Positions 1-64,000 of a DNA stretch of 64,000 bases are shown piece after piece; within the stretch, counting starts at the first letter, position 1, and every line of letters starts with the position of its first letter. The notes beneath the pieces are model-generated. The model saw only the letters and a list, made by a program, of their open reading frames with translations, was not told where the DNA came from and ran no database searches. Source of the stretch: Brevundimonas mediterranea (GTDB taxonomy: Bacteria > Pseudomonadota > Alphaproteobacteria > Caulobacterales > Caulobacteraceae); assembly GCF_011064825.1 (NCBI RefSeq), contig NZ_CP048751.1, positions 1,612,001 through 1,676,000 of the forward strand, in the 5' to 3' direction. The position numbers and the translations under genes are program-made.

Positions 1-1196
1 TGCTGAAGGCGGGCCGCTCGGGCCTGTTTCCGTCCCTGGAAAAACGGTCGATCGCCGAGCTGGCGCAGGGGTTGAGCGGATCGGCGGACCGCGCCTTCGT
101 CATGGGCGGCGTCGTCGCCCAGGCCCTGGCCGACCGCAAGGGGGCGCGGGACCGGCTGGACGGCCTGATGGACATGATCGACGCCGCGCCGCCGGCCGGG
201 CCGGCGCGCGGGCTCGTCGTGGGCGCCGTCGAACAGATCGCGGCCGAAATGCTGGCGGTGCGCGCGAACCTGGCGGAAATCCTGGGCCCGTCTCTGGACC
301 ACGGCGCCAGCCTGGCCGCGGTGGTGCGCATGGTGGCCCCCCGAGAGGTCGAACGGCTGATCGGTCTGGATTCCCGCATGGCGCTGATGACGCCGGCGGT
401 CGAAGGTCCCGCCGCGCGACTGGGCGCGCGTCTGGCGGGGGGCGAGCTCCCGCAGCTGTCGGCGTCCCTGGCGCGGATGGTGACGCGCGAACTGGCCAGC
501 CCGCGGCGGCTGCGGCCCAATGACCCGGTGGGGGAGATCGACATCCTGCGCACCCTCGCCATGGCCCTGACGGCGGCGGCGGGCCGGCTTCTGACCCTGG
601 AAGAGGTGCAGAACGCCTTCGTCGACCGATCCAAGAGCCTGGTCACGCCCGATTTCGTCGGCGCCTATGTCCGCCAATGCCCGACCGCCCTGTCCGAGGC
701 CGAACTGCTGACGCGGCTGTGCGAGAACGTCACCGGAGGGGCCAACAAGCGGGCGGCGGCGCGCTGGCTCAGCGCCTGCGTGGCCTCCGTCCGGCTGGAA
801 AGCGAGATGCGCCAGTCGGCGCCGGGCGGCCCCAGCGTGTCGCAGAAGCTGCTGGTCCTGGCGCGACTGCAGCGGTCGGTGCGGGCCGTACAGCTGGGCG
901 AACTGGATGAAAGACAGATTTCGACGGCCATCGGCGCCCTCGGCGGAACCCTGGAGGCGGACGCCGGGCTGCTGGCCCAGATCGGCCGGGCCCAGGCCAC
1001 GCCGGTTCAGAAGCTGACGGCCCTGATGAAGATGACCAATGGCGAGACCGCGCCCCTGGGGCCGGCCGCGGATCGCGCCCGCGCCGAAGCGGTCAAGATG
1101 CTGCGGATCCCCGAAGTCCGCCAGGCGGCGGACGCCGATACCGAAGCGTCTGCGGCGCTGCAGAGCCTGATGCAGGCGGCCCGGCTGAAGGTCTGA
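1..1196 (+). CDS. Hypothetical protein, 5' end outside the window
   Basis: The reading frame is open from the left edge (first complete codon at base 3) to a TGA at 1194-1196, giving at least 397 residues. A TTG at base 72 could serve as a start. However, the codons before it read like normal protein (for example SGLFPSLEKRSIAELAQG), so the true start is probably off the edge. The product is rich in Ala, Leu and Arg, looks mostly helical, and has no obvious membrane segment, Cys pair or nucleotide-binding loop. I do not recognise the family. It runs towards the zinc-ribbon gene on the opposite strand and ends 3 bases before that gene's stop. Confidence 0.6.
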   Translation, partial: LKAGRSGLFPSLEKRSIAELAQGLSGSADRAFVMGGVVAQALADRKGARDRLDGLMDMIDAAPPAGPARGLVVGAVEQIAAEMLAVRANLAEILGPSLDHGASLAAVVRMVAPREVERLIGLDSRMALMTPAVEGPAARLGARLAGGELPQLSASLARMVTRELASPRRLRPNDPVGEIDILRTLAMALTAAAGRLLTLEEVQNAFVDRSKSLVTPDFVGAYVRQCPTALSEAELLTRLCENVTGGANKRAAARWLSACVASVRLESEMRQSAPGGPSVSQKLLVLARLQRSVRAVQLGELDERQISTAIGALGGTLEADAGLLAQIGRAQATPVQKLTALMKMTNGETAPLGPAADRARAEAVKMLRIPEVRQAADADTEASAALQSLMQAARLKV

Positions 1197-1199
1197 GCC

Positions 1200-1562
1200 T
1201 CAGTCGAAGATGTCGAAGATGCTGTCGCGCTTCTTCTTCTTGTAGCGATAGTCGTCGTCCCGATGGCGATCATCGCCGCGCCGGTCGTCCCTGTAGCCCC
1301 GGTCGTCGGCATAGGGACGCCCTCCGCCCCAGGGTTGGGACTGGGGCTGAGAATGGGGCTGGGGCTGGGACGGGGACTGGGACGGGGGCGCGGCGGGCGT
1401 CGCAGAGGCGCGACCGTCCTCGGCCGCCGAAGCCATCAGCTTCTCCAGTTCGCCGCGGTCCAGCCAGACGCCCCGGCAGGCGGGGCACATGTCGAACTGC
1501 ACGCCGTCCCGATCCAGCGTCTGCATGGCGGAATTGTCGTTCGGGCACATCAGAAGAGGCAT
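1200..1562 (-). CDS. TFIIB-type zinc-ribbon protein
   Basis: The protein has 120 residues. The N-terminal 40 carry the zf-TFIIB (PF13453-like) pattern: Cys6, then a second half with CPACRGVWLDRGELEKL at about 26-42. In many relatives the first knuckle is CxxC. Here the second ligand position is Asp9 (CPND), so metal binding may use three Cys plus Asp or be weakened. A Pro/Gln/Ser-rich linker at about 52-80 leads to a charged Arg/Asp/Lys tail ending in SIFDIFD. Function is unknown; the domain usually binds zinc and may touch nucleic acid or protein. It may be the last gene of an ahcY-flavoprotein-zinc-ribbon series on the minus strand, but 233 bases separate it from the flavoprotein gene. Confidence 0.8.
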   Translation of the reverse strand: MPLLMCPNDNSAMQTLDRDGVQFDMCPACRGVWLDRGELEKLMASAAEDGRASATPAAPPSQSPSQPQPHSQPQSQPWGGGRPYADDRGYRDDRRGDDRHRDDDYRYKKKKRDSIFDIFD

Positions 1563-1795
1563 CGGGGCTCCAGATCAGTCAGGAATCGGGTCGGTTCGGG
1601 CGTCGGCGCGACCGGCCGGGAGGGGGACAGACCTGTCGCGCCGACGCATCCGTGCGGTCCGACATCGCGTCGATACGATGCGGCGAAGGGATACGCCGGA
1701 TCGCGAAGACGCCAGAGGGGCCCGTTCCGCAGGATCCAAGCTAGGCGCCCGGCCGGCTCGCCGCCATGCGTCGTGGCGCCACAGGCCTTCCCCGC

Positions 1796-3004
1796 TCAGC
1801 AGACCTGACCGGCCGCCCAGCCGGAGGACCAGGCCCACTGGAAATTATAGCCGCCCAGCCAGCCGGTGACATCGACCGCCTCGCCGATGAAATAGAGGCC
1901 GGGAACCGCCTTGGCGGCCATCGTCTGCTGGTCCAGGGCGGCGGTGTCGATCCCGCCCAGGGTCACCTCGGCGGTGCGATAGCCTTCGGACCCGACCGGC
2001 TTGACGCTCCAGGCGTTGACCGCCTGATCCAGCCGCCGCAGCGTCGCATCCGACAGATCAGCCAGATTGCCCGCCGCGCCCTCCCGCTCGCACAGGCTTT
2101 CCGCCAGTCGCCGCGGCACGATATGGCCCAGGGCCGTGTGCACGGCCTGGCGGCCGTTTGCCGCCCTGGCGGCCTTGAGCTCATCGAAGACATTACGGCC
2201 CGGCGCCATGGCCGCGACGATGGCCTCGCCTTCGCGCCAGTAGGAGCTGATCTGCAGAATGGCCGGTCCGCTGAGGCCGCGATGGGTGAACAGCATGGCC
2301 TCGCTGAAACTGGCCTTGCGCGCCTTGGCCCCTTCGGGCGCCGAGGCCACAGTGGCGTCCACCGCCACGCCCGCCAGCGGGATCAGGGTTTCGAGCAGGC
2401 CGGCCTCGAACGTCAGGGGGACCAGGGCCGGTCGGGTTTCGGTGACGCGAATGTCGAACTGGCGCGCGACCTCGTAGGCCCAGCCGGTGGCGCCCATCTT
2501 GGGGATGGATTTACCGCCCGTCGCCACGACCAGGGCGGTCGCCGTGACCTGGGTTCCGTCGGACAGGACGACGCTCCAGCCGTCGCCGGACCGGTCCAGG
2601 CGGTCCACGCCCGTCTTCATCTTCAGGGTCACGCCCGCCGCCGCCATGTCGTCGGTCAGCATGCGGACGATCTGTTTGGCGCTGTCGTCGCAGAACAGCT
2701 GGCCCAGCGTCTTCTCGTGCCAGGCGATGCCGGCCCGGTCCACGCGCTTGACGAAGTCGTGCTGGGTGTAGCGACGCAGGGCCGAGGTGGCGAACCGGGG
2801 GTTCTCGCCCAGGAAATTCGCCGGCCCGCAGCCCAGATTGGTGAAGTTGCACCGACCGCCGCCGGAGATGCGGATCTTCTCGCCGGGGTTGGCGGCGTGA
2901 TCGACCACCAGAACCCGACGTCCGCGACGCCCGGCCTCGATCGCGGCCGTCATCCCGGCCGCGCCGGCCCCGACGACGAGGACGTCATAAGACGCCCTCG
3001 TCAC
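1796..3004 (-). CDS. HI0933/YhiN-family FAD-dependent oxidoreductase
   Basis: The 402-residue flavoprotein has an N-terminal dinucleotide-binding loop VLVVGAGAAGMTAA (about 8-21). An RISGGGRCNFTN motif near residue 45 and the C-terminal GEAVDVTGWLGGYNFQWA block are hallmarks of the HI0933/BaiN-like family. The family is often labelled aminoacetone-oxidase-like, but its physiological substrate is unknown in most bacteria. The start is GTG at 3004-3002. It lies 33 bases downstream of ahcY on the same strand, so the two are probably co-transcribed. It is cytosolic with no signal peptide. The length is normal for the family. Confidence 0.88.
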   Translation of the reverse strand: MTRASYDVLVVGAGAAGMTAAIEAGRRGRRVLVVDHAANPGEKIRISGGGRCNFTNLGCGPANFLGENPRFATSALRRYTQHDFVKRVDRAGIAWHEKTLGQLFCDDSAKQIVRMLTDDMAAAGVTLKMKTGVDRLDRSGDGWSVVLSDGTQVTATALVVATGGKSIPKMGATGWAYEVARQFDIRVTETRPALVPLTFEAGLLETLIPLAGVAVDATVASAPEGAKARKASFSEAMLFTHRGLSGPAILQISSYWREGEAIVAAMAPGRNVFDELKAARAANGRQAVHTALGHIVPRRLAESLCEREGAAGNLADLSDATLRRLDQAVNAWSVKPVGSEGYRTAEVTLGGIDTAALDQQTMAAKAVPGLYFIGEAVDVTGWLGGYNFQWAWSSGWAAGQVC

Positions 3005-3037
3005 TTGGAACCTCGCGGTTCCGGCCTCGGGGAGAGC

Positions 3038-4429
3038 TTAGTAACGGTAGTGGTCCGCCTTGAACGGGCCTTCGACCGGCACGTTGATATAGTCGGCCTG
3101 GTCCTGGGTCAGGACGGTCAGCTTGGCGCCCAGCTTGGCCAGGTGCAGCAGGGCGACCTTTTCATCCAGGTGCTTGGGCAGGGTGTAGACCTGGTTCTGA
3201 TAGGACTTGGCGTTGGTCCACAGCTCGATCTGGGCCAGGGTCTGGTTGGTGAAGGAGGCCGACATCACGAAGGACGGGTGGCCCGTGGCGTTGCCCAGGT
3301 TCACCAGACGGCCTTCCGACAGCAGGATGATCTTCTTGCCGTCCGGGAATTCGATGTGGTGGACCTGAGGCTTGATCTCGTCCCACTTGAAGTTCTTCAG
3401 GCCGGCGACCTGAATCTCCGAGTCGAAGTGGCCGATGTTGCAGACGATGGCGTTGTTCTTCATCTGCCGCATGTGTTCGACCGTGATGACGTCCTTGTTG
3501 CCGGTCGTCGTCACATAGATGTCGGCGCGGCCGGCGCTGTCGTCCAGGGTCTGGACCTCATAGCCTTCCATCGCGGCCTGAAGCGCGCAGATCGGGTCGA
3601 TCTCGGTCACGATCACGCGGGCGCCGCCCTGGCGCAGCGAGGCGGCCGAGCCCTTGCCCACGTCGCCGTAGCCGCAGACCACGGCGACCTTGCCCGACAG
3701 CATGACGTCGGTGCCGCGACGGATGGCGTCGACCAGGGATTCACGGCAGCCGTACAGGTTGTCGAACTTGGACTTGGTGACGCTGTCGTTGACGTTGATG
3801 GCGGGGAAGGGCAGCTCGCCCTTTTCGGCCATCTGATACAGGCGGTGAACGCCCGTGGTCGTCTCTTCCGACACGCCGCCGATGGCGTCGCGGATGGCCG
3901 AGTAGAAGCCGGGCTTTTCGGCGATGTAGCGTTTCATCACCTTGAAGAGGGCTTCTTCCTCTTCGTTCTGGGGATTGGCCAGGACCGAGATGTCCTTCTC
4001 GGCCTTGGGACCGAGCACGCAGAGCAGGGTCGCGTCGCCGCCGTCGTCGAGGATCAGGTTCGGATAGCCGCCGTCAGCCCATTCGAAGATCTTGTGCGCG
4101 TAGTCCCAGTATTCCTCCAGGGTCTCGCCCTTGGTGGCGAACACCGGCGTGCCCGAGGCGGCGATGGCGGCGGCGGCGTGGTCCTGGGTCGAGAAGATGT
4201 TGCACGAGGCCCAGCGGACTTCGGCGCCCAGGGCTTCCAGCGTCTGGATCAGAACGGCCGTCTGGATGGTCATGTGCAGGCTGCCGGCGATCCGGGCGCC
4301 CTTCAGCGGCTGGCTGGCGCCGAACTCTTCGCGCAGGGCCATCAGGCCCGGCATTTCCGTTTCGGCGATCGCGATTTCCTTCTTGCCCCAATCGGCCAGA
4401 GAAATGTCGCGGATGATGTAGTCGGTCAT
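3038..4429 (-). CDS. ahcY: Adenosylhomocysteinase (SAH hydrolase)
   Basis: The enzyme splits S-adenosylhomocysteine into homocysteine and adenosine, which relieves product inhibition of methyltransferases. At 463 residues it is the bacterial long form. Visible motifs are the substrate region near the N-terminus ([12 protein letters not shown]), the NAD-binding loop [18 protein letters not shown] in the second half, [13 protein letters not shown], and the conserved C-terminal KADHYRY. It acts as an NAD-dependent tetramer in the cytosol. A perfect 16-bp palindrome at 4498-4513 sits about 70 bases upstream and probably controls transcription. No SAH riboswitch is apparent in the short leader. 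Confidence 0.98.
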
Positions 4430-4497
4430 GGGGGCTCCTGGCCGCAGGGGATTTTCCAGCCCTCATAGCCTGTGGAGCATGAAGGAGCAATAAACAC

Positions 4498-4513
4498 ATA
4501 AGGATATCCTTAT
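4498..4513. promoter_or_regulatory. Perfect 16-bp palindrome, candidate operator for ahcY
   Basis: The sequence ATAAGGATATCCTTAT is a perfect palindrome. Two more matching pairs follow outside a single mismatch (extended span 4495-4516). It lies between ahcY (minus strand) and the exported-protein gene (plus strand). ArsR-family regulators of the SAH/methionine cycle (SahR type) are known to bind AT-rich palindromes upstream of ahcY in other proteobacteria, and this site fits that position and shape. No such regulator gene is in the window, so assigning it is inference. Confidence 0.6.
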
Positions 4514-4575
4514 ATGCACTATGACCGATGTCGGGCTCAGCAGTTTCTTAAGCCATCCCCGTTAGGCAGGGCGGA

Positions 4576-4977
4576 ATGGAACGCCGCGCCCTTCTCGGTC
4601 TCGCCCTCGTCGCGACGGCCGCCGCCTCGACCCCCGCCCGCGCCTCATCGAGCGGCGGCGCCGCTCCGTCGGCCGACACCTATTTCCGCCTGCCGGTGGT
4701 CACGGGCTCGATCCCGCGTCCCGGCGGCCGGCGCGGCGTCCTGTCGGTCGAAGTCGGCGTGGATGTGCCCGACGCGGCCCTGCGCACCCGGGCCCAGCAG
4801 TCGGCGCCGCGTCTGCGCGCCGCCTACAACACCGCCGTCCAGCGGTTCGCCACCGGCCTGCGTCCGGGCGCCGCGCCGAACATCGACCAGCTGGCCGCAG
4901 ATCTGCAGGCCGCCACCAACGCCACCCTGGGCCGGGCCGGGGCCCGGGTCCTGCTCGGCACGGTGATGGCGCTCTAG
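4576..4977 (+). CDS. Small exported protein, Tat- or Sec-type signal
   Basis: This 133-residue protein starts MERRALLGLALVATAAAS and has an Ala-rich cleavage region near residues 20-25 (TPARA-S). The paired Arg ahead of a hydrophobic stretch gives it a Tat-like look. The mature part contains VLSVEVGVDVPDAALRTRA and a helical C-terminus, with no Cys and no catalytic motif I know. Related short proteins occur in Caulobacterales as Tat-pathway signal proteins of unknown role. The start ATG at 4576 is chosen because the signal sequence begins there. An overlapping longer frame starting at 4514 is Pro/Arg-rich and looks like a shadow. Confidence 0.7.
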   Translation: MERRALLGLALVATAAASTPARASSSGGAAPSADTYFRLPVVTGSIPRPGGRRGVLSVEVGVDVPDAALRTRAQQSAPRLRAAYNTAVQRFATGLRPGAAPNIDQLAADLQAATNATLGRAGARVLLGTVMAL

Positions 4978-4994
4978 GCCGCGGCTGACCGGCC

Positions 4995-5762
4995 TCAGCC
5001 GACGCGCGGCGACTTCAGGCGGCGCTTGTTAGAATGGGTCGGCGGCGCCGCGCCCAGATCCTCGGGCACCTCGCCCTTGAAATAGTAGCGCTGCCAGGCC
5101 TCCTTGGCCGCGTCGGGGTCGCCGCCGGCCAGACGCTGGTTGAAGTCGGTGCGGGCGCGGTTCCAGGCCTCGAACTGGCCCTTCATGACCGGGTTGGACT
5201 CCAGCGTCCGGATCACCGGCTGGAACTGTTCCACCTTCTTGTGCTCGATCAGATTGATGAAGCAGAAGGGCTCGCCCTTCTCGAACTTCACCCGGCCCGG
5301 CCGCGTGAAGATCCAGTTCATGGTGAAGGGGAAGGGCAGCCAGTCGGTCTCGATCAGGCCGACCAGGGGCTGGATCCCGTCCTTCAGGTGGTTGGGCGAA
5401 CCGGAGCACATCATCCCCCAGCCCGGCGGCGTGCGGAACAGATACTGCGGGTGCATGGTCAGGACCCCGCGCGAAAAGTGCGAGGTGACGAAATGGTCCA
5501 GGTCATGCTGGGGCCGGTCGGGGGTGATGACGATGTCTTCCTGGCGCGGCCCGCCGTTCCACTCGGCCGTGAAACCGAACGGGCACAGGATCTCCCACCC
5601 CGTGGTGTTGGCCATGTTCAGCGGCAGGCAGCGATAGGGGTGGCGGCTGATGAAGGCGTCCATCCAATTGCGCGACTGGCGGCCGGGCACCAGGTCCGGC
5701 GGCCGGGCCGTCATCGGATAGCATTCCAGTTCCAGCGGGCGCGTCTGCACGGTATCGACCAT
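4995..5762 (-). CDS. DUF6065 family protein
   Basis: The protein has 255 residues when started at ATG 5762, which has AGGAA-like pairing just upstream. A longer version to 5798 would almost reach the divergent neighbour at 5801 and lacks a clear ribosome site. Aromatic-rich segments such as NWMDAFISRHPYRCLPLN, a GWEILCPFGF stretch and FTMNWIFTRPG match the DUF6065 family. This family often accompanies repeat or glycan-related genes, but its activity is unknown. The tail is basic (SNKRRLKSPRVG). There is no signal peptide. It converges on the exported-protein gene with 17 bases between them. Confidence 0.75.
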   Translation of the reverse strand: MVDTVQTRPLELECYPMTARPPDLVPGRQSRNWMDAFISRHPYRCLPLNMANTTGWEILCPFGFTAEWNGGPRQEDIVITPDRPQHDLDHFVTSHFSRGVLTMHPQYLFRTPPGWGMMCSGSPNHLKDGIQPLVGLIETDWLPFPFTMNWIFTRPGRVKFEKGEPFCFINLIEHKKVEQFQPVIRTLESNPVMKGQFEAWNRARTDFNQRLAGGDPDAAKEAWQRYYFKGEVPEDLGAAPPTHSNKRRLKSPRVG

Positions 5763-5800
5763 GGAACCGTTCCTAACGCCGCAAACGCGACTGCTCAACC

Positions 5801-6328
5801 ATGACCCCAGACCTTGCGCCTGAACCCGCTTTCGACCGCGAGACCCTGACCGCCTGGCTGGCCGAACACGGCGTGGCCCACACGACCCACGACCACCCGG
5901 CCGTCTTCCGCGTCGAGGAAGGCCTGGACCTCAAGGCCGGCCTGCCCGGCGCCCACACCAAGAACCTGTTTCTCAAGGATCACAAAGGCCGGCTCTGGCT
6001 GATCTCGGCCCGCCAGGACACGGTCATCGACCTGAAGCGCGCTGCGGCCGCGATGGGGGCGGGCCGGCTGTCGTTTGGCAATGAGGCCCTGATGTGGGAG
6101 ACGCTGGGCGTCCGCCCGGGTTCGGTCACGGCCCTGGGTCTGATCAACGACGTCGAGCGCCGCGTGACCTTCGTCCTGGACCGGCGGCTGTGGGACGCCG
6201 ACATCGTCAACTTCCACCCCCTGACCAATACGGCGACCACGTCTCTGGAACAGGCGGCCTTCCGCCGGGTGCTGGCGGTCTGGGAGCGAGAGCCGATCGT
6301 GGTGGATTTCGGCGCCCTGGCGGGGTGA
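5801..6328 (+). CDS. ProX-type aminoacyl-tRNA deacylase (PrdX family)
   Basis: The 175-residue protein matches the prolyl-tRNA-synthetase-associated YbaK domain family. Members act in trans to hydrolyse mischarged Ala-tRNA(Pro) or related species, protecting translation fidelity. The pattern [13 protein letters not shown] at about 30-42, [16 protein letters not shown] at about 52-67 (with the conserved Lys of the deacylase pocket) and the closing [13 protein letters not shown] are typical PrdX blocks. It is cytosolic and stand-alone, which is usual when the resident ProRS lacks an editing insertion, as alphaproteobacterial ones do. It is divergent from the DUF6065 gene with a 38-base intergenic region. 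Confidence 0.88.
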
Positions 6329-6465
6329 AGCCCGGTTCCGGGGCGGAGCGTGCGTCGAAAGGCGGGAACCGACGTTCGATGACCCGCCTCTCTTCCTGAC
6401 CGGCTCGAAGTCCGCTACCGGCACAGAGGATCGCACGGCGATACTGTGCGTCCTGAGGCATGCGT

Positions 6466-6807
6466 ATGTTTGGACCCAAGCCCGTTTCTCAACCGGACCG
6501 ACGCGGCCAACCGCGTCGGGCGGTCAATGCGCGGGGCGTCGTCTGTGCGCCGGGTGTGGAGACGGCCTGCGTGATCGTCGATCTGTCGGACGGCGGCCTG
6601 AAGCTCAGGCTCGACCGGGGCGCGGCCCTGCCGCCCGAGGTGGTGGTGGTGGATATTGCGGAGGCGGTGGCCTATCCGGCGACGGTGGTCTGGCAGAAGG
6701 GACAGGAGGCCGGGCTGAGGCAGACCGGCGCCAAATCCCTGCGCGGCCTAGCCCCCGCGCGGCTGATCGGGGCGCGCGACGCCTGGATCAGGGCCGGCGG
6801 GCGCTGA
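6466..6807 (+). CDS. PilZ-domain protein
   Basis: This is a 113-residue single-domain protein starting at ATG 6466. GAGG lies seven bases upstream of that codon and only one base before the alternative ATG at 6460. The c-di-GMP signature is visible: an Arg-rich switch (DRRGQPRRAVN) early, then DLSDGGLKLRL (the D/NxSxxG motif). It probably binds c-di-GMP and changes shape, passing the signal to an unknown partner. There is no membrane segment. It stands alone, 137 bases after the tRNA deacylase and convergent with the HAD gene. Confidence 0.85.
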   Translation: MFGPKPVSQPDRRGQPRRAVNARGVVCAPGVETACVIVDLSDGGLKLRLDRGAALPPEVVVVDIAEAVAYPATVVWQKGQEAGLRQTGAKSLRGLAPARLIGARDAWIRAGGR

Positions 6808-6813
6808 GGATCG

Positions 6814-7677
6814 CTACAGACCCGCCGGCATGGAGCCGGCGTTGATGGCGATGCGGCCGACCAGGCCCTTGACGATCAGGTCCAGGGCCGAACCCTCGCT
6901 ATAGTCGGCGGCGGCGACGAAATTGACCCGGTCCTCGGAGATCAGGGAATAGACCTTCTTCTGGTCCTTCTCGTTCGAGCGGGGGTCATAGACGGCGATC
7001 GAGAAGCCGCCCTTGGTGTGCATCATCTTCATGGTCGGCACGTCGGTGTCGCCGTCGCCGATGAAGATCATCCGCTCGAACGGCACCGGCCGCTGGTCGT
7101 CGGGGATGAAGTGGTTGATCCGCTCGTGCTCCCAGTGGTTCTTCACCCCCTTGTTGATGCGGAACAGATACTGGGTCTTGGTGGTGTAGTTGACGCCGAC
7201 CGCGGGCCAGGCCGCCTCGCCCTTGTCGTCATAGACATAGTGGGAGGCGAAGACATGGGTCAGGGCGGGGCGGATCGGCGTGCCGTCGATCATCTCCTCC
7301 AGGCCGGCCGAGACGATATAGTGTTCGATCTCAAGTCCGTAGCGCGCGCCGAAGGCGTTCATCCGGTCGAACCAGCTGAGGTCCTTCAGACCTTCGAACA
7401 GGGCCACCGCCTCGCCGTGCCGGCGCAGGGTCTCGCGCGTCACCGGCGAACCGTTCTGGCGCGCGTGATGCAGCATCAGCTGCATGTACATCAGGATGCC
7501 GTCGCCGTCGGCCTCCTTGGTCAGGCGTTCCGCCTCGCCCCAGAAGGCGCCGATATCCATGCCGACGGACGGGATGAAGCTGACCTCCTGCATGTTGCCG
7601 CGCGCCAGGGTGCCGTCGAAATCATAGATCAGGGCGGTCTTCAGCAAGGGCTTGTCGCCGGAAGGGGCGTCGGACAT
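6814..7677 (-). CDS. HAD-superfamily hydrolase
   Basis: The 287-residue HAD protein has motif I YDFDGTLARG, with nucleophile Asp19 and acid Asp21. Motif III is probably a Lys in the central part, and motif IV is FIGDGDTDVPTM near residue 205. A helical cap domain with the LMLHHARQNG region lies between motifs I and II. It is likely a phosphatase of a small substrate, and the sequence does not show which one. It is cytosolic. It is transcribed convergently with the PilZ gene and lies downstream of the lipoprotein gene on the same strand with about 40 bases between. Confidence 0.85.
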   Translation of the reverse strand: MSDAPSGDKPLLKTALIYDFDGTLARGNMQEVSFIPSVGMDIGAFWGEAERLTKEADGDGILMYMQLMLHHARQNGSPVTRETLRRHGEAVALFEGLKDLSWFDRMNAFGARYGLEIEHYIVSAGLEEMIDGTPIRPALTHVFASHYVYDDKGEAAWPAVGVNYTTKTQYLFRINKGVKNHWEHERINHFIPDDQRPVPFERMIFIGDGDTDVPTMKMMHTKGGFSIAVYDPRSNEKDQKKVYSLISEDRVNFVAAADYSEGSALDLIVKGLVGRIAINAGSMPAGL

Positions 7678-7718
7678 CGGGCGGGCTCCAGAGCGTCGGT
7701 CGGACCCCGCCCTCTATA

Positions 7719-8252
7719 TCAGCCCGCCGTCGGCGTCGATTGTCGCCTCTGGCCGAAGCGGGGCGCCGCCGTCTTCTGCTCGGCCCAGTAGTCGGCGCCC
7801 GTGGTCGGCTTGAACATGGTGCGCGGCGTGCCGTCGCGCGCCACCACGGCGAAGGTGTTGGTCGAGGCCTGATAGATCAGGGTGTCGCCGTTCGGCCGTT
7901 TCACCGTCTCGGCGTCGCGCGGAGGCTTGGCCGTAAAGGCGGTGACCTTGTCCAGATAGTCTTCGGCCGACCCCGCGCCGAAGTCTGCGCCGTTGCGCTG
8001 GTACAGGCGGGCGATCTTGTCATCCACCGTCTCGCGACGGCTGGCCGTCAGCGCCGGCTTGGGCTGGGCGGCGGCGGGGGCGTCGCCGCCGCCCGTCCCG
8101 GTCGCCGCCAGGGCCAGCGGCGTCGCCTCGGCCGTTCGGTCGCGCGTCTGCACCGCCGAGGCGTTGTCGCACCCCGCCAGCGCCATCACCGCCAAACCGA
8201 CCATCATCAGCCCCAGTCCTGTGGCCGCACCCTGTCGCTTGTCAGACGTCAT
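7719..8252 (-). CDS. Lipoprotein with a toxin-like C-terminal stretch
   Basis: The protein has 177 residues when started at ATG 8252, which is preceded by a purine-rich GGGGGAGGCGAGG ribosome site. A lipoprotein signal peptide ends in the lipobox LAGC near residue 28. An Ala/Pro-rich linker follows, then a compact C-terminal part with DTLIYQASTNTFAVVARDG, TMFKP and YW. This pattern resembles the ends of some ribonuclease-type polymorphic toxins (TN-F-V--DG---T-FKP). Here it sits on a lipoprotein, so the role may be quite different. The family assignment is tentative. The divergent neighbour is coaBC. Confidence 0.6.
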   Translation of the reverse strand: MTSDKRQGAATGLGLMMVGLAVMALAGCDNASAVQTRDRTAEATPLALAATGTGGGDAPAAAQPKPALTASRRETVDDKIARLYQRNGADFGAGSAEDYLDKVTAFTAKPPRDAETVKRPNGDTLIYQASTNTFAVVARDGTPRTMFKPTTGADYWAEQKTAAPRFGQRRQSTPTAG

Positions 8253-8305
8253 CCTCGCCTCCCCCTTTGGACACCCGCTCGCCGCGAGATAAGCACAACC
8301 TTCAT

Positions 8306-8320
8306 GTTCCTGCAATGTTC
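8306..8320. promoter_or_regulatory. Candidate LexA (SOS) box GTTC-N7-GTTC
   Basis: GTTC at 8306-8309 and GTTC at 8317-8320 are separated by exactly seven bases, matching the direct-repeat LexA operator known for alphaproteobacteria. The site is in the divergent promoter region, 47 bases before coaBC and 53 bases before the lipoprotein start. Either gene could be controlled. A DNA-damage link makes sense for dut. A chance match somewhere in a window this size would not be surprising, so position is the main support. Confidence 0.45.
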
Positions 8321-8367
8321 TTTTCGGCCGTCTCGACGGCGTCGCCTTGGGCGGCTAGACGAAGGCC

Positions 8368-9597
8368 ATGGACAGCCGCCCTCTCGCAAATCGCAAAATC
8401 CTGCTGATCGTCGGCGGCGGCATAGCGGCCTACAAGGCGCTGGAGCTGGTGCGGCTGATCGCCAAGGCGGGGGGCCAGACGCGGGTGATCCTGACCGAAT
8501 CCGGGGCCGAGTTCGTGACGCCCCTGTCGCTGGCGGCGCTGAGCGGCCATCCGGTGCGGTCGGGCCTGTTCCACCCCGACGACGAGACCAGCATGGGCCA
8601 TATCGAGCTGTCGCGCTGGGCCGATCTGGTGGTCGTGGCGCCGGCGACGGCGGGGCTGATCGCCAAGGCGGCCAACGGTTTAGCCGACGACCTGGCCTCG
8701 ACCACCTTGATCGCGACGGACAAGCGGGTGCTGCTGGCCCCGGCCATGAATGTGCGGATGTGGGAGCATCCGGCGGTCCAGGCCAATATGGAGCGGCTGA
8801 AGGCCTTCCCCGGCTTCCACGGCGTGGCCGTGGTGGGGCCGGACGACGGCGAGATGGCCTGCGGCGAATACGGACCCGGCCGGATGGCCGAGCCGGCGGC
8901 GATCCTGGACGCGATCCTGGGGCTGCTGGCGGGCGCGGCCGGGCGGCCCCTTGCGGGTCGCAAGGCGGTGGTCACGGCCGGGCCGACCTTCGAGCCGATC
9001 GACCCGGTGCGGGGCCTGACCAATCGCTCCAGCGGCAAACAGGGCTACGCCATCGCCGCCGCCCTGGTCGAACTGGGGGCGGAGGTGACCCTGGTGTCGG
9101 GGCCGACCGCCCTGGGCGCGCCTGTCGGGGTGACGCGGATCGACGTGGAGAGCGCGCTGGAGATGCAGGCGGCGACGCAAAACGCCCTGCCCGCCGACAT
9201 CGCCGTGCTGTCGGCCGCCGTGGCCGACTGGCGCGTGGACACCATCGCCGGCGGCAAGATCAAGAAGGGGCCGGGCGGCCCGCCGACCCTGGCCCTGATC
9301 GAGAACCCCGACATCCTGGCCGGGATCGCCGCGCCGGGTCCGAACCGGCCGGCCCTGGTGATCGGCTTCGCGGCCGAGACCACGGACCTGGAGGCCAACG
9401 CCCGGGCCAAGCTGTCGCGCAAGGGCTGTGACTGGATCATCGGCAACGACGTGTCCGACGACGTCTTCGGCTCGGACGGCAACGCCGTCCTGCTGGTCAC
9501 CGCCGACAGGACCGAAACCTGGCCGCGCCAGTCCAAATCCGCCATCGCCCGGGCGGTCGCCGCCCGTATCGCCGACCATTTCAAGAGCGCCCAATGA
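8368..9597 (+). CDS. coaBC: Bifunctional phosphopantothenoylcysteine decarboxylase / phosphopantothenate-cysteine ligase
   Basis: The enzyme catalyses two consecutive steps of coenzyme A synthesis. Over 409 residues the N-terminal CoaC half has a flavin-binding [18 protein letters not shown] start, the [11 protein letters not shown] substrate motif, and the catalytic-Cys block [13 protein letters not shown]. The C-terminal CoaB half starts near residue 195 with [20 protein letters not shown] and has the KIKKG motif. It is a cytosolic FMN protein and uses CTP in most bacteria. Its stop overlaps the dut start (ATGA at 9594-9597), so the two are translationally coupled. A possible SOS box lies upstream. 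Confidence 0.97.
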
Positions 9598-10052
9598 CCC
9601 AGCCCGTCGCCGTCCAGATCCTGCGCCTGCCCCATGCCGAGGGCCTGCCCCTGCCGGCCTATGAGACGGCGGGATCGGCCGGGATGGACCTGCGCGCCGC
9701 CGTGCCCGAGGACCAGCCGATGACCCTGGCGCCCGGCCAGCGCGCCCTGGTGCCCACAGGACTGAAGATCGCCCTGCCGCTGGGGTTCGAGGCCCAGGTG
9801 CGGGCGCGCTCGGGCCTGGCGTTGAAACACGGCATCATCTGCCCCAATGCGCCGGGCACGATCGACAGCGATTATCGCGGCGAGTGCGGCGTGATCCTGG
9901 CCAATATCGGCGCCGACCCCTTCGTAATTCGCCGCGGGGAGCGGATCGCCCAGCTGGTGATCGCCAAGCATGAGCGTGCGGACTGGGTCGAGGTCGAGAC
10001 GCTGGACGAGACCGCACGCGGGGCCGGCGGGTTCGGCTCGACGGGGCGGTAG
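9594..10052 (+). CDS. dut: Deoxyuridine triphosphatase
   Basis: The enzyme hydrolyses dUTP to dUMP, keeping uracil out of DNA and feeding dTMP synthesis. The 152-residue trimeric-type dUTPase shows all five motifs: [10 protein letters not shown], then [26 protein letters not shown] with the catalytic Asp/Tyr, [11 protein letters not shown], and the Gly-rich [11 protein letters not shown] arm at the C-terminus. The start codon lies inside the coaBC stop. The coaBC-dut order is widespread in proteobacteria. It is convergent with the EamA transporter gene 10 bases away. Confidence 0.98.
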
Positions 10053-10062
10053 AAAGACGCGC

Positions 10063-10998
10063 CTAAACCGGCGGCGCGGTCGTCTGGATCAGGGCGGCCT
10101 TGCGGCGGACGTGTTCGCGCCAGGCGGTGTAGAGGCCGCTGGCGGCGATCAGGGCGCCGCCGGCCAGGGTGTTGGCGGTGGGCGTGGCGTGCATCAGCCA
10201 CCAGCCGAAGATTACAGCGCCGACGATCTGGAGATAGTCGAAGGGCGCGACCACGGCGACCGGGGCCTTTTGCAGCGAGGCGGTCATGAACAATTGGGCC
10301 AGGCCGCCGGCGACGCCTGAGCTGATCAGCAGGGCGAAGGTCAGGGGCGAGTGCCAATGGCCGACGAAGGGCAGCAGGATCGCCCCCACCCCGGATGAAC
10401 CGACGAAGAACCAGAAGACGATGGCGGCGACATGCTCGGTGTCGCGCAACTGGCGCAGGGTGATGGTGACGCTGGCCGTCAGCAGGGCCGCCATCAGGCC
10501 GAAACCTATGCCCTCGAGCGGCATGGCGTGACCGCCCCCCGAGACGAACGAAAGGGGACGCATGACGATGACGACGCCGATGAAGCCCACCGCCACGGCG
10601 GCCCAGCGGCGCGGCCCCACCGCCTCCTTCAGGATGAAGAAGGACAGGATGGTGGCGAAGATGGGGGCGGTGAAGCTGAGGGTGGTGGCGTCGGCCAGGG
10701 GCAGCAGGGTCAGGGTCTGGAAGAGGCACAGGATGGAGACGACGCCCAGGGCGCTGCGTCCCGCATGGGCCCAGGGCCGGCGCGTGGTCAGACCGGCGAG
10801 GCCGCCCGGCTGGGTCAGCACCCAGGCCAGGACCACGGGCAGGCCGAAGAAGGCGCGGTAGAACAGCATCTCGGGGGCGACCACGCCGTCCAGAGAGGCC
10901 AGTTTCAGCACCGCCGACATGACGGAAAAGGCGCCTGCCGCCGCGATCCTGAGCGCGATGCCGCGGGCGATGTCCTCGCCGCCGATCCGTCCCGTCAT
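10063..10998 (-). CDS. DMT-superfamily transporter (EamA family)
   Basis: This 311-residue protein starts at ATG 10998, which has AAAGGA five bases upstream. The earlier ATG at 11028 has no ribosome site. About ten hydrophobic segments form two repeated EamA halves: the first begins IAAAGAFSVMSAVLKLASL, and the second begins after a PLEGIGFGLMAALL stretch near the middle. It is an inner-membrane drug/metabolite-type exporter, and the substrate cannot be read from sequence. Relatives near dut or in Caulobacterales are usually annotated only to family level. Confidence 0.88.
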   Translation of the reverse strand: MTGRIGGEDIARGIALRIAAAGAFSVMSAVLKLASLDGVVAPEMLFYRAFFGLPVVLAWVLTQPGGLAGLTTRRPWAHAGRSALGVVSILCLFQTLTLLPLADATTLSFTAPIFATILSFFILKEAVGPRRWAAVAVGFIGVVIVMRPLSFVSGGGHAMPLEGIGFGLMAALLTASVTITLRQLRDTEHVAAIVFWFFVGSSGVGAILLPFVGHWHSPLTFALLISSGVAGGLAQLFMTASLQKAPVAVVAPFDYLQIVGAVIFGWWLMHATPTANTLAGGALIAASGLYTAWREHVRRKAALIQTTAPPV

Positions 10999-11150
10999 GA
11001 CGTCCTTTCGATGTTGCGGCGCACTCATAGGCCCGCGTCGCCTTCACGCCCACCCCCGAGGGAGCCTTTCCGCGCGAGCGGCGTTAACCGTGTCGAACCG
11101 GCCAAGCTTGACCGGCGCCTTATTGTTTTTGACCTTTCAGGAGAGACGAC

Positions 11151-11519
11151 GTGGAAAATCTGATCGATCAGATCGGCGATTTCCTGAGCGGAATCGCGGG
11201 TCTGGCCAGCGCCGGCTTCGACGGCGTCAACCAGGTGATGGGGCTGATCATCGCCATCATCGCCGCCCTGCTGATGGTGGACTGGCGCGCCCTGGCCTCT
11301 ACCGCCCTGGGCGCGACCCTGGTGCATCTGATCGTGCTGGCAGTCTTGCCGGTGCTGAACGGCGGCGAATTCGTCCTGCCGGCGCTTCTGACCGTCGGCT
11401 TCTGGATGACGGCCCTGGCCCTGTTCCTGGGCTACGCCATCGTCATCGCCATCTTCTTCTTCATCAAGACCCTGCTGACCGGGACCGCGTTCCGTGGGCG
11501 GCGCAGGGTGGTGCACTGA
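11151..11519 (+). CDS. Small inner-membrane protein
   Basis: The 122-residue protein starts with GTG at 11151, with AGGAGAG placed correctly upstream. After an amphipathic N-terminus (ENLIDQIGDFLSGIAGLA) it has three clear hydrophobic segments: around 31-45, 50-65 and 80-108. The last contains LGYAIVIAIFFFIKTLL. It ends in a basic tail, GRRRVVH. I do not recognise the family. It faces dapB on the opposite strand, with 116 bases between that contain GCG-rich short repeats but no gene. Confidence 0.75.
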   Translation: MENLIDQIGDFLSGIAGLASAGFDGVNQVMGLIIAIIAALLMVDWRALASTALGATLVHLIVLAVLPVLNGGEFVLPALLTVGFWMTALALFLGYAIVIAIFFFIKTLLTGTAFRGRRRVVH

Positions 11520-11635
11520 TCTTGGTGGGCCTGCTACCCCCAGGTTTCGTCACCCTCGGACTGGGTAATGGCTTCCGCGCTCAAGCCGCGAGCGACCGCG
11601 TCGCGAGCGTAGCGCGGCGCGAAGCGCCCTAGACG

Positions 11636-12385
11636 TCAGGCTTGGCGAAAGCCAAGCACGTCCTGCATGTCGTACAGGCCGGGTCCGCGGGTGCGGACCC
11701 AGGCGGCGGCGGCGACCGCGCCCTTGGCGAACAGGGACCGGTCGATGGCCGAGTGGCTGAGGGTCAGGACCTCGTCTTCCGAGGCGAACAGGACCGTGTG
11801 TTCGCCGATGATGCCGCCGGCGCGGATCGAGGAGAAGCCGATCTTGCCGCTCTCGCGCTCGCCCTGGACCCCGTCATAGGGTTTGGAGCGGATCTCGGCC
11901 AGGTCGGTGAACCGGCCCTCGGCCGCGGCCTCGCCCAGCATCAGGGCGGTGCCGGACGGGGAATCGACTTTGCGGCGGTGGTGGGCCTCGGTGATCTCGA
12001 TGTCCCAGTCCTGGGCGTCCAGCCGCTGGGCTGCGTGCTGGACCAGGCCGATCAGGATGTTCACGCCCAGGGAGAAGTTGCCGCTCTTGACGATGGCGAT
12101 CTTCTCGGCGGCCTTCATCAGCTCGGCCTCCTGCTCCGGGGTGAAGCCGGTCGAGCCGATGACCAGGCTGGGGCCGCCGCGCTCGGCCGCACTCTGCGCC
12201 AGGGCGACCGAGGCGTCCGGAGTCGAAAAGTCGATGATCACGTCGCACAGGGAGATGTCGGCGGTTTCGCCCCAGTCGAACCGGGCGGCGACGACCACGT
12301 CCTCGCGCGCATCGAGAACCTGGGACACGGCGCGACCCATCCGGCCGCGATAGCCGGAAATGCCGGCGTGGAAGATTGCGCTCAA
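11636..12385 (-). CDS. dapB: 4-hydroxy-tetrahydrodipicolinate reductase
   Basis: The enzyme reduces the dehydrated HTPA intermediate with NAD(P)H in the lysine/diaminopimelate pathway, supplying peptidoglycan. Its 249 residues show the N-terminal [15 protein letters not shown] nucleotide loop, VIDFSTPDA, and the catalytic [18 protein letters not shown] block with the His-His and Lys. The start is TTG at 12385-12383 and shares bases with the dnaJ stop (TTGA), so it is translated by coupling to dnaJ. Heat-shock read-through from dnaJ into dapB is therefore likely. Confidence 0.95.
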
Positions 12386-13584
12386 ACCACGTTTTCTTTC
12401 GACCCGTCCGCATCCTGATTGCCCAGGATGTCAGCCCAGAAGCGCTTCGCCTTGCCCGCGAAGCTGGAGTTGCGGGGGTTCTGCCCCTCTCCGAACGACA
12501 GGGCAAGCTCTTGCAGCAGTTCCTTCTGGCGGGCGGTCAGGTCGGTGGGGGTCTCGACGAACAGCTCGACCACCAGGTCGCCGCGCGCGCGGCCGTTCAG
12601 ATGGGGCATGCCCTTGCCCTTGATCCGGACGGTCTTGCCGGTCTGGGCCCCCGCCGGCACGGCGACGGCGGCCTTGCACTTGCCGTCGCAGGCGTCGGAC
12701 ACCAGGCAGGGGGCGTCGATCTCGCCGCCCAGGGCCGCGACGGTCATGGGAACCGGCACGGTGACCAGCAGGTCCAGGTTGTCGCGCTCGAACAGGTCGT
12801 GCGGCGTCACCGACAGGAAGACGTACAGGTCGCCGCGCGGGCCGCCGCGCTGACCGGCGTCGCCCTCGCCCGACAGGCGGATGCGCGAGCCGTCGTCGAC
12901 GCCGGCGGGGATCTTCAGGTTCAGGGTGCGGGTCTTGCGGACCTGGCCGTGGCCGTGACAGGTCGTGCAGGGGTCGGCGATCATCTGGCCCGCGCCGTGG
13001 CAGCGGGGGCAGGTCCGCTCGACCTGGAAGAAGCCGTTGGCCTGGCGTACGCGGCCGGCGCCGTTGCAGGTGGTGCAGGTGACGGGCTTGGTGCCGGGCC
13101 TGGCCCCCGAGCCTTCGCAGGTCTCGCAGGTCATGGTGGCGGGGATGTCGATCTCGACCTCGGCGCCCTTGTAGGCCTGTTCCAGGCTGATCTCGAGATC
13201 ATAGCGCAGGTCCGAGCCGCGACGCGGTCCGCCCTGCTGGCCCCGGCCCGCCTGGCGACCGCCGAAGGCGTCTCCGAAGGCGTCGCCGAAGACCTGGGAG
13301 AAGATGTCGTTGATGTCGGAGAAGCCCTGCTGGCCCTGGCCGAAGCCGCCGCCCCCGCCGCCGTTCACGCCGGCGTGGCCGAACCGGTCGTAGGCCGCGC
13401 GCTTCTGATCGTCCGAAAGGACCGTATAGGCCTCGGAAATTTCCTTGAACTGGGCCATCGACTCTTCCGAGCCGCCGTTGCGATCCGGGTGATGGATCAT
13501 GGCCAGCTTGCGATAGGCCGATTTCAGACCGGGTGCGTCGATTGTCCGTTCGACGCCCAAAACCTCATAATAGTCACGCGCCAT
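12382..13584 (-). CDS. dnaJ: Chaperone DnaJ (Hsp40)
   Basis: This is the DnaK co-chaperone; it stimulates ATP hydrolysis and delivers unfolded protein. The 400-residue product starts at ATG 13584 ([11 protein letters not shown]). The J-domain has HPDRNGG at about 33-39 and is followed by a Gly/Phe-rich linker. Four CxxCxGxG zinc repeats lie at about 145-225, then the C-terminal substrate and dimer domains. A frame extending further upstream is not credible because the family start is exact. A sigma-32-like promoter lies at 13663-13690, downstream of the dnaK terminator, so dnaJ can be expressed independently. The stop overlaps dapB. Confidence 0.98.
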
Positions 13585-13662
13585 AGGGCGTTGGTCCTCA
13601 TACTTCCCCTGCGGCTCCGTCACGCCTCTGCGGGCGTCAGCGAAGCTGTGGTGTCCCGGCTG

Positions 13663-13690
13663 ACATGGGGGCCGGAACGACTGATGCAAG
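13663..13690 (-). promoter_or_regulatory. Sigma-32-like heat-shock promoter of dnaJ
   Basis: Read on the minus strand, CTTGCAT (13690-13684), a 13-base spacer and CCCCATGT (13670-13663) match the RpoH consensus CTTGAAA-N12/14-CCCCATnT, with every defined -10 base present. Transcription would start near 13656, giving a leader of about 70 bases before dnaJ. The promoter begins immediately downstream of the terminator that ends dnaK. Confidence 0.65.
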
Positions 13691-13696
13691 TTTCAT

Positions 13697-13733
13697 GAAA
13701 AGGCCCCGCCTATCGCAAGACAAGCGGGGCCTT
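13697..13733 (-). terminator. Rho-independent terminator after dnaK
   Basis: A perfect 10-bp inverted repeat, AAGGCCCCGC / GCGGGGCCTT (13724-13733 and 13700-13709), has a 14-base loop and is followed on the minus strand by a short T run at 13700-13697. It lies 25 bases beyond the dnaK stop codon and before the dnaJ promoter. Confidence 0.75.
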
Positions 13734-13757
13734 ATCATTTCGCCGACCTGTTGCCGA

Positions 13758-15659
<1,902 letters not shown>

Positions 15660-15798
15660 GGGCGTTCTATTTCTCTCCGTATCGGCGGGCGATGCGGCGG
15701 CCTTCGACGAAGCGCCGCGCGTGACCGCCCCCTGTGGGTTGGCGTGGTTGGTGTCGGATAGCCCCAAACTTCGCGGGGTTTCTCCGAAGCTGGCCCCG

Positions 15799-15826
15799 AT
15801 ATGGGAAAGTCCCATACGGCTGCAAG
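15799..15826 (-). promoter_or_regulatory. Sigma-32-like heat-shock promoter of dnaK
   Basis: On the minus strand CTTGCAG (15826-15820), a 14-base spacer and CCCATAT (15805-15799) fit the RpoH consensus. The predicted start, near 15791, leaves a leader of about 130 bases. The site sits 55 bases upstream of the divergent alkB start. Confidence 0.6.
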
Positions 15827-15880
15827 GGCGTTCTGCGATTCAGCGATGCGGCGGAACCGGTTTTCGCGCAGGATGAGGCC

Positions 15881-16510
15881 ATGTCCGCGATTTTAGAGGT
15901 CAAAACCGCCGTTGAAGGCTTTCGCCTGTGGCCGGGGGCCCTGGACGCATCGGCCCAGGCCGATCTGGTCGATGCGGTGTTCGCCCGGCTGGAAGCAGCG
16001 CCCCTGTACCGGCCGCAGACGCCGGGCGGACGGCCGTTCTCGGTGCGGATGAGCAATTTCGGGCCGCTGGGCTGGGTCTCGGACCGGGGCGGCTATCGCT
16101 ATCAGGCGACCCACCCGGAGACGGGGCGGGCCTGGCCGGATATTCCGCCGGTGCTGCTGGACCTGTGGGAGGCGACGGTCGGCGGGCCCCGGCGGCCGGA
16201 CGCCTGTCTGGTCAACCTGTATCGCGAGGGGGCCAAGATGGGCCTGCACCAGGATAAGGACGAGGCCGACCTGGGCGCGCCCGTCCTGTCGGTGTCGCTG
16301 GGCGATGCGGCCATGTTCCGTATCGGCGCCGCCGAGGGCGGGCGCACCACGACGCTGCGGCTGGACAGCGGCGACGTCTGCGCCCTGACGGGACCGGCGC
16401 GACTGGCCCGGCACGGGATCGACCGCGTGCTGGAGGGGTCGTCGCGCCTGATCCCCGGCGGCGGGCGGCTGAACCTGACGCTGCGCGCAGCGGGGGTCAG
16501 CCTTCGATGA
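15881..16510 (+). CDS. alkB: Alpha-ketoglutarate-dependent dioxygenase AlkB
   Basis: The enzyme removes alkyl groups (1-meA, 3-meC) from damaged DNA or RNA by oxidation, using Fe(II) and 2-oxoglutarate. The 209-residue protein starts at ATG 15881. The iron triad is visible: His123 and Asp125 in LHQDKDE, and His178 in LARHGIDRV. The 2-oxoglutarate Arg lies in the closing LNLTLR. The NLYREGAKMGLH stretch is typical of bacterial AlkB. The gene is divergent from dnaK. Its last 14 bases overlap the convergent siderophore-interacting protein gene. No Ada-type regulator is next to it. Confidence 0.95.
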   Translation: MSAILEVKTAVEGFRLWPGALDASAQADLVDAVFARLEAAPLYRPQTPGGRPFSVRMSNFGPLGWVSDRGGYRYQATHPETGRAWPDIPPVLLDLWEATVGGPRRPDACLVNLYREGAKMGLHQDKDEADLGAPVLSVSLGDAAMFRIGAAEGGRTTTLRLDSGDVCALTGPARLARHGIDRVLEGSSRLIPGGGRLNLTLRAAGVSLR

Positions 16511-17306
16511 CCTCGTGGGCGCCCGGGTCGCCGAGGCGCCAGTAGCCGGCGGCTTTCATCGCCTTGGGCGAGAAGCCAAGCCCTAGCGTCTTTGTCCGCA
16601 GGGCCTTGGCCACGGCGGATTCGGCGGCGATCCAGACATAGGCGTCTTTCGGGCTGACCCCGGTCAGGGCCGTGTCGAGCGCCGCCAGCAGGGTCTCGGT
16701 CCCGCCGCGCGGGGCGCCGTCGCGGACGGCCCAGGTGACGGCGACCTCGGCGGCGCTGTCGAAGGTCCATGTCGAGTCCAGGTCCGCGACCTCGACCACC
16801 ACATGGGCGCGGACGCGGGCGGGCAGTTCCTCCAGACGGCGGGCGATGGCCGGCAGGGCGGTCTCGTCGCCGATCAGCACATGGTCGGCGAAGGCCGTGG
16901 GGACGATGAACGACCCGCGGGGACCCCCGACGCCCAGGACCGAGCCCACCTTGGCCGCCATGGCCCATTCGGTCGCCGGACCGCCGTGGCCGGTGATGAA
17001 ATCCAGCGTCAGCCGACGCGCAGCGGCGTCATAGGCGCGGGGCGTGTAGTCGCGCGCCACGGGGCGGGGAGCTGGGAAGACCGGACCCTCCGGCCCCAGC
17101 GTCGGCATGACCGGCGCCTGGCCCTCGGCGACCGGGAAGATCTTCACATGGTCGTCGAAGCCCAGGGAGACGAAGCCCTCCAGGTCCGCGCCTTCCAGAA
17201 CGATGCGGCGATAGGCCGGCGTCAGGTCCTGGACCGAGGCCACGGTCAGGGTGCGGAACTTCAGCTCGTGCCGCACGCGCCGGGGAATGCGCAGGAGCCC
17301 GGTCAT
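16497..17306 (-). CDS. Siderophore-interacting protein (NADPH ferric-siderophore reductase, YqjH/ViuB type)
   Basis: This 269-residue FAD protein releases iron from ferric chelates in the cytosol by NAD(P)H-dependent reduction. Family blocks seen are the FAD-binding DYTPRAYD region near residue 85, DFITGHGGPATEWA, GPRGSF, and the C-terminal VWIAAESAVAKALR and GYWRLGD segments. It overlaps the upstream PadR gene by 4 bases (ATGA at 17306-17303), so the two form an operon. In E. coli the relative YqjH is controlled by the neighbouring PadR-type metalloregulator YqjI. The same pairing here supports iron or nickel control. Confidence 0.93.
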   Translation of the reverse strand: MTGLLRIPRRVRHELKFRTLTVASVQDLTPAYRRIVLEGADLEGFVSLGFDDHVKIFPVAEGQAPVMPTLGPEGPVFPAPRPVARDYTPRAYDAAARRLTLDFITGHGGPATEWAMAAKVGSVLGVGGPRGSFIVPTAFADHVLIGDETALPAIARRLEELPARVRAHVVVEVADLDSTWTFDSAAEVAVTWAVRDGAPRGGTETLLAALDTALTGVSPKDAYVWIAAESAVAKALRTKTLGLGFSPKAMKAAGYWRLGDPGAHEVIEG

Positions 17307-17956
17307 GCCTGTTCCACCTTGTCGGCGGCCTCGGCCAGGATGGCGGCGATGGCCTGGACCTGGGCCTCGGTCAGGGCGGTCTCACCCGTCAGACGGGCGT
17401 GGATCGTGTGGCGCAGGCGGCCGATGGCGTCCTGGATGGCGGTCGGCCGCAGGGCGCGGGCGGCGAACTTGTCCATCGTCGCCTCGGCGGCGCGCAGGAT
17501 CGCCTCGTTCTCGGCCAGCAGGGCGCGGCCGGCCTCTGTGATCGAGTACAGTTTCTTGCCGCCTTCGGTCTGGGACTCCAGCGCGCCCATCTCCTCAAGC
17601 AGGGTCAGGCTGGGGTAGATGACGCCGGGGCTGGGCGAATAGGCGCCGCCCAGCCGGGTCTCGACCGCCTTGATCAGCTCGTAGCCGTGGCTGGGTTTCT
17701 CCGCGATCAGCGACAGCAGGACCCAGCGCAAGGTGCCGTGGTCGAACAGTCGGCCGCCGCCGCGCCGGCCATGGCCGTGACCACGTCCGCGCGCCTCGCC
17801 GCCGTCCCAGCCAGGACCGAAGTCCGCGCCGCGTCCGCCGCGCATCCCGCGCCCGAAGGCGTGGCCGAAACCATGCCCGAAGCCGAAGCTGCCGGGACGA
17901 CCGTGTTTCTCGCCGCATCCGTTGCTGCGGCCTTGGAAAATCCCCTTGGATCTCAT
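17303..17956 (-). CDS. PadR-family regulator with His/Gly-rich N-terminus (YqjI-like)
   Basis: The 217-residue protein has an unusual N-terminal 70 residues rich in Gly, His and Arg (for example FGFGHGFGHAFGRG and GRGHGHGRRGGG). A PadR winged helix follows, with LRWVLLSLIAEKPSHGYEL and a SPGVIYPSLTLLEEMGAL recognition region. The His-rich tail and the adjoining ferric reductase gene match the YqjI arrangement, in which iron or nickel binding by the N-terminus releases the repressor. The ATG at 17956 lies 16 bases from twin GATATATC palindromes, so autoregulation is likely. It probably senses metal; that part is inferred from family knowledge. Confidence 0.9.
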   Translation of the reverse strand: MRSKGIFQGRSNGCGEKHGRPGSFGFGHGFGHAFGRGMRGGRGADFGPGWDGGEARGRGHGHGRRGGGRLFDHGTLRWVLLSLIAEKPSHGYELIKAVETRLGGAYSPSPGVIYPSLTLLEEMGALESQTEGGKKLYSITEAGRALLAENEAILRAAEATMDKFAARALRPTAIQDAIGRLRHTIHARLTGETALTEAQVQAIAAILAEAADKVEQA

Positions 17957-17971
17957 GATCGATTCCTTTTC

Positions 17972-18004
17972 GATATATCTATTCTCGGGCAGTTAGATAT
18001 ATCT
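17972..18004. promoter_or_regulatory. Twin palindromes, candidate operator of the PadR regulator
   Basis: GATATATC occurs at 17972-17979 and again at 17996-18003. The second copy extends to the perfect 10-mer AGATATATCT. Centres are 24 bases apart, a little over two helical turns, as expected for two dimers on one face. The pair lies immediately upstream of the padR-ferric reductase operon and 61 bases before the divergent hydrolase gene. Confidence 0.65.
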
Positions 18005-18064
18005 GAATGACGAAATGCGCAAGAGGGGCTGGCGTTCGGGCGAAAGCTGCGGCGTAGATCGCGG

Positions 18065-18814
18065 ATGGACGATCTGAAGCGCCGCTGGGCCCGCCTCGAA
18101 CCCCATCTCACCATTGTCGGGCCCGACGACGACCGGCCCCGGCCGGCGGTGCTGCTGTTCCACGGCTGCGGCGGTCTGCGCGACCACCTGCCCCGCTACG
18201 CCGAGGCGGCCAAGGCGGCGGGCTGGCGCGCCTTCATCGTCGATTCCTACGGCCCGCGCGGCTGGGGCCGGGCCTTCACCCTGACGGCGGTCTGCACCGG
18301 CCTGGCCTTTCGGGGATACGAGCGGGGCGGCGACGTCCTGGCGGCCATCAAGGGGATTTCGGCCCGGTCCGATGTGGACGCGACCCGGCTGACCCTGGCC
18401 GGATGGAGCCACGGCGGCTGGTCGATCATGGAGATGATGAGCGCCGATCCCGCGCCCAACACCCTGGGCGTAGCCGATCCCGGTGCGGCCGACCTGTCGG
18501 GCGTTCGGGCCGTCTGGCTGGCCTATCCCTATATCGGCCCGTTCGCATTCAACCGGATGAAGCCCTGGCGGCACTGTCCCAAGGTGCTGGCCGTGACCTG
18601 CAGGCGCGACCACCTGACCACGGTGCGCAACGCCGAAATGATCAACGCCATGATCCGCGACTGCGGCGCCGAGGTCGAAAGCTGGGTCGCCGCCGGCACC
18701 CACGCCTTCGACGAACCGACCAATAACGGCCCGATGCGCCACGACCCGGACCTGACCGAGGACTCCCTGCGGCGGTTCAGGGCCTTCCTGACGGACGTCG
18801 CGCCCCACGTCTGA
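18065..18814 (+). CDS. Dienelactone hydrolase-family alpha/beta hydrolase
   Basis: The 249-residue protein has LLFHGCGGLRDHLPRYA (oxyanion-side motif) near residue 30. The nucleophile elbow is GWSHGGWS around 119-126, and the catalytic His lies in GTHAFDEPTN near 217. The Asp is probably in VTCRRDHLT. It belongs with the DLH-like hydrolases; the substrate is unknown. No signal peptide is seen. It is divergent from the padR operon and could share its operator. It is followed after 56 bases by the Rrf2 regulator gene. Confidence 0.85.
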   Translation: MDDLKRRWARLEPHLTIVGPDDDRPRPAVLLFHGCGGLRDHLPRYAEAAKAAGWRAFIVDSYGPRGWGRAFTLTAVCTGLAFRGYERGGDVLAAIKGISARSDVDATRLTLAGWSHGGWSIMEMMSADPAPNTLGVADPGAADLSGVRAVWLAYPYIGPFAFNRMKPWRHCPKVLAVTCRRDHLTTVRNAEMINAMIRDCGAEVESWVAAGTHAFDEPTNNGPMRHDPDLTEDSLRRFRAFLTDVAPHV

Positions 18815-18834
18815 AATGAATCCCAGCCCCCGTC

Positions 18835-18870
18835 TTGACGTCGGGCTCATCACGTAACAATTGAAGTTAC
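18835..18870 (+). promoter_or_regulatory. Promoter and inverted-repeat operator touching the rrf2-type start codon
   Basis: TTGACG at 18835-18840 could be a -35 element. An inverted repeat GTAAC-N7-GTTAC (18854-18870) covers the expected -10 area and ends one base before the ATG at 18871. No ribosome-binding sequence fits between the repeat and the start. This suggests a leaderless or nearly leaderless message repressed by its own product binding the repeat. Confidence 0.5.
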
Positions 18871-19359
18871 ATGAAAAGAGACTCCCGCCTCTCGAACATC
18901 CTTCACGCCCTGCTGCACATGGCAGAGCATGAGGCGCGAACCGGCGCGCCCATGACCTCGGACCAGCTGGCCGTCTGCCTGTCGACAAATCCGGTCGTGG
19001 TGCGCCGGACCATGGCGGGCCTGCGCGAACAGGGGCTGGTGGCTTCGGAAAAGGGGCATGGCGGCGGCTGGCGGCTGGCCCGGCCGCTGGACCAGGTGAC
19101 CCTGGGCCAGGTCAACACGGCTCTGGGCGAGCCCGGCCTGTTTCCCGAAGCCCCGCCGGTCGAGGCCGACGGCTGTCTGGTCGAGGCGGCGGTCAACGAC
19201 GCCCTGGCCGGAACCTATGCCGCCGCCCGCGCCCTGCTGGTCGCGCGGCTGAACGAGATCACCCTGGCCGATCTGGCGGCGGACTTCGCGCGCCGGATGG
19301 CCGAACATCCGAAAAGGGATCTGCTGAATGCCCGTCTCAACGCCCATCGCCCCGAGTGA
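18871..19359 (+). CDS. Rrf2-family transcriptional regulator
   Basis: This 162-residue winged-helix regulator starts MKRDSRLSNILHALLHMA. The helix-turn-helix is at about 29-50 (MTSDQLAVCLSTNPVVVRR), followed by the KGHGGGWRLARP wing typical of Rrf2. It has Cys37 (LAVCLS) and Cys103 (DGCLVEA) rather than the three-Cys iron-sulphur set, so it more likely resembles YwnA/CymR-like members than IscR. The following flavoprotein gene begins 4 bases later and is the probable target. An inverted repeat sits directly before the start codon. Confidence 0.9.
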   Translation: MKRDSRLSNILHALLHMAEHEARTGAPMTSDQLAVCLSTNPVVVRRTMAGLREQGLVASEKGHGGGWRLARPLDQVTLGQVNTALGEPGLFPEAPPVEADGCLVEAAVNDALAGTYAAARALLVARLNEITLADLAADFARRMAEHPKRDLLNARLNAHRPE

Positions 19360-19363
19360 ACCC

Positions 19364-20275
19364 ATGCCGCACGACGCCCTGATCATCGGCGGCTCCTACG
19401 CCGGCCTGTCCGCCGCCCAGCAGTTGGTTCGCGCCCGGCGCAGGGTGCTGGTCATCGACGACGGACGCCCCCGCAACCGGTTCGCCGCCCGCGCCCACGG
19501 CTTTCTGACCAACGACGGCCGACCGGGGGCCGAGATCGCGGCGACGGCCCGGTCTCAGGTCGCCGCCTATCCCACCGCCGCCTTCCGCATGGCCGAGGCG
19601 ATCACGATCGAGCGGATCGACGGCGGCTTCTCGGTCGCCTTCGCCGACGGCACGCGGACGCGGGGGCGCCGCCTTCTGCTGTCGCACGGGGTCGAGGATG
19701 TGCTGCCCGATATTCCGGGCGTCAAGGAACGCTGGGGCCGCACGGCCCTGCACTGTCCCTGGTGCCACGGCTATGAGATCGGCGGCGGTCCGATCGGGGT
19801 GCTGGGGCGGGGCGACCATGCGGTCCAGTACGCCGCCACGGTGGCGGAGTGGGGCCAGGTCACCCTGTTCATGGGGTTGGACGTCGGCCTGTCGCCGGAG
19901 GACGCCCATCTGCTGTACCGGCGCGGTGTTACCATCGAGACGACGCCCATCGCCCGGCTGGAGGGCGAGGCGCCGACCTTGACCGGCGCACGACTGACCG
20001 ACGGCCGTTTCGTGGACCTGAAGGCCATCTTCGTCGGCGCCAGCGTCCGCGTCGCCAGCCCCTTCGCCGAGCGGCTGGGCTGCGAGATGACCGACACGCC
20101 GATGGGGCGGGTGATCAAGGTGGACGCCATGCAGGCGACGACCCAGCCGGGCGTGTTCGCCGCCGGCGACCTGGCGCGAGCCGCGTCCAACATCACCCTG
20201 GCCACCTCGGACGGCATGATCGCCGCCCACGGCCTGTTCCGCTCGCTGGTCGAGGAGGAGACGGCCCCCGCCTAG
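19364..20275 (+). CDS. Thioredoxin reductase-like FAD/NAD(P) oxidoreductase
   Basis: The 303-residue protein starts at ATG 19364 (MPHDALIIGGSYAGLSAAQ). A start at 19328 would lie inside the rrf2-type gene and adds no family sequence. It has an FAD loop GGSYAGLS, the redox-active CPWC at 131-134 (HCPWCHGYE), and the second dinucleotide loop GVLGRGDHAVQYAA. The C-terminal FAD block is QPGVFAAGDLARA. CPWC replaces the CATC of classical thioredoxin reductase. It is typical of small stand-alone disulphide oxidoreductases next to Rrf2 regulators, whose partner is often unknown. It overlaps the OsmC gene end by 4 bases. Confidence 0.9.
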   Translation: MPHDALIIGGSYAGLSAAQQLVRARRRVLVIDDGRPRNRFAARAHGFLTNDGRPGAEIAATARSQVAAYPTAAFRMAEAITIERIDGGFSVAFADGTRTRGRRLLLSHGVEDVLPDIPGVKERWGRTALHCPWCHGYEIGGGPIGVLGRGDHAVQYAATVAEWGQVTLFMGLDVGLSPEDAHLLYRRGVTIETTPIARLEGEAPTLTGARLTDGRFVDLKAIFVGASVRVASPFAERLGCEMTDTPMGRVIKVDAMQATTQPGVFAAGDLARAASNITLATSDGMIAAHGLFRSLVEEETAPA

Positions 20276-20736
20276 CCGATGGTCGCCTCGATGGTGATTT
20301 CGGCGCGGACCGAATGGGCCATTTCGCAGTGTTCGTGGGCGGAATGGTGCAGGGCGTCCAGCTCGGCCTGGTCCGGCTGACGGCCGGAGAAGGCGGTCAC
20401 GGGGCGAAGGGCGACACGGGCGAGATACCGGGCGCCCGCCGCGTTCTTGTCCAGTTCGCCGGAGGCCGCGTCGCGATAGGAATCGACCACCAGACCGGCG
20501 TTGGCGGCGAAGGCCAGGAACCACAGCATGTGGCAGCTGGACAGGGAGGCGACCATCGCCTCCTCCGGATCGACCGCCGAGGCGTCCGACAGGGGCACGG
20601 GCACGCCGGCGGGCGACGACGATCCGGGAACCACCGCCCCGCCGTCGAAGGTCCAGCTGTGGGCGCGGCTGTAGCGCTTGTCGGTGAAGGGCTGATCGCC
20701 CCGCATCCATTCGATGGTCGCCCCGTGCGCGCTCAT
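20272..20736 (-). CDS. OsmC-family peroxide-reducing protein
   Basis: This is a 154-residue thiol peroxidase-fold protein. The two catalytic cysteines are Cys68 in LSSCHMLWFL and the second in HEHCEMAHS near residue 137. The YSRAHSWTFDGG start and the VDPEEAMVASL segment are typical of the OsmC/YhfA group. It detoxifies organic hydroperoxides using dihydrolipoyl-type or similar thiols. It is encoded convergently with the thioredoxin reductase-like gene and 14 bases downstream of the GNAT gene. This strengthens the view that 16-21 kb is a redox-stress cluster. Confidence 0.93.
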   Translation of the reverse strand: MSAHGATIEWMRGDQPFTDKRYSRAHSWTFDGGAVVPGSSSPAGVPVPLSDASAVDPEEAMVASLSSCHMLWFLAFAANAGLVVDSYRDAASGELDKNAAGARYLARVALRPVTAFSGRQPDQAELDALHHSAHEHCEMAHSVRAEITIEATIG

Positions 20737-20750
20737 GGCCCGTCTCCCTG

Positions 20751-21446
20751 TCAGTCGGCCAGGATTGTATAGACCATCGGCGCGCGAACCTCGAAGCCCA
20801 GGGACCGGTAAAAGGCGATGGTCGCCTCATGATCGGCGAAGGCGTGCAGGAAGGCGGCCTCGCCCGAGGCATGGATTTCGCCGACCACCGCCCGCGACAG
20901 GGCGGCGGCATAGCCCTTCCCCCGGTGGTCGGGGTGGGTGCAGACCCCGCTCAGTTCGGTGAAGCCGTGCACCCGCAGCCGCCGCCCGGCCATGGCGACC
21001 AGTTCGCCGTCGTGCTTGATCCCGATGAAGGGGCCGAGTTCGCGGGTTCTCGAGCGGAAGGGGCCGGGCCGGGTCAGGGTCGCCAGGGCCAGCATGGCCG
21101 GGGCGTCGGCCTCGGTCAGGGTCTCGAAGGCGGGGCTCAGCGCCTTGGACGGGGTCAGGGCGCTGGCGGTCATCTGCACCAGGGCGATGCGGCGATCCAC
21201 GGCGACCCCGTCCGGCAGGACGTCGGCCATGGGTCCGTCGGAATGCTCGACCATTCCCGCGCCGGGGTGTCGCCGGGCCAGTTCGGTCAGCCGGGCGCGG
21301 CTCTGGGGCGAGGCGTCGGCGGCCGACAGGAAGACCCCGATCTCGGGGTCGATGCGCACGGCGTGGGCGTCGGACTCCGGCGTCGTGAAGGATGACAGAC
21401 GGGTGGTCAGGGCGTTCCAGACGGCGCGGTCGAGGGGATGGTTCAT
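20751..21446 (-). CDS. GNAT-family N-acetyltransferase (FR47-like)
   Basis: The 231-residue protein has an N-terminal region of about 110 residues without known motifs. The C-terminal GNAT fold shows LSGVCTHPDHRGKGYAAAL (the acetyl-CoA pyrophosphate loop) and FLHAFADHEATIAFYRSLGF (the terminal strand-helix). This fits the FR47-like group, whose acceptor is unknown. It precedes osmC on the same strand with 14 bases between, so the two are probably one transcript. Confidence 0.88.
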   Translation of the reverse strand: MNHPLDRAVWNALTTRLSSFTTPESDAHAVRIDPEIGVFLSAADASPQSRARLTELARRHPGAGMVEHSDGPMADVLPDGVAVDRRIALVQMTASALTPSKALSPAFETLTEADAPAMLALATLTRPGPFRSRTRELGPFIGIKHDGELVAMAGRRLRVHGFTELSGVCTHPDHRGKGYAAALSRAVVGEIHASGEAAFLHAFADHEATIAFYRSLGFEVRAPMVYTILAD

Positions 21447-21521
21447 GGTCGCGCTTCTAGCCCCGACGGCGCGGCGGCGGAACCGGTCGCCGCGACGCCG
21501 CGTCCGAAAACCGCCAGCGGC

Positions 21522-22562
21522 CTACCCCCGCCAGAAGCCGACGATCGTCTTGACCTCGTCCACCACCGGATCGGCGACCTCGGCGGCGCGGTCGGCGCCG
21601 TCCTTCAGCACGCGGTCGATCTCGGCCGGATCGTCCATCAGGCGGCGCATTTCGGCCGTGACGGGGGCCAGGGAGGCCACCGCCAGGTCCGCCAGGGCCG
21701 GCTTGAAGGCGCCGAAGCCCTGGCCGCCGAACTGTGCGATCACCTGTTCACGCGTCAGGCCGGCCAGGGCGGCGTAGATGGCCACCAGGTTCTTGGCCTC
21801 GGGCCGGTCGTTCAGCCCGTCCAGGGTTTCCGGCAGGGGCTCGGGATCGGTCTTGGCCTTGCGGATCTTGGACGCGATCGTGTCGGCGTCGTCGGTCAGA
21901 TTGATGCGGCTGTTGTCGGACGGGTCCGACTTGGACATCTTGGCCGCCCCGTCGCGCAGGGACATGACGCGCGTCGCCGGCCCCTGGATGATCGGCTCGG
22001 GCACCGGGAAATAGCCGGGCACGCCGAAGTCGTTGTTGAACTTGGCGGCGATGTCGCGGGTCAGTTCCAGATGCTGTTTCTGGTCCTCGCCGACCGGCAC
22101 CTCGGTCGCCTTGTAGAGCAGGATGTCGGCGGCCTGGAGCACGGGATAGGTGTAGAGGCCGACCGAGGCCCGCTCCTTGTGCTTGCCGGACTTCTCCTTG
22201 AACTGGGTCATCCGGTCCAGCCAGCCGAGGCGGGCGACGCAGTTGAAGATCCAGGCCAGTTCGGCATGGGCGCGGACGGCGGACTGCGGGAAGATGATCG
22301 CCTTGGCCGGATCCAGACCCGAGGCCAGATAGGCGGCGGCGATCTCGCGCGTCTGGGCGGCCAGCTTGTCCGGCTCCTGCCAGACGGTGATGGCGTGCAT
22401 GTCGGCGACGAAGACGAAGACGGGCGCGCCCTGGTCCTGCAGTTCGACGAACCGCTTCAGGGCGCCGAGATAGTTGCCCAGGTGAAGCGCGCCGGAGGCC
22501 TGGATGCCGGACAGGATGCGGCGCGGGCCGGTGTAGAGGGCCGGGGGAGTTTGGTCGGTCAT
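21522..22562 (-). CDS. trpS: Tryptophanyl-tRNA synthetase
   Basis: This class I synthetase charges tRNA(Trp). The 346-residue length is standard. The HIGH-equivalent is SGALHLGNY (about residues 24-32), and the KMSKS loop is [10 protein letters not shown] near 200. The [17 protein letters not shown] block is also family-typical. It is the last gene of the glnD-murJ-trpS series on the minus strand, an order also seen in Caulobacter. The 136 bases between murJ and trpS hold no gene that I can see. Confidence 0.98.
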
Positions 22563-22698
22563 GGATTCGGGTCTCGAAAAGGCAGGGTCAGGCGTGGTGA
22601 AGGGTGCGGCGGTTCAGCCGCGCCATCGCCAGGTGGAGATCAGGCCCGAAAGGATCATGGCCCCGCGCTTATCGCCTCGCGGTCCAGCCGTCCAGACC

Positions 22699-24294
22699 TC
22701 AATCCAGGCCGGATACGGGTCCCGCGCCCGGCTCGCGCCGCAACGTCCCCTTGAGCTCCGACAGGGTGACGGCGCGGAACAGCAGAAGACAGACGCCGTA
22801 GGCCGCCGCGCCGGCCGCGCAGACGATCAGCACCGCCGCCTCCTTGGCCAGGAACAGGCGGCTGAGAACCGGATAGCCGAGGCTGGCGGCGAACAGCAGG
22901 CCCGCCATGATCAGGCTGGCGGCGAAGATGCGCGACAGGCGCGACAGGAAGGCCGCAGACGGCCGCCAGCTGTCCTCGCGGATCAGCGTCCCGGCCAGAA
23001 GCGCGACGTTCACCCAGGCGGAAATGCTGGTGGCGATGGCCAGGCCCAGCACCCCGTCCCAGCCCTGCGATCCGAACCAGAAGAACAGGGCCGATCCCAG
23101 CACCACGGTCAGGATCACCGAGGTCACGGCGAAGATCATCGGCCTTCGCGTATCCTGACGCGCAAAGAACGGCGGGGTCAGGACCTTGACCAGGACGAAG
23201 GCCGGCACGCCCCAGGCGAACTGGCGCAGCACGTCGGCGGTCCGCGCCGCATCGGCCGAGGTGAAGGCGGCGCGCGTCACCGTGGCGTCGATGATGAAGA
23301 AGGGAATGACGAACAGAGCCACGCCCGCCGGCAGGGCGAAGGCCAGGGCGAGGCCCAGTCCATCGTCCATCGTCCGCCGTCCGCCCTCGTGGTCGCCCGA
23401 GACGAAGGCGCGCGTCAGGCGGGGCACCAGAGCGAGGCCCAGCGCCACCCCGACCAGGCCCAGCGGCAGCTGGTACAGCCGGTCGGCGTTGTACAGCACC
23501 GACCGCGCCCCTTCGTTCGATCCGGCCAGAAACTGGCTGACCAGGGAGTTGATCTGGAAGGCGCCCCCGGCCAGCACGCCGGGAATGGCCAGGGCCAGCG
23601 TCTTTCTGACCCCGGTCGTCAGGCGCGGCCACGACAGGCTGATCCCCACCCCGAGACGTCGCACGCCCCACCACAGCAGCGCCGCCTGGATAACCCCGGA
23701 CACGGTCACCGCCGCGCTGACGGCGATCAGGATCTGGGGCTGGGCCATCGGCACGACGCTGGGCGCCATCAGCGGGACCAGGGTGCACAGGTTCAGGAAC
23801 ACCGGCACGCCCGCCGACAGGGCGAACCGGCCCCCGGTGTTCAGCACGCCCGACAGCAGCGACGCTATGGTCATGCAGGCCAGATACGGCATGGTCAGCT
23901 GCGCCGCCGTCACTGCGGCGCGCATCACCGCGTCGTCGTCGCGCCAGGCCGACAGCAGCCACGGCATGATCCATGGCATGGCGACCTGCAACAGGATGCA
24001 GAAGGCCGCCACCACGGCGAAGATGAAGCTCAGCGCTTCTGACGCCGTGACGGCCGCCGCCGCCTCCCCTTCGCGCGCCCGCACGCCGCCGTAGATCGGC
24101 ACGAAGGCCTGGGCGAAGGCGCCCTCGGCGAACAGGCGGCGGAACATGTTGGGCAGCATCAGCGCGGTGGTGAAGGCGTCCATCATCGGGCCCTGACCGA
24201 ACCGCGCCGAAAGGAACAGGTCGCGGGCGAAACCCAGTATGCGGCTTCCCAGGGTCAAGGTGGCTTGCACCAGGGTGTTGCGGGCGAGACTCAT
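22699..24294 (-). CDS. murJ: Lipid II flippase MurJ (MviN)
   Basis: The flippase moves lipid II across the inner membrane for peptidoglycan assembly. The 531-residue protein has about 14 hydrophobic segments and starts SLARNTLVQATLTLGSRILG. The conserved FVPIYGG and the Arg-rich loop region SARFGQGPMMDAF are present. The MOP-superfamily pattern continues to the basic cytoplasmic tail. It lies 36 bases after glnD, in the same operon as trpS. Confidence 0.96.
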   Translation of the reverse strand: MSLARNTLVQATLTLGSRILGFARDLFLSARFGQGPMMDAFTTALMLPNMFRRLFAEGAFAQAFVPIYGGVRAREGEAAAAVTASEALSFIFAVVAAFCILLQVAMPWIMPWLLSAWRDDDAVMRAAVTAAQLTMPYLACMTIASLLSGVLNTGGRFALSAGVPVFLNLCTLVPLMAPSVVPMAQPQILIAVSAAVTVSGVIQAALLWWGVRRLGVGISLSWPRLTTGVRKTLALAIPGVLAGGAFQINSLVSQFLAGSNEGARSVLYNADRLYQLPLGLVGVALGLALVPRLTRAFVSGDHEGGRRTMDDGLGLALAFALPAGVALFVIPFFIIDATVTRAAFTSADAARTADVLRQFAWGVPAFVLVKVLTPPFFARQDTRRPMIFAVTSVILTVVLGSALFFWFGSQGWDGVLGLAIATSISAWVNVALLAGTLIREDSWRPSAAFLSRLSRIFAASLIMAGLLFAASLGYPVLSRLFLAKEAAVLIVCAAGAAAYGVCLLLFRAVTLSELKGTLRREPGAGPVSGLD

Positions 24295-24330
24295 GCGGAC
24301 ATTCGGCGAGGAGCGACGGATGGTCTTCGC

Positions 24331-27033
24331 TTAGCGCGCTTCCGACGGCGGCGATACGGGCTTGGCGCGGGTCCGGCGGCCCAGGTCCGAGACGTCGCGC
24401 GCGCTGGCGCGGGCCGAGGCGACCTTGCGGCCCTCGGGGGCCGGGGCGCGGCTGTCCAGCACGGCCTCCAGGGCGGTGCGCAACTCGGCGATCCGCTGTT
24501 CGGACGTGATCTTGCGCCCCTTGCCATCGACCACATAGAAGCTGTCCACCGCCCGTTCGCCATAGCTGGCGACATGGGCGGAGCGGATGTTCAGCCCCTC
24601 GTCGCTGAAGACCCGCGAAAGCGCCGCCAGCAGGCCCGGACGGTCGGCCCCCGAAACCTCGACCACCGTGGCCGTCTCGCTGGCGTGGTGATCGACCATG
24701 ACCACGGGCCGGACCTCGAAGGCGGCCTTTCTGGCGTTGCCGGCGGGGGCGGGCGCCTTGCTGATGCGGCCCTCGCCGCGCGCGGCCTTCTCCAGGGCGT
24801 CCACCAGGGCCTTGAGCCGGCGCGGTTCGGCCTGGCCGTAAGGCAGGCCCGCCCCGTCCTGAACCCGGAAGACGTCCAAGACCACGCCCTCGCTGGTGGT
24901 CGCCACCCGGGCGTCGGTGACGTCGGCGCCCAGGGCGGCCATGGTCTGGGCCAGGTCGGCGAACAGGCCGGGCCGGTCGGCGGCGGCGATGGAGATCTCG
25001 GTGGCCTGGACCGGCAGGCCCTCGACCGGGGTCAGGGGCGCGGCCTGGGCGGCGGCGCCGGTCTGGCGGGCCCGCTGCACCAGGGCCGGATGCGCCGCCA
25101 GCGGATCCTCGCGCGCCACGTCCTCGCCCCGGAACAGGGCGGCGACCTGATCATAGAGGGTGCGCATCAGCTGCCCCTTCCAGCCGTTCCAGACGCCCGG
25201 CCCCACGGCGCGGATGTCGGCCACGGTCAGGACCAGCAGCATGCGCAGCCGCTCGGGGTCGCCGACCAGTTCGGCGAAGGCGCGGATCGTGGCCGGATCG
25301 GACAGGTCGCGCTTCTGGGCGTAGTCGGACAGGGCCAGATGGCTGCGCACCAGCCAGACCACCAGTTCGATCCGGCGCGGATCGACACCCAGGCGTTCGC
25401 AGGCGCGGCGCGCGGCGATGGCCCCGTCCTCCAGCTGGCCCCGCTCGCCGCCCTTGCCGACGTCGTGCAGCAGCATGCCCAGCATCAGGGCCTCCATGTC
25501 CGAGATCAGATGCACGATCTCGGTCGCCATCGGATGGTCGGCCTTCAGCTTGCCGCGGGCGATGTCGTTGATGATGCCGATGGCCTGCAGCGTGTGCTCG
25601 TCCACCGTATAGGCGTGGTACATGTTGAACTGGGTCTGGCCGACGATCCGCCCCCATTCGGGCAGGAACCGGCCCAAGAGGCCCGTCTCGTTCATGATGG
25701 TCAGGGTGCGATACGGCCGCTGGCCGTGCGTCAGGACGTTCAGGAAGGCGCGCGTCGCCTCCGGATCACGACGCAGCCTGGGCGTCACCAGCGACAGGCT
25801 CCTGCTGACGGCCGAGAAGGCGTCGGGGTGCAGATCCAGGTCGTGGCGGTCGGCGCAGACGAACAGGGTCAGAAGCTTGACCGGATCGGCGGTGAAGACC
25901 TCGGGCCCCTCGACCGACAGACGCCCCTGGTCGACCCAGAAGCCCTCGACCTCCAGCTTGCGGCGGTTGGGCCGGAACGGGGTCATCAGGCGCGACAGGC
26001 CCTGGGTGGGCTTCTGGTGGCGGGCCTCCAGCTTGGCCGACATGGCGCGGGTCAGGGCGCCGACGTCGCGGGCGACCAGGAAATAGCGGCGCATGAACCG
26101 TTCCACCGCCGGCTCGTCACCGCGCCCGCGCCACCCCATCCGCCGGGCCACCTCGGGCTGCATGTCGAAGGTCAGCTTCTCCTCGGCCCGCCCCGCGACC
26201 AGATGCAGATGGATCCGCACCCGCCACAGAAAATCGAAGGCCTCGTCCGAGGTGCGGCGTTCGCGCGGGGTGAACATCTCGTCCATCACCGTCGCGCCCA
26301 GCCGGCTTTCCGGCGCCAGGGAGCGGGCGATCCAGTACAGGGTGTTCAGGTCGCGCAGCCCCCCCTTGCCGTCCTTGACGTTGGGCTCGACCTTGTAGCG
26401 GGTCACGCCCGCCTTCTGGTGGCGGAGGGCGCGCTCCTCCAGTTTTGCGGCGATGAAGGGGCGGGGGTCGGACTTGGCCACCATGTCGCGGAAACGGCCG
26501 ATCATCAGGTCCGAAAGCCGGGCGTCCCCGGCCAGCGGCCGGGCCTCCAGCAAGGCGGTGCGCACCGTCATGTCGGTGCGCGACAGGGCCAGACAGTCTT
26601 CGACCGACCGCACCGAAGGCCCCACCTTCGCCCCCAGATCCCACAGGACATAGAGGATGAACTCGATCACCCGCTCGCCGCGCGGCGTCGGCTTGCCGGG
26701 CCGCAGGAACAGCAGGTCCAGGTCGGAATAGGGCGCTAGGACGCCGCGGCCGTAACCGCCCACCGCCACCAGCGACAGGCGTTCGCATTCCACGGGCGAT
26801 ACGGGATGAAGGGTCTGGGTCGCCACCCGCCACAGGGCCGCCAGCATGTCGTCGGCGGCCGTGGCGTACAGGCGGGCGACCTCGCGCCCGTTCAGCCCCC
26901 CGTCCAGCTTGCGTTCGGCGCGGGCGCGGGCGGCGTCGTAACTGTCCCTCAGAACGGACGCGACCGCCGCGCGCGGATCTCCCGCGCGGGCGGCCTCGTC
27001 AAGGCGGTCATCCAGACTGGGCGAAGCGGTCAT
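24331..27033 (-). CDS. glnD: Bifunctional uridylyltransferase/uridylyl-removing enzyme (PII)
   Basis: GlnD senses glutamine and adds UMP to, or removes it from, PII proteins, controlling nitrogen assimilation. The 900-residue product begins at ATG 27033, which has AGGTGG five bases upstream; a GTG at 27042 is an alternative. Domains in order are the nucleotidyltransferase (VGGYGRGVLAPYSDLDLLFL, about 100-120), the HD hydrolase (MLLHDVGKGGERGQLEDG) in the middle, and two C-terminal ACT domains (AADRPGLFADLAQTM and GADRPGLLAALSRVF). All catalytic motifs look intact. It leads the glnD-murJ-trpS series. Confidence 0.97.
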   Translation of the reverse strand: MTASPSLDDRLDEAARAGDPRAAVASVLRDSYDAARARAERKLDGGLNGREVARLYATAADDMLAALWRVATQTLHPVSPVECERLSLVAVGGYGRGVLAPYSDLDLLFLRPGKPTPRGERVIEFILYVLWDLGAKVGPSVRSVEDCLALSRTDMTVRTALLEARPLAGDARLSDLMIGRFRDMVAKSDPRPFIAAKLEERALRHQKAGVTRYKVEPNVKDGKGGLRDLNTLYWIARSLAPESRLGATVMDEMFTPRERRTSDEAFDFLWRVRIHLHLVAGRAEEKLTFDMQPEVARRMGWRGRGDEPAVERFMRRYFLVARDVGALTRAMSAKLEARHQKPTQGLSRLMTPFRPNRRKLEVEGFWVDQGRLSVEGPEVFTADPVKLLTLFVCADRHDLDLHPDAFSAVSRSLSLVTPRLRRDPEATRAFLNVLTHGQRPYRTLTIMNETGLLGRFLPEWGRIVGQTQFNMYHAYTVDEHTLQAIGIINDIARGKLKADHPMATEIVHLISDMEALMLGMLLHDVGKGGERGQLEDGAIAARRACERLGVDPRRIELVVWLVRSHLALSDYAQKRDLSDPATIRAFAELVGDPERLRMLLVLTVADIRAVGPGVWNGWKGQLMRTLYDQVAALFRGEDVAREDPLAAHPALVQRARQTGAAAQAAPLTPVEGLPVQATEISIAAADRPGLFADLAQTMAALGADVTDARVATTSEGVVLDVFRVQDGAGLPYGQAEPRRLKALVDALEKAARGEGRISKAPAPAGNARKAAFEVRPVVMVDHHASETATVVEVSGADRPGLLAALSRVFSDEGLNIRSAHVASYGERAVDSFYVVDGKGRKITSEQRIAELRTALEAVLDSRAPAPEGRKVASARASARDVSDLGRRTRAKPVSPPSEAR

Positions 27034-27079
27034 GTCAGCCACCTATAGGCCGCATCCCCCCTCGCGTCAGTGGAGGATA

Positions 27080-28912
27080 TTACTCCGGGCGAACGCGCTT
27101 CTTGCGGAACGACGGGTTCAGCGTCTGCTTGCGCAGGCGGATGGACTTCGGCGTCACCTCGACCAGTTCGTCGTCGTCGATATAGGCGATGGCCTGTTCC
27201 AGCGACATCTGGCGCGGCGGGGTCAGGCGCACGGCCTCGTCCTTGCCGGAGGCGCGGACGTTGGTCAGTTGCTTGCCCTTGATCGGGTTGACGTCCAGGT
27301 CGTCCCAGCGCGCGTTCTCGCCGATGATCATGCCCTGATAGGTCTTTTCGCCGGCGCCGACGAACATGACGCCGCGATCTTCCAGGTTCCACAGGGCGAA
27401 GGCCGCCGTGTCGCCGTCCGAGTTCGAGATCAGCACGCCCTTCAGACGGCCGGCGATCGCGCCCTTGTATTCTTCGTAGTGGCTGAAGACCCGGTTCAGC
27501 ACGCCCGAACCGCGCGTGTCGGTCAGGAACTCGCCCTGATAGCCGATCAGCGAGCGCGACGGGCATTTCAGGCTGATGCGGGTCTTGCCGGCGCCCGACG
27601 GACCCATGTCGGTCATTTCGGCCTTACGGGCCGACAGCTTCTCGATGACGATGCCCGAGAACTCGTCGTCCACGTCGATCATGACGTCTTCGATGGGCTC
27701 CATCTTCTCGCCGTTGGGGCCTTCCTGGAAGACCACGCGGGGACGCGAGATCGAGACCTCGAAGCCTTCGCGACGCATGTTCTCGATCAGAACGCCCAGC
27801 TGCAGTTCGCCGCGGCCGGCGACCTCATAGGCGTCGCCGCCTTCGGTCGTGGTCACGCGGATGGCGACGTTGGCCTCGGCTTCCTTCAGCAGACGGTCGC
27901 GGATGACGCGCGACTGAACCTTGTCGCCTTCGCGACCGGCCAGCGGGCTGTCGTTGACCGAGACGGTCATGGAGATGGTCGGCGGATCGATGGGTTGAGC
28001 GGGAAGCGCGTCGACGACTTCCATGGCGCACAGGGTGTCGGCCACGGTCGCCTTGGACATGCCGGCGATGGCGACGATGTCGCCCGCTTCCGAACCCTCG
28101 TCCAGAGCCTGACGCTTCAGGCCGCGGAAGGCCAGGACCTTGGTGATGCGGCCGCGTTCGATTTCCTTGCCTTCGCGGTCCAGGGCGTGGATCGCCATGC
28201 CGGGGATCGCCTTGCCGCTCTCGATGCGGCCGGTCAGGATCCGGCCCAGGAAGGGGTCGGACTCGATCAGCACGTTCAGCATCTGGAACGGCTTGTCCTT
28301 GTTCTCCTGAACCTTCGGCGGCGGAACGTGGTCGACGATCAGGTCGAACAGGGGGGCCAGGTTGTCGTTGGGCTGGTTCAGATCCATCGTCGCCCAGCCG
28401 TTGCGGCCCGAGGCGTAGATGTGCGGGAAGTCCAGCTGCTCGTCCGTCGCGCCGATGGCGGCGAACAGGTCGAAGGTCTCGTTGTGGACGCGGTCCGGAT
28501 CGGCGTGGGCGCGGTCGACCTTGTTGATGCACAGGATCGGACGCAGGCCCATCTTCAGGGCCTTGGTCAGGACGAACTTGGTCTGGGGCATGACGCCCTC
28601 TTCGGCGTCAACCAGGATGACGCAGCCGTCCACCATGCCGAGGATGCGCTCGACCTCGCCGCCGAAGTCGGCGTGGCCGGGGGTGTCGATGATGTTGATG
28701 CGGGTTTCGCCGGCCTTGCCGTTCCAGAGCACCGAGGTGCACTTGGCCAGGATGGTGATGCCACGCTCCTTTTCCTGGTCGTTCGAGTCCATGGCGCGCT
28801 CTGTCGTCGCCTCATTGGCTCGGAAGACGCCGGACTGGGCCAGCAGTTGGTCCACCAGGGTCGTCTTCCCGTGGTCGACGTGGGCGATGATGGCGACGTT
28901 GCGCAGGTTCAT
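27080..28912 (-). CDS. typA: Ribosome-associated GTPase TypA/BipA
   Basis: This translational GTPase aids 50S assembly and stress or cold adaptation. At 610 residues it has G1 AHVDHGKTTLVDQLL at about 10-24, the switch/G3 region DTPGHADFGGEVER, and G4 NKVDRAHADP. EF-G-like domains II, III and V follow, ahead of the TypA-specific C-terminal domain, which includes GSGVLNRVFSHYEEYKG. The tail RKQTLNPSFRKKRVRPE is typical. It is a single gene; the 225 bases upstream hold no gene that I can see. Confidence 0.97.
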   Translation of the reverse strand: MNLRNVAIIAHVDHGKTTLVDQLLAQSGVFRANEATTERAMDSNDQEKERGITILAKCTSVLWNGKAGETRINIIDTPGHADFGGEVERILGMVDGCVILVDAEEGVMPQTKFVLTKALKMGLRPILCINKVDRAHADPDRVHNETFDLFAAIGATDEQLDFPHIYASGRNGWATMDLNQPNDNLAPLFDLIVDHVPPPKVQENKDKPFQMLNVLIESDPFLGRILTGRIESGKAIPGMAIHALDREGKEIERGRITKVLAFRGLKRQALDEGSEAGDIVAIAGMSKATVADTLCAMEVVDALPAQPIDPPTISMTVSVNDSPLAGREGDKVQSRVIRDRLLKEAEANVAIRVTTTEGGDAYEVAGRGELQLGVLIENMRREGFEVSISRPRVVFQEGPNGEKMEPIEDVMIDVDDEFSGIVIEKLSARKAEMTDMGPSGAGKTRISLKCPSRSLIGYQGEFLTDTRGSGVLNRVFSHYEEYKGAIAGRLKGVLISNSDGDTAAFALWNLEDRGVMFVGAGEKTYQGMIIGENARWDDLDVNPIKGKQLTNVRASGKDEAVRLTPPRQMSLEQAIAYIDDDELVEVTPKSIRLRKQTLNPSFRKKRVRPE

Positions 28913-29137
28913 TTGATAATCGCGAAAAGGCGCGGCCGGGATGCAGGCGGCCGCTGGTCATGAAAAGGCATGCAGGGAGCGCGCGCCTCTTACAGGCATG
29001 TGGACGGAAAGACCAGAGCAGGCGTTCAGACGCCCGCCGCCGCCTTACCGATATTTCATTCACGACGCCGCATCCGCGAGGGATGACGGCCCCCTCTACT
29101 CCCGTGACGGCATGACCGTTCGGGAATGGAGAAGACG

Positions 29138-29443
29138 ATGTCGGCCTTGATGGGAATGATGATGGCGGGTCTGCTGGCGACAGGGACTGCGCCGGATATG
29201 CGGGTGGACGCCGGCGATCTCGCCATGGCCCGCCCGGGCGACGCTGCGGTCCTGGCTGAGCGTATTCAGGCGGCGAGCCGAAGCTGGTGCGCCCGCTATC
29301 GCAGCCTTCTGACGCCGAACGACGTGGGCATGCCCAGCGTCTGCGAGCATGAGATGAAGCGTCGCGCCTTCTATCAGCTGCCCCGGGCCCAGCGTCGTCT
29401 CTTCGTACAGGCAGGGGGACGGCGAACCCTGAACCGGCCCTAG
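29138..29443 (+). CDS. UrcA-like small exported protein
   Basis: The protein has 101 residues when started at ATG 29138, which has GGAG seven bases upstream. An ATG at 29126 adds only four residues and lies on the ribosome site. A hydrophobic signal segment (MSALMGMMMAGLLATG) is followed by MRVDAGDLAMARPGDAAVL, a repeat-like UrcA start. The two Cys in SRSWCARY and MPSVCEHEM probably form a disulphide. UrcA-family proteins are common and uncharacterised in Sphingomonads and Caulobacterales and are likely periplasmic. It converges on the GNAT gene with a 4-base overlap. Confidence 0.7.
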   Translation: MSALMGMMMAGLLATGTAPDMRVDAGDLAMARPGDAAVLAERIQAASRSWCARYRSLLTPNDVGMPSVCEHEMKRRAFYQLPRAQRRLFVQAGGRRTLNRP

Positions 29444-29937
29444 AGGCGGCGGATCATGTAGCGGGCGTCGGCGCCATAGCTGGCCAGCTTGGCCGCCATG
29501 CCCGGCGCCGCGTGTTCTGCAAACCCGTGGCGACGCCAGAAATTCACGGCGTCGTTGACGGCGACCAGGGCTATGGCGGGCCAGCCGTCCCCGGCCGCCT
29601 GTTCCGCCAGCCGCTCGACGATGGCCCCGGTAACCCCGCCGCCGCGCGCCTGGGGGTGCAGGGCCAGGTCGTGCAGATAGATCAGGGCCGGTTCCGCCGG
29701 CAGGCCCTCGATCACCGTATTCAGCGGCGGCGCATTGTCGGCCCGCCACGGATAGGCGATCAGATAGCCTTTCGCCGTAGCCTCGCCGTCCGCCAGCACG
29801 AAACAGCCGCGCGGATAAAGCGCCAGCCGGTTCTGGAAACAGGCGCGGTCCTCGAAATGGTCCGGGAAGGACAGGCGGGCGACCTCGACCACGGCGTCGA
29901 TGTCGGTCGGCCGCATGGGCCGCCATTGCAGGGTCAT
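29440..29937 (-). CDS. GNAT-family N-acetyltransferase
   Basis: The 165-residue protein fills a single GNAT domain. It has MRPTDIDAVVEVARLSFP at the start, the acetyl-CoA loop LHDLALHPQARGGGVTGAI in the middle, and a closing ALVAVNDAVNFWRRHGF. The acceptor cannot be read from sequence. Its start codon shares a base with the DUF1178 stop (TGATG), so it is the last translationally coupled gene of the comF-grxC-nitrilase-DUF1178 operon. Confidence 0.88.
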   Translation of the reverse strand: MTLQWRPMRPTDIDAVVEVARLSFPDHFEDRACFQNRLALYPRGCFVLADGEATAKGYLIAYPWRADNAPPLNTVIEGLPAEPALIYLHDLALHPQARGGGVTGAIVERLAEQAAGDGWPAIALVAVNDAVNFWRRHGFAEHAAPGMAAKLASYGADARYMIRRL

Positions 29938-30371
29938 CAGTTCACCTTGGACGGATCCGGCGGGGCGTCGGGCAGGGCCGAGACGGGCACGCCGTCCTCC
30001 TTCAGCTTCTTGACCTCGGCGGGGGTGGCCTCGCCGTAGATTTCGCGCTTCTCGGACCGGCCTTCATGGATGTCGCGGGCTTCGCGGGCGAAGGCGTCGC
30101 CGACATAGTCGAAGTTGGCCTCGACGTGGGCGCGGACTTCCCGGGCGGCGGCCATCATGACGGTCTGCATCCTGACGGCCATGTCCGAGGCCGGATCGGC
30201 CTGGCGTGCGCCGCCGACGGCGGGGGCCATCACGGCCTTCTCCACCCTGTTGGAGCCGCAGAACGGGCATTCCACCAGGCCGCGCGCGGCCTGGTCGTCA
30301 TAGTCGGACGAGGAGCCGAACCAGGCCTCGAACCCGTGGGTCTGGTCGCATTTCAGGGCGTATCGGATCAT
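29937..30371 (-). CDS. DUF1178 family protein
   Basis: The 144-residue protein starts MIRYALKCDQTHGFEAWFGS and has a zinc-ribbon-like Cys set (Cys8, then VECPFCGSNRVEKA near 35-48). These are the hallmarks of DUF1178, a family of short alphaproteobacterial and betaproteobacterial proteins with no known function. A charged linker and a lysine-rich C-terminal segment follow. Its start overlaps the nitrilase-like gene stop by 4 bases. The conserved neighbourhood suggests a role in a shared cytosolic repair or redox process, but nothing is proven. Confidence 0.92.
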   Translation of the reverse strand: MIRYALKCDQTHGFEAWFGSSSDYDDQAARGLVECPFCGSNRVEKAVMAPAVGGARQADPASDMAVRMQTVMMAAAREVRAHVEANFDYVGDAFAREARDIHEGRSEKREIYGEATPAEVKKLKEDGVPVSALPDAPPDPSKVN

Positions 30372-31207
30372 TGGGCGGGCTGGAAGTCGCGGTCATGGGT
30401 CAGGGCGGGCACCGCCGCGCGGGCCTTGGCCACCGCCTCCATGTCCAGTTTCGCCGTCAGTATGCAAGGGTCGTCGTGATCCGCCCGGGCCAGGATCTCG
30501 CCCCAGGGTCCGATCACGGTCGACCGCCCCCAGGTGCGACGCCCGTCCTCATGCAGGCCGCCCTGGGCCGGGGCCAGGACGAAGGCGCCGGTCTCGATGG
30601 CGCGGGCGCGCAACAGGGTCTCCCAGTGCGCCTGGCCCGTCGGCGCCGTGAAGGCGGCCGGGACTGCGATCATCGCCGCTCCGGCCTTGGCCAGGTGACG
30701 ATACAGGTAAGGAAAGCGGATATCATAGCAGATGCTCAGGCCCAGCCGACCCCAGGGGGTGTCGGCGACCGCCGCCGCATCGCCGGGCCGCACCGTCGCG
30801 CTTTCGCGGTAGCGCTCGCCGTTCGGCAGATCGACGTCGAAGACATGCAGCTTGTCATAGCGGGCGACGATCCCGCCGGCCGCGTCGATCAGCAGCGACC
30901 GGTTGGCGGCGCGGCTGTCGCCGACATGGCCGGAGCGGACGATGGCCGAGCCGATCAGCAGCCAGACGCCCAGTTCCGCCGCCAGACGACGCAGGCCCAG
31001 GACGACGAGGTCGGCGTCCTCGTCCGTGACGACGGCGTCGCGGCGGTCGCGGCGCTGCTCCAGGACGTTGGTGCCTTCGGGCGTCAGGATGAATTTCGCC
31101 CCGCCGGCCGCCGCCTCGCGGATCAGGGGCTCGACATGGGCCAGGGCCGCGGGCGCCGTCGCCGGCGTGCGGGTCTGGATCAGGGCGATGTCGAGCCCGC
31201 CGCTCAT
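30368..31207 (-). CDS. Carbon-nitrogen hydrolase (Nit2-like omega-amidase family)
   Basis: The 279-residue nitrilase-superfamily enzyme has the Glu-Lys-Cys triad: Glu in ILTPEGTNVLEQ near 45, Lys in ARYDKLHVFDVDLP near 115, and Cys in LGLSICYDIRFPYLYR near 155. It most resembles the Nit1/Nit2 branch, which hydrolyses alpha-ketoglutaramate or deaminated glutathione. The latter is plausible because the gene is 4 bases downstream of a glutaredoxin gene. It is cytosolic. It is translationally coupled to DUF1178. Confidence 0.92.
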   Translation of the reverse strand: MSGGLDIALIQTRTPATAPAALAHVEPLIREAAAGGAKFILTPEGTNVLEQRRDRRDAVVTDEDADLVVLGLRRLAAELGVWLLIGSAIVRSGHVGDSRAANRSLLIDAAGGIVARYDKLHVFDVDLPNGERYRESATVRPGDAAAVADTPWGRLGLSICYDIRFPYLYRHLAKAGAAMIAVPAAFTAPTGQAHWETLLRARAIETGAFVLAPAQGGLHEDGRRTWGRSTVIGPWGEILARADHDDPCILTAKLDMEAVAKARAAVPALTHDRDFQPAQ

Positions 31208-31211
31208 GGGA

Positions 31212-31469
31212 TCAGGCCGCCAGAAGCGGGTCGAGCTTGCCCTCGCGGTCCAGGGCGTGGATGTCGTCGGATCCGCCGACGTGGTTCCCGGCGATGAAGA
31301 TCTGCGGGAAGGTCATGCGGCCGCCGGATTTCTCGACCATCTCGGCCTTCTTGGCCGGGTCGTTCGAGGCGACGATCTCGGTATAGTCGGCGCCCTTCTT
31401 CTTCAGCAGCGCCATCGCGCTGTAGCAATAGGGGCAACCGGGTTTGGTGTAGATGACGACGTCGGCCAA
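31212..31469 (-). CDS. grxC: Glutaredoxin 3
   Basis: This 85-residue glutathione-dependent thiol oxidoreductase has the active site CPYC at 9-12 (KPGCPYCYSAMALL). The TFPQIFIAGNHVGGSDDIHAL segment carries the cis-Pro and the glutathione-binding loop. The length and features match GrxC. It lies 62 bases after comF and 4 bases ahead of the nitrilase-like gene, in an order conserved in alphaproteobacteria. Confidence 0.95.
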   Translation of the reverse strand: MADVVIYTKPGCPYCYSAMALLKKKGADYTEIVASNDPAKKAEMVEKSGGRMTFPQIFIAGNHVGGSDDIHALDREGKLDPLLAA

Positions 31470-31531
31470 TTCGGATCTCCAGAATGATGCGCCAAGGGGC
31501 GTCGGGCGGCCGCGCCGCCCGTATTTGAGGT

Positions 31532-32326
31532 CTACATAGTCAGTTCACGGGCGTTTCGCACCCGGGCGATGACGGCGAGATCCACCGCCCTGGCCCCGGC
31601 GTCGATCAGGGCGCGGGCGCAGGCCTCTCCGGTCGCGCCCGTGGTCAACACGTCGTCGATCAGAAGGATGCGCCGGCCCTTGATCCGCCGCCGACCGATC
31701 TCGCTGACGATGAAGGCCTTCTTGACGTTCAGCCGCCGTCCGCGCCGGCTCTTGCCGCCCTGGCTGGTCGTGTGGGTCCTGCGCGTCAGGGCGTCGGGCA
31801 GATAGTCGAGCCGGGCGTGGCCGGCCAGAGGCCTGGCGATCTCCGCCGCCTGGTTGAACCGCCGCGACAACAGGCGAAACGGGTGCAGCGGGACGGGGAC
31901 CACGGCGTCGGCGTCCTGGATCAGATCCGTGGCGGCCCGGCCGATCCAGCGTGCGAACAGAGAGGCGAACTGCTGCTGGTCGCCGTGTTTGTAGCGCAGG
32001 ATCAGACTTCGCGAGTGGTCGTCATAGACACAGGCCGCCCTGGCCCGAGCAAAGACATAGGGTTGGGCGATGCAGGCGGCGCAGCGGGTTTCGGCGAAGG
32101 CGCCGCCGTCGAATTCGAAGGCCGCGCCGCAGCCGTCGCAGACCGGCGCGTCGAGGAATTTGATCCGGCTCCAGGCGTCGGGCGTCAGACCGGCCGCCGC
32201 CGTCGCCTCGCGGCTGTCGTGAGCCAGGGGCGGCAGGACGAGATCCGCCAAACCGCGCCCCATGTCGCGCAACTGACGCCCCGCCCCTTCCCAGGCGCGG
32301 CGCCAGCCCCCATCCTGCATCATCAT
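31532..32326 (-). CDS. comF: ComF family amidophosphoribosyltransferase-like protein
   Basis: This 264-residue version starts at ATG 32326, the first of three consecutive ATG codons, with GGGGAGG placed five bases upstream. A Met at about residue 21 is a possible alternative. An N-terminal zinc ribbon (CDGCGAAF and RCAACIAQP) is followed by a PRTase fold with ILLIDDVLTTGATGEAC as the PRPP loop. Members help natural transformation in some bacteria but are also found without competence, where their role is unclear. The start codon faces and overlaps that of the methyltransferase gene. It leads the comF-grxC-nitrilase-DUF1178-GNAT operon. Confidence 0.9.
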   Translation of the reverse strand: MMMQDGGWRRAWEGAGRQLRDMGRGLADLVLPPLAHDSREATAAAGLTPDAWSRIKFLDAPVCDGCGAAFEFDGGAFAETRCAACIAQPYVFARARAACVYDDHSRSLILRYKHGDQQQFASLFARWIGRAATDLIQDADAVVPVPLHPFRLLSRRFNQAAEIARPLAGHARLDYLPDALTRRTHTTSQGGKSRRGRRLNVKKAFIVSEIGRRRIKGRRILLIDDVLTTGATGEACARALIDAGARAVDLAVIARVRNARELTM

Positions 32327-33239
32327 GACCGCCTCCCCCGAAGCAACGTCCGCATCCTCCAGCGCCCCGCCCCGCATCTTCGACGCCCGGCGACGCGAGG
32401 CCCGTCTGGCCCGTGCGGCCCATCGACTGGGGCAGGCCGACTTCCTGCACGTCCGGGCGGCCGAGAATGCGGCGGGCAGCCTGGAGGCCATCCTGCGCGA
32501 CTTTCCGGTCGCCGTCGATCTCTCGGCCCATTCCGGCCCGTTCGCCCAGGCCCTCGCCGCCAGCGACGCCGCCGGCCGGGTGGGCGTCGTCGCCAGCCCC
32601 ACGTCGCGCGCCGAGCGGGCCGCGCCGGGCGCCGCCGCCCTGCCGCTGGACGAGGGATCGACCGATCTGATCGTCTCCCTGCTCAGCCTGCACTGGGCCA
32701 ACGACCTGCCCGGCGCCCTGGCCCAGATCCGCAAGGCCCTGAAGCCGGACGGCCTGTTCATCGGCACCCTGTTCGGGGCCGGTACGCTGAAGGAGTTGCG
32801 GTCTGTCCTGACCGAGGCGGAGCTGGCCGAGCGCGGCGGGGCCCAGGCGCGGGTCTCGCCCTTCGCCGACGGCTATGACGGCGCCGCCCTGTTGCAGCGC
32901 GCCGGCTTCGCCCTGCCGGTCTCGGACGTGGATCGGTTCACCGTTCGCTATCCCGACCTGTTCGCCCTGGTCCGCGACCTGCGGGCCATGGGCGAGACCA
33001 ATGTGCTGGACGGGCCGATCCGCCCGCTCAGCCGCGCCGTGATCGCCCGCGCCGCGTCCCTGTACGCCGAACGCCACGGCGACGCCGACGGCCGCATCCC
33101 CGCCACCTTCGAGATCATCCATCTGGCCGGCTGGAAGCCCCACGAGAGCCAGCAGAAGCCGCTGGCGCGCGGCTCCGCCAAGGTCAGGCTGGCGGATGCG
33201 CTGGGCGTGAAGGAGATGACCGGCGACGAGATCGACTGA
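32325..33239 (+). CDS. Class I SAM-dependent methyltransferase (BioC/NDUFAF5-like)
   Basis: The 304-residue methyltransferase has PRIFDARRREARLARAAHR at about 16-34, a typical lead-in. The SAM loop is VAVDLSAHSGPFAQAL near 62-77, with LSLHWANDLPGALAQIRKAL (motif IV/post) near 125 and LKPDGLFIGTLFG. This arrangement matches the alphaproteobacterial NDUFAF5/BioC-like group found next to comF. The target is unknown. No in-frame ATG, GTG or TTG follows the ATG at 32325 for at least 30 codons, so that start is needed although no ribosome site precedes it. It ends next to the pilin gene, convergently. Confidence 0.9.
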   Translation: MTASPEATSASSSAPPRIFDARRREARLARAAHRLGQADFLHVRAAENAAGSLEAILRDFPVAVDLSAHSGPFAQALAASDAAGRVGVVASPTSRAERAAPGAAALPLDEGSTDLIVSLLSLHWANDLPGALAQIRKALKPDGLFIGTLFGAGTLKELRSVLTEAELAERGGAQARVSPFADGYDGAALLQRAGFALPVSDVDRFTVRYPDLFALVRDLRAMGETNVLDGPIRPLSRAVIARAASLYAERHGDADGRIPATFEIIHLAGWKPHESQQKPLARGSAKVRLADALGVKEMTGDEID

Positions 33240-33259
33240 CGAACGTCTCCGGGTTTGCT

Positions 33260-33439
33260 TCAGCGGTTCAGGGCGTCCGCGATCTTTTGCATGGTCTGAT
33301 TATAGAGACCGCCGTTCGATGCGCCCAGCGCATTCAGCCCGCCGAGAATGGCGACGAAGATCAGGCCGCAGATGAGGCCGTATTCGATGGCGGTCGCGCC
33401 CCTGTCGTCATTCAGGAACCGGGCGGTGAAACGTCGCAT
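33260..33439 (-). CDS. Flp/Fap-type (type IVb) pilin subunit
   Basis: This is a 59-residue protein read from the minus strand. It starts MRRFTARFLNDDRG and continues ATAIEYGLICGLIFVAIL. This is the Flp prepilin pattern: cleavage after Gly14, Glu19 and Tyr20 of the mature head, then a hydrophobic helix. The ATG at 33439 has a perfect AGGAGG five bases upstream. The C-terminus ends QKIADALNR. No tad/cpa assembly genes (ATPase, secretin, prepilin peptidase) are in the window, so this copy is isolated. It may work with a tad system elsewhere in the genome. It lies 24 bases after mutT on the same strand. Confidence 0.92.
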   Translation of the reverse strand: MRRFTARFLNDDRGATAIEYGLICGLIFVAILGGLNALGASNGGLYNQTMQKIADALNR

Positions 33440-33463
33440 GGCCGGCCTCCTGGTCGGCGGTGA

Positions 33464-33877
33464 TCAGAGCAGGTCGCGCAACCAGGCGACCAGGGGTTCG
33501 TCCGCCGGCGGCATGGGATAGGCCGACAGCTTGTCCGGCTTCACCCAGGCCAGGGCGTCGTGTTCGCGCGCGGCGACCACGCCGTCCCAGCGGCGGCACA
33601 GATACAGTGGCATCAACAGGTGAAAGGAATCGTAAGCGTGGCTGGCGAAGACGAAGGGCGCCAGGCAGGATTCGCTGACCTCTATGCCCAGCTCCTCGCG
33701 CAGCTCGCGGATCAGGGCCGCCTCGGGCCGCTCGCCCGGCTCGACCTTGCCGCCGGGAAACTCCCACAGCCCCGCAAGGGACTTGCCCTGCGGCCGTTTG
33801 GCGATCAGCACCCGCCCATCGACATCGATCAGGGCGACGGCGACGACGAGGACGGTAGGGAGAGGCGTATCAGTCAC
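33464..33877 (-). CDS. mutT: Nudix hydrolase MutT (8-oxo-dGTP diphosphatase type)
   Basis: The 137-residue enzyme cleanses oxidised guanine nucleotides from the pool. The Nudix box GGKVEPGERPEAALIREL continues as REELGI at about 40-62, preceded by KRPQGKSLAGLWEFP. It starts with GTG at 33877-33875, which overlaps the argJ stop (GTGA), so translation is coupled to argJ. A frame reading further upstream runs through argJ in the wrong phase and is not real. The flp pilin gene follows 24 bases downstream. Confidence 0.93.
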   Translation of the reverse strand: MTDTPLPTVLVVAVALIDVDGRVLIAKRPQGKSLAGLWEFPGGKVEPGERPEAALIRELREELGIEVSESCLAPFVFASHAYDSFHLLMPLYLCRRWDGVVAAREHDALAWVKPDKLSAYPMPPADEPLVAWLRDLL

Positions 33878-35268
33878 GAACGATAATCGCCGTTGATCTC
33901 GATATAGCCCTTGGTCAGGTCGCAGGTCCAAACCGTGGCCGAGGCCCGGCCCGCGCCCACGTCGACGGTGATGTCGATCTCGGGGTTCTTCATGTAGGCG
34001 GTCATTTTGGCCTCGTCGTAGGTCGGGGACGGGGCGCCGTCGACGGCGGCGACATTGGGGCCGAACCGGATGCCCAGCCGGTCGCGGTCCACCGGCTCCT
34101 CGGTCTTGCCCACGGCCATGACCACCCGGCCCCAGTTGGCGTCCTGACCGGCGATGGCGGTCTTGACCAGGGGGCTGTCGGCGATGGACTTGGCCAATTT
34201 TCTGGCTGATGCGGGGCTGGCGGCGCCGTCCACCGTCACCTTGACGAACTTGGTCGCTCCCTCGCCGTCGCGCACCAGCTGGTGCGCCAGGTCCAGCATC
34301 ACCTTGTCCAGGGCGACCGAGAAGCTCTTCAGGCGACGATCCCCGACTCGGCCGATGCGCGGCGCGCCCGAGGTTCCGGTGGCGAACAGCAGGGCGGTGT
34401 CGTTGGTCGAGGTGTCGCCGTCCACCGTCACGCTGTTGAAGGTGGTGCGGACATGCAGGCCCAGCAGGGCCTGAAGCACGTTCGGATGGATGTCGGCGTC
34501 GGTGACGATGAAGGCCAGCATGGTCGCCATGTCCGGCGCGATCATGCCCGACCCCTTGGCGATCCCCGCGATCCGGACCTTGTAGCCCTCGATTTCGGCC
34601 TCGGCGTAGGAGCCCTTGGGGAAGGTGTCCGTGGTCATGACGCCGCGCCCGGCCCGCGCCCATTGTTCGGACGGGTGGATGTCGGCGTCCAGGCGGCTTT
34701 CGATGTCGGGCAGTTTGGAGACGATCTTCTTTTCGTCCAGCACCACGCCGATGACCCCGGTCGAGGCCAGCATGACGTCGCGCTGGCGACAGCCGAACCG
34801 TTTGGCGACCTCCGAGGCGGTGCGGCGGGCGGCGTCGGCGCCGGCCTTGCCGGTGAAGGCGTTGGCGCAACCGGCGTTGACCACCAGGGCGCGCACGTCC
34901 TTGCCGCCGTCCGCCCCGCCCAGCGCCTTCTTGCACCAATCAACCGGGGCGGAGCCGATCTTGTGACGGGTGAAGACGCCGGCGCAGCTGGTGCCCCGCG
35001 CGAACCGGAACACCACCAGGTCGTCGCGTTCATGCTTGTAGAAGCCGGCTCGGGCGGTGGCGATCTCGACCCCGCCGATGGGCGGGATGGTGGGGAAGGG
35101 CACGGCCAGGGGCGACACGGCCAGACCCGGCTTTCCGGCGGCGGGCGCGGGGGCTGAGGCGGGCTCGGCCGGGCGGGTGGCGCGTTTCAGGGCCGTGGCG
35201 AACGGATCCAGGGCTTTTTCGAACGCCTGTTCGATCTTCTGGCCGGTGGTCGAGGGGGGCTTGTTCAT
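33874..35268 (-). CDS. argJ: Bifunctional ornithine acetyltransferase / N-acetylglutamate synthase
   Basis: The enzyme recycles the acetyl group in arginine synthesis, moving it from acetylornithine to glutamate and, in bifunctional forms, making acetylglutamate from acetyl-CoA. The 464-residue product starts at ATG 35268. The autoprocessing site is visible in IAPDMATMLAFIVTDADI, with cleavage expected before the Thr. The family core starts near residue 52 (VSPLAVPFPTIPPIGGVEIA). The first 50 or so residues (Ala/Pro-rich, with QAFEKALDPFATALKRA) are an extension not usual in ArgJ. One base separates it from the parvulin gene upstream. Confidence 0.96.
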   Translation of the reverse strand: MNKPPSTTGQKIEQAFEKALDPFATALKRATRPAEPASAPAPAAGKPGLAVSPLAVPFPTIPPIGGVEIATARAGFYKHERDDLVVFRFARGTSCAGVFTRHKIGSAPVDWCKKALGGADGGKDVRALVVNAGCANAFTGKAGADAARRTASEVAKRFGCRQRDVMLASTGVIGVVLDEKKIVSKLPDIESRLDADIHPSEQWARAGRGVMTTDTFPKGSYAEAEIEGYKVRIAGIAKGSGMIAPDMATMLAFIVTDADIHPNVLQALLGLHVRTTFNSVTVDGDTSTNDTALLFATGTSGAPRIGRVGDRRLKSFSVALDKVMLDLAHQLVRDGEGATKFVKVTVDGAASPASARKLAKSIADSPLVKTAIAGQDANWGRVVMAVGKTEEPVDRDRLGIRFGPNVAAVDGAPSPTYDEAKMTAYMKNPEIDITVDVGAGRASATVWTCDLTKGYIEINGDYRS

Positions 35269-35269
35269 G

Positions 35270-36235
35270 TCAGGCGGCCGGGGCGGAGGCGGAAGTCGGG
35301 GAGGGGGCGTCGGCGGGCGGAGGGGCGCTGGGAGCGGCGGGCGGCGGGGCGGAGGCCGGCTCCTCGTTTCGCCCGGCGGTTTCGCCCGCCAGCAGGACGT
35401 CGACCTTCGCCTTGCCGCGCAACTGCTCCAGCAACTGCCGCACGCCCTCATAGGTCAGGTAGCGGACGATCTGGGGCCGGGCCTGCTCCAGGGTCGGCGG
35501 GCTTTCCTTGCGCCGGTCCTCGACCCGCAGCACGGCCCAGCCGCCTTCGGTCTGGAACGGACCGACGGTGGACCCCGCCGGTTTGTCGCGCAGGGCGCCG
35601 GCATAGGCCTGGGGCATGACGTCCAGGGTCGAATAGCCCAGGTCGCCGCCCGAGAAGCGCGTCGCCTCGTCCACCGACCGCTCCATGGCCACGGCCTCGA
35701 AACTGGCGCCCTGGCCCAGGATGCCGATGACCGCCTCGGCCTCCGGCTTGGTGCGCGACAGGATCAGGCGGACGCGAATCTCCTCCGACGTCTTCGCCAG
35801 CCGCAATTGCTCATTGTACAGGGTCTGGACCGCCTGGTCGGAAATGGCGCCGTTGACCACGCTCTCCACCAGCATGTCGCCCAGGATTCGTTCGCGGGTC
35901 GCCTCAAGGCGACGCTGGGCCAGGGGCGAGGCGTCCAGGCGACGGCGCTCGGCCTCCCTGGCGAGCAGTTTCTGATCGATCACCTCGTCCAGCACGCGCC
36001 GGAACAGGTCCGAGGTCACGTCCAGCGGCTCGCCCTCGCCCACCAGGCCCTGGGCCACCGCCTCGCGCTTGACGTCCGAGGCCCAGACGGTCTCGTCCTG
36101 GACCCGGGCCACCGGCCGGTCGCCCGGCTCCGGGGCCTTGTCGTCCCCGCCGCCGCGCGAACAGGCGGCGACCGTCAGGACCGCAGCCAGAAGCGCCATG
36201 GAAAACAGGCCGAAAGGTCGCCGAAATGGGGTCAA
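35270..36235 (-). CDS. Parvulin-type peptidyl-prolyl isomerase lipoprotein (SurA/PpiD-like)
   Basis: This 321-residue folding factor is for the cell envelope. A lipoprotein signal peptide ends AVLTVAACS, with the lipid Cys near residue 25. A SurA-like N-terminal helical region follows ([18 protein letters not shown]). One parvulin domain lies at about 150-255, with [16 protein letters not shown] and [15 protein letters not shown] and the closing [12 protein letters not shown]. The last 30 residues are a Pro/Ala tail. It is anchored to a membrane, probably facing the periplasm. It precedes argJ by one base, so they share a transcript. The divergent neighbour is secA. Confidence 0.88.
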
Positions 36236-36273
36236 GAGGGCGCTCCGTAGAAGGCGGCCGAAAGCCCCTCGCG

Positions 36274-36302
36274 TTGACAGGGGTTAGGCCGGTGCTTAAG
36301 TC
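36274..36302 (+). promoter_or_regulatory. Possible secA promoter
   Basis: TTGACA at 36274-36279 is a perfect -35 hexamer. With 16-17 bases of spacing the -10 would be TTAAGT/TAAGTC (36296-36302), a weak match. It would give a leader of about 170 bases before the secA ATG at 36481. No terminator, riboswitch or SecM-like arrest peptide is apparent in that leader. Confidence 0.35.
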
Positions 36303-36480
36303 CCGCCTGCGCCCAAGTCGAGGGGTTTTGATCGTCTGCGCGGCCCTTCGCGCGCGCCAGTTCCGGCGCATCGGGGTCGCCACCGGTTCGGGCCCTTCTC
36401 GCGGCGTCCGTATCGCCGCCCCTCACGGGATTTCCAGAGCCGCTCAGCTCGCAGACGCTCGACCGCTTACCGGATCCAAT

Positions 36481-39330
<2,850 letters not shown>

Positions 39331-39357
39331 GCGCACCGTCCCGATGTGACGCCAGAG

Positions 39358-39391
39358 CGGCCCCGGATTTCGATCCGGGGCCGTTTTGTTT
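39358..39391. terminator. Bidirectional Rho-independent terminator between secA and hemW
   Basis: An 11-bp perfect stem CGGCCCCGGAT / ATCCGGGGCCG with a TTCG tetraloop is followed by TTTTGTTT. It ends secA. Its T tract runs into the hemW stop codon on the other strand. The tetraloop and long GC stem make it one of the strongest hairpins in the window. Confidence 0.9.
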
Positions 39392-40562
39392 AGGTCAGCA
39401 AAGCCTTCAGCACCCCGTCCAGCACCGGCCGACCGCGCGGCGTCGCCACCAGTCGGCCGCCGCTGAGCCTCAGAAATCCGTCGGTGATCAGGTCGGCTGT
39501 CGGCGCCGCGTCCGCGTCCAACCCCAGGTCCGCCAGCAGCCCGACCGGCGCGCCCTCGACTGTGCGCAGGCCCAGCAGCAGCTTTTCTTCGGCCGCCCCG
39601 GCGGCGTCCAGCCGTTCCGTCTCCATCCAGGGTGATCCCGCCCCGACCCCGGCCACATAGTCGGCGATCCGGCGATGGGCGACAGTGGCGGTGCGGGTCC
39701 CGTCCAGCGTCAGCCGCCCGTGGGCGCCGGGGCCCAGGCCCAGATAGTCGCCGCCGCGCCAGACGTGCAGATTGTGCGCCGAGCGCGCCGACACGCCCCG
39801 CGCATGATTGGACACCTCATAGGCGTCGAACCCGGCGGCCTCCAGCACGGTCTGGGTGGTCTCGTACAGGGCTGCGGCCTGGTCTTCATCGGGCGGGATC
39901 AGGGTTCCGCGCGCCAGGGCCCGTCCGAACGCCGTCGTCGGCTCCAGGGTCAGCTGGTAGGGCGAGACGTGCTCAAACCCCATGTCCAGGGCCGCGCCCA
40001 GCTCCGTCGCCCAATCGGCCGGGGTCTGGCCCGGCCGGGCGTAGATCAGGTCGATGGACAGGCGCGAAAAGGCCCGCCCGGCCAGATCGACCGCGCGCCG
40101 CGCCTCGGCCGCCGAATGATCCCGCCCCAGGAACCGCAGCGCGGCGTCGTCCAGCGCCTGCACCCCCATCGACAGCCGGTTGACCCCCGCCCCCGCCAGG
40201 GCGGCGAACCGGGCCGCCTCGGCGTCGGTCGGATTGGCCTCCAGCGAAATCTCGATCGCACCCGCCGGGGGGAACAGATCGTACGCCTGGGCGATGATCC
40301 GGGCTGCGGCCTCGGGCGCCATCAGCGACGGCGTGCCCCCGCCGAAGAAGATCGAGGCCAGCCGGCGCGACCCCGTCAGGGCCCGCTGCGCCCGCATGTC
40401 GGCCAGGATCGCCTCGACCAGCGCCGCCTGTTCCTCGACCCGCCCCCGGTCGCGCACGACGTTGAAGTCGCAATAGGGGCAGATGCGCGAACAATAGGGC
40501 CAGTGGACATACAGGCCGACGTCCGAACCGGGGTTCGCCCAGGTCTCTGAGGAATCAGTCAA
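39390..40562 (-). CDS. hemW: Radical SAM heme chaperone HemW
   Basis: The 390-residue protein has the radical-SAM cluster motif CSRICPYCDFNV, with Cys spacing CX3CX2C, near residue 23. It also has FFGGGTPSL, the GVQALDD block and the C-terminal HemW domain. HemW binds heme and delivers it to respiratory enzymes; it was long mis-annotated as the oxygen-independent coproporphyrinogen oxidase HemN. It starts with TTG at 40562-40560, 8 bases inside the end of rdgB, so it depends on coupling. No better start exists before the Cys motif. Confidence 0.94.
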   Translation of the reverse strand: MTDSSETWANPGSDVGLYVHWPYCSRICPYCDFNVVRDRGRVEEQAALVEAILADMRAQRALTGSRRLASIFFGGGTPSLMAPEAAARIIAQAYDLFPPAGAIEISLEANPTDAEAARFAALAGAGVNRLSMGVQALDDAALRFLGRDHSAAEARRAVDLAGRAFSRLSIDLIYARPGQTPADWATELGAALDMGFEHVSPYQLTLEPTTAFGRALARGTLIPPDEDQAAALYETTQTVLEAAGFDAYEVSNHARGVSARSAHNLHVWRGGDYLGLGPGAHGRLTLDGTRTATVAHRRIADYVAGVGAGSPWMETERLDAAGAAEEKLLLGLRTVEGAPVGLLADLGLDADAAPTADLITDGFLRLSGGRLVATPRGRPVLDGVLKALLT

Positions 40563-41157
40563 TCAACGCGGCCCGCAGCTTGGCGAAGGCGCGGGTGCGG
40601 TGGCTGATCGCCTCCTTGGCCGCCGGCTCCATCTCGCCGAAGGTCAGGTCGCCGCCTTCAGGAATGAAGATGGGGTCATAGCCGAAGCCCCGGTCGCCGC
40701 GCGGCGGGAAGGTCAGACGGCCGTGCACCTCGCCCTCGACCACGACGCACGGCCCGTCCGGCCAGGCCACGGCCAGGGCCGAGGTGAACCAGGCGGCGCG
40801 GTCCGTCGCCCCGATCTCCTCCAGCCGGTCTTCGACCTTCTTCATGGCCACAGCGAAATCCTTGCCCGGTCCGGCCCAGCGGGCGGAGAATATGCCCGGC
40901 GCCCCGTCCAGGGCCGCCACCGACATTCCCGAGTCGTCGGCCAGGGCGACCTCGCCTGACAAGGCGGCCGCATGACGAGCCTTCAGCATGGCGTTGCCGG
41001 CGAAGGTGGTCTCGGTCTCGTCCGGCTCGGACAGATTCAACTGGCCGGCGGTGAGGATCTCGTAATCTTCACCCAGCAGGGCGGCGATCTCCGGAACCTT
41101 CCCGGGGTTGTGGGTGGCGGCGACGATCCGCATCCCTTTGAAAAGCTTGAGAGTCAT
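40555..41157 (-). CDS. rdgB: Non-canonical purine NTP pyrophosphatase (dITP/XTP, RdgB/HAM1)
   Basis: The enzyme hydrolyses dITP, XTP and similar to monophosphates, keeping them out of nucleic acids. Of its 200 residues, family blocks are VAATHNPGKVPEIAALL, LADDSGMSVAALDGAPG, SARWAG and GDRGFGYDPIFIPEGG near the middle, and SHRTRAFAKL at the end. ATG 41157 and an internal ATG (41133) are both possible starts; the family usually begins near the latter. It leads an rdgB-hemW operon. The AT-rich, palindrome-rich region upstream is shared with the divergent small-peptide gene. Confidence 0.95.
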   Translation of the reverse strand: MTLKLFKGMRIVAATHNPGKVPEIAALLGEDYEILTAGQLNLSEPDETETTFAGNAMLKARHAAALSGEVALADDSGMSVAALDGAPGIFSARWAGPGKDFAVAMKKVEDRLEEIGATDRAAWFTSALAVAWPDGPCVVVEGEVHGRLTFPPRGDRGFGYDPIFIPEGGDLTFGEMEPAAKEAISHRTRAFAKLRAALID

Positions 41158-41197
41158 CGATTGTCACGGCCCTGAAACAGTCTATTGCCAAAGTTTA

Positions 41198-41340
41198 ATA
41201 TCGTTAAACGATATGTAACGTGCTTTTTAGCAGCGCACGGCCTATCTATTGATTGTCAGGAACGGGGCCGCACCGTTCAGGACTTCCGGTAAATCCGGAA
41301 CGATCATGCGGATAATAAATCAAACGGGTGATTATCACCC
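41198..41340. promoter_or_regulatory. Cluster of four palindromes in an AT-rich intergenic region
   Basis: Within about 140 bases there are four inverted repeats: ATATCGTT-A-AACGATAT (41198-41214), GAACGG-N7-CCGTTC (41260-41278), TTCCGG-TAAAT-CCGGAA (41284-41300) and GGGTGAT-T-ATCACCC (41326-41340). The region is poorer in GC than its surroundings and separates rdgB from the micropeptide gene. The first looks like a repressor operator. The other three could fold in a leader RNA ahead of the micropeptide. None carries a T run. Confidence 0.55.
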
Positions 41341-41364
41341 AAACAGGAACAACGGAGAACCCTG

Positions 41365-41481
41365 ATGCATACGATGAACATGTCGCTCTGGCTGGACAAG
41401 GTCTGCGCCGCTTTCGTCAACACGGTCCTGATCGCCGCCCTGCCGACCGCCCTGGTCGCCATTCTGGTTCAAGCCCTCTGA
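41365..41481 (+). CDS. 38-aa hydrophobic micropeptide
   Basis: The coding stretch starts at ATG 41365, with GGAG seven bases upstream, and ends at TGA 41479-41481. It gives MHTMNMSLWLDKVCAAF, followed by a single hydrophobic helix (TVLIAALPTALVAILVQ). It is too short for usual gene callers. The placement after a cluster of palindromes and before DUF2975-HTH-Smr, with a good ribosome site, suggests a real small membrane protein. The sequence shows no known toxin or leader-peptide signature beyond size and hydrophobicity. Confidence 0.6.
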   Translation: MHTMNMSLWLDKVCAAFVNTVLIAALPTALVAILVQAL

Positions 41482-41528
41482 TCGCGCCCAAGTCCAGCCC
41501 TGTATCGATCACGAGAGCTTTGACGACC

Positions 41529-41552
41529 TTGACGAAGACCGCGATGTATAGA
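41529..41552 (+). promoter_or_regulatory. Possible promoter of the DUF2975 operon
   Basis: TTGACG at 41529-41534 and TATAGA at 41547-41552 are separated by 12 bases. This is closer to the Caulobacter housekeeping layout (TTGACG-N10/14-GCTANA) than to the E. coli spacing. It lies 66 bases before the DUF2975 start. A second TTGACG at 41520 is an alternative -35. Confidence 0.35.
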
Positions 41553-41617
41553 GCTGCGCGCGGGTTCGCCGGACCCCGCGCAGCCGTCGCGCCCTTCCCT
41601 CCGGCCTGAGACCGACC

Positions 41618-42274
41618 ATGCGCCTGCTCCCGCCGCGACATCCGCTGAAGCGAGGCGAGGCGCTGAGTCCAAAATGGCTGACCCCGAAATGGCCCGCTCC
41701 TCGCTGGCTGCGCGCCATGACCGCGCCGCTGAAGGCCCCGTTCCGCGCCCTGGGCCCGGGTTCGGTCTCCAGCGTGCTGAAGGTGGCGCTGGACGTCGCC
41801 TATATCCTGCTCTGGCTCATCACCGGCCTGCTGTTGTTGCTGCTGGTCGCCGCCGTCTTCATTCCCCTGGACAATGTGAACATCACCGTCAGCGGCGAGT
41901 CCGGCGGGCGACAGCTGCCGCTGACCCGTATGCTTCTGCTGTTCGGCCTGGGGGCGGCCACCGCCTATTTCGGCGGCTTCATGCTGATCCTGCGCAGCCT
42001 GCGTCGGATCTTCCGCACCTTGACCATGGGCGATCCCTTCCATCCCGACAATGTCCGCCGTCTGCGCCAGATCGGTCTGACCCTGGCGGTCGTGACCGGC
42101 GGCGTCTGGCTGGCCCAGGGCTTCGTGGCCGCGCGCCTGGCGCCGGGCGTCATGGACCCCCAGGGGCTGGGTGAACTGCTGACCCCGATCTTCTCCGTCC
42201 TGATCGTCTTCGTCCTGGCGGAGGTTTTCCGCGAGGGGGCGCGCCTGCGCCGCGAATCCGAACTGACGATCTGA
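41618..42274 (+). CDS. DUF2975 membrane protein
   Basis: The 218-residue protein has a basic, Pro-rich N-terminus of about 50 residues and then four hydrophobic segments (about 60-85, 105-127, 150-172 and 185-203). The SLRRIFRTLTMGDPFHPDNVRRLRQIG loop between segments two and three, of which GDPFHPDNVRRL is the core, is the family signature. DUF2975 proteins are usually encoded with a small HTH regulator, exactly as here (42298). The two are thought to act as a membrane-linked control pair whose signal is unknown. It is an inner-membrane protein. Confidence 0.88.
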   Translation: MRLLPPRHPLKRGEALSPKWLTPKWPAPRWLRAMTAPLKAPFRALGPGSVSSVLKVALDVAYILLWLITGLLLLLLVAAVFIPLDNVNITVSGESGGRQLPLTRMLLLFGLGAATAYFGGFMLILRSLRRIFRTLTMGDPFHPDNVRRLRQIGLTLAVVTGGVWLAQGFVAARLAPGVMDPQGLGELLTPIFSVLIVFVLAEVFREGARLRRESELTI

Positions 42275-42297
42275 GCCGTTTCCAGTAGGACTTCCCC

Positions 42298-42537
42298 ATG
42301 GCCATCCGCGTCCAGCTTGATCGCGTCCTCGTCGAACGCCGCATGTCGCTGACCGAACTCGCCGACCGGGTCGGGGTGACGGTGGCGAATCTGTCGATCC
42401 TGAAGACGGGCAAGGCGCGCGCCGTGCGGTTCTCGACCCTCGACGCCCTGTGTCGCGAATTGGACTGTCAGCCCGGCGATCTGCTGGTTCACGAACCCGG
42501 GCCGGGCGACGCCTTCGACGACGACGCCGAGGCATGA
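42298..42537 (+). CDS. Cro/C1-type HTH regulator (YozG-like)
   Basis: This 79-residue single-domain HTH has LDRVLVERRMSLTELADRVG, then VTVANLSILKTGKARAVRF and TLDALCRELDCQPGDLL. This matches the YozG-like group that partners DUF2975 membrane proteins. It would bind DNA as a dimer; the palindrome at 41198-41214 is a candidate site. The stop overlaps the Smr-domain gene start (ATGA at 42534-42537). It is 23 bases downstream of DUF2975. Confidence 0.92.
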   Translation: MAIRVQLDRVLVERRMSLTELADRVGVTVANLSILKTGKARAVRFSTLDALCRELDCQPGDLLVHEPGPGDAFDDDAEA

Positions 42538-43133
42538 AGCGCAAGGGCCCCGGCCGTGACGAGAACGGGCTGACGCCCGAGGACCGTCGCATCTGGAGCC
42601 GCATCACCGGCACGGTCGCCGCCCCGCGCAGCCGCAAGGCCGCCCGCGTCACCCCCGGCGCCGAGGCTCCGGCCCATGTCGTGGTCGCCCCGCCGGAGCA
42701 TCCGCGCCGCCTGCCCAAGGTCTCGCCGCAACGCAACCTCCCGACCGCCCCGCCGGTCGACTCTCGCCCCCCGGCGTCCCGCGCCGCCGCCTCGCGTGTC
42801 CGCTCCGCGCCCGAGGATCTGGAGCCGCGCCGCAAACACCGGCTGTCGCGCGAGCGGGACCCCATCGAGGCCCGCATCGACCTGCACGGCTTCGGCCGGT
42901 TCGAGGCCGAGGATCAGCTGCAGGCCTTTCTGACGTCGTGCCAGGCGCGGGGCATGCGGGCGGTCCTGGTCATCACCGGCCAGGGACGGCTGGGCGGCGG
43001 GGTGATCCGCGCCTCGTTCGGGGAATGGATGCAGTCGCCGGGCCTGCGCGGCGTCGTGTCCGGCTTCACCGTCGCCCACCAGAGGCACGGCGGCAACGGC
43101 GCCTTCTACGTCACCCTGAAGCGTAAGGCCTGA
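42534..43133 (+). CDS. Smr-domain protein
   Basis: The 199-residue protein starts at ATG 42534, inside the HTH stop. The first 100 residues are basic, Pro/Ala-rich and probably disordered. The Smr domain begins at about 110 with ARIDLHGFGRFEAEDQL (the LDLHG motif). VLVITGQGRLGGGVIR (the GxGxxxGxL-like loop) and HQRHGGNGAFYVTLKR follow. Smr domains nick or bind nucleic acid; small alphaproteobacterial forms are unstudied. It is translationally coupled to the regulator. A terminator follows at 43153. Confidence 0.9.
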   Translation: MKRKGPGRDENGLTPEDRRIWSRITGTVAAPRSRKAARVTPGAEAPAHVVVAPPEHPRRLPKVSPQRNLPTAPPVDSRPPASRAAASRVRSAPEDLEPRRKHRLSRERDPIEARIDLHGFGRFEAEDQLQAFLTSCQARGMRAVLVITGQGRLGGGVIRASFGEWMQSPGLRGVVSGFTVAHQRHGGNGAFYVTLKRKA

Positions 43134-43152
43134 GCGCGGAACGCCGGGCATG

Positions 43153-43189
43153 AAAAAGGCCGGGACCGCGCGGCGGCCCCGACCTTTTC
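43153..43189. terminator. Bidirectional Rho-independent terminator
   Basis: AAAAAGGCCGGG and CCCCGACCTTTT form an imperfect 11-bp stem (one C-A mismatch) around a GC-rich loop. A and T runs on the two sides serve both strands. It lies between the Smr gene and the convergent TetR gene. Confidence 0.75.
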
Positions 43190-43205
43190 AGGCGCTTTGA
43201 TTGGA

Positions 43206-43847
43206 TTATTTGGCGGACAGCGCGCCAGCCAGGATCACGTCGATCTGCTTGCCCATATGGTCGGACAGGGCTTGAGCGTCCCATTCGTCATAGGCGGCGC
43301 GGCGGTAGTTCGACAGATAGGCGTCCCAGATCAGCTCGACCAGCAGGCGGATGTCGGCGTCCTTGTTCACCTCGCCCTTGGCGACGGCTTCCTGGAGGAT
43401 GCCGCCGATCGCCAGCAGCAGGTTCTTGGTCGCGGCGCGGGCGCGCATCTCGGCGGCCAGGGGCTGGAACCACGACCGGGCGACGATAGCCTGGAACAAG
43501 GGCAACTGGTCCAGCGAGGAGTGATAGCCGGCGCTGAGGGCGCCCAGCAGTCGCTGGCGAACGGGTTCGCCCTGGGGCGCGCCCGCCTCGACCACCTCGG
43601 CCAGGCGGGTCATGTCCTCGGTCAGGACGGCTTCGAACAGTTCGGCCTTGTCCTGGAAGTTGGCGAAGACCGCCCCGGTGGACATGCCGGCGCCCTTGGC
43701 GATGTCGCGGATCGTGGCTGGCTCATAGCCGCGCTCGGCGAACAGGGAGCGGGCGGCGTCCAGAACCTTCTGGCGCGTCCGGACCTTGGCGGCCTGACGG
43801 CGGTTCAGGCGGGGAGCGGCTTCGGTCGAGAGAACGGTATCGGTCAT
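43206..43847 (-). CDS. TetR-family transcriptional regulator
   Basis: The 213-residue protein has the TetR HTH at about 25-70 (TRQKVLDAARSLFAERGYEP, TIRDIAKGAGMSTGAVFANF). A ligand-binding helical domain follows, ending HMGKQIDVILAGALSAK. The ligand and targets are unknown. The next genes on either side are not obvious partners; the divergent region upstream holds an inverted repeat (43899-43911) that could be its operator. Confidence 0.92.
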   Translation of the reverse strand: MTDTVLSTEAAPRLNRRQAAKVRTRQKVLDAARSLFAERGYEPATIRDIAKGAGMSTGAVFANFQDKAELFEAVLTEDMTRLAEVVEAGAPQGEPVRQRLLGALSAGYHSSLDQLPLFQAIVARSWFQPLAAEMRARAATKNLLLAIGGILQEAVAKGEVNKDADIRLLVELIWDAYLSNYRRAAYDEWDAQALSDHMGKQIDVILAGALSAK

Positions 43848-43898
43848 GAAATCAGGCTTTTACTCTACGCATTTCGGAAGCCCTGACGGCCCGAAGTT

Positions 43899-43911
43899 GA
43901 CTGGGTCAGTC
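43899..43911. promoter_or_regulatory. Short inverted repeat upstream of tetR-type gene
   Basis: GACTG-GGT-CAGTC is a perfect 5-bp inverted repeat. It lies 52 bases upstream of the TetR-family start, in a 200-base region between two minus-strand genes. Size and place suit a TetR-type operator, but the repeat is short. Confidence 0.3.
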
Positions 43912-44047
43912 GCTTAGACCGCGAGGCGAGACGTTATGTTGCTTCGCCCGCCAACCGCGCGATGCTGAAGCAGGGCTTGCATCACGGAACCATGACGAAA
44001 ATGGGTCGCAAAAGCTAATGTCGCGGTTAACAGCCCGATTTCTAAGC

Positions 44048-45883
44048 TTAACTGTTATGGTTACCTGTCCCAATCTGAGGCATTCTCAACGCGCGGGTGG
44101 TTCTACTGCGTCCTCCGGCGGGTATGGCGGCCTGGAAGGTCCGGCGGAACTGATCCCGCTTCTCGTGGATCGAGGCCAGAACCAAGCCCATGGGCACGCC
44201 CAGATCGACCAGGGTGTTCTCCGCCAGCTGCAGGCTGGCCTCGGTCGTTTCGGGCACCGCGTCGGTGACGCCCAAGGCATAGAGGCGCGCCGCATGTTGG
44301 TCGTCGCGGGCGCGGGCGATGATGATCAGGTCGTCGCGCAAGGCGCGAGCCGTGGTCACCACCTCGTCCACCTTGGTCGGGGCGTCCATGGTGACGATCA
44401 GGGCGCGGGTGGACAGGACGCCGCAATGCGCCAGCATCTCGGCGCGACCCGCGTCGCCGTAGAAGACGTCGAATCCGTCGCGACGTCCCGCCGCCACGGC
44501 GGCGGCGTCGGTGTCCAGGGCGATGAAGGCCTGGTCGTGTTCCTTCAGCAGCTCCCCGATCAGTCGTCCAACCCGGCCGAAGCCGACGATGATGACGGCG
44601 CCGTCGGCCTGTTCCGGCGGGGCTGCGCCCTCGGGCGTGGTCGGCAGGGCCGGCGCCTTTTCGCGCGACAGCCTCTGGCCCAGCAGGGCCAGGAGGGGAA
44701 TGGAGAAGATGCTCAGGGTCGCCGACAGGGCCACGGTGCTGGTCAGGGCCGGCGGGGCGATCCCCTCGACCATGCCGGTGGCGAAGACCACGAAGGCGAA
44801 CTCGCCCGCCGGCGCCAGGACCAGGGCGGTCTCCAGCGCCGGGCGCGCGCCCAGGCCCCACAGGCGCGCCAGGCCGAAGATGACGCCGGTCTTGACCACG
44901 GTGATGGCCAGGGCCAGGCCGAACAGCAGGACCGGATTGGCCGCGACCGCGCCCAGGTCCAGGCCCAGGCCGACCCCGACGAAGAAGACCCCCAGCAAAA
45001 GACCCTTGAACGGTTCGATGGAGACCTCGACCTCGCGCCTGAACTCGGTCTCGGCCAGAAGCACCCCGGCGACCAGGGCGCCGATGCTCATCGACAGGCC
45101 GCTGGCCTGGGCCGCCAGTCCGGCGACCACCACGACCAGCAGGCTGGCGGCGACGAACAGCTCGCCGCCCTGCGCCGACTTGCGCGCCTGGGCCACCGAG
45201 CGGAACATCGGCCGCAGCACCACACGACCCATAAGAACCAGCAGGCCCAGGCCGATGGCGGCCGGCACCAGGGTGAACAGCGACCGTCCCAGAACCGCCG
45301 GATCCAGCGACCCGCCCGCCTGGGCGACCGCAGCCATCACGCTGACGGTGATCAGGATGGGCGCGACCGACAGATCCTGGGCCAGCAGAATGGCGAAGGT
45401 CGACCGACCGACCGTACCCTTCAGCCGCCCGCTTTCGGCCAGGACCGGCATGACGACCGCCGTCGAGGACAGGGCCAGGCCCATGCCCAGCACCGCGGCG
45501 CTGACCAGGCTCTGGCCCAGCAGCACGAACAGGCCCGCCAGCACGAGGGTGCAGACGACGACCTGCATCAGCCCCAGGCCGAAGACGAGCCGCCGCATGG
45601 CGCGCAGCCGCTCCCACGACAGCTCCAGCCCGATCATGAACAGCAGGAAGGCGACGCCCAGTTCCGACAACTGCGCCAGCTGAACCGGATCGCTGATGGT
45701 GAAATAGGAGAGCCAGGGAAGCGTGTCCGAAAACCGCGCCAGCCCGCTGGGGCCCAACACCACCCCGGCGGCCAGAAAGCCCAGAACCGGACTGATCTTC
45801 AGTCGGTTGACCAGGGGTACGATCACCCCCGCCGCCGCCAGGAAGACCACCAGATCCTTGTAGTCTGCGCCGTGCCCCTGCAT
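44048..45883 (-). CDS. CPA2-family cation:proton antiporter with RCK/TrkA-N domain (KefB/KefC-like)
   Basis: The 611-residue protein has 12-13 hydrophobic segments in the first 390. These include the family FLLFMIGLELSWERLR, the GLALSSTAVVMPVL and LLAQDLSVAPIL core helices, and FFVGVGLGLDLGAV. A TrkA-N/RCK nucleotide-binding domain starts at about 423 with AVIIVGFGRVGRLIGELL. It resembles KefB/KefC potassium-proton antiporters but ends after the RCK_N domain and a helical tail. No KefF/KefG-like subunit gene is near. It is an inner-membrane protein, probably for K+/pH or electrophile stress. Confidence 0.92.
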   Translation of the reverse strand: MQGHGADYKDLVVFLAAAGVIVPLVNRLKISPVLGFLAAGVVLGPSGLARFSDTLPWLSYFTISDPVQLAQLSELGVAFLLFMIGLELSWERLRAMRRLVFGLGLMQVVVCTLVLAGLFVLLGQSLVSAAVLGMGLALSSTAVVMPVLAESGRLKGTVGRSTFAILLAQDLSVAPILITVSVMAAVAQAGGSLDPAVLGRSLFTLVPAAIGLGLLVLMGRVVLRPMFRSVAQARKSAQGGELFVAASLLVVVVAGLAAQASGLSMSIGALVAGVLLAETEFRREVEVSIEPFKGLLLGVFFVGVGLGLDLGAVAANPVLLFGLALAITVVKTGVIFGLARLWGLGARPALETALVLAPAGEFAFVVFATGMVEGIAPPALTSTVALSATLSIFSIPLLALLGQRLSREKAPALPTTPEGAAPPEQADGAVIIVGFGRVGRLIGELLKEHDQAFIALDTDAAAVAAGRRDGFDVFYGDAGRAEMLAHCGVLSTRALIVTMDAPTKVDEVVTTARALRDDLIIIARARDDQHAARLYALGVTDAVPETTEASLQLAENTLVDLGVPMGLVLASIHEKRDQFRRTFQAAIPAGGRSRTTRALRMPQIGTGNHNS

Positions 45884-46038
45884 TCGCCCTCCGTATCCCC
45901 GGCATGTGACCCGGAACCGCCGTCCCTGGCGAGACGTCGCGACCGTTTCATGAACTTTTTTTAAGGCGACAGCCCCAACCTCGGGTCTAGGGTCCGCTCC
46001 AACCTGCCCGCTTCAGGGGTGGAACCTAGGATACAGTG

Positions 46039-48159
46039 ATGAAAAGACTGCTTATCGGCGCCGCTGTCGGCGCCCTTTTGGCGCCTGCCGCCGCCTTCGC
46101 CCAGGACATCGACCACGACCACGCCTGTATCGACGAGACCTGCTCGATCGTCTCGCTGTTCTCGGGCGAGGAGACCGCAGCCGGCTGGCAGGGCGTGGAC
46201 GCCCCCCGCTACGGAACCTGGGGCTTCGATCTGAACGGCCGCGACACCTCGGTGAACCCGGGCGACGACTTCTTCCGCTACGCCAACGGCGCGGCCTTCG
46301 ACAAGCTGGTCATCCCCTCGGACCGCACCAGCTACGGCTCCTTCGCCCTGCTGCGCGAACTGTCGGATAACCGGATGAAGGAACTGGTCACGGGTCTGGC
46401 CGCACGCACCGACCTGACGCCCGGCTCGGATGAGGCCAAGGTGGCCGACGCCTATCGGTCCTATATCGACCAGGCGCGCATCGATCAGCTGGACGCCCAG
46501 CCGCTGCAGCCCTATCTGGCCGCCATCCGCGCCGCCGACAGCCATGATAAGATGGCCGTCTACATGGGCCAGACGGTCGGCCGTTTCGGCGGCTCCTTCT
46601 TCGGCACCGGCATCACCATCGACGCGAAACAACCGACCCGCTACGTTGTCTCGACCGGTCAGTCGGGCATCGGCCTGCCCAACCGCGACTATTATCTGGA
46701 CGCCCGCTACGCCGACAAGAAAGAGAAGTATCAGGCCTATGTCGCCGACATGCTGGGCATGATCGGCTGGGCGAACCCGGTCGAGACCGCCGCCCAGATC
46801 GTCGCTCTGGAGACCAAGATCGCCGGGGCGCACTGGACGCCGGTCGAGAACCGCAACCGCGACAAGACCTATAACGAGGTCACCATCGCAAAACTGACCC
46901 AGGATGCGCCCGGCTTCGATTGGCAGGCCTATTATGATGCGGCCGAACTGGGCGGCGTGCCCCGCCTGATCGTGCGTCAGGACACGGCCATGCCCAAGAT
47001 CGCGGCCCTCTACGCCGAGACGCCGATCGAACTGCTCCAGGCGTGGGAAGCCTTCCACACCGCCGACGACATGGCCCCCCTGCTGTCGCAACGGTTCTCG
47101 GACGCCCAGTGGGGCTTCCGCTCGCGTGACCTGTCGGGCCAGCCGGAACAGCGCACCCGCGAGAAGCGCGCCATCTCCTTCGCCGAGGGTTCGCTGGGCG
47201 AGGCGACGGGCCGGCTCTATGTCGCCCAGTATTTCCCGGCCGAGTCCAAGGCCAAGATGGAAGACCTGGTCGCCAATCTGCGCACCGCCCTGTCGCACCG
47301 CATCGACAACCTCAGCTGGATGGGCGACGAGACCAAGGCGGCGGCCCAGGAGAAGCTGCGGAAATTCACCGTCAAGATCGGCTATCCGGACAAGTGGCGC
47401 GACTATTCCGGCCTTGATATCCGTGCAGACGACCTGGTCGGCAACGCCGAGCGGCGCGGTCTGTTCGAGTGGAACTACGACCTCGCCCGTCTGAACGACC
47501 CGGTCGACAAGACCGAATGGGGCATGACGCCGCAGACGGTGAACGCCTACTACAACTCGGCCAATAACGAGATCGTCTTCCCGGCCGCCATCCTGCAACC
47601 GCCCTTCTTCGATCCGAACGGCGACCCGGCGGTCAACTACGGCGGCATCGGCGGCGTGATCGGCCACGAGATCGGCCACGGCTTCGACGACCAGGGCTCC
47701 AAGTCCGACGGCGACGGCGTGCTTCGCAACTGGTGGACGCCTGCGGACAAGGCCAATTTCGAGGCCCTGACCGCCCGTCTGGGCGCGCAATACGCTACCT
47801 ACGAACCGATCGCCGGCTACACCATCAACCCCGGTCTGACGATGGGCGAGAACATCGGCGACGCCTCGGGCGTGGCCGTGGGTCTTGAGGCCTATCATCT
47901 GTCGCTGGCCGGAAAGCCCGCCCCGGTGCTGGATGGAACGACCGGCGACCAGCGCTTCTTCTACGGCTGGGCCCAGGTCTGGCAGTCGAAATATCGCGAC
48001 GAGGCCCTGAAGCAGCAGGTCGCCACCGATCCGCACTCGGCCGCCCAGTTCCGGGTCATCGGCCCGCTGCGCAACGTCGACGCCTGGTACGACGCCTTCG
48101 ACGTCGAGCCGGGGACCAAATACTATCTGACGCCGGAAGAGCGCGTCCGCATCTGGTAG
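46039..48159 (+). CDS. M13-family zinc metallopeptidase (neprilysin/PepO type), secreted
   Basis: The 706-residue peptidase starts at ATG 46039; a GTG directly before it adds one residue. Its signal peptide ends APAAAFAQ near residue 22. The zinc site HEIGH is at 543-547, and the third ligand is Glu604 in MGENIGDASG with Asp608. The substrate motif NAYYNSANNEI lies near 505, and the C-terminal conserved Trp ends the protein. The first 45 mature residues include a short Cys pair. It is probably periplasmic or outer-membrane associated and cleaves oligopeptides. A strong terminator follows. Confidence 0.95.
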   Translation: MKRLLIGAAVGALLAPAAAFAQDIDHDHACIDETCSIVSLFSGEETAAGWQGVDAPRYGTWGFDLNGRDTSVNPGDDFFRYANGAAFDKLVIPSDRTSYGSFALLRELSDNRMKELVTGLAARTDLTPGSDEAKVADAYRSYIDQARIDQLDAQPLQPYLAAIRAADSHDKMAVYMGQTVGRFGGSFFGTGITIDAKQPTRYVVSTGQSGIGLPNRDYYLDARYADKKEKYQAYVADMLGMIGWANPVETAAQIVALETKIAGAHWTPVENRNRDKTYNEVTIAKLTQDAPGFDWQAYYDAAELGGVPRLIVRQDTAMPKIAALYAETPIELLQAWEAFHTADDMAPLLSQRFSDAQWGFRSRDLSGQPEQRTREKRAISFAEGSLGEATGRLYVAQYFPAESKAKMEDLVANLRTALSHRIDNLSWMGDETKAAAQEKLRKFTVKIGYPDKWRDYSGLDIRADDLVGNAERRGLFEWNYDLARLNDPVDKTEWGMTPQTVNAYYNSANNEIVFPAAILQPPFFDPNGDPAVNYGGIGGVIGHEIGHGFDDQGSKSDGDGVLRNWWTPADKANFEALTARLGAQYATYEPIAGYTINPGLTMGENIGDASGVAVGLEAYHLSLAGKPAPVLDGTTGDQRFFYGWAQVWQSKYRDEALKQQVATDPHSAAQFRVIGPLRNVDAWYDAFDVEPGTKYYLTPEERVRIW

Positions 48160-48180
48160 GCGGCGCCCATTCGAGAACGG

Positions 48181-48210
48181 AAAAGGCCGGGGTTCGCCCC
48201 GGCCTTTTTC
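48181..48210 (+). terminator. Rho-independent terminator after the M13 peptidase
   Basis: AAAAGGCCGGGG-TTCG-CCCCGGCCTTTT forms a perfect 12-bp stem with a UUCG-type tetraloop and a T5 run. It ends the M13 transcript 21 bases beyond the stop. Confidence 0.92.
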
Positions 48211-48303
48211 ATGGGCGGACGCCTCGACAAATCGCCCCGGAAACCTCGAGACCACATCGAAATAGTCTACATATTGTCCATGGCGCGGGCGGCTCCAGGC
48301 GCG

Positions 48304-48341
48304 AAAAAGCCCGCTGCGGGGGATACATCGCAGCGGGCTTT
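48304..48341 (-). terminator. Rho-independent terminator for minus-strand transcripts
   Basis: A perfect 13-bp inverted repeat, AAAGCCCGCTGCG / CGCAGCGGGCTTT, with a 10-base loop is followed on the minus strand by TTTTT (48308-48304). It would end hisS read-through and the candidate RNA between 48341 and 48484. It lies about 190 bases beyond the hisS stop, an unusually long 3' region. Confidence 0.85.
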
Positions 48342-48484
48342 CGCGCTCTTTGAAGAGCGGACGTTTCCTCCCCGAAACGCCTTCGAGTGCTGCGCGCTTG
48401 AGCAACGCTTGCCCTCGAGTGAGTTCATTTGGCCTATCGGACCCTGCGGCGTCAACGCACGTATCGGGCGGAGTCGAACTTTCT
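48304..48484 (-). ncRNA. Candidate structured RNA, possibly 6S-like
   Basis: Bases 48352 to 48486 can fold into one long interrupted hairpin. Pairings include GAAGA with UCUUC, GUUU with GAAC, CUCC with GGAG, CGA with UCG and ACGCC with GGCGU. This is a rod with internal loops, as in 6S RNA. On the minus strand a possible promoter (TTGCAC-N17-TGATAA, 48518-48490) starts at the base of the rod, and a strong terminator ends it, giving about 180 nt. The length and shape suit 6S, but I cannot confirm homology. A rod-like fold exists on either strand, so orientation rests on promoter and terminator. Confidence 0.4.
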
Positions 48485-48489
48485 TCGAC

Positions 48490-48518
48490 TTATCATTGAT
48501 AAGTCATATTTCGTGCAA
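48490..48518 (-). promoter_or_regulatory. Possible promoter of the RNA candidate, overlapping a palindrome
   Basis: On the minus strand TTGCAC (48518-48513), 17 bases, then TGATAA (48495-48490) form a plausible but weak promoter. The -10 lies in a perfect inverted repeat GACTTATC-ATT-GATAAGTC (48487-48505), which could bind a regulator. Confidence 0.35.
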
Positions 48519-48532
48519 GATATTCTCGAAGC

Positions 48533-50023
48533 TTATTCGATAATGGCTTGGATCGCAGCGATCAGGCCCTCCCGAGGGATCTTCATCTGGCCCGGACGCT
48601 CGGCCTTCCAGGCGTCGTTGTCGGTGATCCCGGCGGCGGCGGCGCGGCCGGCGTCCAGGTCCTTGATGGTGACTTCGCCCGCCGCAATCTCATCGCCGCC
48701 CAGGATGACGACGGCCGGAGAACCGCGACGGTCGGCGTATTTCATCTGGGCCTTCATGCCCGCACGGCCCAGATAGAGCTCGGCGGCGATCCCGGCGGCG
48801 CGCAGTTCGGCGACCGCGGCCAGATAATGAGCCATGTCGTCATCGGAAAAGACGATGACGACGACGGGGCCGCGCACGGCGTCTTCCGCCCCGCGGCCAG
48901 CGGCGCGCAGGGCCGAGGCCAGGCGCGAGACGCCGAAGGAGAAGCCGGTGGCGGGCACGCTCTGGCCGGTGAAGCGGGCGACCAGATCGTCATACCGCCC
49001 GCCGCCGCCGATGGAGCCGAACCGGACCGGACGGCCCTTGTCGTCCGTGGTCTCCAGCAGCAGTTCGGCCTCGAACACGGCACCGGTGTAATATTCCAGC
49101 CCACGCACGATGGTGGGATCGAACTTCACCGCCTCCTGGCCGACCCGCATGGCGCCCAGCGCCCGGTCGATGGCGGCCAGTTCGTTCAGCGCCGCTTCGC
49201 CCGCCGCGCCCAGGTCGCCCGAACGGGCGACGGCGTCCAGGGTCTCGGCTCGTGACAGGCCCGGCGTATTGGCCGAGGCCAGGAAGGCCTCGATGGCGCC
49301 GGTCACCCTGGCCGGAAGGCTTGCGCCCTTGGTGTAGTCGCCGGAGTCGTCCAGCCGGCCTTCGCCCAGCAGTTGGACGACGCCGTCCCAGCCCAGCCGG
49401 TCGAACTTGTCGATGGCGCGCAGGGCCGTCAGCCGCTGGCCCGCCTCGGTCACGCCGCCGGCGTCGAACAGACCGTCGAACAGCTTGCGGTTCGAGACGC
49501 GGATCTGGGCCTGGCCCGCATCAAGGCCGGCGGCGCCCAGACCCTCGCAGGCCATGGCGATGATCTCGGCGTCGGCCTCGGGCCGGTCCGAACCCACGGT
49601 GTCGGCGTCGCACTGCCAGAACTCGCGGAACCGGCCCGGCCCTGGCTTCTCGTTGCGCCACACCGGCCCATAGGCGTAGCGGCGGAACGGCTTGGGCAGG
49701 GTCTCCCAGGTCTGGGCCGCGAACCGGGCCAGAGGGGCGGTGTGGTCGTAGCGCAGGGCCATCCACTCGCCCGGCTCGTCCGAACCCGCATCGTCCTGGA
49801 GCGCGAACACGCCTTCATTGGGCCGGTCGGCGTCGGGCAGGAATTTGCCCAGGGCGTCGGCGTATTCGAAGGCCGGGGTCTCCAGCGGCTCGAAGCCCCA
49901 GCGCTCATAGACCTCCGACACGCGCGCCACGATGCGGCGTTCGGCGGTCAGGTCGCGGCCGCGCTTGTCGGCGAAGCCGCGCGGATTGCGGGCGAGGGGT
50001 CGAAGGGGGGCGTCATCGGTCAT
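48533..50023 (-). CDS. hisS: Histidyl-tRNA synthetase (alphaproteobacterial type)
   Basis: This class II synthetase has 496 residues. Motif 1 lies near residue 30. Motif 2 is RYAYGPVWRNEKPGPGRFRE, and the His-specific blocks are GLEYYTGAVFEAELL and IGGGGRYDDLVARFTG. The C-terminal anticodon domain is present in VVVIVFSDDDMAHYLA. In Caulobacter and relatives tRNA(His) lacks the usual G-1, and HisRS has changed its recognition residues accordingly; this sequence belongs to that divergent group by its motif-2 context. It is a single gene followed by a long 3' region. Confidence 0.96.
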   Translation of the reverse strand: MTDDAPLRPLARNPRGFADKRGRDLTAERRIVARVSEVYERWGFEPLETPAFEYADALGKFLPDADRPNEGVFALQDDAGSDEPGEWMALRYDHTAPLARFAAQTWETLPKPFRRYAYGPVWRNEKPGPGRFREFWQCDADTVGSDRPEADAEIIAMACEGLGAAGLDAGQAQIRVSNRKLFDGLFDAGGVTEAGQRLTALRAIDKFDRLGWDGVVQLLGEGRLDDSGDYTKGASLPARVTGAIEAFLASANTPGLSRAETLDAVARSGDLGAAGEAALNELAAIDRALGAMRVGQEAVKFDPTIVRGLEYYTGAVFEAELLLETTDDKGRPVRFGSIGGGGRYDDLVARFTGQSVPATGFSFGVSRLASALRAAGRGAEDAVRGPVVVIVFSDDDMAHYLAAVAELRAAGIAAELYLGRAGMKAQMKYADRRGSPAVVILGGDEIAAGEVTIKDLDAGRAAAAGITDNDAWKAERPGQMKIPREGLIAAIQAIIE

Positions 50024-50179
50024 GGCGCGCGCTTAAGCCAAGGGGGAGATGATCGCAACGTATCGCCGGCGGCCATGCAGGGCGCATACGCCTGTGAATT
50101 GCAGGCAGCCTGTTGTTCCTGCAAAGAAAAACCGGACCGCGAAGGAACAAAGGCGAAACGCTGTCCGTTGTTTCGCGCC

Positions 50180-50413
50180 ATGACCCCACACGCCGTCCTC
50201 GTCTCCAAGACCTGCATCACCTCCGATCACCGGACCATCCGGTGGTGGGAATGCGAATTGGTCGATGAGGACGGCGCCCGACGCATCCGCGAACAGGCCT
50301 TCTTCTCCATCGGCGAAGCTCGATCCTGGGCGTCGTCCCAGGGCTATCCGGTCGAGGAGGCGTCTTTGCCCGGGGGGCGGACGTCAAGGCCTTGGGTCCC
50401 GTCGCCGACGTGA
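50180..50413 (+). CDS. Hypothetical 77-aa protein
   Basis: The open frame from ATG 50180 encodes MTPHAVLVSKTCITSDHRT, then a Trp-Trp-Glu (TIRWWECEL) and GEARSWASSQGYPVEEA. Composition is protein-like, but no ribosome site precedes the ATG and no family is recognised. It lies between hisS and hslV, pointing at hslV, where hslU is often found. It may be a real small gene with a leaderless start or a chance frame. Confidence 0.4.
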   Translation: MTPHAVLVSKTCITSDHRTIRWWECELVDEDGARRIREQAFFSIGEARSWASSQGYPVEEASLPGGRTSRPWVPSPT

Positions 50414-50434
50414 TCTGAGCCCGTCGCGGGCCGA

Positions 50435-50989
50435 TCAGGGCTCCAGCGTCTCCACCGTCAGATTGCCGTTCGTATAGACGCAGATCTCGGCGGCGATCTT
50501 CATGGCCTTGCGGGCGACGGCCTCTGCGTCGAGGTCGGTCTCCTCGATCAGGGCGCGGGCGGCCGACAGGGCGTAGTTGCCGCCCGAGCCGACGGCGGCG
50601 ACCCCGTGTTCAGGCTCCAGCACGTCGCCGACGCCGGTGACGGTGAAGATCGACGACTTGTCGGCGACCAGAAGCATGGCCTCCAGCCGGCGCAGATAGC
50701 GGTCGGTGCGCCAGTCCTTGGCCAGGTCGACGCAGGCCCGCGCCAACTGGTCCGGATACTGCTCCAGCTTGGCCTCCAGCCGTTCGATCAGGGTGAAGGC
50801 GTCGGCTGTGGCGCCCGCGAAGCCGGCCAGCACCTTGCCGCCCGCCAGGGTCCGCACCTTGCGCGCCGCGCCCTTGACGATGGTGGGCCCCATGGAGACC
50901 TGACCGTCGCCCGCGATGACGGTGCGGCCGTTCTTGCGCACCGCCAGAATGGTGGTGCCGTGCCAGTCGGGAAAATTCGATTGAGTCAT
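50435..50989 (-). CDS. hslV: ATP-dependent protease subunit HslV (ClpQ)
   Basis: This is the 184-residue proteasome-like peptidase. A short propeptide ([11 protein letters not shown]) ends before the catalytic Thr in [20 protein letters not shown]. The [13 protein letters not shown] and [13 protein letters not shown] segments are also typical. HslV forms a dodecamer capped by the HslU ATPase and degrades misfolded or regulatory proteins under heat stress. hslU normally sits beside it but is not in the 64 kb, so the pair is split here. A sigma-32-like promoter lies directly upstream. Confidence 0.97.
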
Positions 50990-50996
50990 GATCCGC

Positions 50997-51025
50997 AGAT
51001 GGCGCGACGGGCCTCGTCGATCAAG
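50997..51025 (-). promoter_or_regulatory. Sigma-32-like heat-shock promoter of hslV
   Basis: On the minus strand CTTGATC (51025-51019), a 14-base spacer and CGCCATCT (51004-50997) match the RpoH consensus with one change in the -10. The expected start point falls at or within a base or two of the ATG at 50989, so the hslV message would be leaderless or nearly so. Confidence 0.5.
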
Positions 51026-51106
51026 AGCGCGCGACGCCGGATAACGTCGTCATATTTATACCCATGTTTCTCTTATAACGCGCCATCCTTGACCGGAAGA
51101 TCCGAC

Positions 51107-51532
51107 ATGGGAGATCGAAAATTGCTCTATCGCGTGCTTCTCGTGAGTGAAACAGTCGCGGCGGTTGAACGCTCGCCCTTGATGCTGGCTGACATTCTCG
51201 GCGCGTCTGAACGCAACAACCGTCGCGACATGATCGGCAGCGCCATGATGTTTCATGAGGGTCAGGCCGCCATGATGCTGGAAGGCATGCGCGCGGACCT
51301 CGATCGGTTGATCGCGCGCCTTCTTTCGGACGGTCGTCACCGAAATCTCAAGATCGTCGAGGATCGCCCCATCGTGCACCGTCGTGTGGCCGAGCCGGTC
51401 AAGCTCAACGCCATGTCGCCTCATCAGGCGGGCGAATATCTGGGCGGTCGCCGACTGGACCAGCTCGCCGCCTCGGTGCTGGAGCGGCTGTTGTCCTGCG
51501 ACGGATTGCGTGTCTCGAGCTGTGCGGTCTGA
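51107..51532 (+). CDS. Degenerate BLUF-like protein (photochemical residues lost)
   Basis: The 141-residue protein starts at ATG 51107, with GGAAG seven bases upstream. It aligns along the whole BLUF domain with the intact copy next door (ILGASERNNRR, MLEGMRADLDRLIARL, GRHRNLKIVE). It has lost the flavin chemistry set: the Tyr8 position is Leu12, the Gln52 position is Met56, and the FPGW Trp position is Pro97, while Asn38 remains. Flavin photochemistry is therefore unlikely. It may serve as a partner or decoy of the intact protein. It lies 82 bases upstream of that gene in the same orientation. Confidence 0.85.
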   Translation: MGDRKLLYRVLLVSETVAAVERSPLMLADILGASERNNRRDMIGSAMMFHEGQAAMMLEGMRADLDRLIARLLSDGRHRNLKIVEDRPIVHRRVAEPVKLNAMSPHQAGEYLGGRRLDQLAASVLERLLSCDGLRVSSCAV

Positions 51533-51614
51533 CGCCTTTGCTGCGTGTTTCGTTAACTCTATGGCCTTACTTCGGTCCTTGTGGCTGTAAATTGTAAAAG
51601 CGTAAGAGTAATCA

Positions 51615-52025
51615 ATGAGTTTGTTCCGTATTGTCTATGTCAGCGACGCCGTGGGCGACGCGGGCGTGGGCCTGCTGCCCCTGATCGACATCATCGGCGC
51701 GTCGGACCGGAACAATCGCCGGGATCATGTGACCGGGGTGCTGATGCGCCACGACGGCCGGTTCTTTCAGGCCATTGAGGGCGCGCGGGTCGACCTGGAT
51801 CGGTTGATGGGCCGGCTGCGCGCCGATCGACGCCACACCAATATCCGCATCCTCGCCGAGCTTGTGATCGATCAGCGCCTGTTCCCGGGGTGGGCCATGG
51901 CCCAGACGGACGCGTCGCCGGGGCTGGAGCGCCTGCTGGCCGAGGGGCTGGATCATACGAGCGTGAGCGCGAGCGCCGACAGGATCGTGTCGGAGGCGAG
52001 CCGGAGCCTGGCCGCCGTCTCCTGA
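51615..52025 (+). CDS. BLUF-domain blue-light photoreceptor
   Basis: This 136-residue short BLUF protein binds FAD and changes hydrogen bonding in blue light. The key residues are all present: Tyr8 in RIVYVS, Asn34 in SDRNNRRD, Gln52 in GRFFQAIEG and Trp93 in LFPGWAM. The spacing matches AppA/Slr1694-type BLUF domains exactly. After the domain only about 35 residues of helix follow, so the output must be through another protein. Its neighbours are a degenerate paralogue upstream and a ThiF/MoeB protein 38 bases downstream. Confidence 0.93.
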   Translation: MSLFRIVYVSDAVGDAGVGLLPLIDIIGASDRNNRRDHVTGVLMRHDGRFFQAIEGARVDLDRLMGRLRADRRHTNIRILAELVIDQRLFPGWAMAQTDASPGLERLLAEGLDHTSVSASADRIVSEASRSLAAVS

Positions 52026-52063
52026 GGCCTCGCGCCCAAGCCTGCCGCTCGCTAGAGAAGGGC

Positions 52064-52801
52064 ATGGTTTTCTCTGAAGACGAAGTCGAACGCTACGCCC
52101 GGCATCTGGTCCTGTCCGAGATCGGGGGGCCGGGCCAGCAGGCCCTGAAGCGTGCGCGGGTGCTGATCGTCGGGGCCGGCGGCGTGGGCGCACCGGCGGC
52201 CCTCTATCTGGCCGCAGCCGGCGTCGGGACGTTGGGTCTGATCGACGACGACGTGGTGGGTTTGTCGAACCTGCAGCGCCAGATCGCCTTTTCCACGCCC
52301 GAGGTGGGCCGGCCCAAGGTCGAAGCGGCCGCCGAACGCCTGGGCGGGCTGAACCCGCATGTGACGATCCAGACCTTCGCCGAACGGCTGACGCCGGACA
52401 ACGCCGCCGATCGGATCGGCGGTTTCGACATCGTGCTGGACGGGACCGATGATTTCGAGACCCGGCTGATCGTCAACGCCGCCTGTGTGGCGGCCGACAA
52501 GCCTCTGGTCTCGGGCGCCCTGGGGAGATGGAGCGGCCAGGTGGGGGTGTTCGCCGGTCGGCCCTGTTACCAGTGCCTAGTGCCCGAGGTTCCGCCGGAC
52601 GCCGAGACCTGCGCCCGTGTCGGCGTGGTCGGCGCCCTGGCGGGCGTGGTCGGGTCGATGGCGGCGCTGGAGACGATCAAGCTGATCACCGGGGCGGGCG
52701 AGGCTCTGGCCGGGCGGCTGATGCTGTACGACGGTCTGGCGGCGACGGCGCGGACGGTGCGGGTGACAGCCGACCCCCAGTGCCCGGTTTGCGGCGGCTG
52801 A
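52064..52801 (+). CDS. ThiF/MoeB/HesA-family adenylyltransferase
   Basis: The 245-residue E1-like enzyme starts at ATG 52064. It has an ATP-binding loop VLIVGAGGVGAPAALYL, LSNLQRQIAF with the Arg finger, and DGTDDFETRL. Zinc Cys pairs are CYQC and CPVC. The candidate catalytic Cys is in ETCARVGVVG. It is of the MoeB/ThiF size and lacks a rhodanese domain. It probably adenylates MoaD or ThiS; no partner is nearby, so which one is open. Its proximity to the BLUF genes is probably incidental. Confidence 0.92.
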   Translation: MVFSEDEVERYARHLVLSEIGGPGQQALKRARVLIVGAGGVGAPAALYLAAAGVGTLGLIDDDVVGLSNLQRQIAFSTPEVGRPKVEAAAERLGGLNPHVTIQTFAERLTPDNAADRIGGFDIVLDGTDDFETRLIVNAACVAADKPLVSGALGRWSGQVGVFAGRPCYQCLVPEVPPDAETCARVGVVGALAGVVGSMAALETIKLITGAGEALAGRLMLYDGLAATARTVRVTADPQCPVCGG

Positions 52802-52804
52802 ACC

Positions 52805-53056
52805 TCAGGCGGCCGTGGCGAAACGGACGTCGGCCAGATCCAGATCCGGGATGGGCGGGGCGAAGCCCAGGGCGGGGTTGCTGAGCACCGTCACCAGCCG
52901 CTCGCCGCAGTACAGATAGAGGGTCTCGAACCCGACCCAGGTCCGGGCGAGCTCGGCCAGAGCCTGATTCGCCGCCGAGTCGTCGGTCGCGCCCAGAACA
53001 CAGATGTCACGCACCGGAACGCCCGGCAGGTTGACGATACAATAGTAGGAGTCCAA
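52805..53056 (-). CDS. Hypothetical 83-aa protein
   Basis: The start chosen is TTG 53056 (product begins MDSYYCIVNLPGVPVRD), with GAGGA eight bases upstream. The frame stays open further upstream, but that part is Pro/Arg-rich and looks like a shadow. The protein has an ordered feel, with TDDSAANQALAELARTW and FETLYLYCGERLVTVL segments and two Cys. No family is recognised. It ends 3 bases after the ThiF gene on the opposite strand. Confidence 0.6.
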   Translation of the reverse strand: MDSYYCIVNLPGVPVRDICVLGATDDSAANQALAELARTWVGFETLYLYCGERLVTVLSNPALGFAPPIPDLDLADVRFATAA

Positions 53057-53175
53057 CGCACGCTTCCTCAGACAGGTCGCCGGAAACGAAGCTCGCTCGC
53101 GGCGGTTCCTCCCCTGCCCGTGGTTTTCGACAGCCGTGTGAGTCCGGTCCGACAGACTTGTGAAAAGGAGACCTG

Positions 53176-54381
53176 ATGGCCCGACGCCCCGCCTCGCCCA
53201 AACGTCTGAACGCCGCCAGCCTGGCGTCCCTGGGGGCGGAGCGGCTGGGCGAGCTTTTGATGCAGGCGGCGGACGGCGACGCCTTGTTGAAGCGGCGTCT
53301 GCGGCTGGTGCTGGCGGCCGAGGCGGGGGTCGAGCCCCTGACGGTCGAGCTGGACAAGCGGCTGACGGCCCTGGCGTCTGCACGGGCGCGGGTGTCCTGG
53401 CGCAAACGGCCGGACCTGCTGCGCGACCTCGACATGCTGCGCCGCGCGGTGGTGGAGGATCTGGCCCCGACGGCGCCCGTCGCCGGGCTGGATCGGTTGA
53501 TTGCCTGGTTCGACCTGTTTCGTGGGCTGACCTTGCGGGTCAAGGATCCGCGCGGCGAGATGACGGCGGCGTTCGAGGCGGCGGCTCCCGATCTCTGGAC
53601 CGTCGCTCAGACGGCGCTGATGGATCAGGCCGCTATGGAACGTCTGGCCGCCGCCATCGAACGCCATCCGCTCGACTACGCCCGCTGGATCGGCGCGGCG
53701 GGCGAGGCCCTGACGCCGGAACTGGCGCGGGCCGTGCTGGCGGGGCTGGACACCAGTTCGGGCGTCCGCGGCGCGCGCACGGCGATCCGGCGACTGGCGG
53801 ACCGGGCTGAGGATCTGGATCTGTGGCTGTGGTTGGTCACGCCCGATGAACAGGGCTCGCCGGATTTCGCGGCGGCGGCGGCGCGGCGGTTGCTGACGGC
53901 GGGCCGGGTGGTCGAGGCGCGGCAGGCCCTGGAGGCGGCGTTGAAGCCGTCGGCCGCGAACCGGCGCTTCACCTTCGGCCGGTCGCCCGCGGCGGGTCCG
54001 CCGCCCCTGACCCCGGCCTGGGAGGCGGCCTCCATCGACCTGCTGGAGGCAGAGGGGCGCAAGGCCGAGGCCCAGGACCTGCGCTGGGTCCTGTTCGAAC
54101 GCGACCTGTCGGCGCCGGCATTGCGTGACTATCTCGCCCGTCTGCCCGACTTCGACGATGTCGAGGCCCTGGACCGCGCCCTGGCCCATGCCGCGACCTA
54201 TGCGGACTTCGAGACCGCCCTGGGCTTCCTGATGGACTGGCCCGCCCACCGCGAGGCCGCCGCCCTGGTCGAACGCCGCGTCCGCGAGGTCCGGTCGCCC
54301 TTGGCGATGAAGGCCGACTGGGCGGCGCGGCTGGCGCAGAAATATCCGGATGCGGCCGAACGACTGCTGGCCGCGCCCTAA
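53176..54381 (+). CDS. DUF6880 family helical-repeat protein
   Basis: The 401-residue protein starts at ATG 53176, with AAAAGGAG upstream. It is almost all alpha-helical with repeated Ala/Leu/Arg helices (LARAVLAGLDTS, EDLDLWLWLVTPDEQG, FETALGFLMDWPAHREAA). It belongs to the DUF6880 group of TPR-like proteins of unknown role. Some members are annotated near toxin or stress genes, but there is no such context here. It is cytosolic. It overlaps the dehydrogenase gene end by 4 bases. Confidence 0.85.
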   Translation: MARRPASPKRLNAASLASLGAERLGELLMQAADGDALLKRRLRLVLAAEAGVEPLTVELDKRLTALASARARVSWRKRPDLLRDLDMLRRAVVEDLAPTAPVAGLDRLIAWFDLFRGLTLRVKDPRGEMTAAFEAAAPDLWTVAQTALMDQAAMERLAAAIERHPLDYARWIGAAGEALTPELARAVLAGLDTSSGVRGARTAIRRLADRAEDLDLWLWLVTPDEQGSPDFAAAAARRLLTAGRVVEARQALEAALKPSAANRRFTFGRSPAAGPPPLTPAWEAASIDLLEAEGRKAEAQDLRWVLFERDLSAPALRDYLARLPDFDDVEALDRALAHAATYADFETALGFLMDWPAHREAAALVERRVREVRSPLAMKADWAARLAQKYPDAAERLLAAP

Positions 54382-55364
54382 AGCATGGCTGGAATCACCC
54401 GGTCCGGCGGGCGGTGGCCGTTCTGGTAGGTCATGACATTGGCGATGACCCGGTCGCCCATGTCCTGGCGCGCCTCCAGCGTCGCCGAGCCCAGATGGGG
54501 CAGCAGCACGACATTGGGCTGGCCCAGCAGGCCGGGGTGGATGGCCGGCTCGTTCTCGAACACGTCCAGGCCGACGCCGGACAGGGACCGGGTCGCCACG
54601 GCCTGGGACAGGGCCGCCTCGTCGATCAGATCGCCCCGCGCGGTGTTGATCAATATGGCGTGGGGCTGAAGCCGGGCCAGGCGTTCGGCGGACAGCAGAT
54701 GATGCGTGTCTTTCGTCGCCGGGCAGTTCAGCGAGACGATGTCCATCCGCGCCAGCATCTGGTCCAGATCGTCCCAGTAGGTGGCGCCCAGTTCCTCCTC
54801 GATCAGGGCGGAGACGGGCTTCCTGTTGTGGTAATGGACCTGCAGGCCGAAGGCCCTGGCGCGACGAGCCAGGGCCTGGCCGATCCGGCCCATGCCGACG
54901 ATCCCCAGCCGCTTGCCCCACAGTTTGCGGCCGCACATCCAGGTCGGGGTCCAGCCCTCGAACCGCCCCTCGGCCACCACCTGGGCGCCCTCGACGATGC
55001 GGCGGCTGACGGCCAGGATCAGGCTCATGGCCAGGTCGGCGGTGTCCTCGGTCAGGACGCCGGGGGTGTTGGTGACGATGATCCCGCGCGCCACGGCCGC
55101 GTCGATGTCGATATGGTCCACCCCGGCGCCGAAGTTGGCGATCATCTTCAGCTGGTCGCCGGCGCCATTGATCAGGTCGGCGTCGATGACGTCGGTGATG
55201 GTGGGGACCAGAACCTCGGCGCGCTGAACCGCCGCCTGAAGCGCCGCCCGGTCCATCGGCTGGTCCTTCAGGTTCAGCTCGGCGTCGAAAAGCTCGCGCA
55301 TCCGCGTCTCGACCGCGTCGGGCAGGCGTCTGGTTAATACGACCTTAAGCTTGCGGACGGACAT
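54378..55364 (-). CDS. D-2-hydroxyacid dehydrogenase (glyoxylate/hydroxypyruvate reductase type)
   Basis: The 328-residue NAD(P)-dependent dehydrogenase has an N-terminal substrate domain with NFGAGVDHIDIDAA. The Rossmann loop is GIVGMGRIGQALARRA near 152-167. The catalytic Arg is in NTARGDLIDEAAL and the Glu in DVFENEP. The His is in LLPHLGSATLEARQ. Features and length fit glyoxylate reductase-type enzymes; the specific acid is unknown. The CtrA-like box at 55334-55348 lies within its first codons but upstream of the divergent SH3 gene. Confidence 0.93.
   Translation of the reverse strand: MSVRKLKVVLTRRLPDAVETRMRELFDAELNLKDQPMDRAALQAAVQRAEVLVPTITDVIDADLINGAGDQLKMIANFGAGVDHIDIDAAVARGIIVTNTPGVLTEDTADLAMSLILAVSRRIVEGAQVVAEGRFEGWTPTWMCGRKLWGKRLGIVGMGRIGQALARRARAFGLQVHYHNRKPVSALIEEELGATYWDDLDQMLARMDIVSLNCPATKDTHHLLSAERLARLQPHAILINTARGDLIDEAALSQAVATRSLSGVGLDVFENEPAIHPGLLGQPNVVLLPHLGSATLEARQDMGDRVIANVMTYQNGHRPPDRVIPAML
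55334..55348. promoter_or_regulatory. Candidate CtrA box TTAA-N7-TTAA
   Basis: TTAA at 55334-55337 and TTAA at 55345-55348 are exactly seven bases apart, matching the CtrA-P binding consensus of Caulobacterales. In DNA this GC-rich, eight fixed A/T bases are rare. The box lies about 85 bases before the SH3-protein gene and 16 to 30 bases inside the dehydrogenase gene, so the SH3 gene is the better target. Confidence 0.5.
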
Positions 55365-55430
55365 TGCGGGCCTTGGTTAGCGGGCGGCGATTTCAGGATC
55401 GAAAGCCCGCGCGACGGGTCGTTCCATCCA

Positions 55431-56003
55431 GTGTCTAGCAAAGCCTCCGCCATCTTCCAAAGCCTGCGACGCCGCAGCGCCCTCGCCCTGGCCATTCTGG
55501 GCGTGGGCCTCATGGCCGGCGCGGGCGCGACCATGCCCGACGGCCGGCCCACGCCGACGGGGCTGGAGGTGCCGCGCTGGATCTCGCTGAAGTCGTCGCA
55601 CGTGCGCGCGCGTCAGGGACCGGGGCTGGACTATCCGATCCTGTGGGAATACCGCGCCGCCGGCCTGCCGGTGCAGGTGGTCGCCGAGACGACGGAATGG
55701 CGCAAGATCTGCGACCCGGACGGGGCCGTGGCCTGGATCCACCGCACGGTGTCGTCGGGCCGCCGGTCCGTCTTCAACACCTCGCCCGAAGAAGTGATGA
55801 TCCACGCCGGCAAGTCCCAGGCCTCGGCCGTGCGGGCGCGCCTGTCGCCCCGTTCGCTGGTGTCGCTGGACGAGTGCGAGGACGGCTGGTGCCAGGTTCG
55901 GGCGCGCCGCCTGCGCGGCTGGGTCCAGGAACGGGCGGTGTTCGGAACCCAGCAGAGGGCGCTGTGCAACGCCAACCGCCCCGCCGGGACCGGTCGGGAC
56001 TGA
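55431..56003 (+). CDS. SH3-domain exported protein
   Basis: The 190-residue protein starts GTG 55431; other starts are possible. A hydrophobic segment (SALALAILGVGLMAGAGA) near 16-33 is a signal peptide or anchor. Two bacterial SH3 repeats follow: SSHVRARQGPGLDYPILWEY at about 55-74, and AVRARLSPRSLVSLDECEDG near 130 with WCQVRARRLRGWVQE. Such proteins bind cell wall or envelope partners. It may be cell-cycle controlled through the CtrA box upstream. fabA follows 77 bases downstream. Confidence 0.85.
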   Translation: MSSKASAIFQSLRRRSALALAILGVGLMAGAGATMPDGRPTPTGLEVPRWISLKSSHVRARQGPGLDYPILWEYRAAGLPVQVVAETTEWRKICDPDGAVAWIHRTVSSGRRSVFNTSPEEVMIHAGKSQASAVRARLSPRSLVSLDECEDGWCQVRARRLRGWVQERAVFGTQQRALCNANRPAGTGRD

Positions 56004-56080
56004 CCGCCGTAACCCTTGGTGTTGAGCGAAGTCGCGCGGTCGTGTAACCCGCCAGCAACAGCAGACGTAACGGAACCGCC

Positions 56081-56617
56081 TTGACCCAGTCCCAATATCC
56101 CTCGTCCTTCGATCACGAGGCCCTGCTCGCCTCCGGGCGCGGCGAACTGTTCGGTCCCGGCAATGCGCAACTGCCCGCCCCGCCGATGCTGATGTTCGAC
56201 CGGATCACCCAGATCTCGGCTGACGGCGGCGCGCACGGCAAGGGCTATGTCGAGGCCGAACTCGACATCAATCCCGAGCTCTGGTTCTTCCAGTGCCACT
56301 TCATCGGCGACCCGGTCATGCCGGGCTGCCTGGGCCTGGACGCCATGTGGCAACTGGTCGGCTTCTATCTGGGCTGGATCGGCGGCCCGGGCCGCGGCCG
56401 CGCCCTGGGCGTCGGCGAGGTCAAGTTCACGGGCCAGGTCACCCCGGACATCAAGAAGGTGGTCTACAAGATCAACCTGAAGCGGGTCATCAATCGCAAA
56501 CTGGTCATGGGCATCGCCGATGGCGTGCTGGAGGCCGACGGCGAGGTGATCTACACCTGCAATGACATGCGGGTGGGACTCTTTGGCGCCGCCAAGGATG
56601 AGCAAGCGGGCGCCTAA
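56081..56617 (+). CDS. fabA: 3-hydroxydecanoyl-ACP dehydratase/isomerase
   Basis: FabA introduces the double bond for unsaturated fatty acids. The 178-residue enzyme has its active site His in [11 protein letters not shown] and Asp in [15 protein letters not shown], both present. The start is TTG at 56081 with GGAACCGCC upstream. It acts with FabB, encoded 77 bases downstream. In related genomes irr or other genes may precede fabA; here an SH3-protein gene does. Confidence 0.97.
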
Positions 56618-56694
56618 ACGCCTATATAACCGCGGACAGCGCGGAAGGCCCCCGCTCGAGAAGCTCGGGTCGAGAAGCTTAAGAAGGAAACACC

Positions 56695-57912
56695 ATGCGT
56701 CGTGTCGTCGTCACCGGCCTGGGCATCGTCTCTTCCATCGGCCACGGCGCCGAAGAGGTGACCCAGTCCCTGCGCGAAGCCCGTTCGGGCGTAGTCCATG
56801 CGCCCGATCACGCCAAATACGGCTTCCGCAGCCAAGTCTGGGCCCCGCCCAAGATCGGCCCGTGGGAAGAACTGATCGACCGCCGCGCCGCCCGCTTCCT
56901 GGCCAACGGCACGGCCTGGGCCCACATCGCCTTTGAAGAGGCGCTGAAGTCGTCGGGCATGACGGCCGAAGAGATTCGCGACGACCGCATCGGCCTGATC
57001 GTCGGCGAGGGCGGCCCCTCGACCCAGGTGATCCTCCAGGCGGCGGCGACCACCATCGAGAAGACCTCGCCCAAGCGGATCGGCCCGTTCGCCGTGCCGA
57101 AAGCCATGGCGTCCGGCCCCTCGGCCGTCCTGTCCACCTGGTTCCAGATGCGCGGCGTCAACTATTCGATCAGCTCTGCCTGCGCGACCTCCGCCCACTG
57201 CATCGGCGCCGGGGTCGAACAGATCCAGTGGGGCAAGCAGGACGTGGTCTTCGCCGGCGGCTGCGAGGACATCGACTGGTCCATGTCGAACATGTTCGAC
57301 GCCATGGGCGCCATGTCATCCGACTTCAACGAGACCCCGTCCGTCGCCTCGCGGGCCTATGACGTCAACCGCGACGGCTTCGTCATCGCCGGCGGCGCCG
57401 GCGTCGTGGTGCTGGAAGAATACGAGCGGGCCAAGGCGCGCGGCGCGACCATCTATGCCGAAGTCACCGGCTATGGCGCCAATTCCGACGGCTACGACAT
57501 GGTCGCCCCCTCAGGCGAGGGCGCCCAGCGCTGCATGAAGATCGCGCTGGAACAGGCCGGCAATCCGAAGATCGACTATCTGAACCCGCACGGCACCTCG
57601 ACCCCGGTCGGCGACTCCAAGGAAATGGAGGCCGTCCGCGCCATCTTCGGCGACCAGATGCCGATGATCTCCTCGACCAAGTCGCTGACGGGCCACTCGC
57701 TCGGCGCGGCGGGCGCTCAAGAGGCCATCTACTGCCTGCTGATGATGCAGAACGGTTTTGCGGCCGAGAGCGCCCATATCGAGACCCTGGATCCGGCCTT
57801 CGAGGGCATGCCCATCCTGCGTCAACGCCACGAGGGCGAACTGACCCACGTCATGTCCAACAGCTTCGGCTTCGGCGGCACCAACGGCACGCTGATCCTG
57901 TCCAAGGTCTGA
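56695..57912 (+). CDS. fabB: 3-oxoacyl-ACP synthase I
   Basis: FabB extends cis-unsaturated acyl chains. The 405-residue protein has the catalytic Cys in [14 protein letters not shown], and the two His in [14 protein letters not shown] and [15 protein letters not shown]. The ATG at 56695 has AAGGA nine bases upstream. fabI, which often follows in alphaproteobacteria, is absent. Downstream lies a REP-like palindrome, then asd. Confidence 0.97.
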
Positions 57913-58252
57913 GCCGCGACGCCCAGCCACGTCATCCTCGGGCTTGACTCGAGGATGACGTGAGAACGGCAGGGGCCGATGCTTTATTGCGTGCACGAGC
58001 CACTGACGCCCGCCTTCACGCCATTTTTTTTTCGCGTTAGCCAGTTTACAGTGACAAGTCTCGCCCTTAGAGAGCGTCGCCGTGACCCGCGCCCTGACCA
58101 ATGCGATTACCTCGAAAACCACCGGCTTCGGCGGGGCGGTTTCGGGTGTGCGCGAGGTCTGAAGCGCCGAACCCCGATCCCAAGCCCCGCCGATGCGCGG
58201 GGCGGTCGATCCGGCTGAACCCCGCGCCTCCATCCTTCCAGGAGACGCCTGA
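57913..58252. other. Gene-free stretch between fabB and asd
   Basis: The 340 bases carry the palindromic repeat at 57929-57961, an AT-rich patch with a T9 run near 58024, and the asd leader. A 79-codon open frame at 57979-58218 has an unlikely composition and is not called. Nothing else is seen. Confidence 0.7.
57929..57961. repeat. REP-like palindrome (12-bp arms)
   Basis: ACGTCATCCTCG-GGCTTGACT-CGAGGATGACGT is a perfect 12-bp inverted repeat. Variants of CGTCATCC(T/C)CGGGCTTGACCCGAGGATGACG are scattered widely through alphaproteobacterial genomes and, when translated, give the recurrent RVKPEDD signature. It is the only copy that I see in the window. It could also slow or end fabB transcription, but no T run follows. 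Confidence 0.75.
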
Positions 58253-59296
<1,044 letters not shown>

Positions 59297-59314
59297 CCCG
59301 GCCCCAGGCGGGGT

Positions 59315-60058
59315 TCAGTCGTAGCGCACGCCGCTGAGATAGAGCCCCGCCGAGGGGGCGACGGGGCCGCACCGGGCGCGGTCCTTCGCCTCCAGCGCCG
59401 CCTTGACGTCATGGGCGGTCCAGCGGCCCAGACCCACCTCGACCAGGGTGCCGGCCATCGACCGGACCTGGCGGTGCAGGAAGCTGCGCGCCTGGAAGAC
59501 CAGATGCACCTCCTCGCCGAACCGGCTGACGCGGGCCACGTCCAGGGTCTTGACCGGCGACTTGGACTGGCAGCCCACGTCGCGGAAGGTGGTGAAGTCG
59601 TGCAGGCCGACCAGGACCTGGGCCGCCTGGTGCATGGCCTCGGCGTCCAGGCTCTTCTTGACGTGCCAGACCCGGTCGCGCTCCAGCACCGGCTGGGGGC
59701 GGCGGTTCAGGATCCGGTACAGATAGCCCCGGCCGGTGGCGGAGAAGCGGGCGTGCCAGTCGGGATCGGGCGCGTATTCGGCCGACAGGACGCAGACGTC
59801 CTGTTTGATCAGATGGGCGTTGACGGCGTTCAGGACGGTGTCCACCGGCCAGTCGCGCTCCAGATCGGCATGGATCACCTGGGCCGTCGCATGGACGCCG
59901 GTGTCGGTGCGGCCCGCAGCGGCGATGCGGATACGCTCGCCTGAAAAGGCCAGTATGGCGGCCTCGACCGCGCCCTGAACCGTCGGCTGGTCCGCCTGGG
60001 CCTGAAAGCCGTTATAGGCCGTGCCGTCGTATTCGAGGGTCAGCTTGTAGCGCGGCAT
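59315..60058 (-). CDS. truA: tRNA pseudouridine(38-40) synthase TruA
   Basis: TruA converts U38-U40 of tRNA anticodon arms to pseudouridine. The 247-residue protein begins YKLTLEYDGTAYNGFQ, with the catalytic Asp in AAAGRTDTGVHATAQ. RFSATGRGYLYRI and SFLHRQVRSMAGTLVEVG are also family blocks. The start ATG at 60058 shares a base with the fmt stop (TGATG), so it is the last translationally coupled gene of def-membrane protein-fmt-truA. Confidence 0.97.
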   Translation of the reverse strand: MPRYKLTLEYDGTAYNGFQAQADQPTVQGAVEAAILAFSGERIRIAAAGRTDTGVHATAQVIHADLERDWPVDTVLNAVNAHLIKQDVCVLSAEYAPDPDWHARFSATGRGYLYRILNRRPQPVLERDRVWHVKKSLDAEAMHQAAQVLVGLHDFTTFRDVGCQSKSPVKTLDVARVSRFGEEVHLVFQARSFLHRQVRSMAGTLVEVGLGRWTAHDVKAALEAKDRARCGPVAPSAGLYLSGVRYD

Positions 60059-60987
60059 CAGCCGAGCACGGTCCCGGCCGGCAGGGCGAAGCCGCGCAGC
60101 ATCTCCTCGGCCGATTGCGCCGCCTTGCCCTCGCGCTGAACCCGGATCAGGCGCACGGCGCCGGTTCCGCAGGCGACAGTCAGGGCGTCGTCCAGCACCG
60201 CGCCGGGCGCGCCGGATCCGTCGGCCAGGGCCGACAGCAGGGCCTTGATCCGAACCGGCCCCGCTTCTGACGGGGCTTCGAACCAGGCGCCGGGGAAGGG
60301 CGACAGGCCGCGGATATGGGCGTCCACCTCGGCCGCCGGACGGGTCCAGTCGATGCGGGCCTCGGCGGGGGTGATCTTGCGGGCATAGGTCGGCTCGCCG
60401 ACCTGTTCGGTGGGGGTGACGCCGCCGCGATCTATGGCGGCCAGGGCGCGGGGCCACAGGCCGGCGCCGACATGGGCCATGCGTTCGGACAGGCTGGCGG
60501 CCGTGTCGTCGGGCCGGATGTCCATCACCTCGCCCAGCAGGATCGGTCCTTCGTCCAGGCCCAGGCTCATCTGCATGATCTGGACCCCGGTCTCGGCGTC
60601 GCCGGCCATGATCGCCCTCTGGATCGGCGCCGCGCCGCGCCAGCGGGGCAGCAGCGAGCCGTGCAGGTTCAGACAGCCCAGCCGGGGCGCGGCCAGCACC
60701 TCGGCGTTCAGGATCTGGCCGTAGGCGACGACGCAGGCGGCGTCGAGGTCCAGGCTCTGGAAGTCGGCGACGGCCTCGGGGGCCTTCATGCTGTCGGGCG
60801 TGAAGACCGGCAGACCCATGGTCTCGGCGAAGGCGTGAACCGGCGACGGCGTCAGCTTCTGGCCCCGGCCCCTGGGGCGCGGCGGCTGCGAATAGACGGC
60901 GACGATCTCGTGGCCCGAGGCGAGAAGCTCGGCCAGAGACGGCACGGCGAAATCGGGAGTTCCCATGAAGGCAAGGCGCATGGGCAC
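60058..60987 (-). CDS. fmt: Methionyl-tRNA formyltransferase
   Basis: Fmt formylates initiator Met-tRNA. The 309-residue protein has [15 protein letters not shown], the [16 protein letters not shown] formyl-transfer block and the conserved Asp-His-Asn set (NLHGSLL). The C-terminal OB fold is also visible. It is in the same operon as def, with a small membrane protein between them. In many bacteria def and fmt are directly adjacent; here 263 bases (61251 down to 60987) separate them because of the inserted gene. Confidence 0.97.
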
Positions 60988-61008
60988 GCCTTTAGAACTT
61001 TAGGTCGC

Positions 61009-61251
61009 CTACTGCCAGCGGGTGAAGACGCCGCCGCCCTCATCCCACTCGCCGCCGGCGTCCAGGGCGTCGTCGAAGTCCAGCAGCCGGTCCAGCAGCA
61101 GGCCCGCCACCACGCCCAGCAGGGCGACGCCGGCCAGGGTCGCGACCCCGGCGACGCCGATCTTCTGGCTGCGGGTCAGGCGACGGCGGCCTTGGGTGTC
61201 GATGACCAGGGACTGGCCGCGGCGGGGCAGGCGTGAGGTGCGTTTGGTCAT
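61009..61251 (-). CDS. Small single-pass membrane protein in the def-fmt operon
   Basis: The 80-residue protein has a basic N-terminus ([20 protein letters not shown]), one hydrophobic helix at about 32-53 (VAGVATLAGVALLGVVAGLL) and an acidic C-terminal half (DFDDALDAGGEWDEGG). The N-terminus is likely cytosolic. The start ATG at 61251-61249 shares one base with the def stop (TGATG), so it is translated by coupling. No family is recognised. The tight coupling and normal codon use argue for a real, conserved gene between def and fmt. Confidence 0.75.
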   Translation of the reverse strand: MTKRTSRLPRRGQSLVIDTQGRRRLTRSQKIGVAGVATLAGVALLGVVAGLLLDRLLDFDDALDAGGEWDEGGGVFTRWQ

Positions 61252-61829
61252 CAGGCGGCGATCCTGTCGCGGGCGGCCTTCTTGACCTTGGTCACGGCGC
61301 GATCCCGCTTGAGCCGCGACAGATGGTCGATGAAGAGCACGCCGTTAAGGTGGTCCATCTCGTGCTGGATGCAGACGGCGTAGAGGCCTTCGGCCTCTTC
61401 CTCCACCGACTGACCGTCACGGTTCAGATAGCGAATGCGGACGCGGGCGGGGCGTTCCACCTTGTCGAAATACTCGGGGATCGACAGGCAGCCCTCTTCG
61501 TAGGTGTAGAGCTCGTCCGAGGTCCACAGGATTTCCGGATTGGCGAAGAAGCGCGGGTTCTTGCGCGCCTCGGCCGCTTCCGGCGTGTCTTCTTCCTCGG
61601 TTTCGCAGATCGTGCCGTCGCGATCGCCCAGGTCCATGACGATGACCCGGTCCAGCGCCCCGACCTGAACGGCGGCCAGACCGATGCCCGGCGCTGCGTA
61701 CATGGTCTCCAGCATGTCATCCATCAGCGCACGCACGGCGTCGTCCACGGCGGCGACGGGCTTGGAGACCTGTTTCAGAATCGCCAGGTCGGCGGGGATG
61801 TCGATGGTGAGGATACGTCGGATGGCCAT
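61251..61829 (-). CDS. def: Peptide deformylase
   Basis: Def removes the N-formyl group from new proteins with an Fe/Zn site. The 192-residue type I enzyme has all three motifs: [11 protein letters not shown] near 47-57, EGCLSIPE near 109-116 and [14 protein letters not shown] near 153. It carries a 15-residue acidic insert ([16 protein letters not shown]) between motifs one and two, common in alphaproteobacteria. It leads the def-membrane protein-fmt-truA operon. Confidence 0.97.
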
Positions 61830-61873
61830 GGCCGGGACGTAGGCGCGCCCCGGCGTCAGGTCAAGATTTGCGC

Positions 61874-62275
61874 CTATTCCTTGCCCGGCAGCGGGCGCGG
61901 CTTGCGGTTCTCGTCGATGGCCACATAGGTGAAGACGCCCTGGGTCACGCGGACCGAGGTCGCCAGGGGCTGACCGCGCGCGCGTTTCCAGGCCTCGACA
62001 TGGATGCGGATCGAGGTGCGGCCGGTGCTGATGACGTCGGCGTAGATGCTGACCTCGTCGCCGACGGCGACCGGCTGGTGGAACACCATGCCGTCCAGGG
62101 CCACTGTGGCGCAGCGGCCCTGGGCCAGTTCGAAGGCCGGGGTGGCGCCCGCGACGTCCATCTGGGCCAGCAGCCAGCCGCCGAAGATGTCGCCTTCGGG
62201 GTTGGTGTCCGCCGGCATGGCGATGATGCGTCCGACCGGACGGGTCTCGGGCGGATATTCGGGCGCGTCGGACAT
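61874..62275 (-). CDS. Acyl-CoA thioesterase (YciA-like hotdog)
   Basis: The 133-residue hotdog-fold protein has the family block [20 protein letters not shown] at about 20-39, with the catalytic Asp in [25 protein letters not shown] and [17 protein letters not shown] follow. YciA hydrolyses a broad range of acyl-CoAs. It is cytosolic. It lies 44 bases upstream of def on the same strand and 33 bases downstream of the hypothetical gene. Confidence 0.94.
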
Positions 62276-62308
62276 GGGCAGACTCTGGCGTTCGGGAAGG
62301 CGGCGTTC

Positions 62309-62929
62309 CTAGCGCGCCTCGGACGACTTGTCGCGCTTCGCACGGGGTTTCCGGGGCGTCTTAGCGGCCTTGGGCGGTTCGGATCGGGGAGGCGTCCGGG
62401 TCAGGCGCGACGCGGTTACGGCCTTTGAGTCCCTGAGCGCGCGCCAGGCGCCGCCCAATTCCAGCGCGATCAACAGATGATCTTCTTTGAGAACTCCGCG
62501 ACGGGCGGCCCGCAGATCAGCGATCTCGTTCAGCAGACGGGACGCCGCGCGAAGGTCCGCCCGGCCGGACCTCGCGCCCAGGTCCTGCAGGCGGGCGAAG
62601 CGCCAACCCATCTCTGAGGGGTGGTCCAGCGTCAGGGCGAAGCGCGCCTCTGGCGACAGCGTGGCGGCGATGAAGGTCCAGGCCTCCGTGCCCGGCGCCT
62701 TGCGGTAATGGCCCGGCTTAGTCGGGAGTCCGGCGCGGGCATAGACTTCCAGCGCGCCGGTCTCGATCTCGACGAGCGCGATCTCCAGAGGGTCTGGCGC
62801 AGACGGCTCGAGATCGGACGGACGGTCGAAGGGAGCCGCCGCCGCGCTGTCGTCGTCTGTCCTTCGAAGGCGACCGGACGCGGCGGGGCCGCTCAGTTGG
62901 GACAGCAGGATCCGCCAGCGCCCCAGCAC
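62309..62929 (-). CDS. Hypothetical 206-aa protein
   Basis: It starts with GTG 62929, placed one base after the stop of the polysaccharide export gene, so it is probably translationally coupled to it. The first 50 residues include a Ser/Ala/Asp-rich linker, then [19 protein letters not shown], a [19 protein letters not shown] core and a basic, Lys/Pro/Arg-rich tail ([20 protein letters not shown]). No membrane segment or known motif is seen. Its function may relate to exopolysaccharide export by context, which is weak evidence. Confidence 0.6.
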
Positions 62930-62930
62930 C

Positions 62931-64000
62931 TCAGTCGATGTTGACGGCGCTGGTCACCGACACGTCATAGACCACGCGAGTGACAGTCTGAACGAACTCG
63001 AAGAATTTCCGCGCCTCGGCGGCGCCGGCCAGGGGCACATAGATCACGTCTTCCGGCATGATCTGCATATTGGTGGCGGCGAAGACGTTGGCCGCCTCGT
63101 TGAAGTTCAGCTCATAGACCACGGGCACGCCCCGCGGGGTAGCGGGCTGGTTGATCCCCAGGGCTTGCGCCACTTCCGGACGCTCGAAGCGGAAGACCAT
63201 CACGCGACGGGCGTTGGCTGTATTGGTGTTCAGTCCGCCGACCTTCGACATGGCGCCGGTCAGGGTCATGACCCCGGCGGGCATGTCGACCTGCGTCACC
63301 GCATTCAGGGCGCCGAAGGTCGAGAAGCGGCGCGGCTTGTACTGGACATTGATCACGTCGCCGCGTTGCAGGCGGACGTTCTCGCCGAACTCCGTCGTCA
63401 CGGCGGTCATGGGGGCCGTATAGGTCTGGCCGCCGCGTTGGACGCTGATGGTCAGGTCGTCGGTCTCACGCGCGGAGCCGCCGGCGGCGGCGATCACGTC
63501 CAGAATCCGGTCGCTGTTGACGCCCAGCGGCGCGCGACCGGGCCGGCGCACGTCGCCGAAGACATTGACCGTATTGGAGGCGTTGTCGGCGATGCCGACC
63601 AGAACCTGGGGATTGGCGACCTTGCCGACCAGGGCGCGCCGAACGGCCGCCGCCGCCTGGGGCGCCGTCAGACCCTGGACGCGGACCTGGCCGGCGAAGG
63701 GCACGGCGACCGAGCCGCTGCGGTCGACGGTCACGCCCGGCAGGGCCTGGGACCCGCCGGACAGGGTCGACAGAGAGCGATTGGCGCTGGAGCCGCTGCC
63801 GAGCGCGCCGCCGAACAGGGAGCCCGAGGGATCGTAGATCGAGATGGCCAGGGTGTCGCCAATGCCGATCACATCGGCCGGCTGCTCGCTGGAGGCGGCG
63901 ACCAGGGTGCCGAAGAACTGGGGCGGCACCGCCTTCATCCGTTCGGTGGCTTCATAGGTGAGGGGCACCAGAGCGTAGCTGCCCAGACCCTGGGGCGTCG
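62931..64000 (-). CDS. Polysaccharide biosynthesis/export protein (Wza/GumB-like), 5' end outside the window
   Basis: The frame is open to the right edge, with at least 356 residues visible. Poly_export and SLBB-like repeats are recognisable: ADVIGIGDTLAISIYDPSG, then VTVDRSGSVAVPFAGQVRVQ and SNTVNVFGDVRRPGRAPLG. Further SLBB-like pieces contain RRVMVFRFERPEV. Such proteins form the outer-membrane or periplasmic export channel for capsule or exopolysaccharide. The signal peptide would be beyond the edge. It begins the operon leading into the hypothetical gene. Confidence 0.9.
   Translation of the reverse strand, partial: TPQGLGSYALVPLTYEATERMKAVPPQFFGTLVAASSEQPADVIGIGDTLAISIYDPSGSLFGGALGSGSSANRSLSTLSGGSQALPGVTVDRSGSVAVPFAGQVRVQGLTAPQAAAAVRRALVGKVANPQVLVGIADNASNTVNVFGDVRRPGRAPLGVNSDRILDVIAAAGGSARETDDLTISVQRGGQTYTAPMTAVTTEFGENVRLQRGDVINVQYKPRRFSTFGALNAVTQVDMPAGVMTLTGAMSKVGGLNTNTANARRVMVFRFERPEVAQALGINQPATPRGVPVVYELNFNEAANVFAATNMQIMPEDVIYVPLAGAAEARKFFEFVQTVTRVVYDVSVTSAVNID

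Follow-up and report, generated by a model that had tools for sequence, protein, structure and literature searches.

BLUF proteins with and without the photochemical Tyr

The closest described relatives of the genes discussed here are the short BLUF photoreceptors PixD/Slr1694, TePixD/Tll0078, BlrB and BlsA, which like both members of our gene pair are stand-alone Pfam BLUF proteins of about 136-140 aa. Short BLUFs such as BlrB and BlsA are described, in excerpts of PMC8508746, as acting through binding to other proteins, and the output of BlsA and BluF/YcgF goes by protein-protein contact with no attached enzyme. AppA also works by contact, as an antagonist of the regulator PpsR (excerpts of PMC4844311). 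An output of this kind is proposed below for the first gene of the pair, copy 1. However, BlsA, BluF/YcgF and AppA act on regulators, whereas at the hslV-moeB locus no adjoining regulator gene is seen. The second gene, copy 2, shares the full photochemical set of the short photoreceptors; copy 1 differs from them in lacking the Tyr, Gln and Trp, and it belongs to a locus family which has repeatedly lost the Tyr in nature.

This Tyr is described as strictly conserved in all BLUF domain proteins, and in every case named in the excerpts of PMC9486806 its replacement by Phe gives a photoinactive protein. An AppA mutant containing Y21F is photoinactive, retains its flavin and resembles the light-adapted state, according to excerpts of PMC7005313. 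These laboratory mutants (AppA Y21F-type, OaPAC Y6F and PixD Y8F) carry the same replacement at the same site as 28 of 133 natural copies at our locus. They are engineered and have the Gln in place, and in the single mutants the Trp as well, whereas most of the natural copies are also without the Trp and those of the window's clade also without the Gln. Searches of open-licence papers turned up neither a study of BLUF proteins in Brevundimonas nor a BLUF which naturally lacks the Tyr, a negative which is weak because of this limit on the papers covered.

The gene pair in the window

The window, i.e. the whole stretch of 64,000 nucleotides which was analysed, comes from Brevundimonas mediterranea. 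The two BLUF genes lie on the same strand with 82 bp between them, and are flanked by a divergent gene which we take from its sequence to be hslV and by a gene presumably of the moeB/hesA/thiF family (Table 1). Copy 1 matches the Pfam BLUF model PF04940 with 53.5 bits (E 2.6e-14) and copy 2 with 82.8 bits (E 2e-23), both above the cut-off of 25; NCBIfam gave no match for either at E up to 1. No other BLUF match is found in the whole 3.38-Mb single-contig genome.

Table 1. Positions in the window of the two BLUF genes, their neighbours and the sites discussed in the text
Feature	Position	Strand	Remarks
hslV (divergent), anchor on the left side	50435..50989	-	ORF list, tblastn synteny
Heat-shock-like hslV promoter (CTTGATC, 16 bp, CCATCTGC)	50995..51025	-	inside divergent gap, conserved
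Copy 1, BLUF-fold protein	51122..51532	+	136 aa from TTG 51122; 141 aa from ATG 51107
Copy 1 codon CTC, Leu12 (ATG numbering), photochemical Tyr site	51140..51142	+	
Copy 1 codon AAC, Asn38 (ATG numbering), flavin-contacting Asn site	51218..51220	+	
Copy 1 codon ATG, Met56 (ATG numbering), photochemical Gln site	51272..51274	+	
Copy 2, short BLUF with the full photochemical set, 136 aa	51615..52025	+	
moeB/hesA/thiF-type gene, right anchor of the locus	52064..52801	+	ORF list, tblastn synteny

An earlier note, made from the sequence alone, had described two adjacent BLUF genes on one strand, the second with every key residue in place and the first with Leu, Met and Pro at the Tyr, Gln and Trp sites and only the Asn left. 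A check by script gave the same picture. Copy 2 has Tyr8, Asn34, Gln52, Trp93 and Met95 in the canonical places and is thus a short BLUF with all photochemical residues; copy 1, in the numbering from ATG 51107, has Leu12, Met56 and Pro97 and keeps Asn38. When copy 1 is aligned by HMMER with PixD/Slr1694 (2hfn), Leu12 stands opposite the Tyr and Met56 opposite the Gln, in an alignment which is gapped towards its end and breaks off right before the Trp. The LYR...VSE block is free of gaps both in the rows of the locus alignment and against PixD, which rules out a misalignment at the Tyr site. In strand 5 of copy 1 the columns of the semi-conserved Trp and the conserved Met hold Pro and Lys. A shift by one residue at the Trp site (Pro97 or Val98) is immaterial since copy 1 has no Trp anywhere in the protein, and the same is true in all 7 genomes of the window's clade. 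The bulky Phe-Phe beside the Gln site has become Ala-Ala. A protein of this composition would be unable to run the BLUF photocycle.

Copy 1 is probably the gene of 136 aa beginning with TTG, since all 13 upstream regions which were aligned have a start codon as codon 6 (TTG 10, GTG 2, ATG 1) while the in-frame ATG at 51107 occurs, among these rows, only in this genome and in G105. In the aligned regions codon 6 is preceded by a purine-rich block resembling an RBS. With the TTG start the four sites become Leu7, Asn33, Met51 and Pro92. The ATG start of copy 2 is kept in 7/7 genomes of the clade.

The divergent gap holds a putative promoter on the hslV side, of which the ATGGC and ATCAAG blocks are invariant in the 13 aligned upstream regions; it is called heat-shock-like for its resemblance to the sigma-32 consensus. 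In the clade of stand-alone Tyr-less (blind) copies described below, copy 1 is preceded by a TTGACC...GCTAGAA block, presumably akin to the Caulobacter housekeeping promoter. A simple sigma-70 scan of positions 50950-52150 found no promoter, and there is no tRNA in 45000-57000. The G+C content of the BLUF stretch (51000-51999) is 60-63%, against 63-73% in the remaining 500-base bins of 48000-54999, most of which reach at least 67. A plasmid origin was rejected: blastn against a plasmid collection gave no match, and synteny at the locus extends over the genus.

The hslV-moeB locus across Brevundimonas

The window pair is one instance of a BLUF locus which is found throughout the genus. In our sample of 131 Brevundimonas genomes, each gave a stretch with hslV and/or moeB, and a BLUF gene was counted as being at the locus when it lay between these two, or no more than 1.4 kb away on the proper side of the sole visible anchor. 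The HslV protein was found in 125 genomes (E<=1e-30); the locus was placed by moeB alone in G037, G040, G075, G086, G113 and G116, which gave no HslV match, and by hslV alone in a few, e.g. G026 and G092. By this definition 121 of the 131 genomes have a BLUF gene at the locus and 10 have none, the absence being less sure for two of the ten (G059 and G117) because they were seen without moeB. Two open frames are present in 17 genomes, of which 15 are true tandems, since the frames in G049 and G099 (L176 and L183) look like pieces of one broken locus BLUF. The earlier note had proposed looking for the pair in related genomes, and with a tandem in 15/131 it is evidently not a peculiarity of this strain.

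A sample of 299 genomes of the family contained 128 which gave a match, those of Brevundimonas among them. Among the matches listed, the proteins of other genera were 26-38% identical to copy 1, which suggests that the blind BLUF family may be specific to Brevundimonas. It should be mentioned that further same-strand BLUF pairs exist away from the hslV-moeB locus, at G082:C112:63248-64009 and at L162 (G120).

Loss of the photochemical residues

For the scoring of residues 133 intact locus copies were used, after exclusion of two loci duplicating G027/G105, the broken copies of G049 and G099, and the copy of G019, which lacks its N-terminus. The Tyr is kept in 89 of them and replaced in 44, by Phe (28), Ile (8), Leu (7) or Val (1). 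Replacement of the Gln, by Met, Leu, Val, Ile or His, is found in 16, of which 13 are also without the Tyr and 3 have it. Pro occupies the Trp site in 100 of the 142 rows of the locus alignment, a number which includes the rows dropped from the 133. In G078, G119 and G121 (L098, L195 and L061) the Tyr is kept and the Gln has become His, the reverse order of loss.

The losses were placed on two trees. A gene tree built without the photochemical columns requires at least 9 changes of Tyr presence, and a tree of hslV plus moeB at least 11 for the copy nearest to hslV, where 42 of 119 scored genomes have no Tyr; both trees are quick and unrooted with many unresolved forks, and the numbers are minima on one tree each. 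For a correlation between the loss of Tyr and that of Gln there are only 4 independent pairs on starred branches.

Copy 1 might still respond to light by another route, e.g. by photoreduction of the flavin. The OaPAC Y6F protein is photoinactive and yet photoreduced, with a Trp as the electron donor (excerpts of PMC9486806), and the flavin cradle of the locus family is conserved. We nevertheless consider this quite improbable, because the Trp, the other donor that is known, has been lost: it is absent from copy 1 in 7/7 genomes of the window's clade, and among the locus copies without Tyr 84 percent carry Pro in its place.

The BLUFs found elsewhere in the same genomes served as a control. In the first 82 of these the Tyr, the Gln and Asn34 are kept in 82/82 and the Trp in 80. 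A second batch consisted of the 40 lowest-scoring of the 65 remaining matches, 35 of them scorable at the Tyr site; the Tyr is kept in 32 of the 35, the exceptions being G101 (Phe), G032 (Cys) and G065 (Phe). The Gln is absent in 5 of the 40 (G110, G102, G001, G032 and G026), and the Asn in 11 of the 40, mostly in divergent, longer proteins. Loss of the residues is thus not wholly confined to the locus. Altogether 114 of 117 scorable non-locus BLUFs have the Tyr, the control covering all but about 25 of roughly 147 matches, and the difference in Tyr loss between locus and non-locus copies has a crude Fisher p of 7e-11 which ignores kinship.

Some of the non-locus proteins deserve mention in their own right. 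L281 in G101 has Phe for the Tyr with Gln and Trp kept, and is a natural match to the laboratory Y-to-F mutants. Seven Brevundimonas genomes have a frame of 275-305 aa with a BLUF domain lacking the flavin Asn, at L304:1441-2277 (-) and L307:1438-2310 (-) and with related matches in L305, L306 and L308-L310. The two which were scanned give weak helix-turn-helix Pfam matches below cut-off in the N-terminus, and by eye their frames adjoin a PAS/histidine-kinase-like gene; it is possible that these proteins are BLUF transcription factors. A match joining LysR and BLUF (P0031) was discarded, as it looks like a chimeric assembly.

Conserved residues and selection

While the redox partners are repeatedly lost, other positions stay. 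Asn34 and Asp71 do not change at the locus on the gene tree, the Asn being present in 133/133 intact copies; there is one change at Arg73, and there are two at Asn33, three at Arg67 and nine at His74. In BLUF proteins the Asp, Arg and His residues of this motif help to hold the flavin. Asn31 and Asn32 of Slr1694 have been modelled in the active site together with the flavin, Tyr and Gln (excerpts of PMC9853863), and His44 and Asn45 of AppA belong to the hydrogen-bond network of the flavin (excerpts of PMC7005313). Donors lost and cradle kept is a pattern which fits continued flavin binding without proving it. The conserved NNRRD could also be structural rather than related to the flavin, and the Ala-Ala by the Gln site of copy 1 could mean an empty, repacked pocket, which would count against flavin binding.

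Copy 1 is under purifying selection. Over the 21 pairs of the window's clade the dN/dS (Nei-Gojobori) of copy 1 ranges from 0.13 to 0.34 and that of copy 2 from 0.14 to 0.42, and the median over 45 pairs of the stand-alone blind clade is 0.12. In sister pairs the values for copies 1 and 2 are 0.12 and 0.15 (G030/G079), 0.15 and 0.28 (G024/G112), and 0.38 and 0.40 (G050/G053); single values are rough since some pairs have a high dS. The earlier note had named a pair confined to one strain, with a first gene free of constraint, as what would speak against its reading; this is not what is found, either in the number of tandem genomes or in the dN/dS of copy 1.

These values also bear on the idea that copy 1 is a pseudogene which is decaying and will be lost, to which the loss of key residues might point, as might the fact that other members of the genus have a broken locus gene (G049 and G099) or none (10 genomes). 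The frame is unbroken in 15/15 tandem genomes, though, the start codon stands behind its RBS-like block in 13/13 aligned rows, Asn34 and Asp71 are invariant, and the Phe state has been long-lived in a clade of 10 genomes. Decay is in our opinion hardly credible, and the dN/dS, the region around the start and the recurrence in the genus led us to reject both a pseudogene and an annotation artefact.

The constraint is distributed differently in the two copies. Over 12 tandem genomes (the 15 less G050, G053 and G130), mean identity in the core is 0.62 for copy 1 and 0.73 for copy 2, and in the C-terminal tail it is 0.50 for copy 1 and 0.36 for copy 2. The tail of copy 1 is more conserved than that of copy 2 in 54/66 pairs and its core less conserved in 61/66; the 66 pairs are not independent, and of four near pairs G030/G079 and G023/G096 show hardly any difference in the tail.

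Partners or independent copies

The earlier note had proposed a heteromeric light switch in which copy 2 senses light and copy 1, itself not photoactive, is the effector, chaperone or antagonist. The part concerning copy 1 agrees with its lack of Tyr, Gln and Trp, and the proposal has further points in its favour: the genes are adjacent and on the same strand, both are constrained by dN/dS, and Tyr and Gln, both lost from copy 1 in the window's clade, are present in copy 2 in 7/7 genomes there (in G096 the Trp of copy 2 has become Phe).

The distribution over the genus is at variance with a switch as the general role of the locus. The tandem state needs 5 changes on the hslV plus moeB tree, and the clade around the window alternates between genomes with the tandem, with copy 1 only and with copy 2 only. 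Ten genomes which are sister to the tandem genomes G024/G112 have only a Tyr to Phe copy at the locus, and the gene tree groups these ten stand-alone blind copies with copy 1 (SH-aLRT 89, at an unstarred fork). G011 and G046, which adjoin the tandem genomes G050/G053, have the sighted copy only. In G030 and G079 (L077 and L075) both tandem copies have Phe for Tyr and no Trp at its site. Altogether 30 of 118 scored genomes have no locus BLUF with the Tyr, and in G018, G075, G113 and G128 a blind copy is the sole BLUF match of the genome; G018 and G128 are single-contig genomes which are given as 100 percent complete. An obligate pair across the genus is ruled out by the sister lineages which have one copy and not the other, in both directions. 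A heteromeric light switch could work only with a sighted copy present, yet genomes with only blind copies and genomes with both copies blind occur, and for this reason it is not the general role of the locus. We hold the proposal as a whole to be unlikely. Within the window's own clade heteromerization is possible, since there copy 2 is intact at Tyr and Gln in all seven genomes and a local partnership could exist. For the genus as a whole the two copies would rather be old paralogues which have been kept or dropped independently than members of an obligate complex.

A light receptor possibly turned to other use

The reading which we prefer, and consider fairly probable, is that copy 1 is a member of a genus-wide family of locus BLUFs in which the redox partners (Trp, Tyr and in places Gln) have repeatedly been lost with the cradle and the frame kept, and that it would be a light-insensitive, flavin-binding interaction module. 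The loss of redox partners, with the cradle residues and the frame kept by purifying selection, is computed from the locus family, and copy 2 with its complete photochemical set comes from the same locus. The module itself is predicted from these patterns. Copy 1 should still bind flavin, and it would work by protein-protein interaction in the manner of an anti-regulator, either held permanently in a single state or responding to flavin occupancy or redox rather than to light. A binding partner which is constitutive, or responsive to redox or flavin, is the likeliest role because short BLUFs act by binding other proteins. The neighbours of the locus look, by eye, like housekeeping genes.

Since the laboratory Tyr to Phe mutants are photoinactive and the AppA mutant is lit-like, the Tyr to Phe proteins of the locus are read as BLUFs which are insensitive to light by nature and perhaps lit-like; copy 1, in which the Gln is gone as well, may be one step further along. 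Somewhat more tentatively, a blue-light receptor may have been converted several times independently to a light-independent flavoprotein regulator, by removal of the donors with the cradle and the output tail kept, the signal being flavin occupancy or redox, or a permanent lit-like lock.

A natural, selected and repeatedly evolved Tyr-less BLUF family contradicts the statement that the Tyr is strictly conserved, and yet varies a fold and a family that are already known. The locus offers a natural series, with the Trp gone, Tyr to Phe, Tyr to Leu or Ile, and Gln to Met, Leu, Val, Ile or His, and with this series one can ask what the BLUF fold does without light, whether the Tyr-less forms are locked in the signalling state, and how photoreceptors lose their sense. 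It seems that in several Brevundimonas lineages a light receptor has more than once been given a role for which light is not needed, and that selection keeps it.
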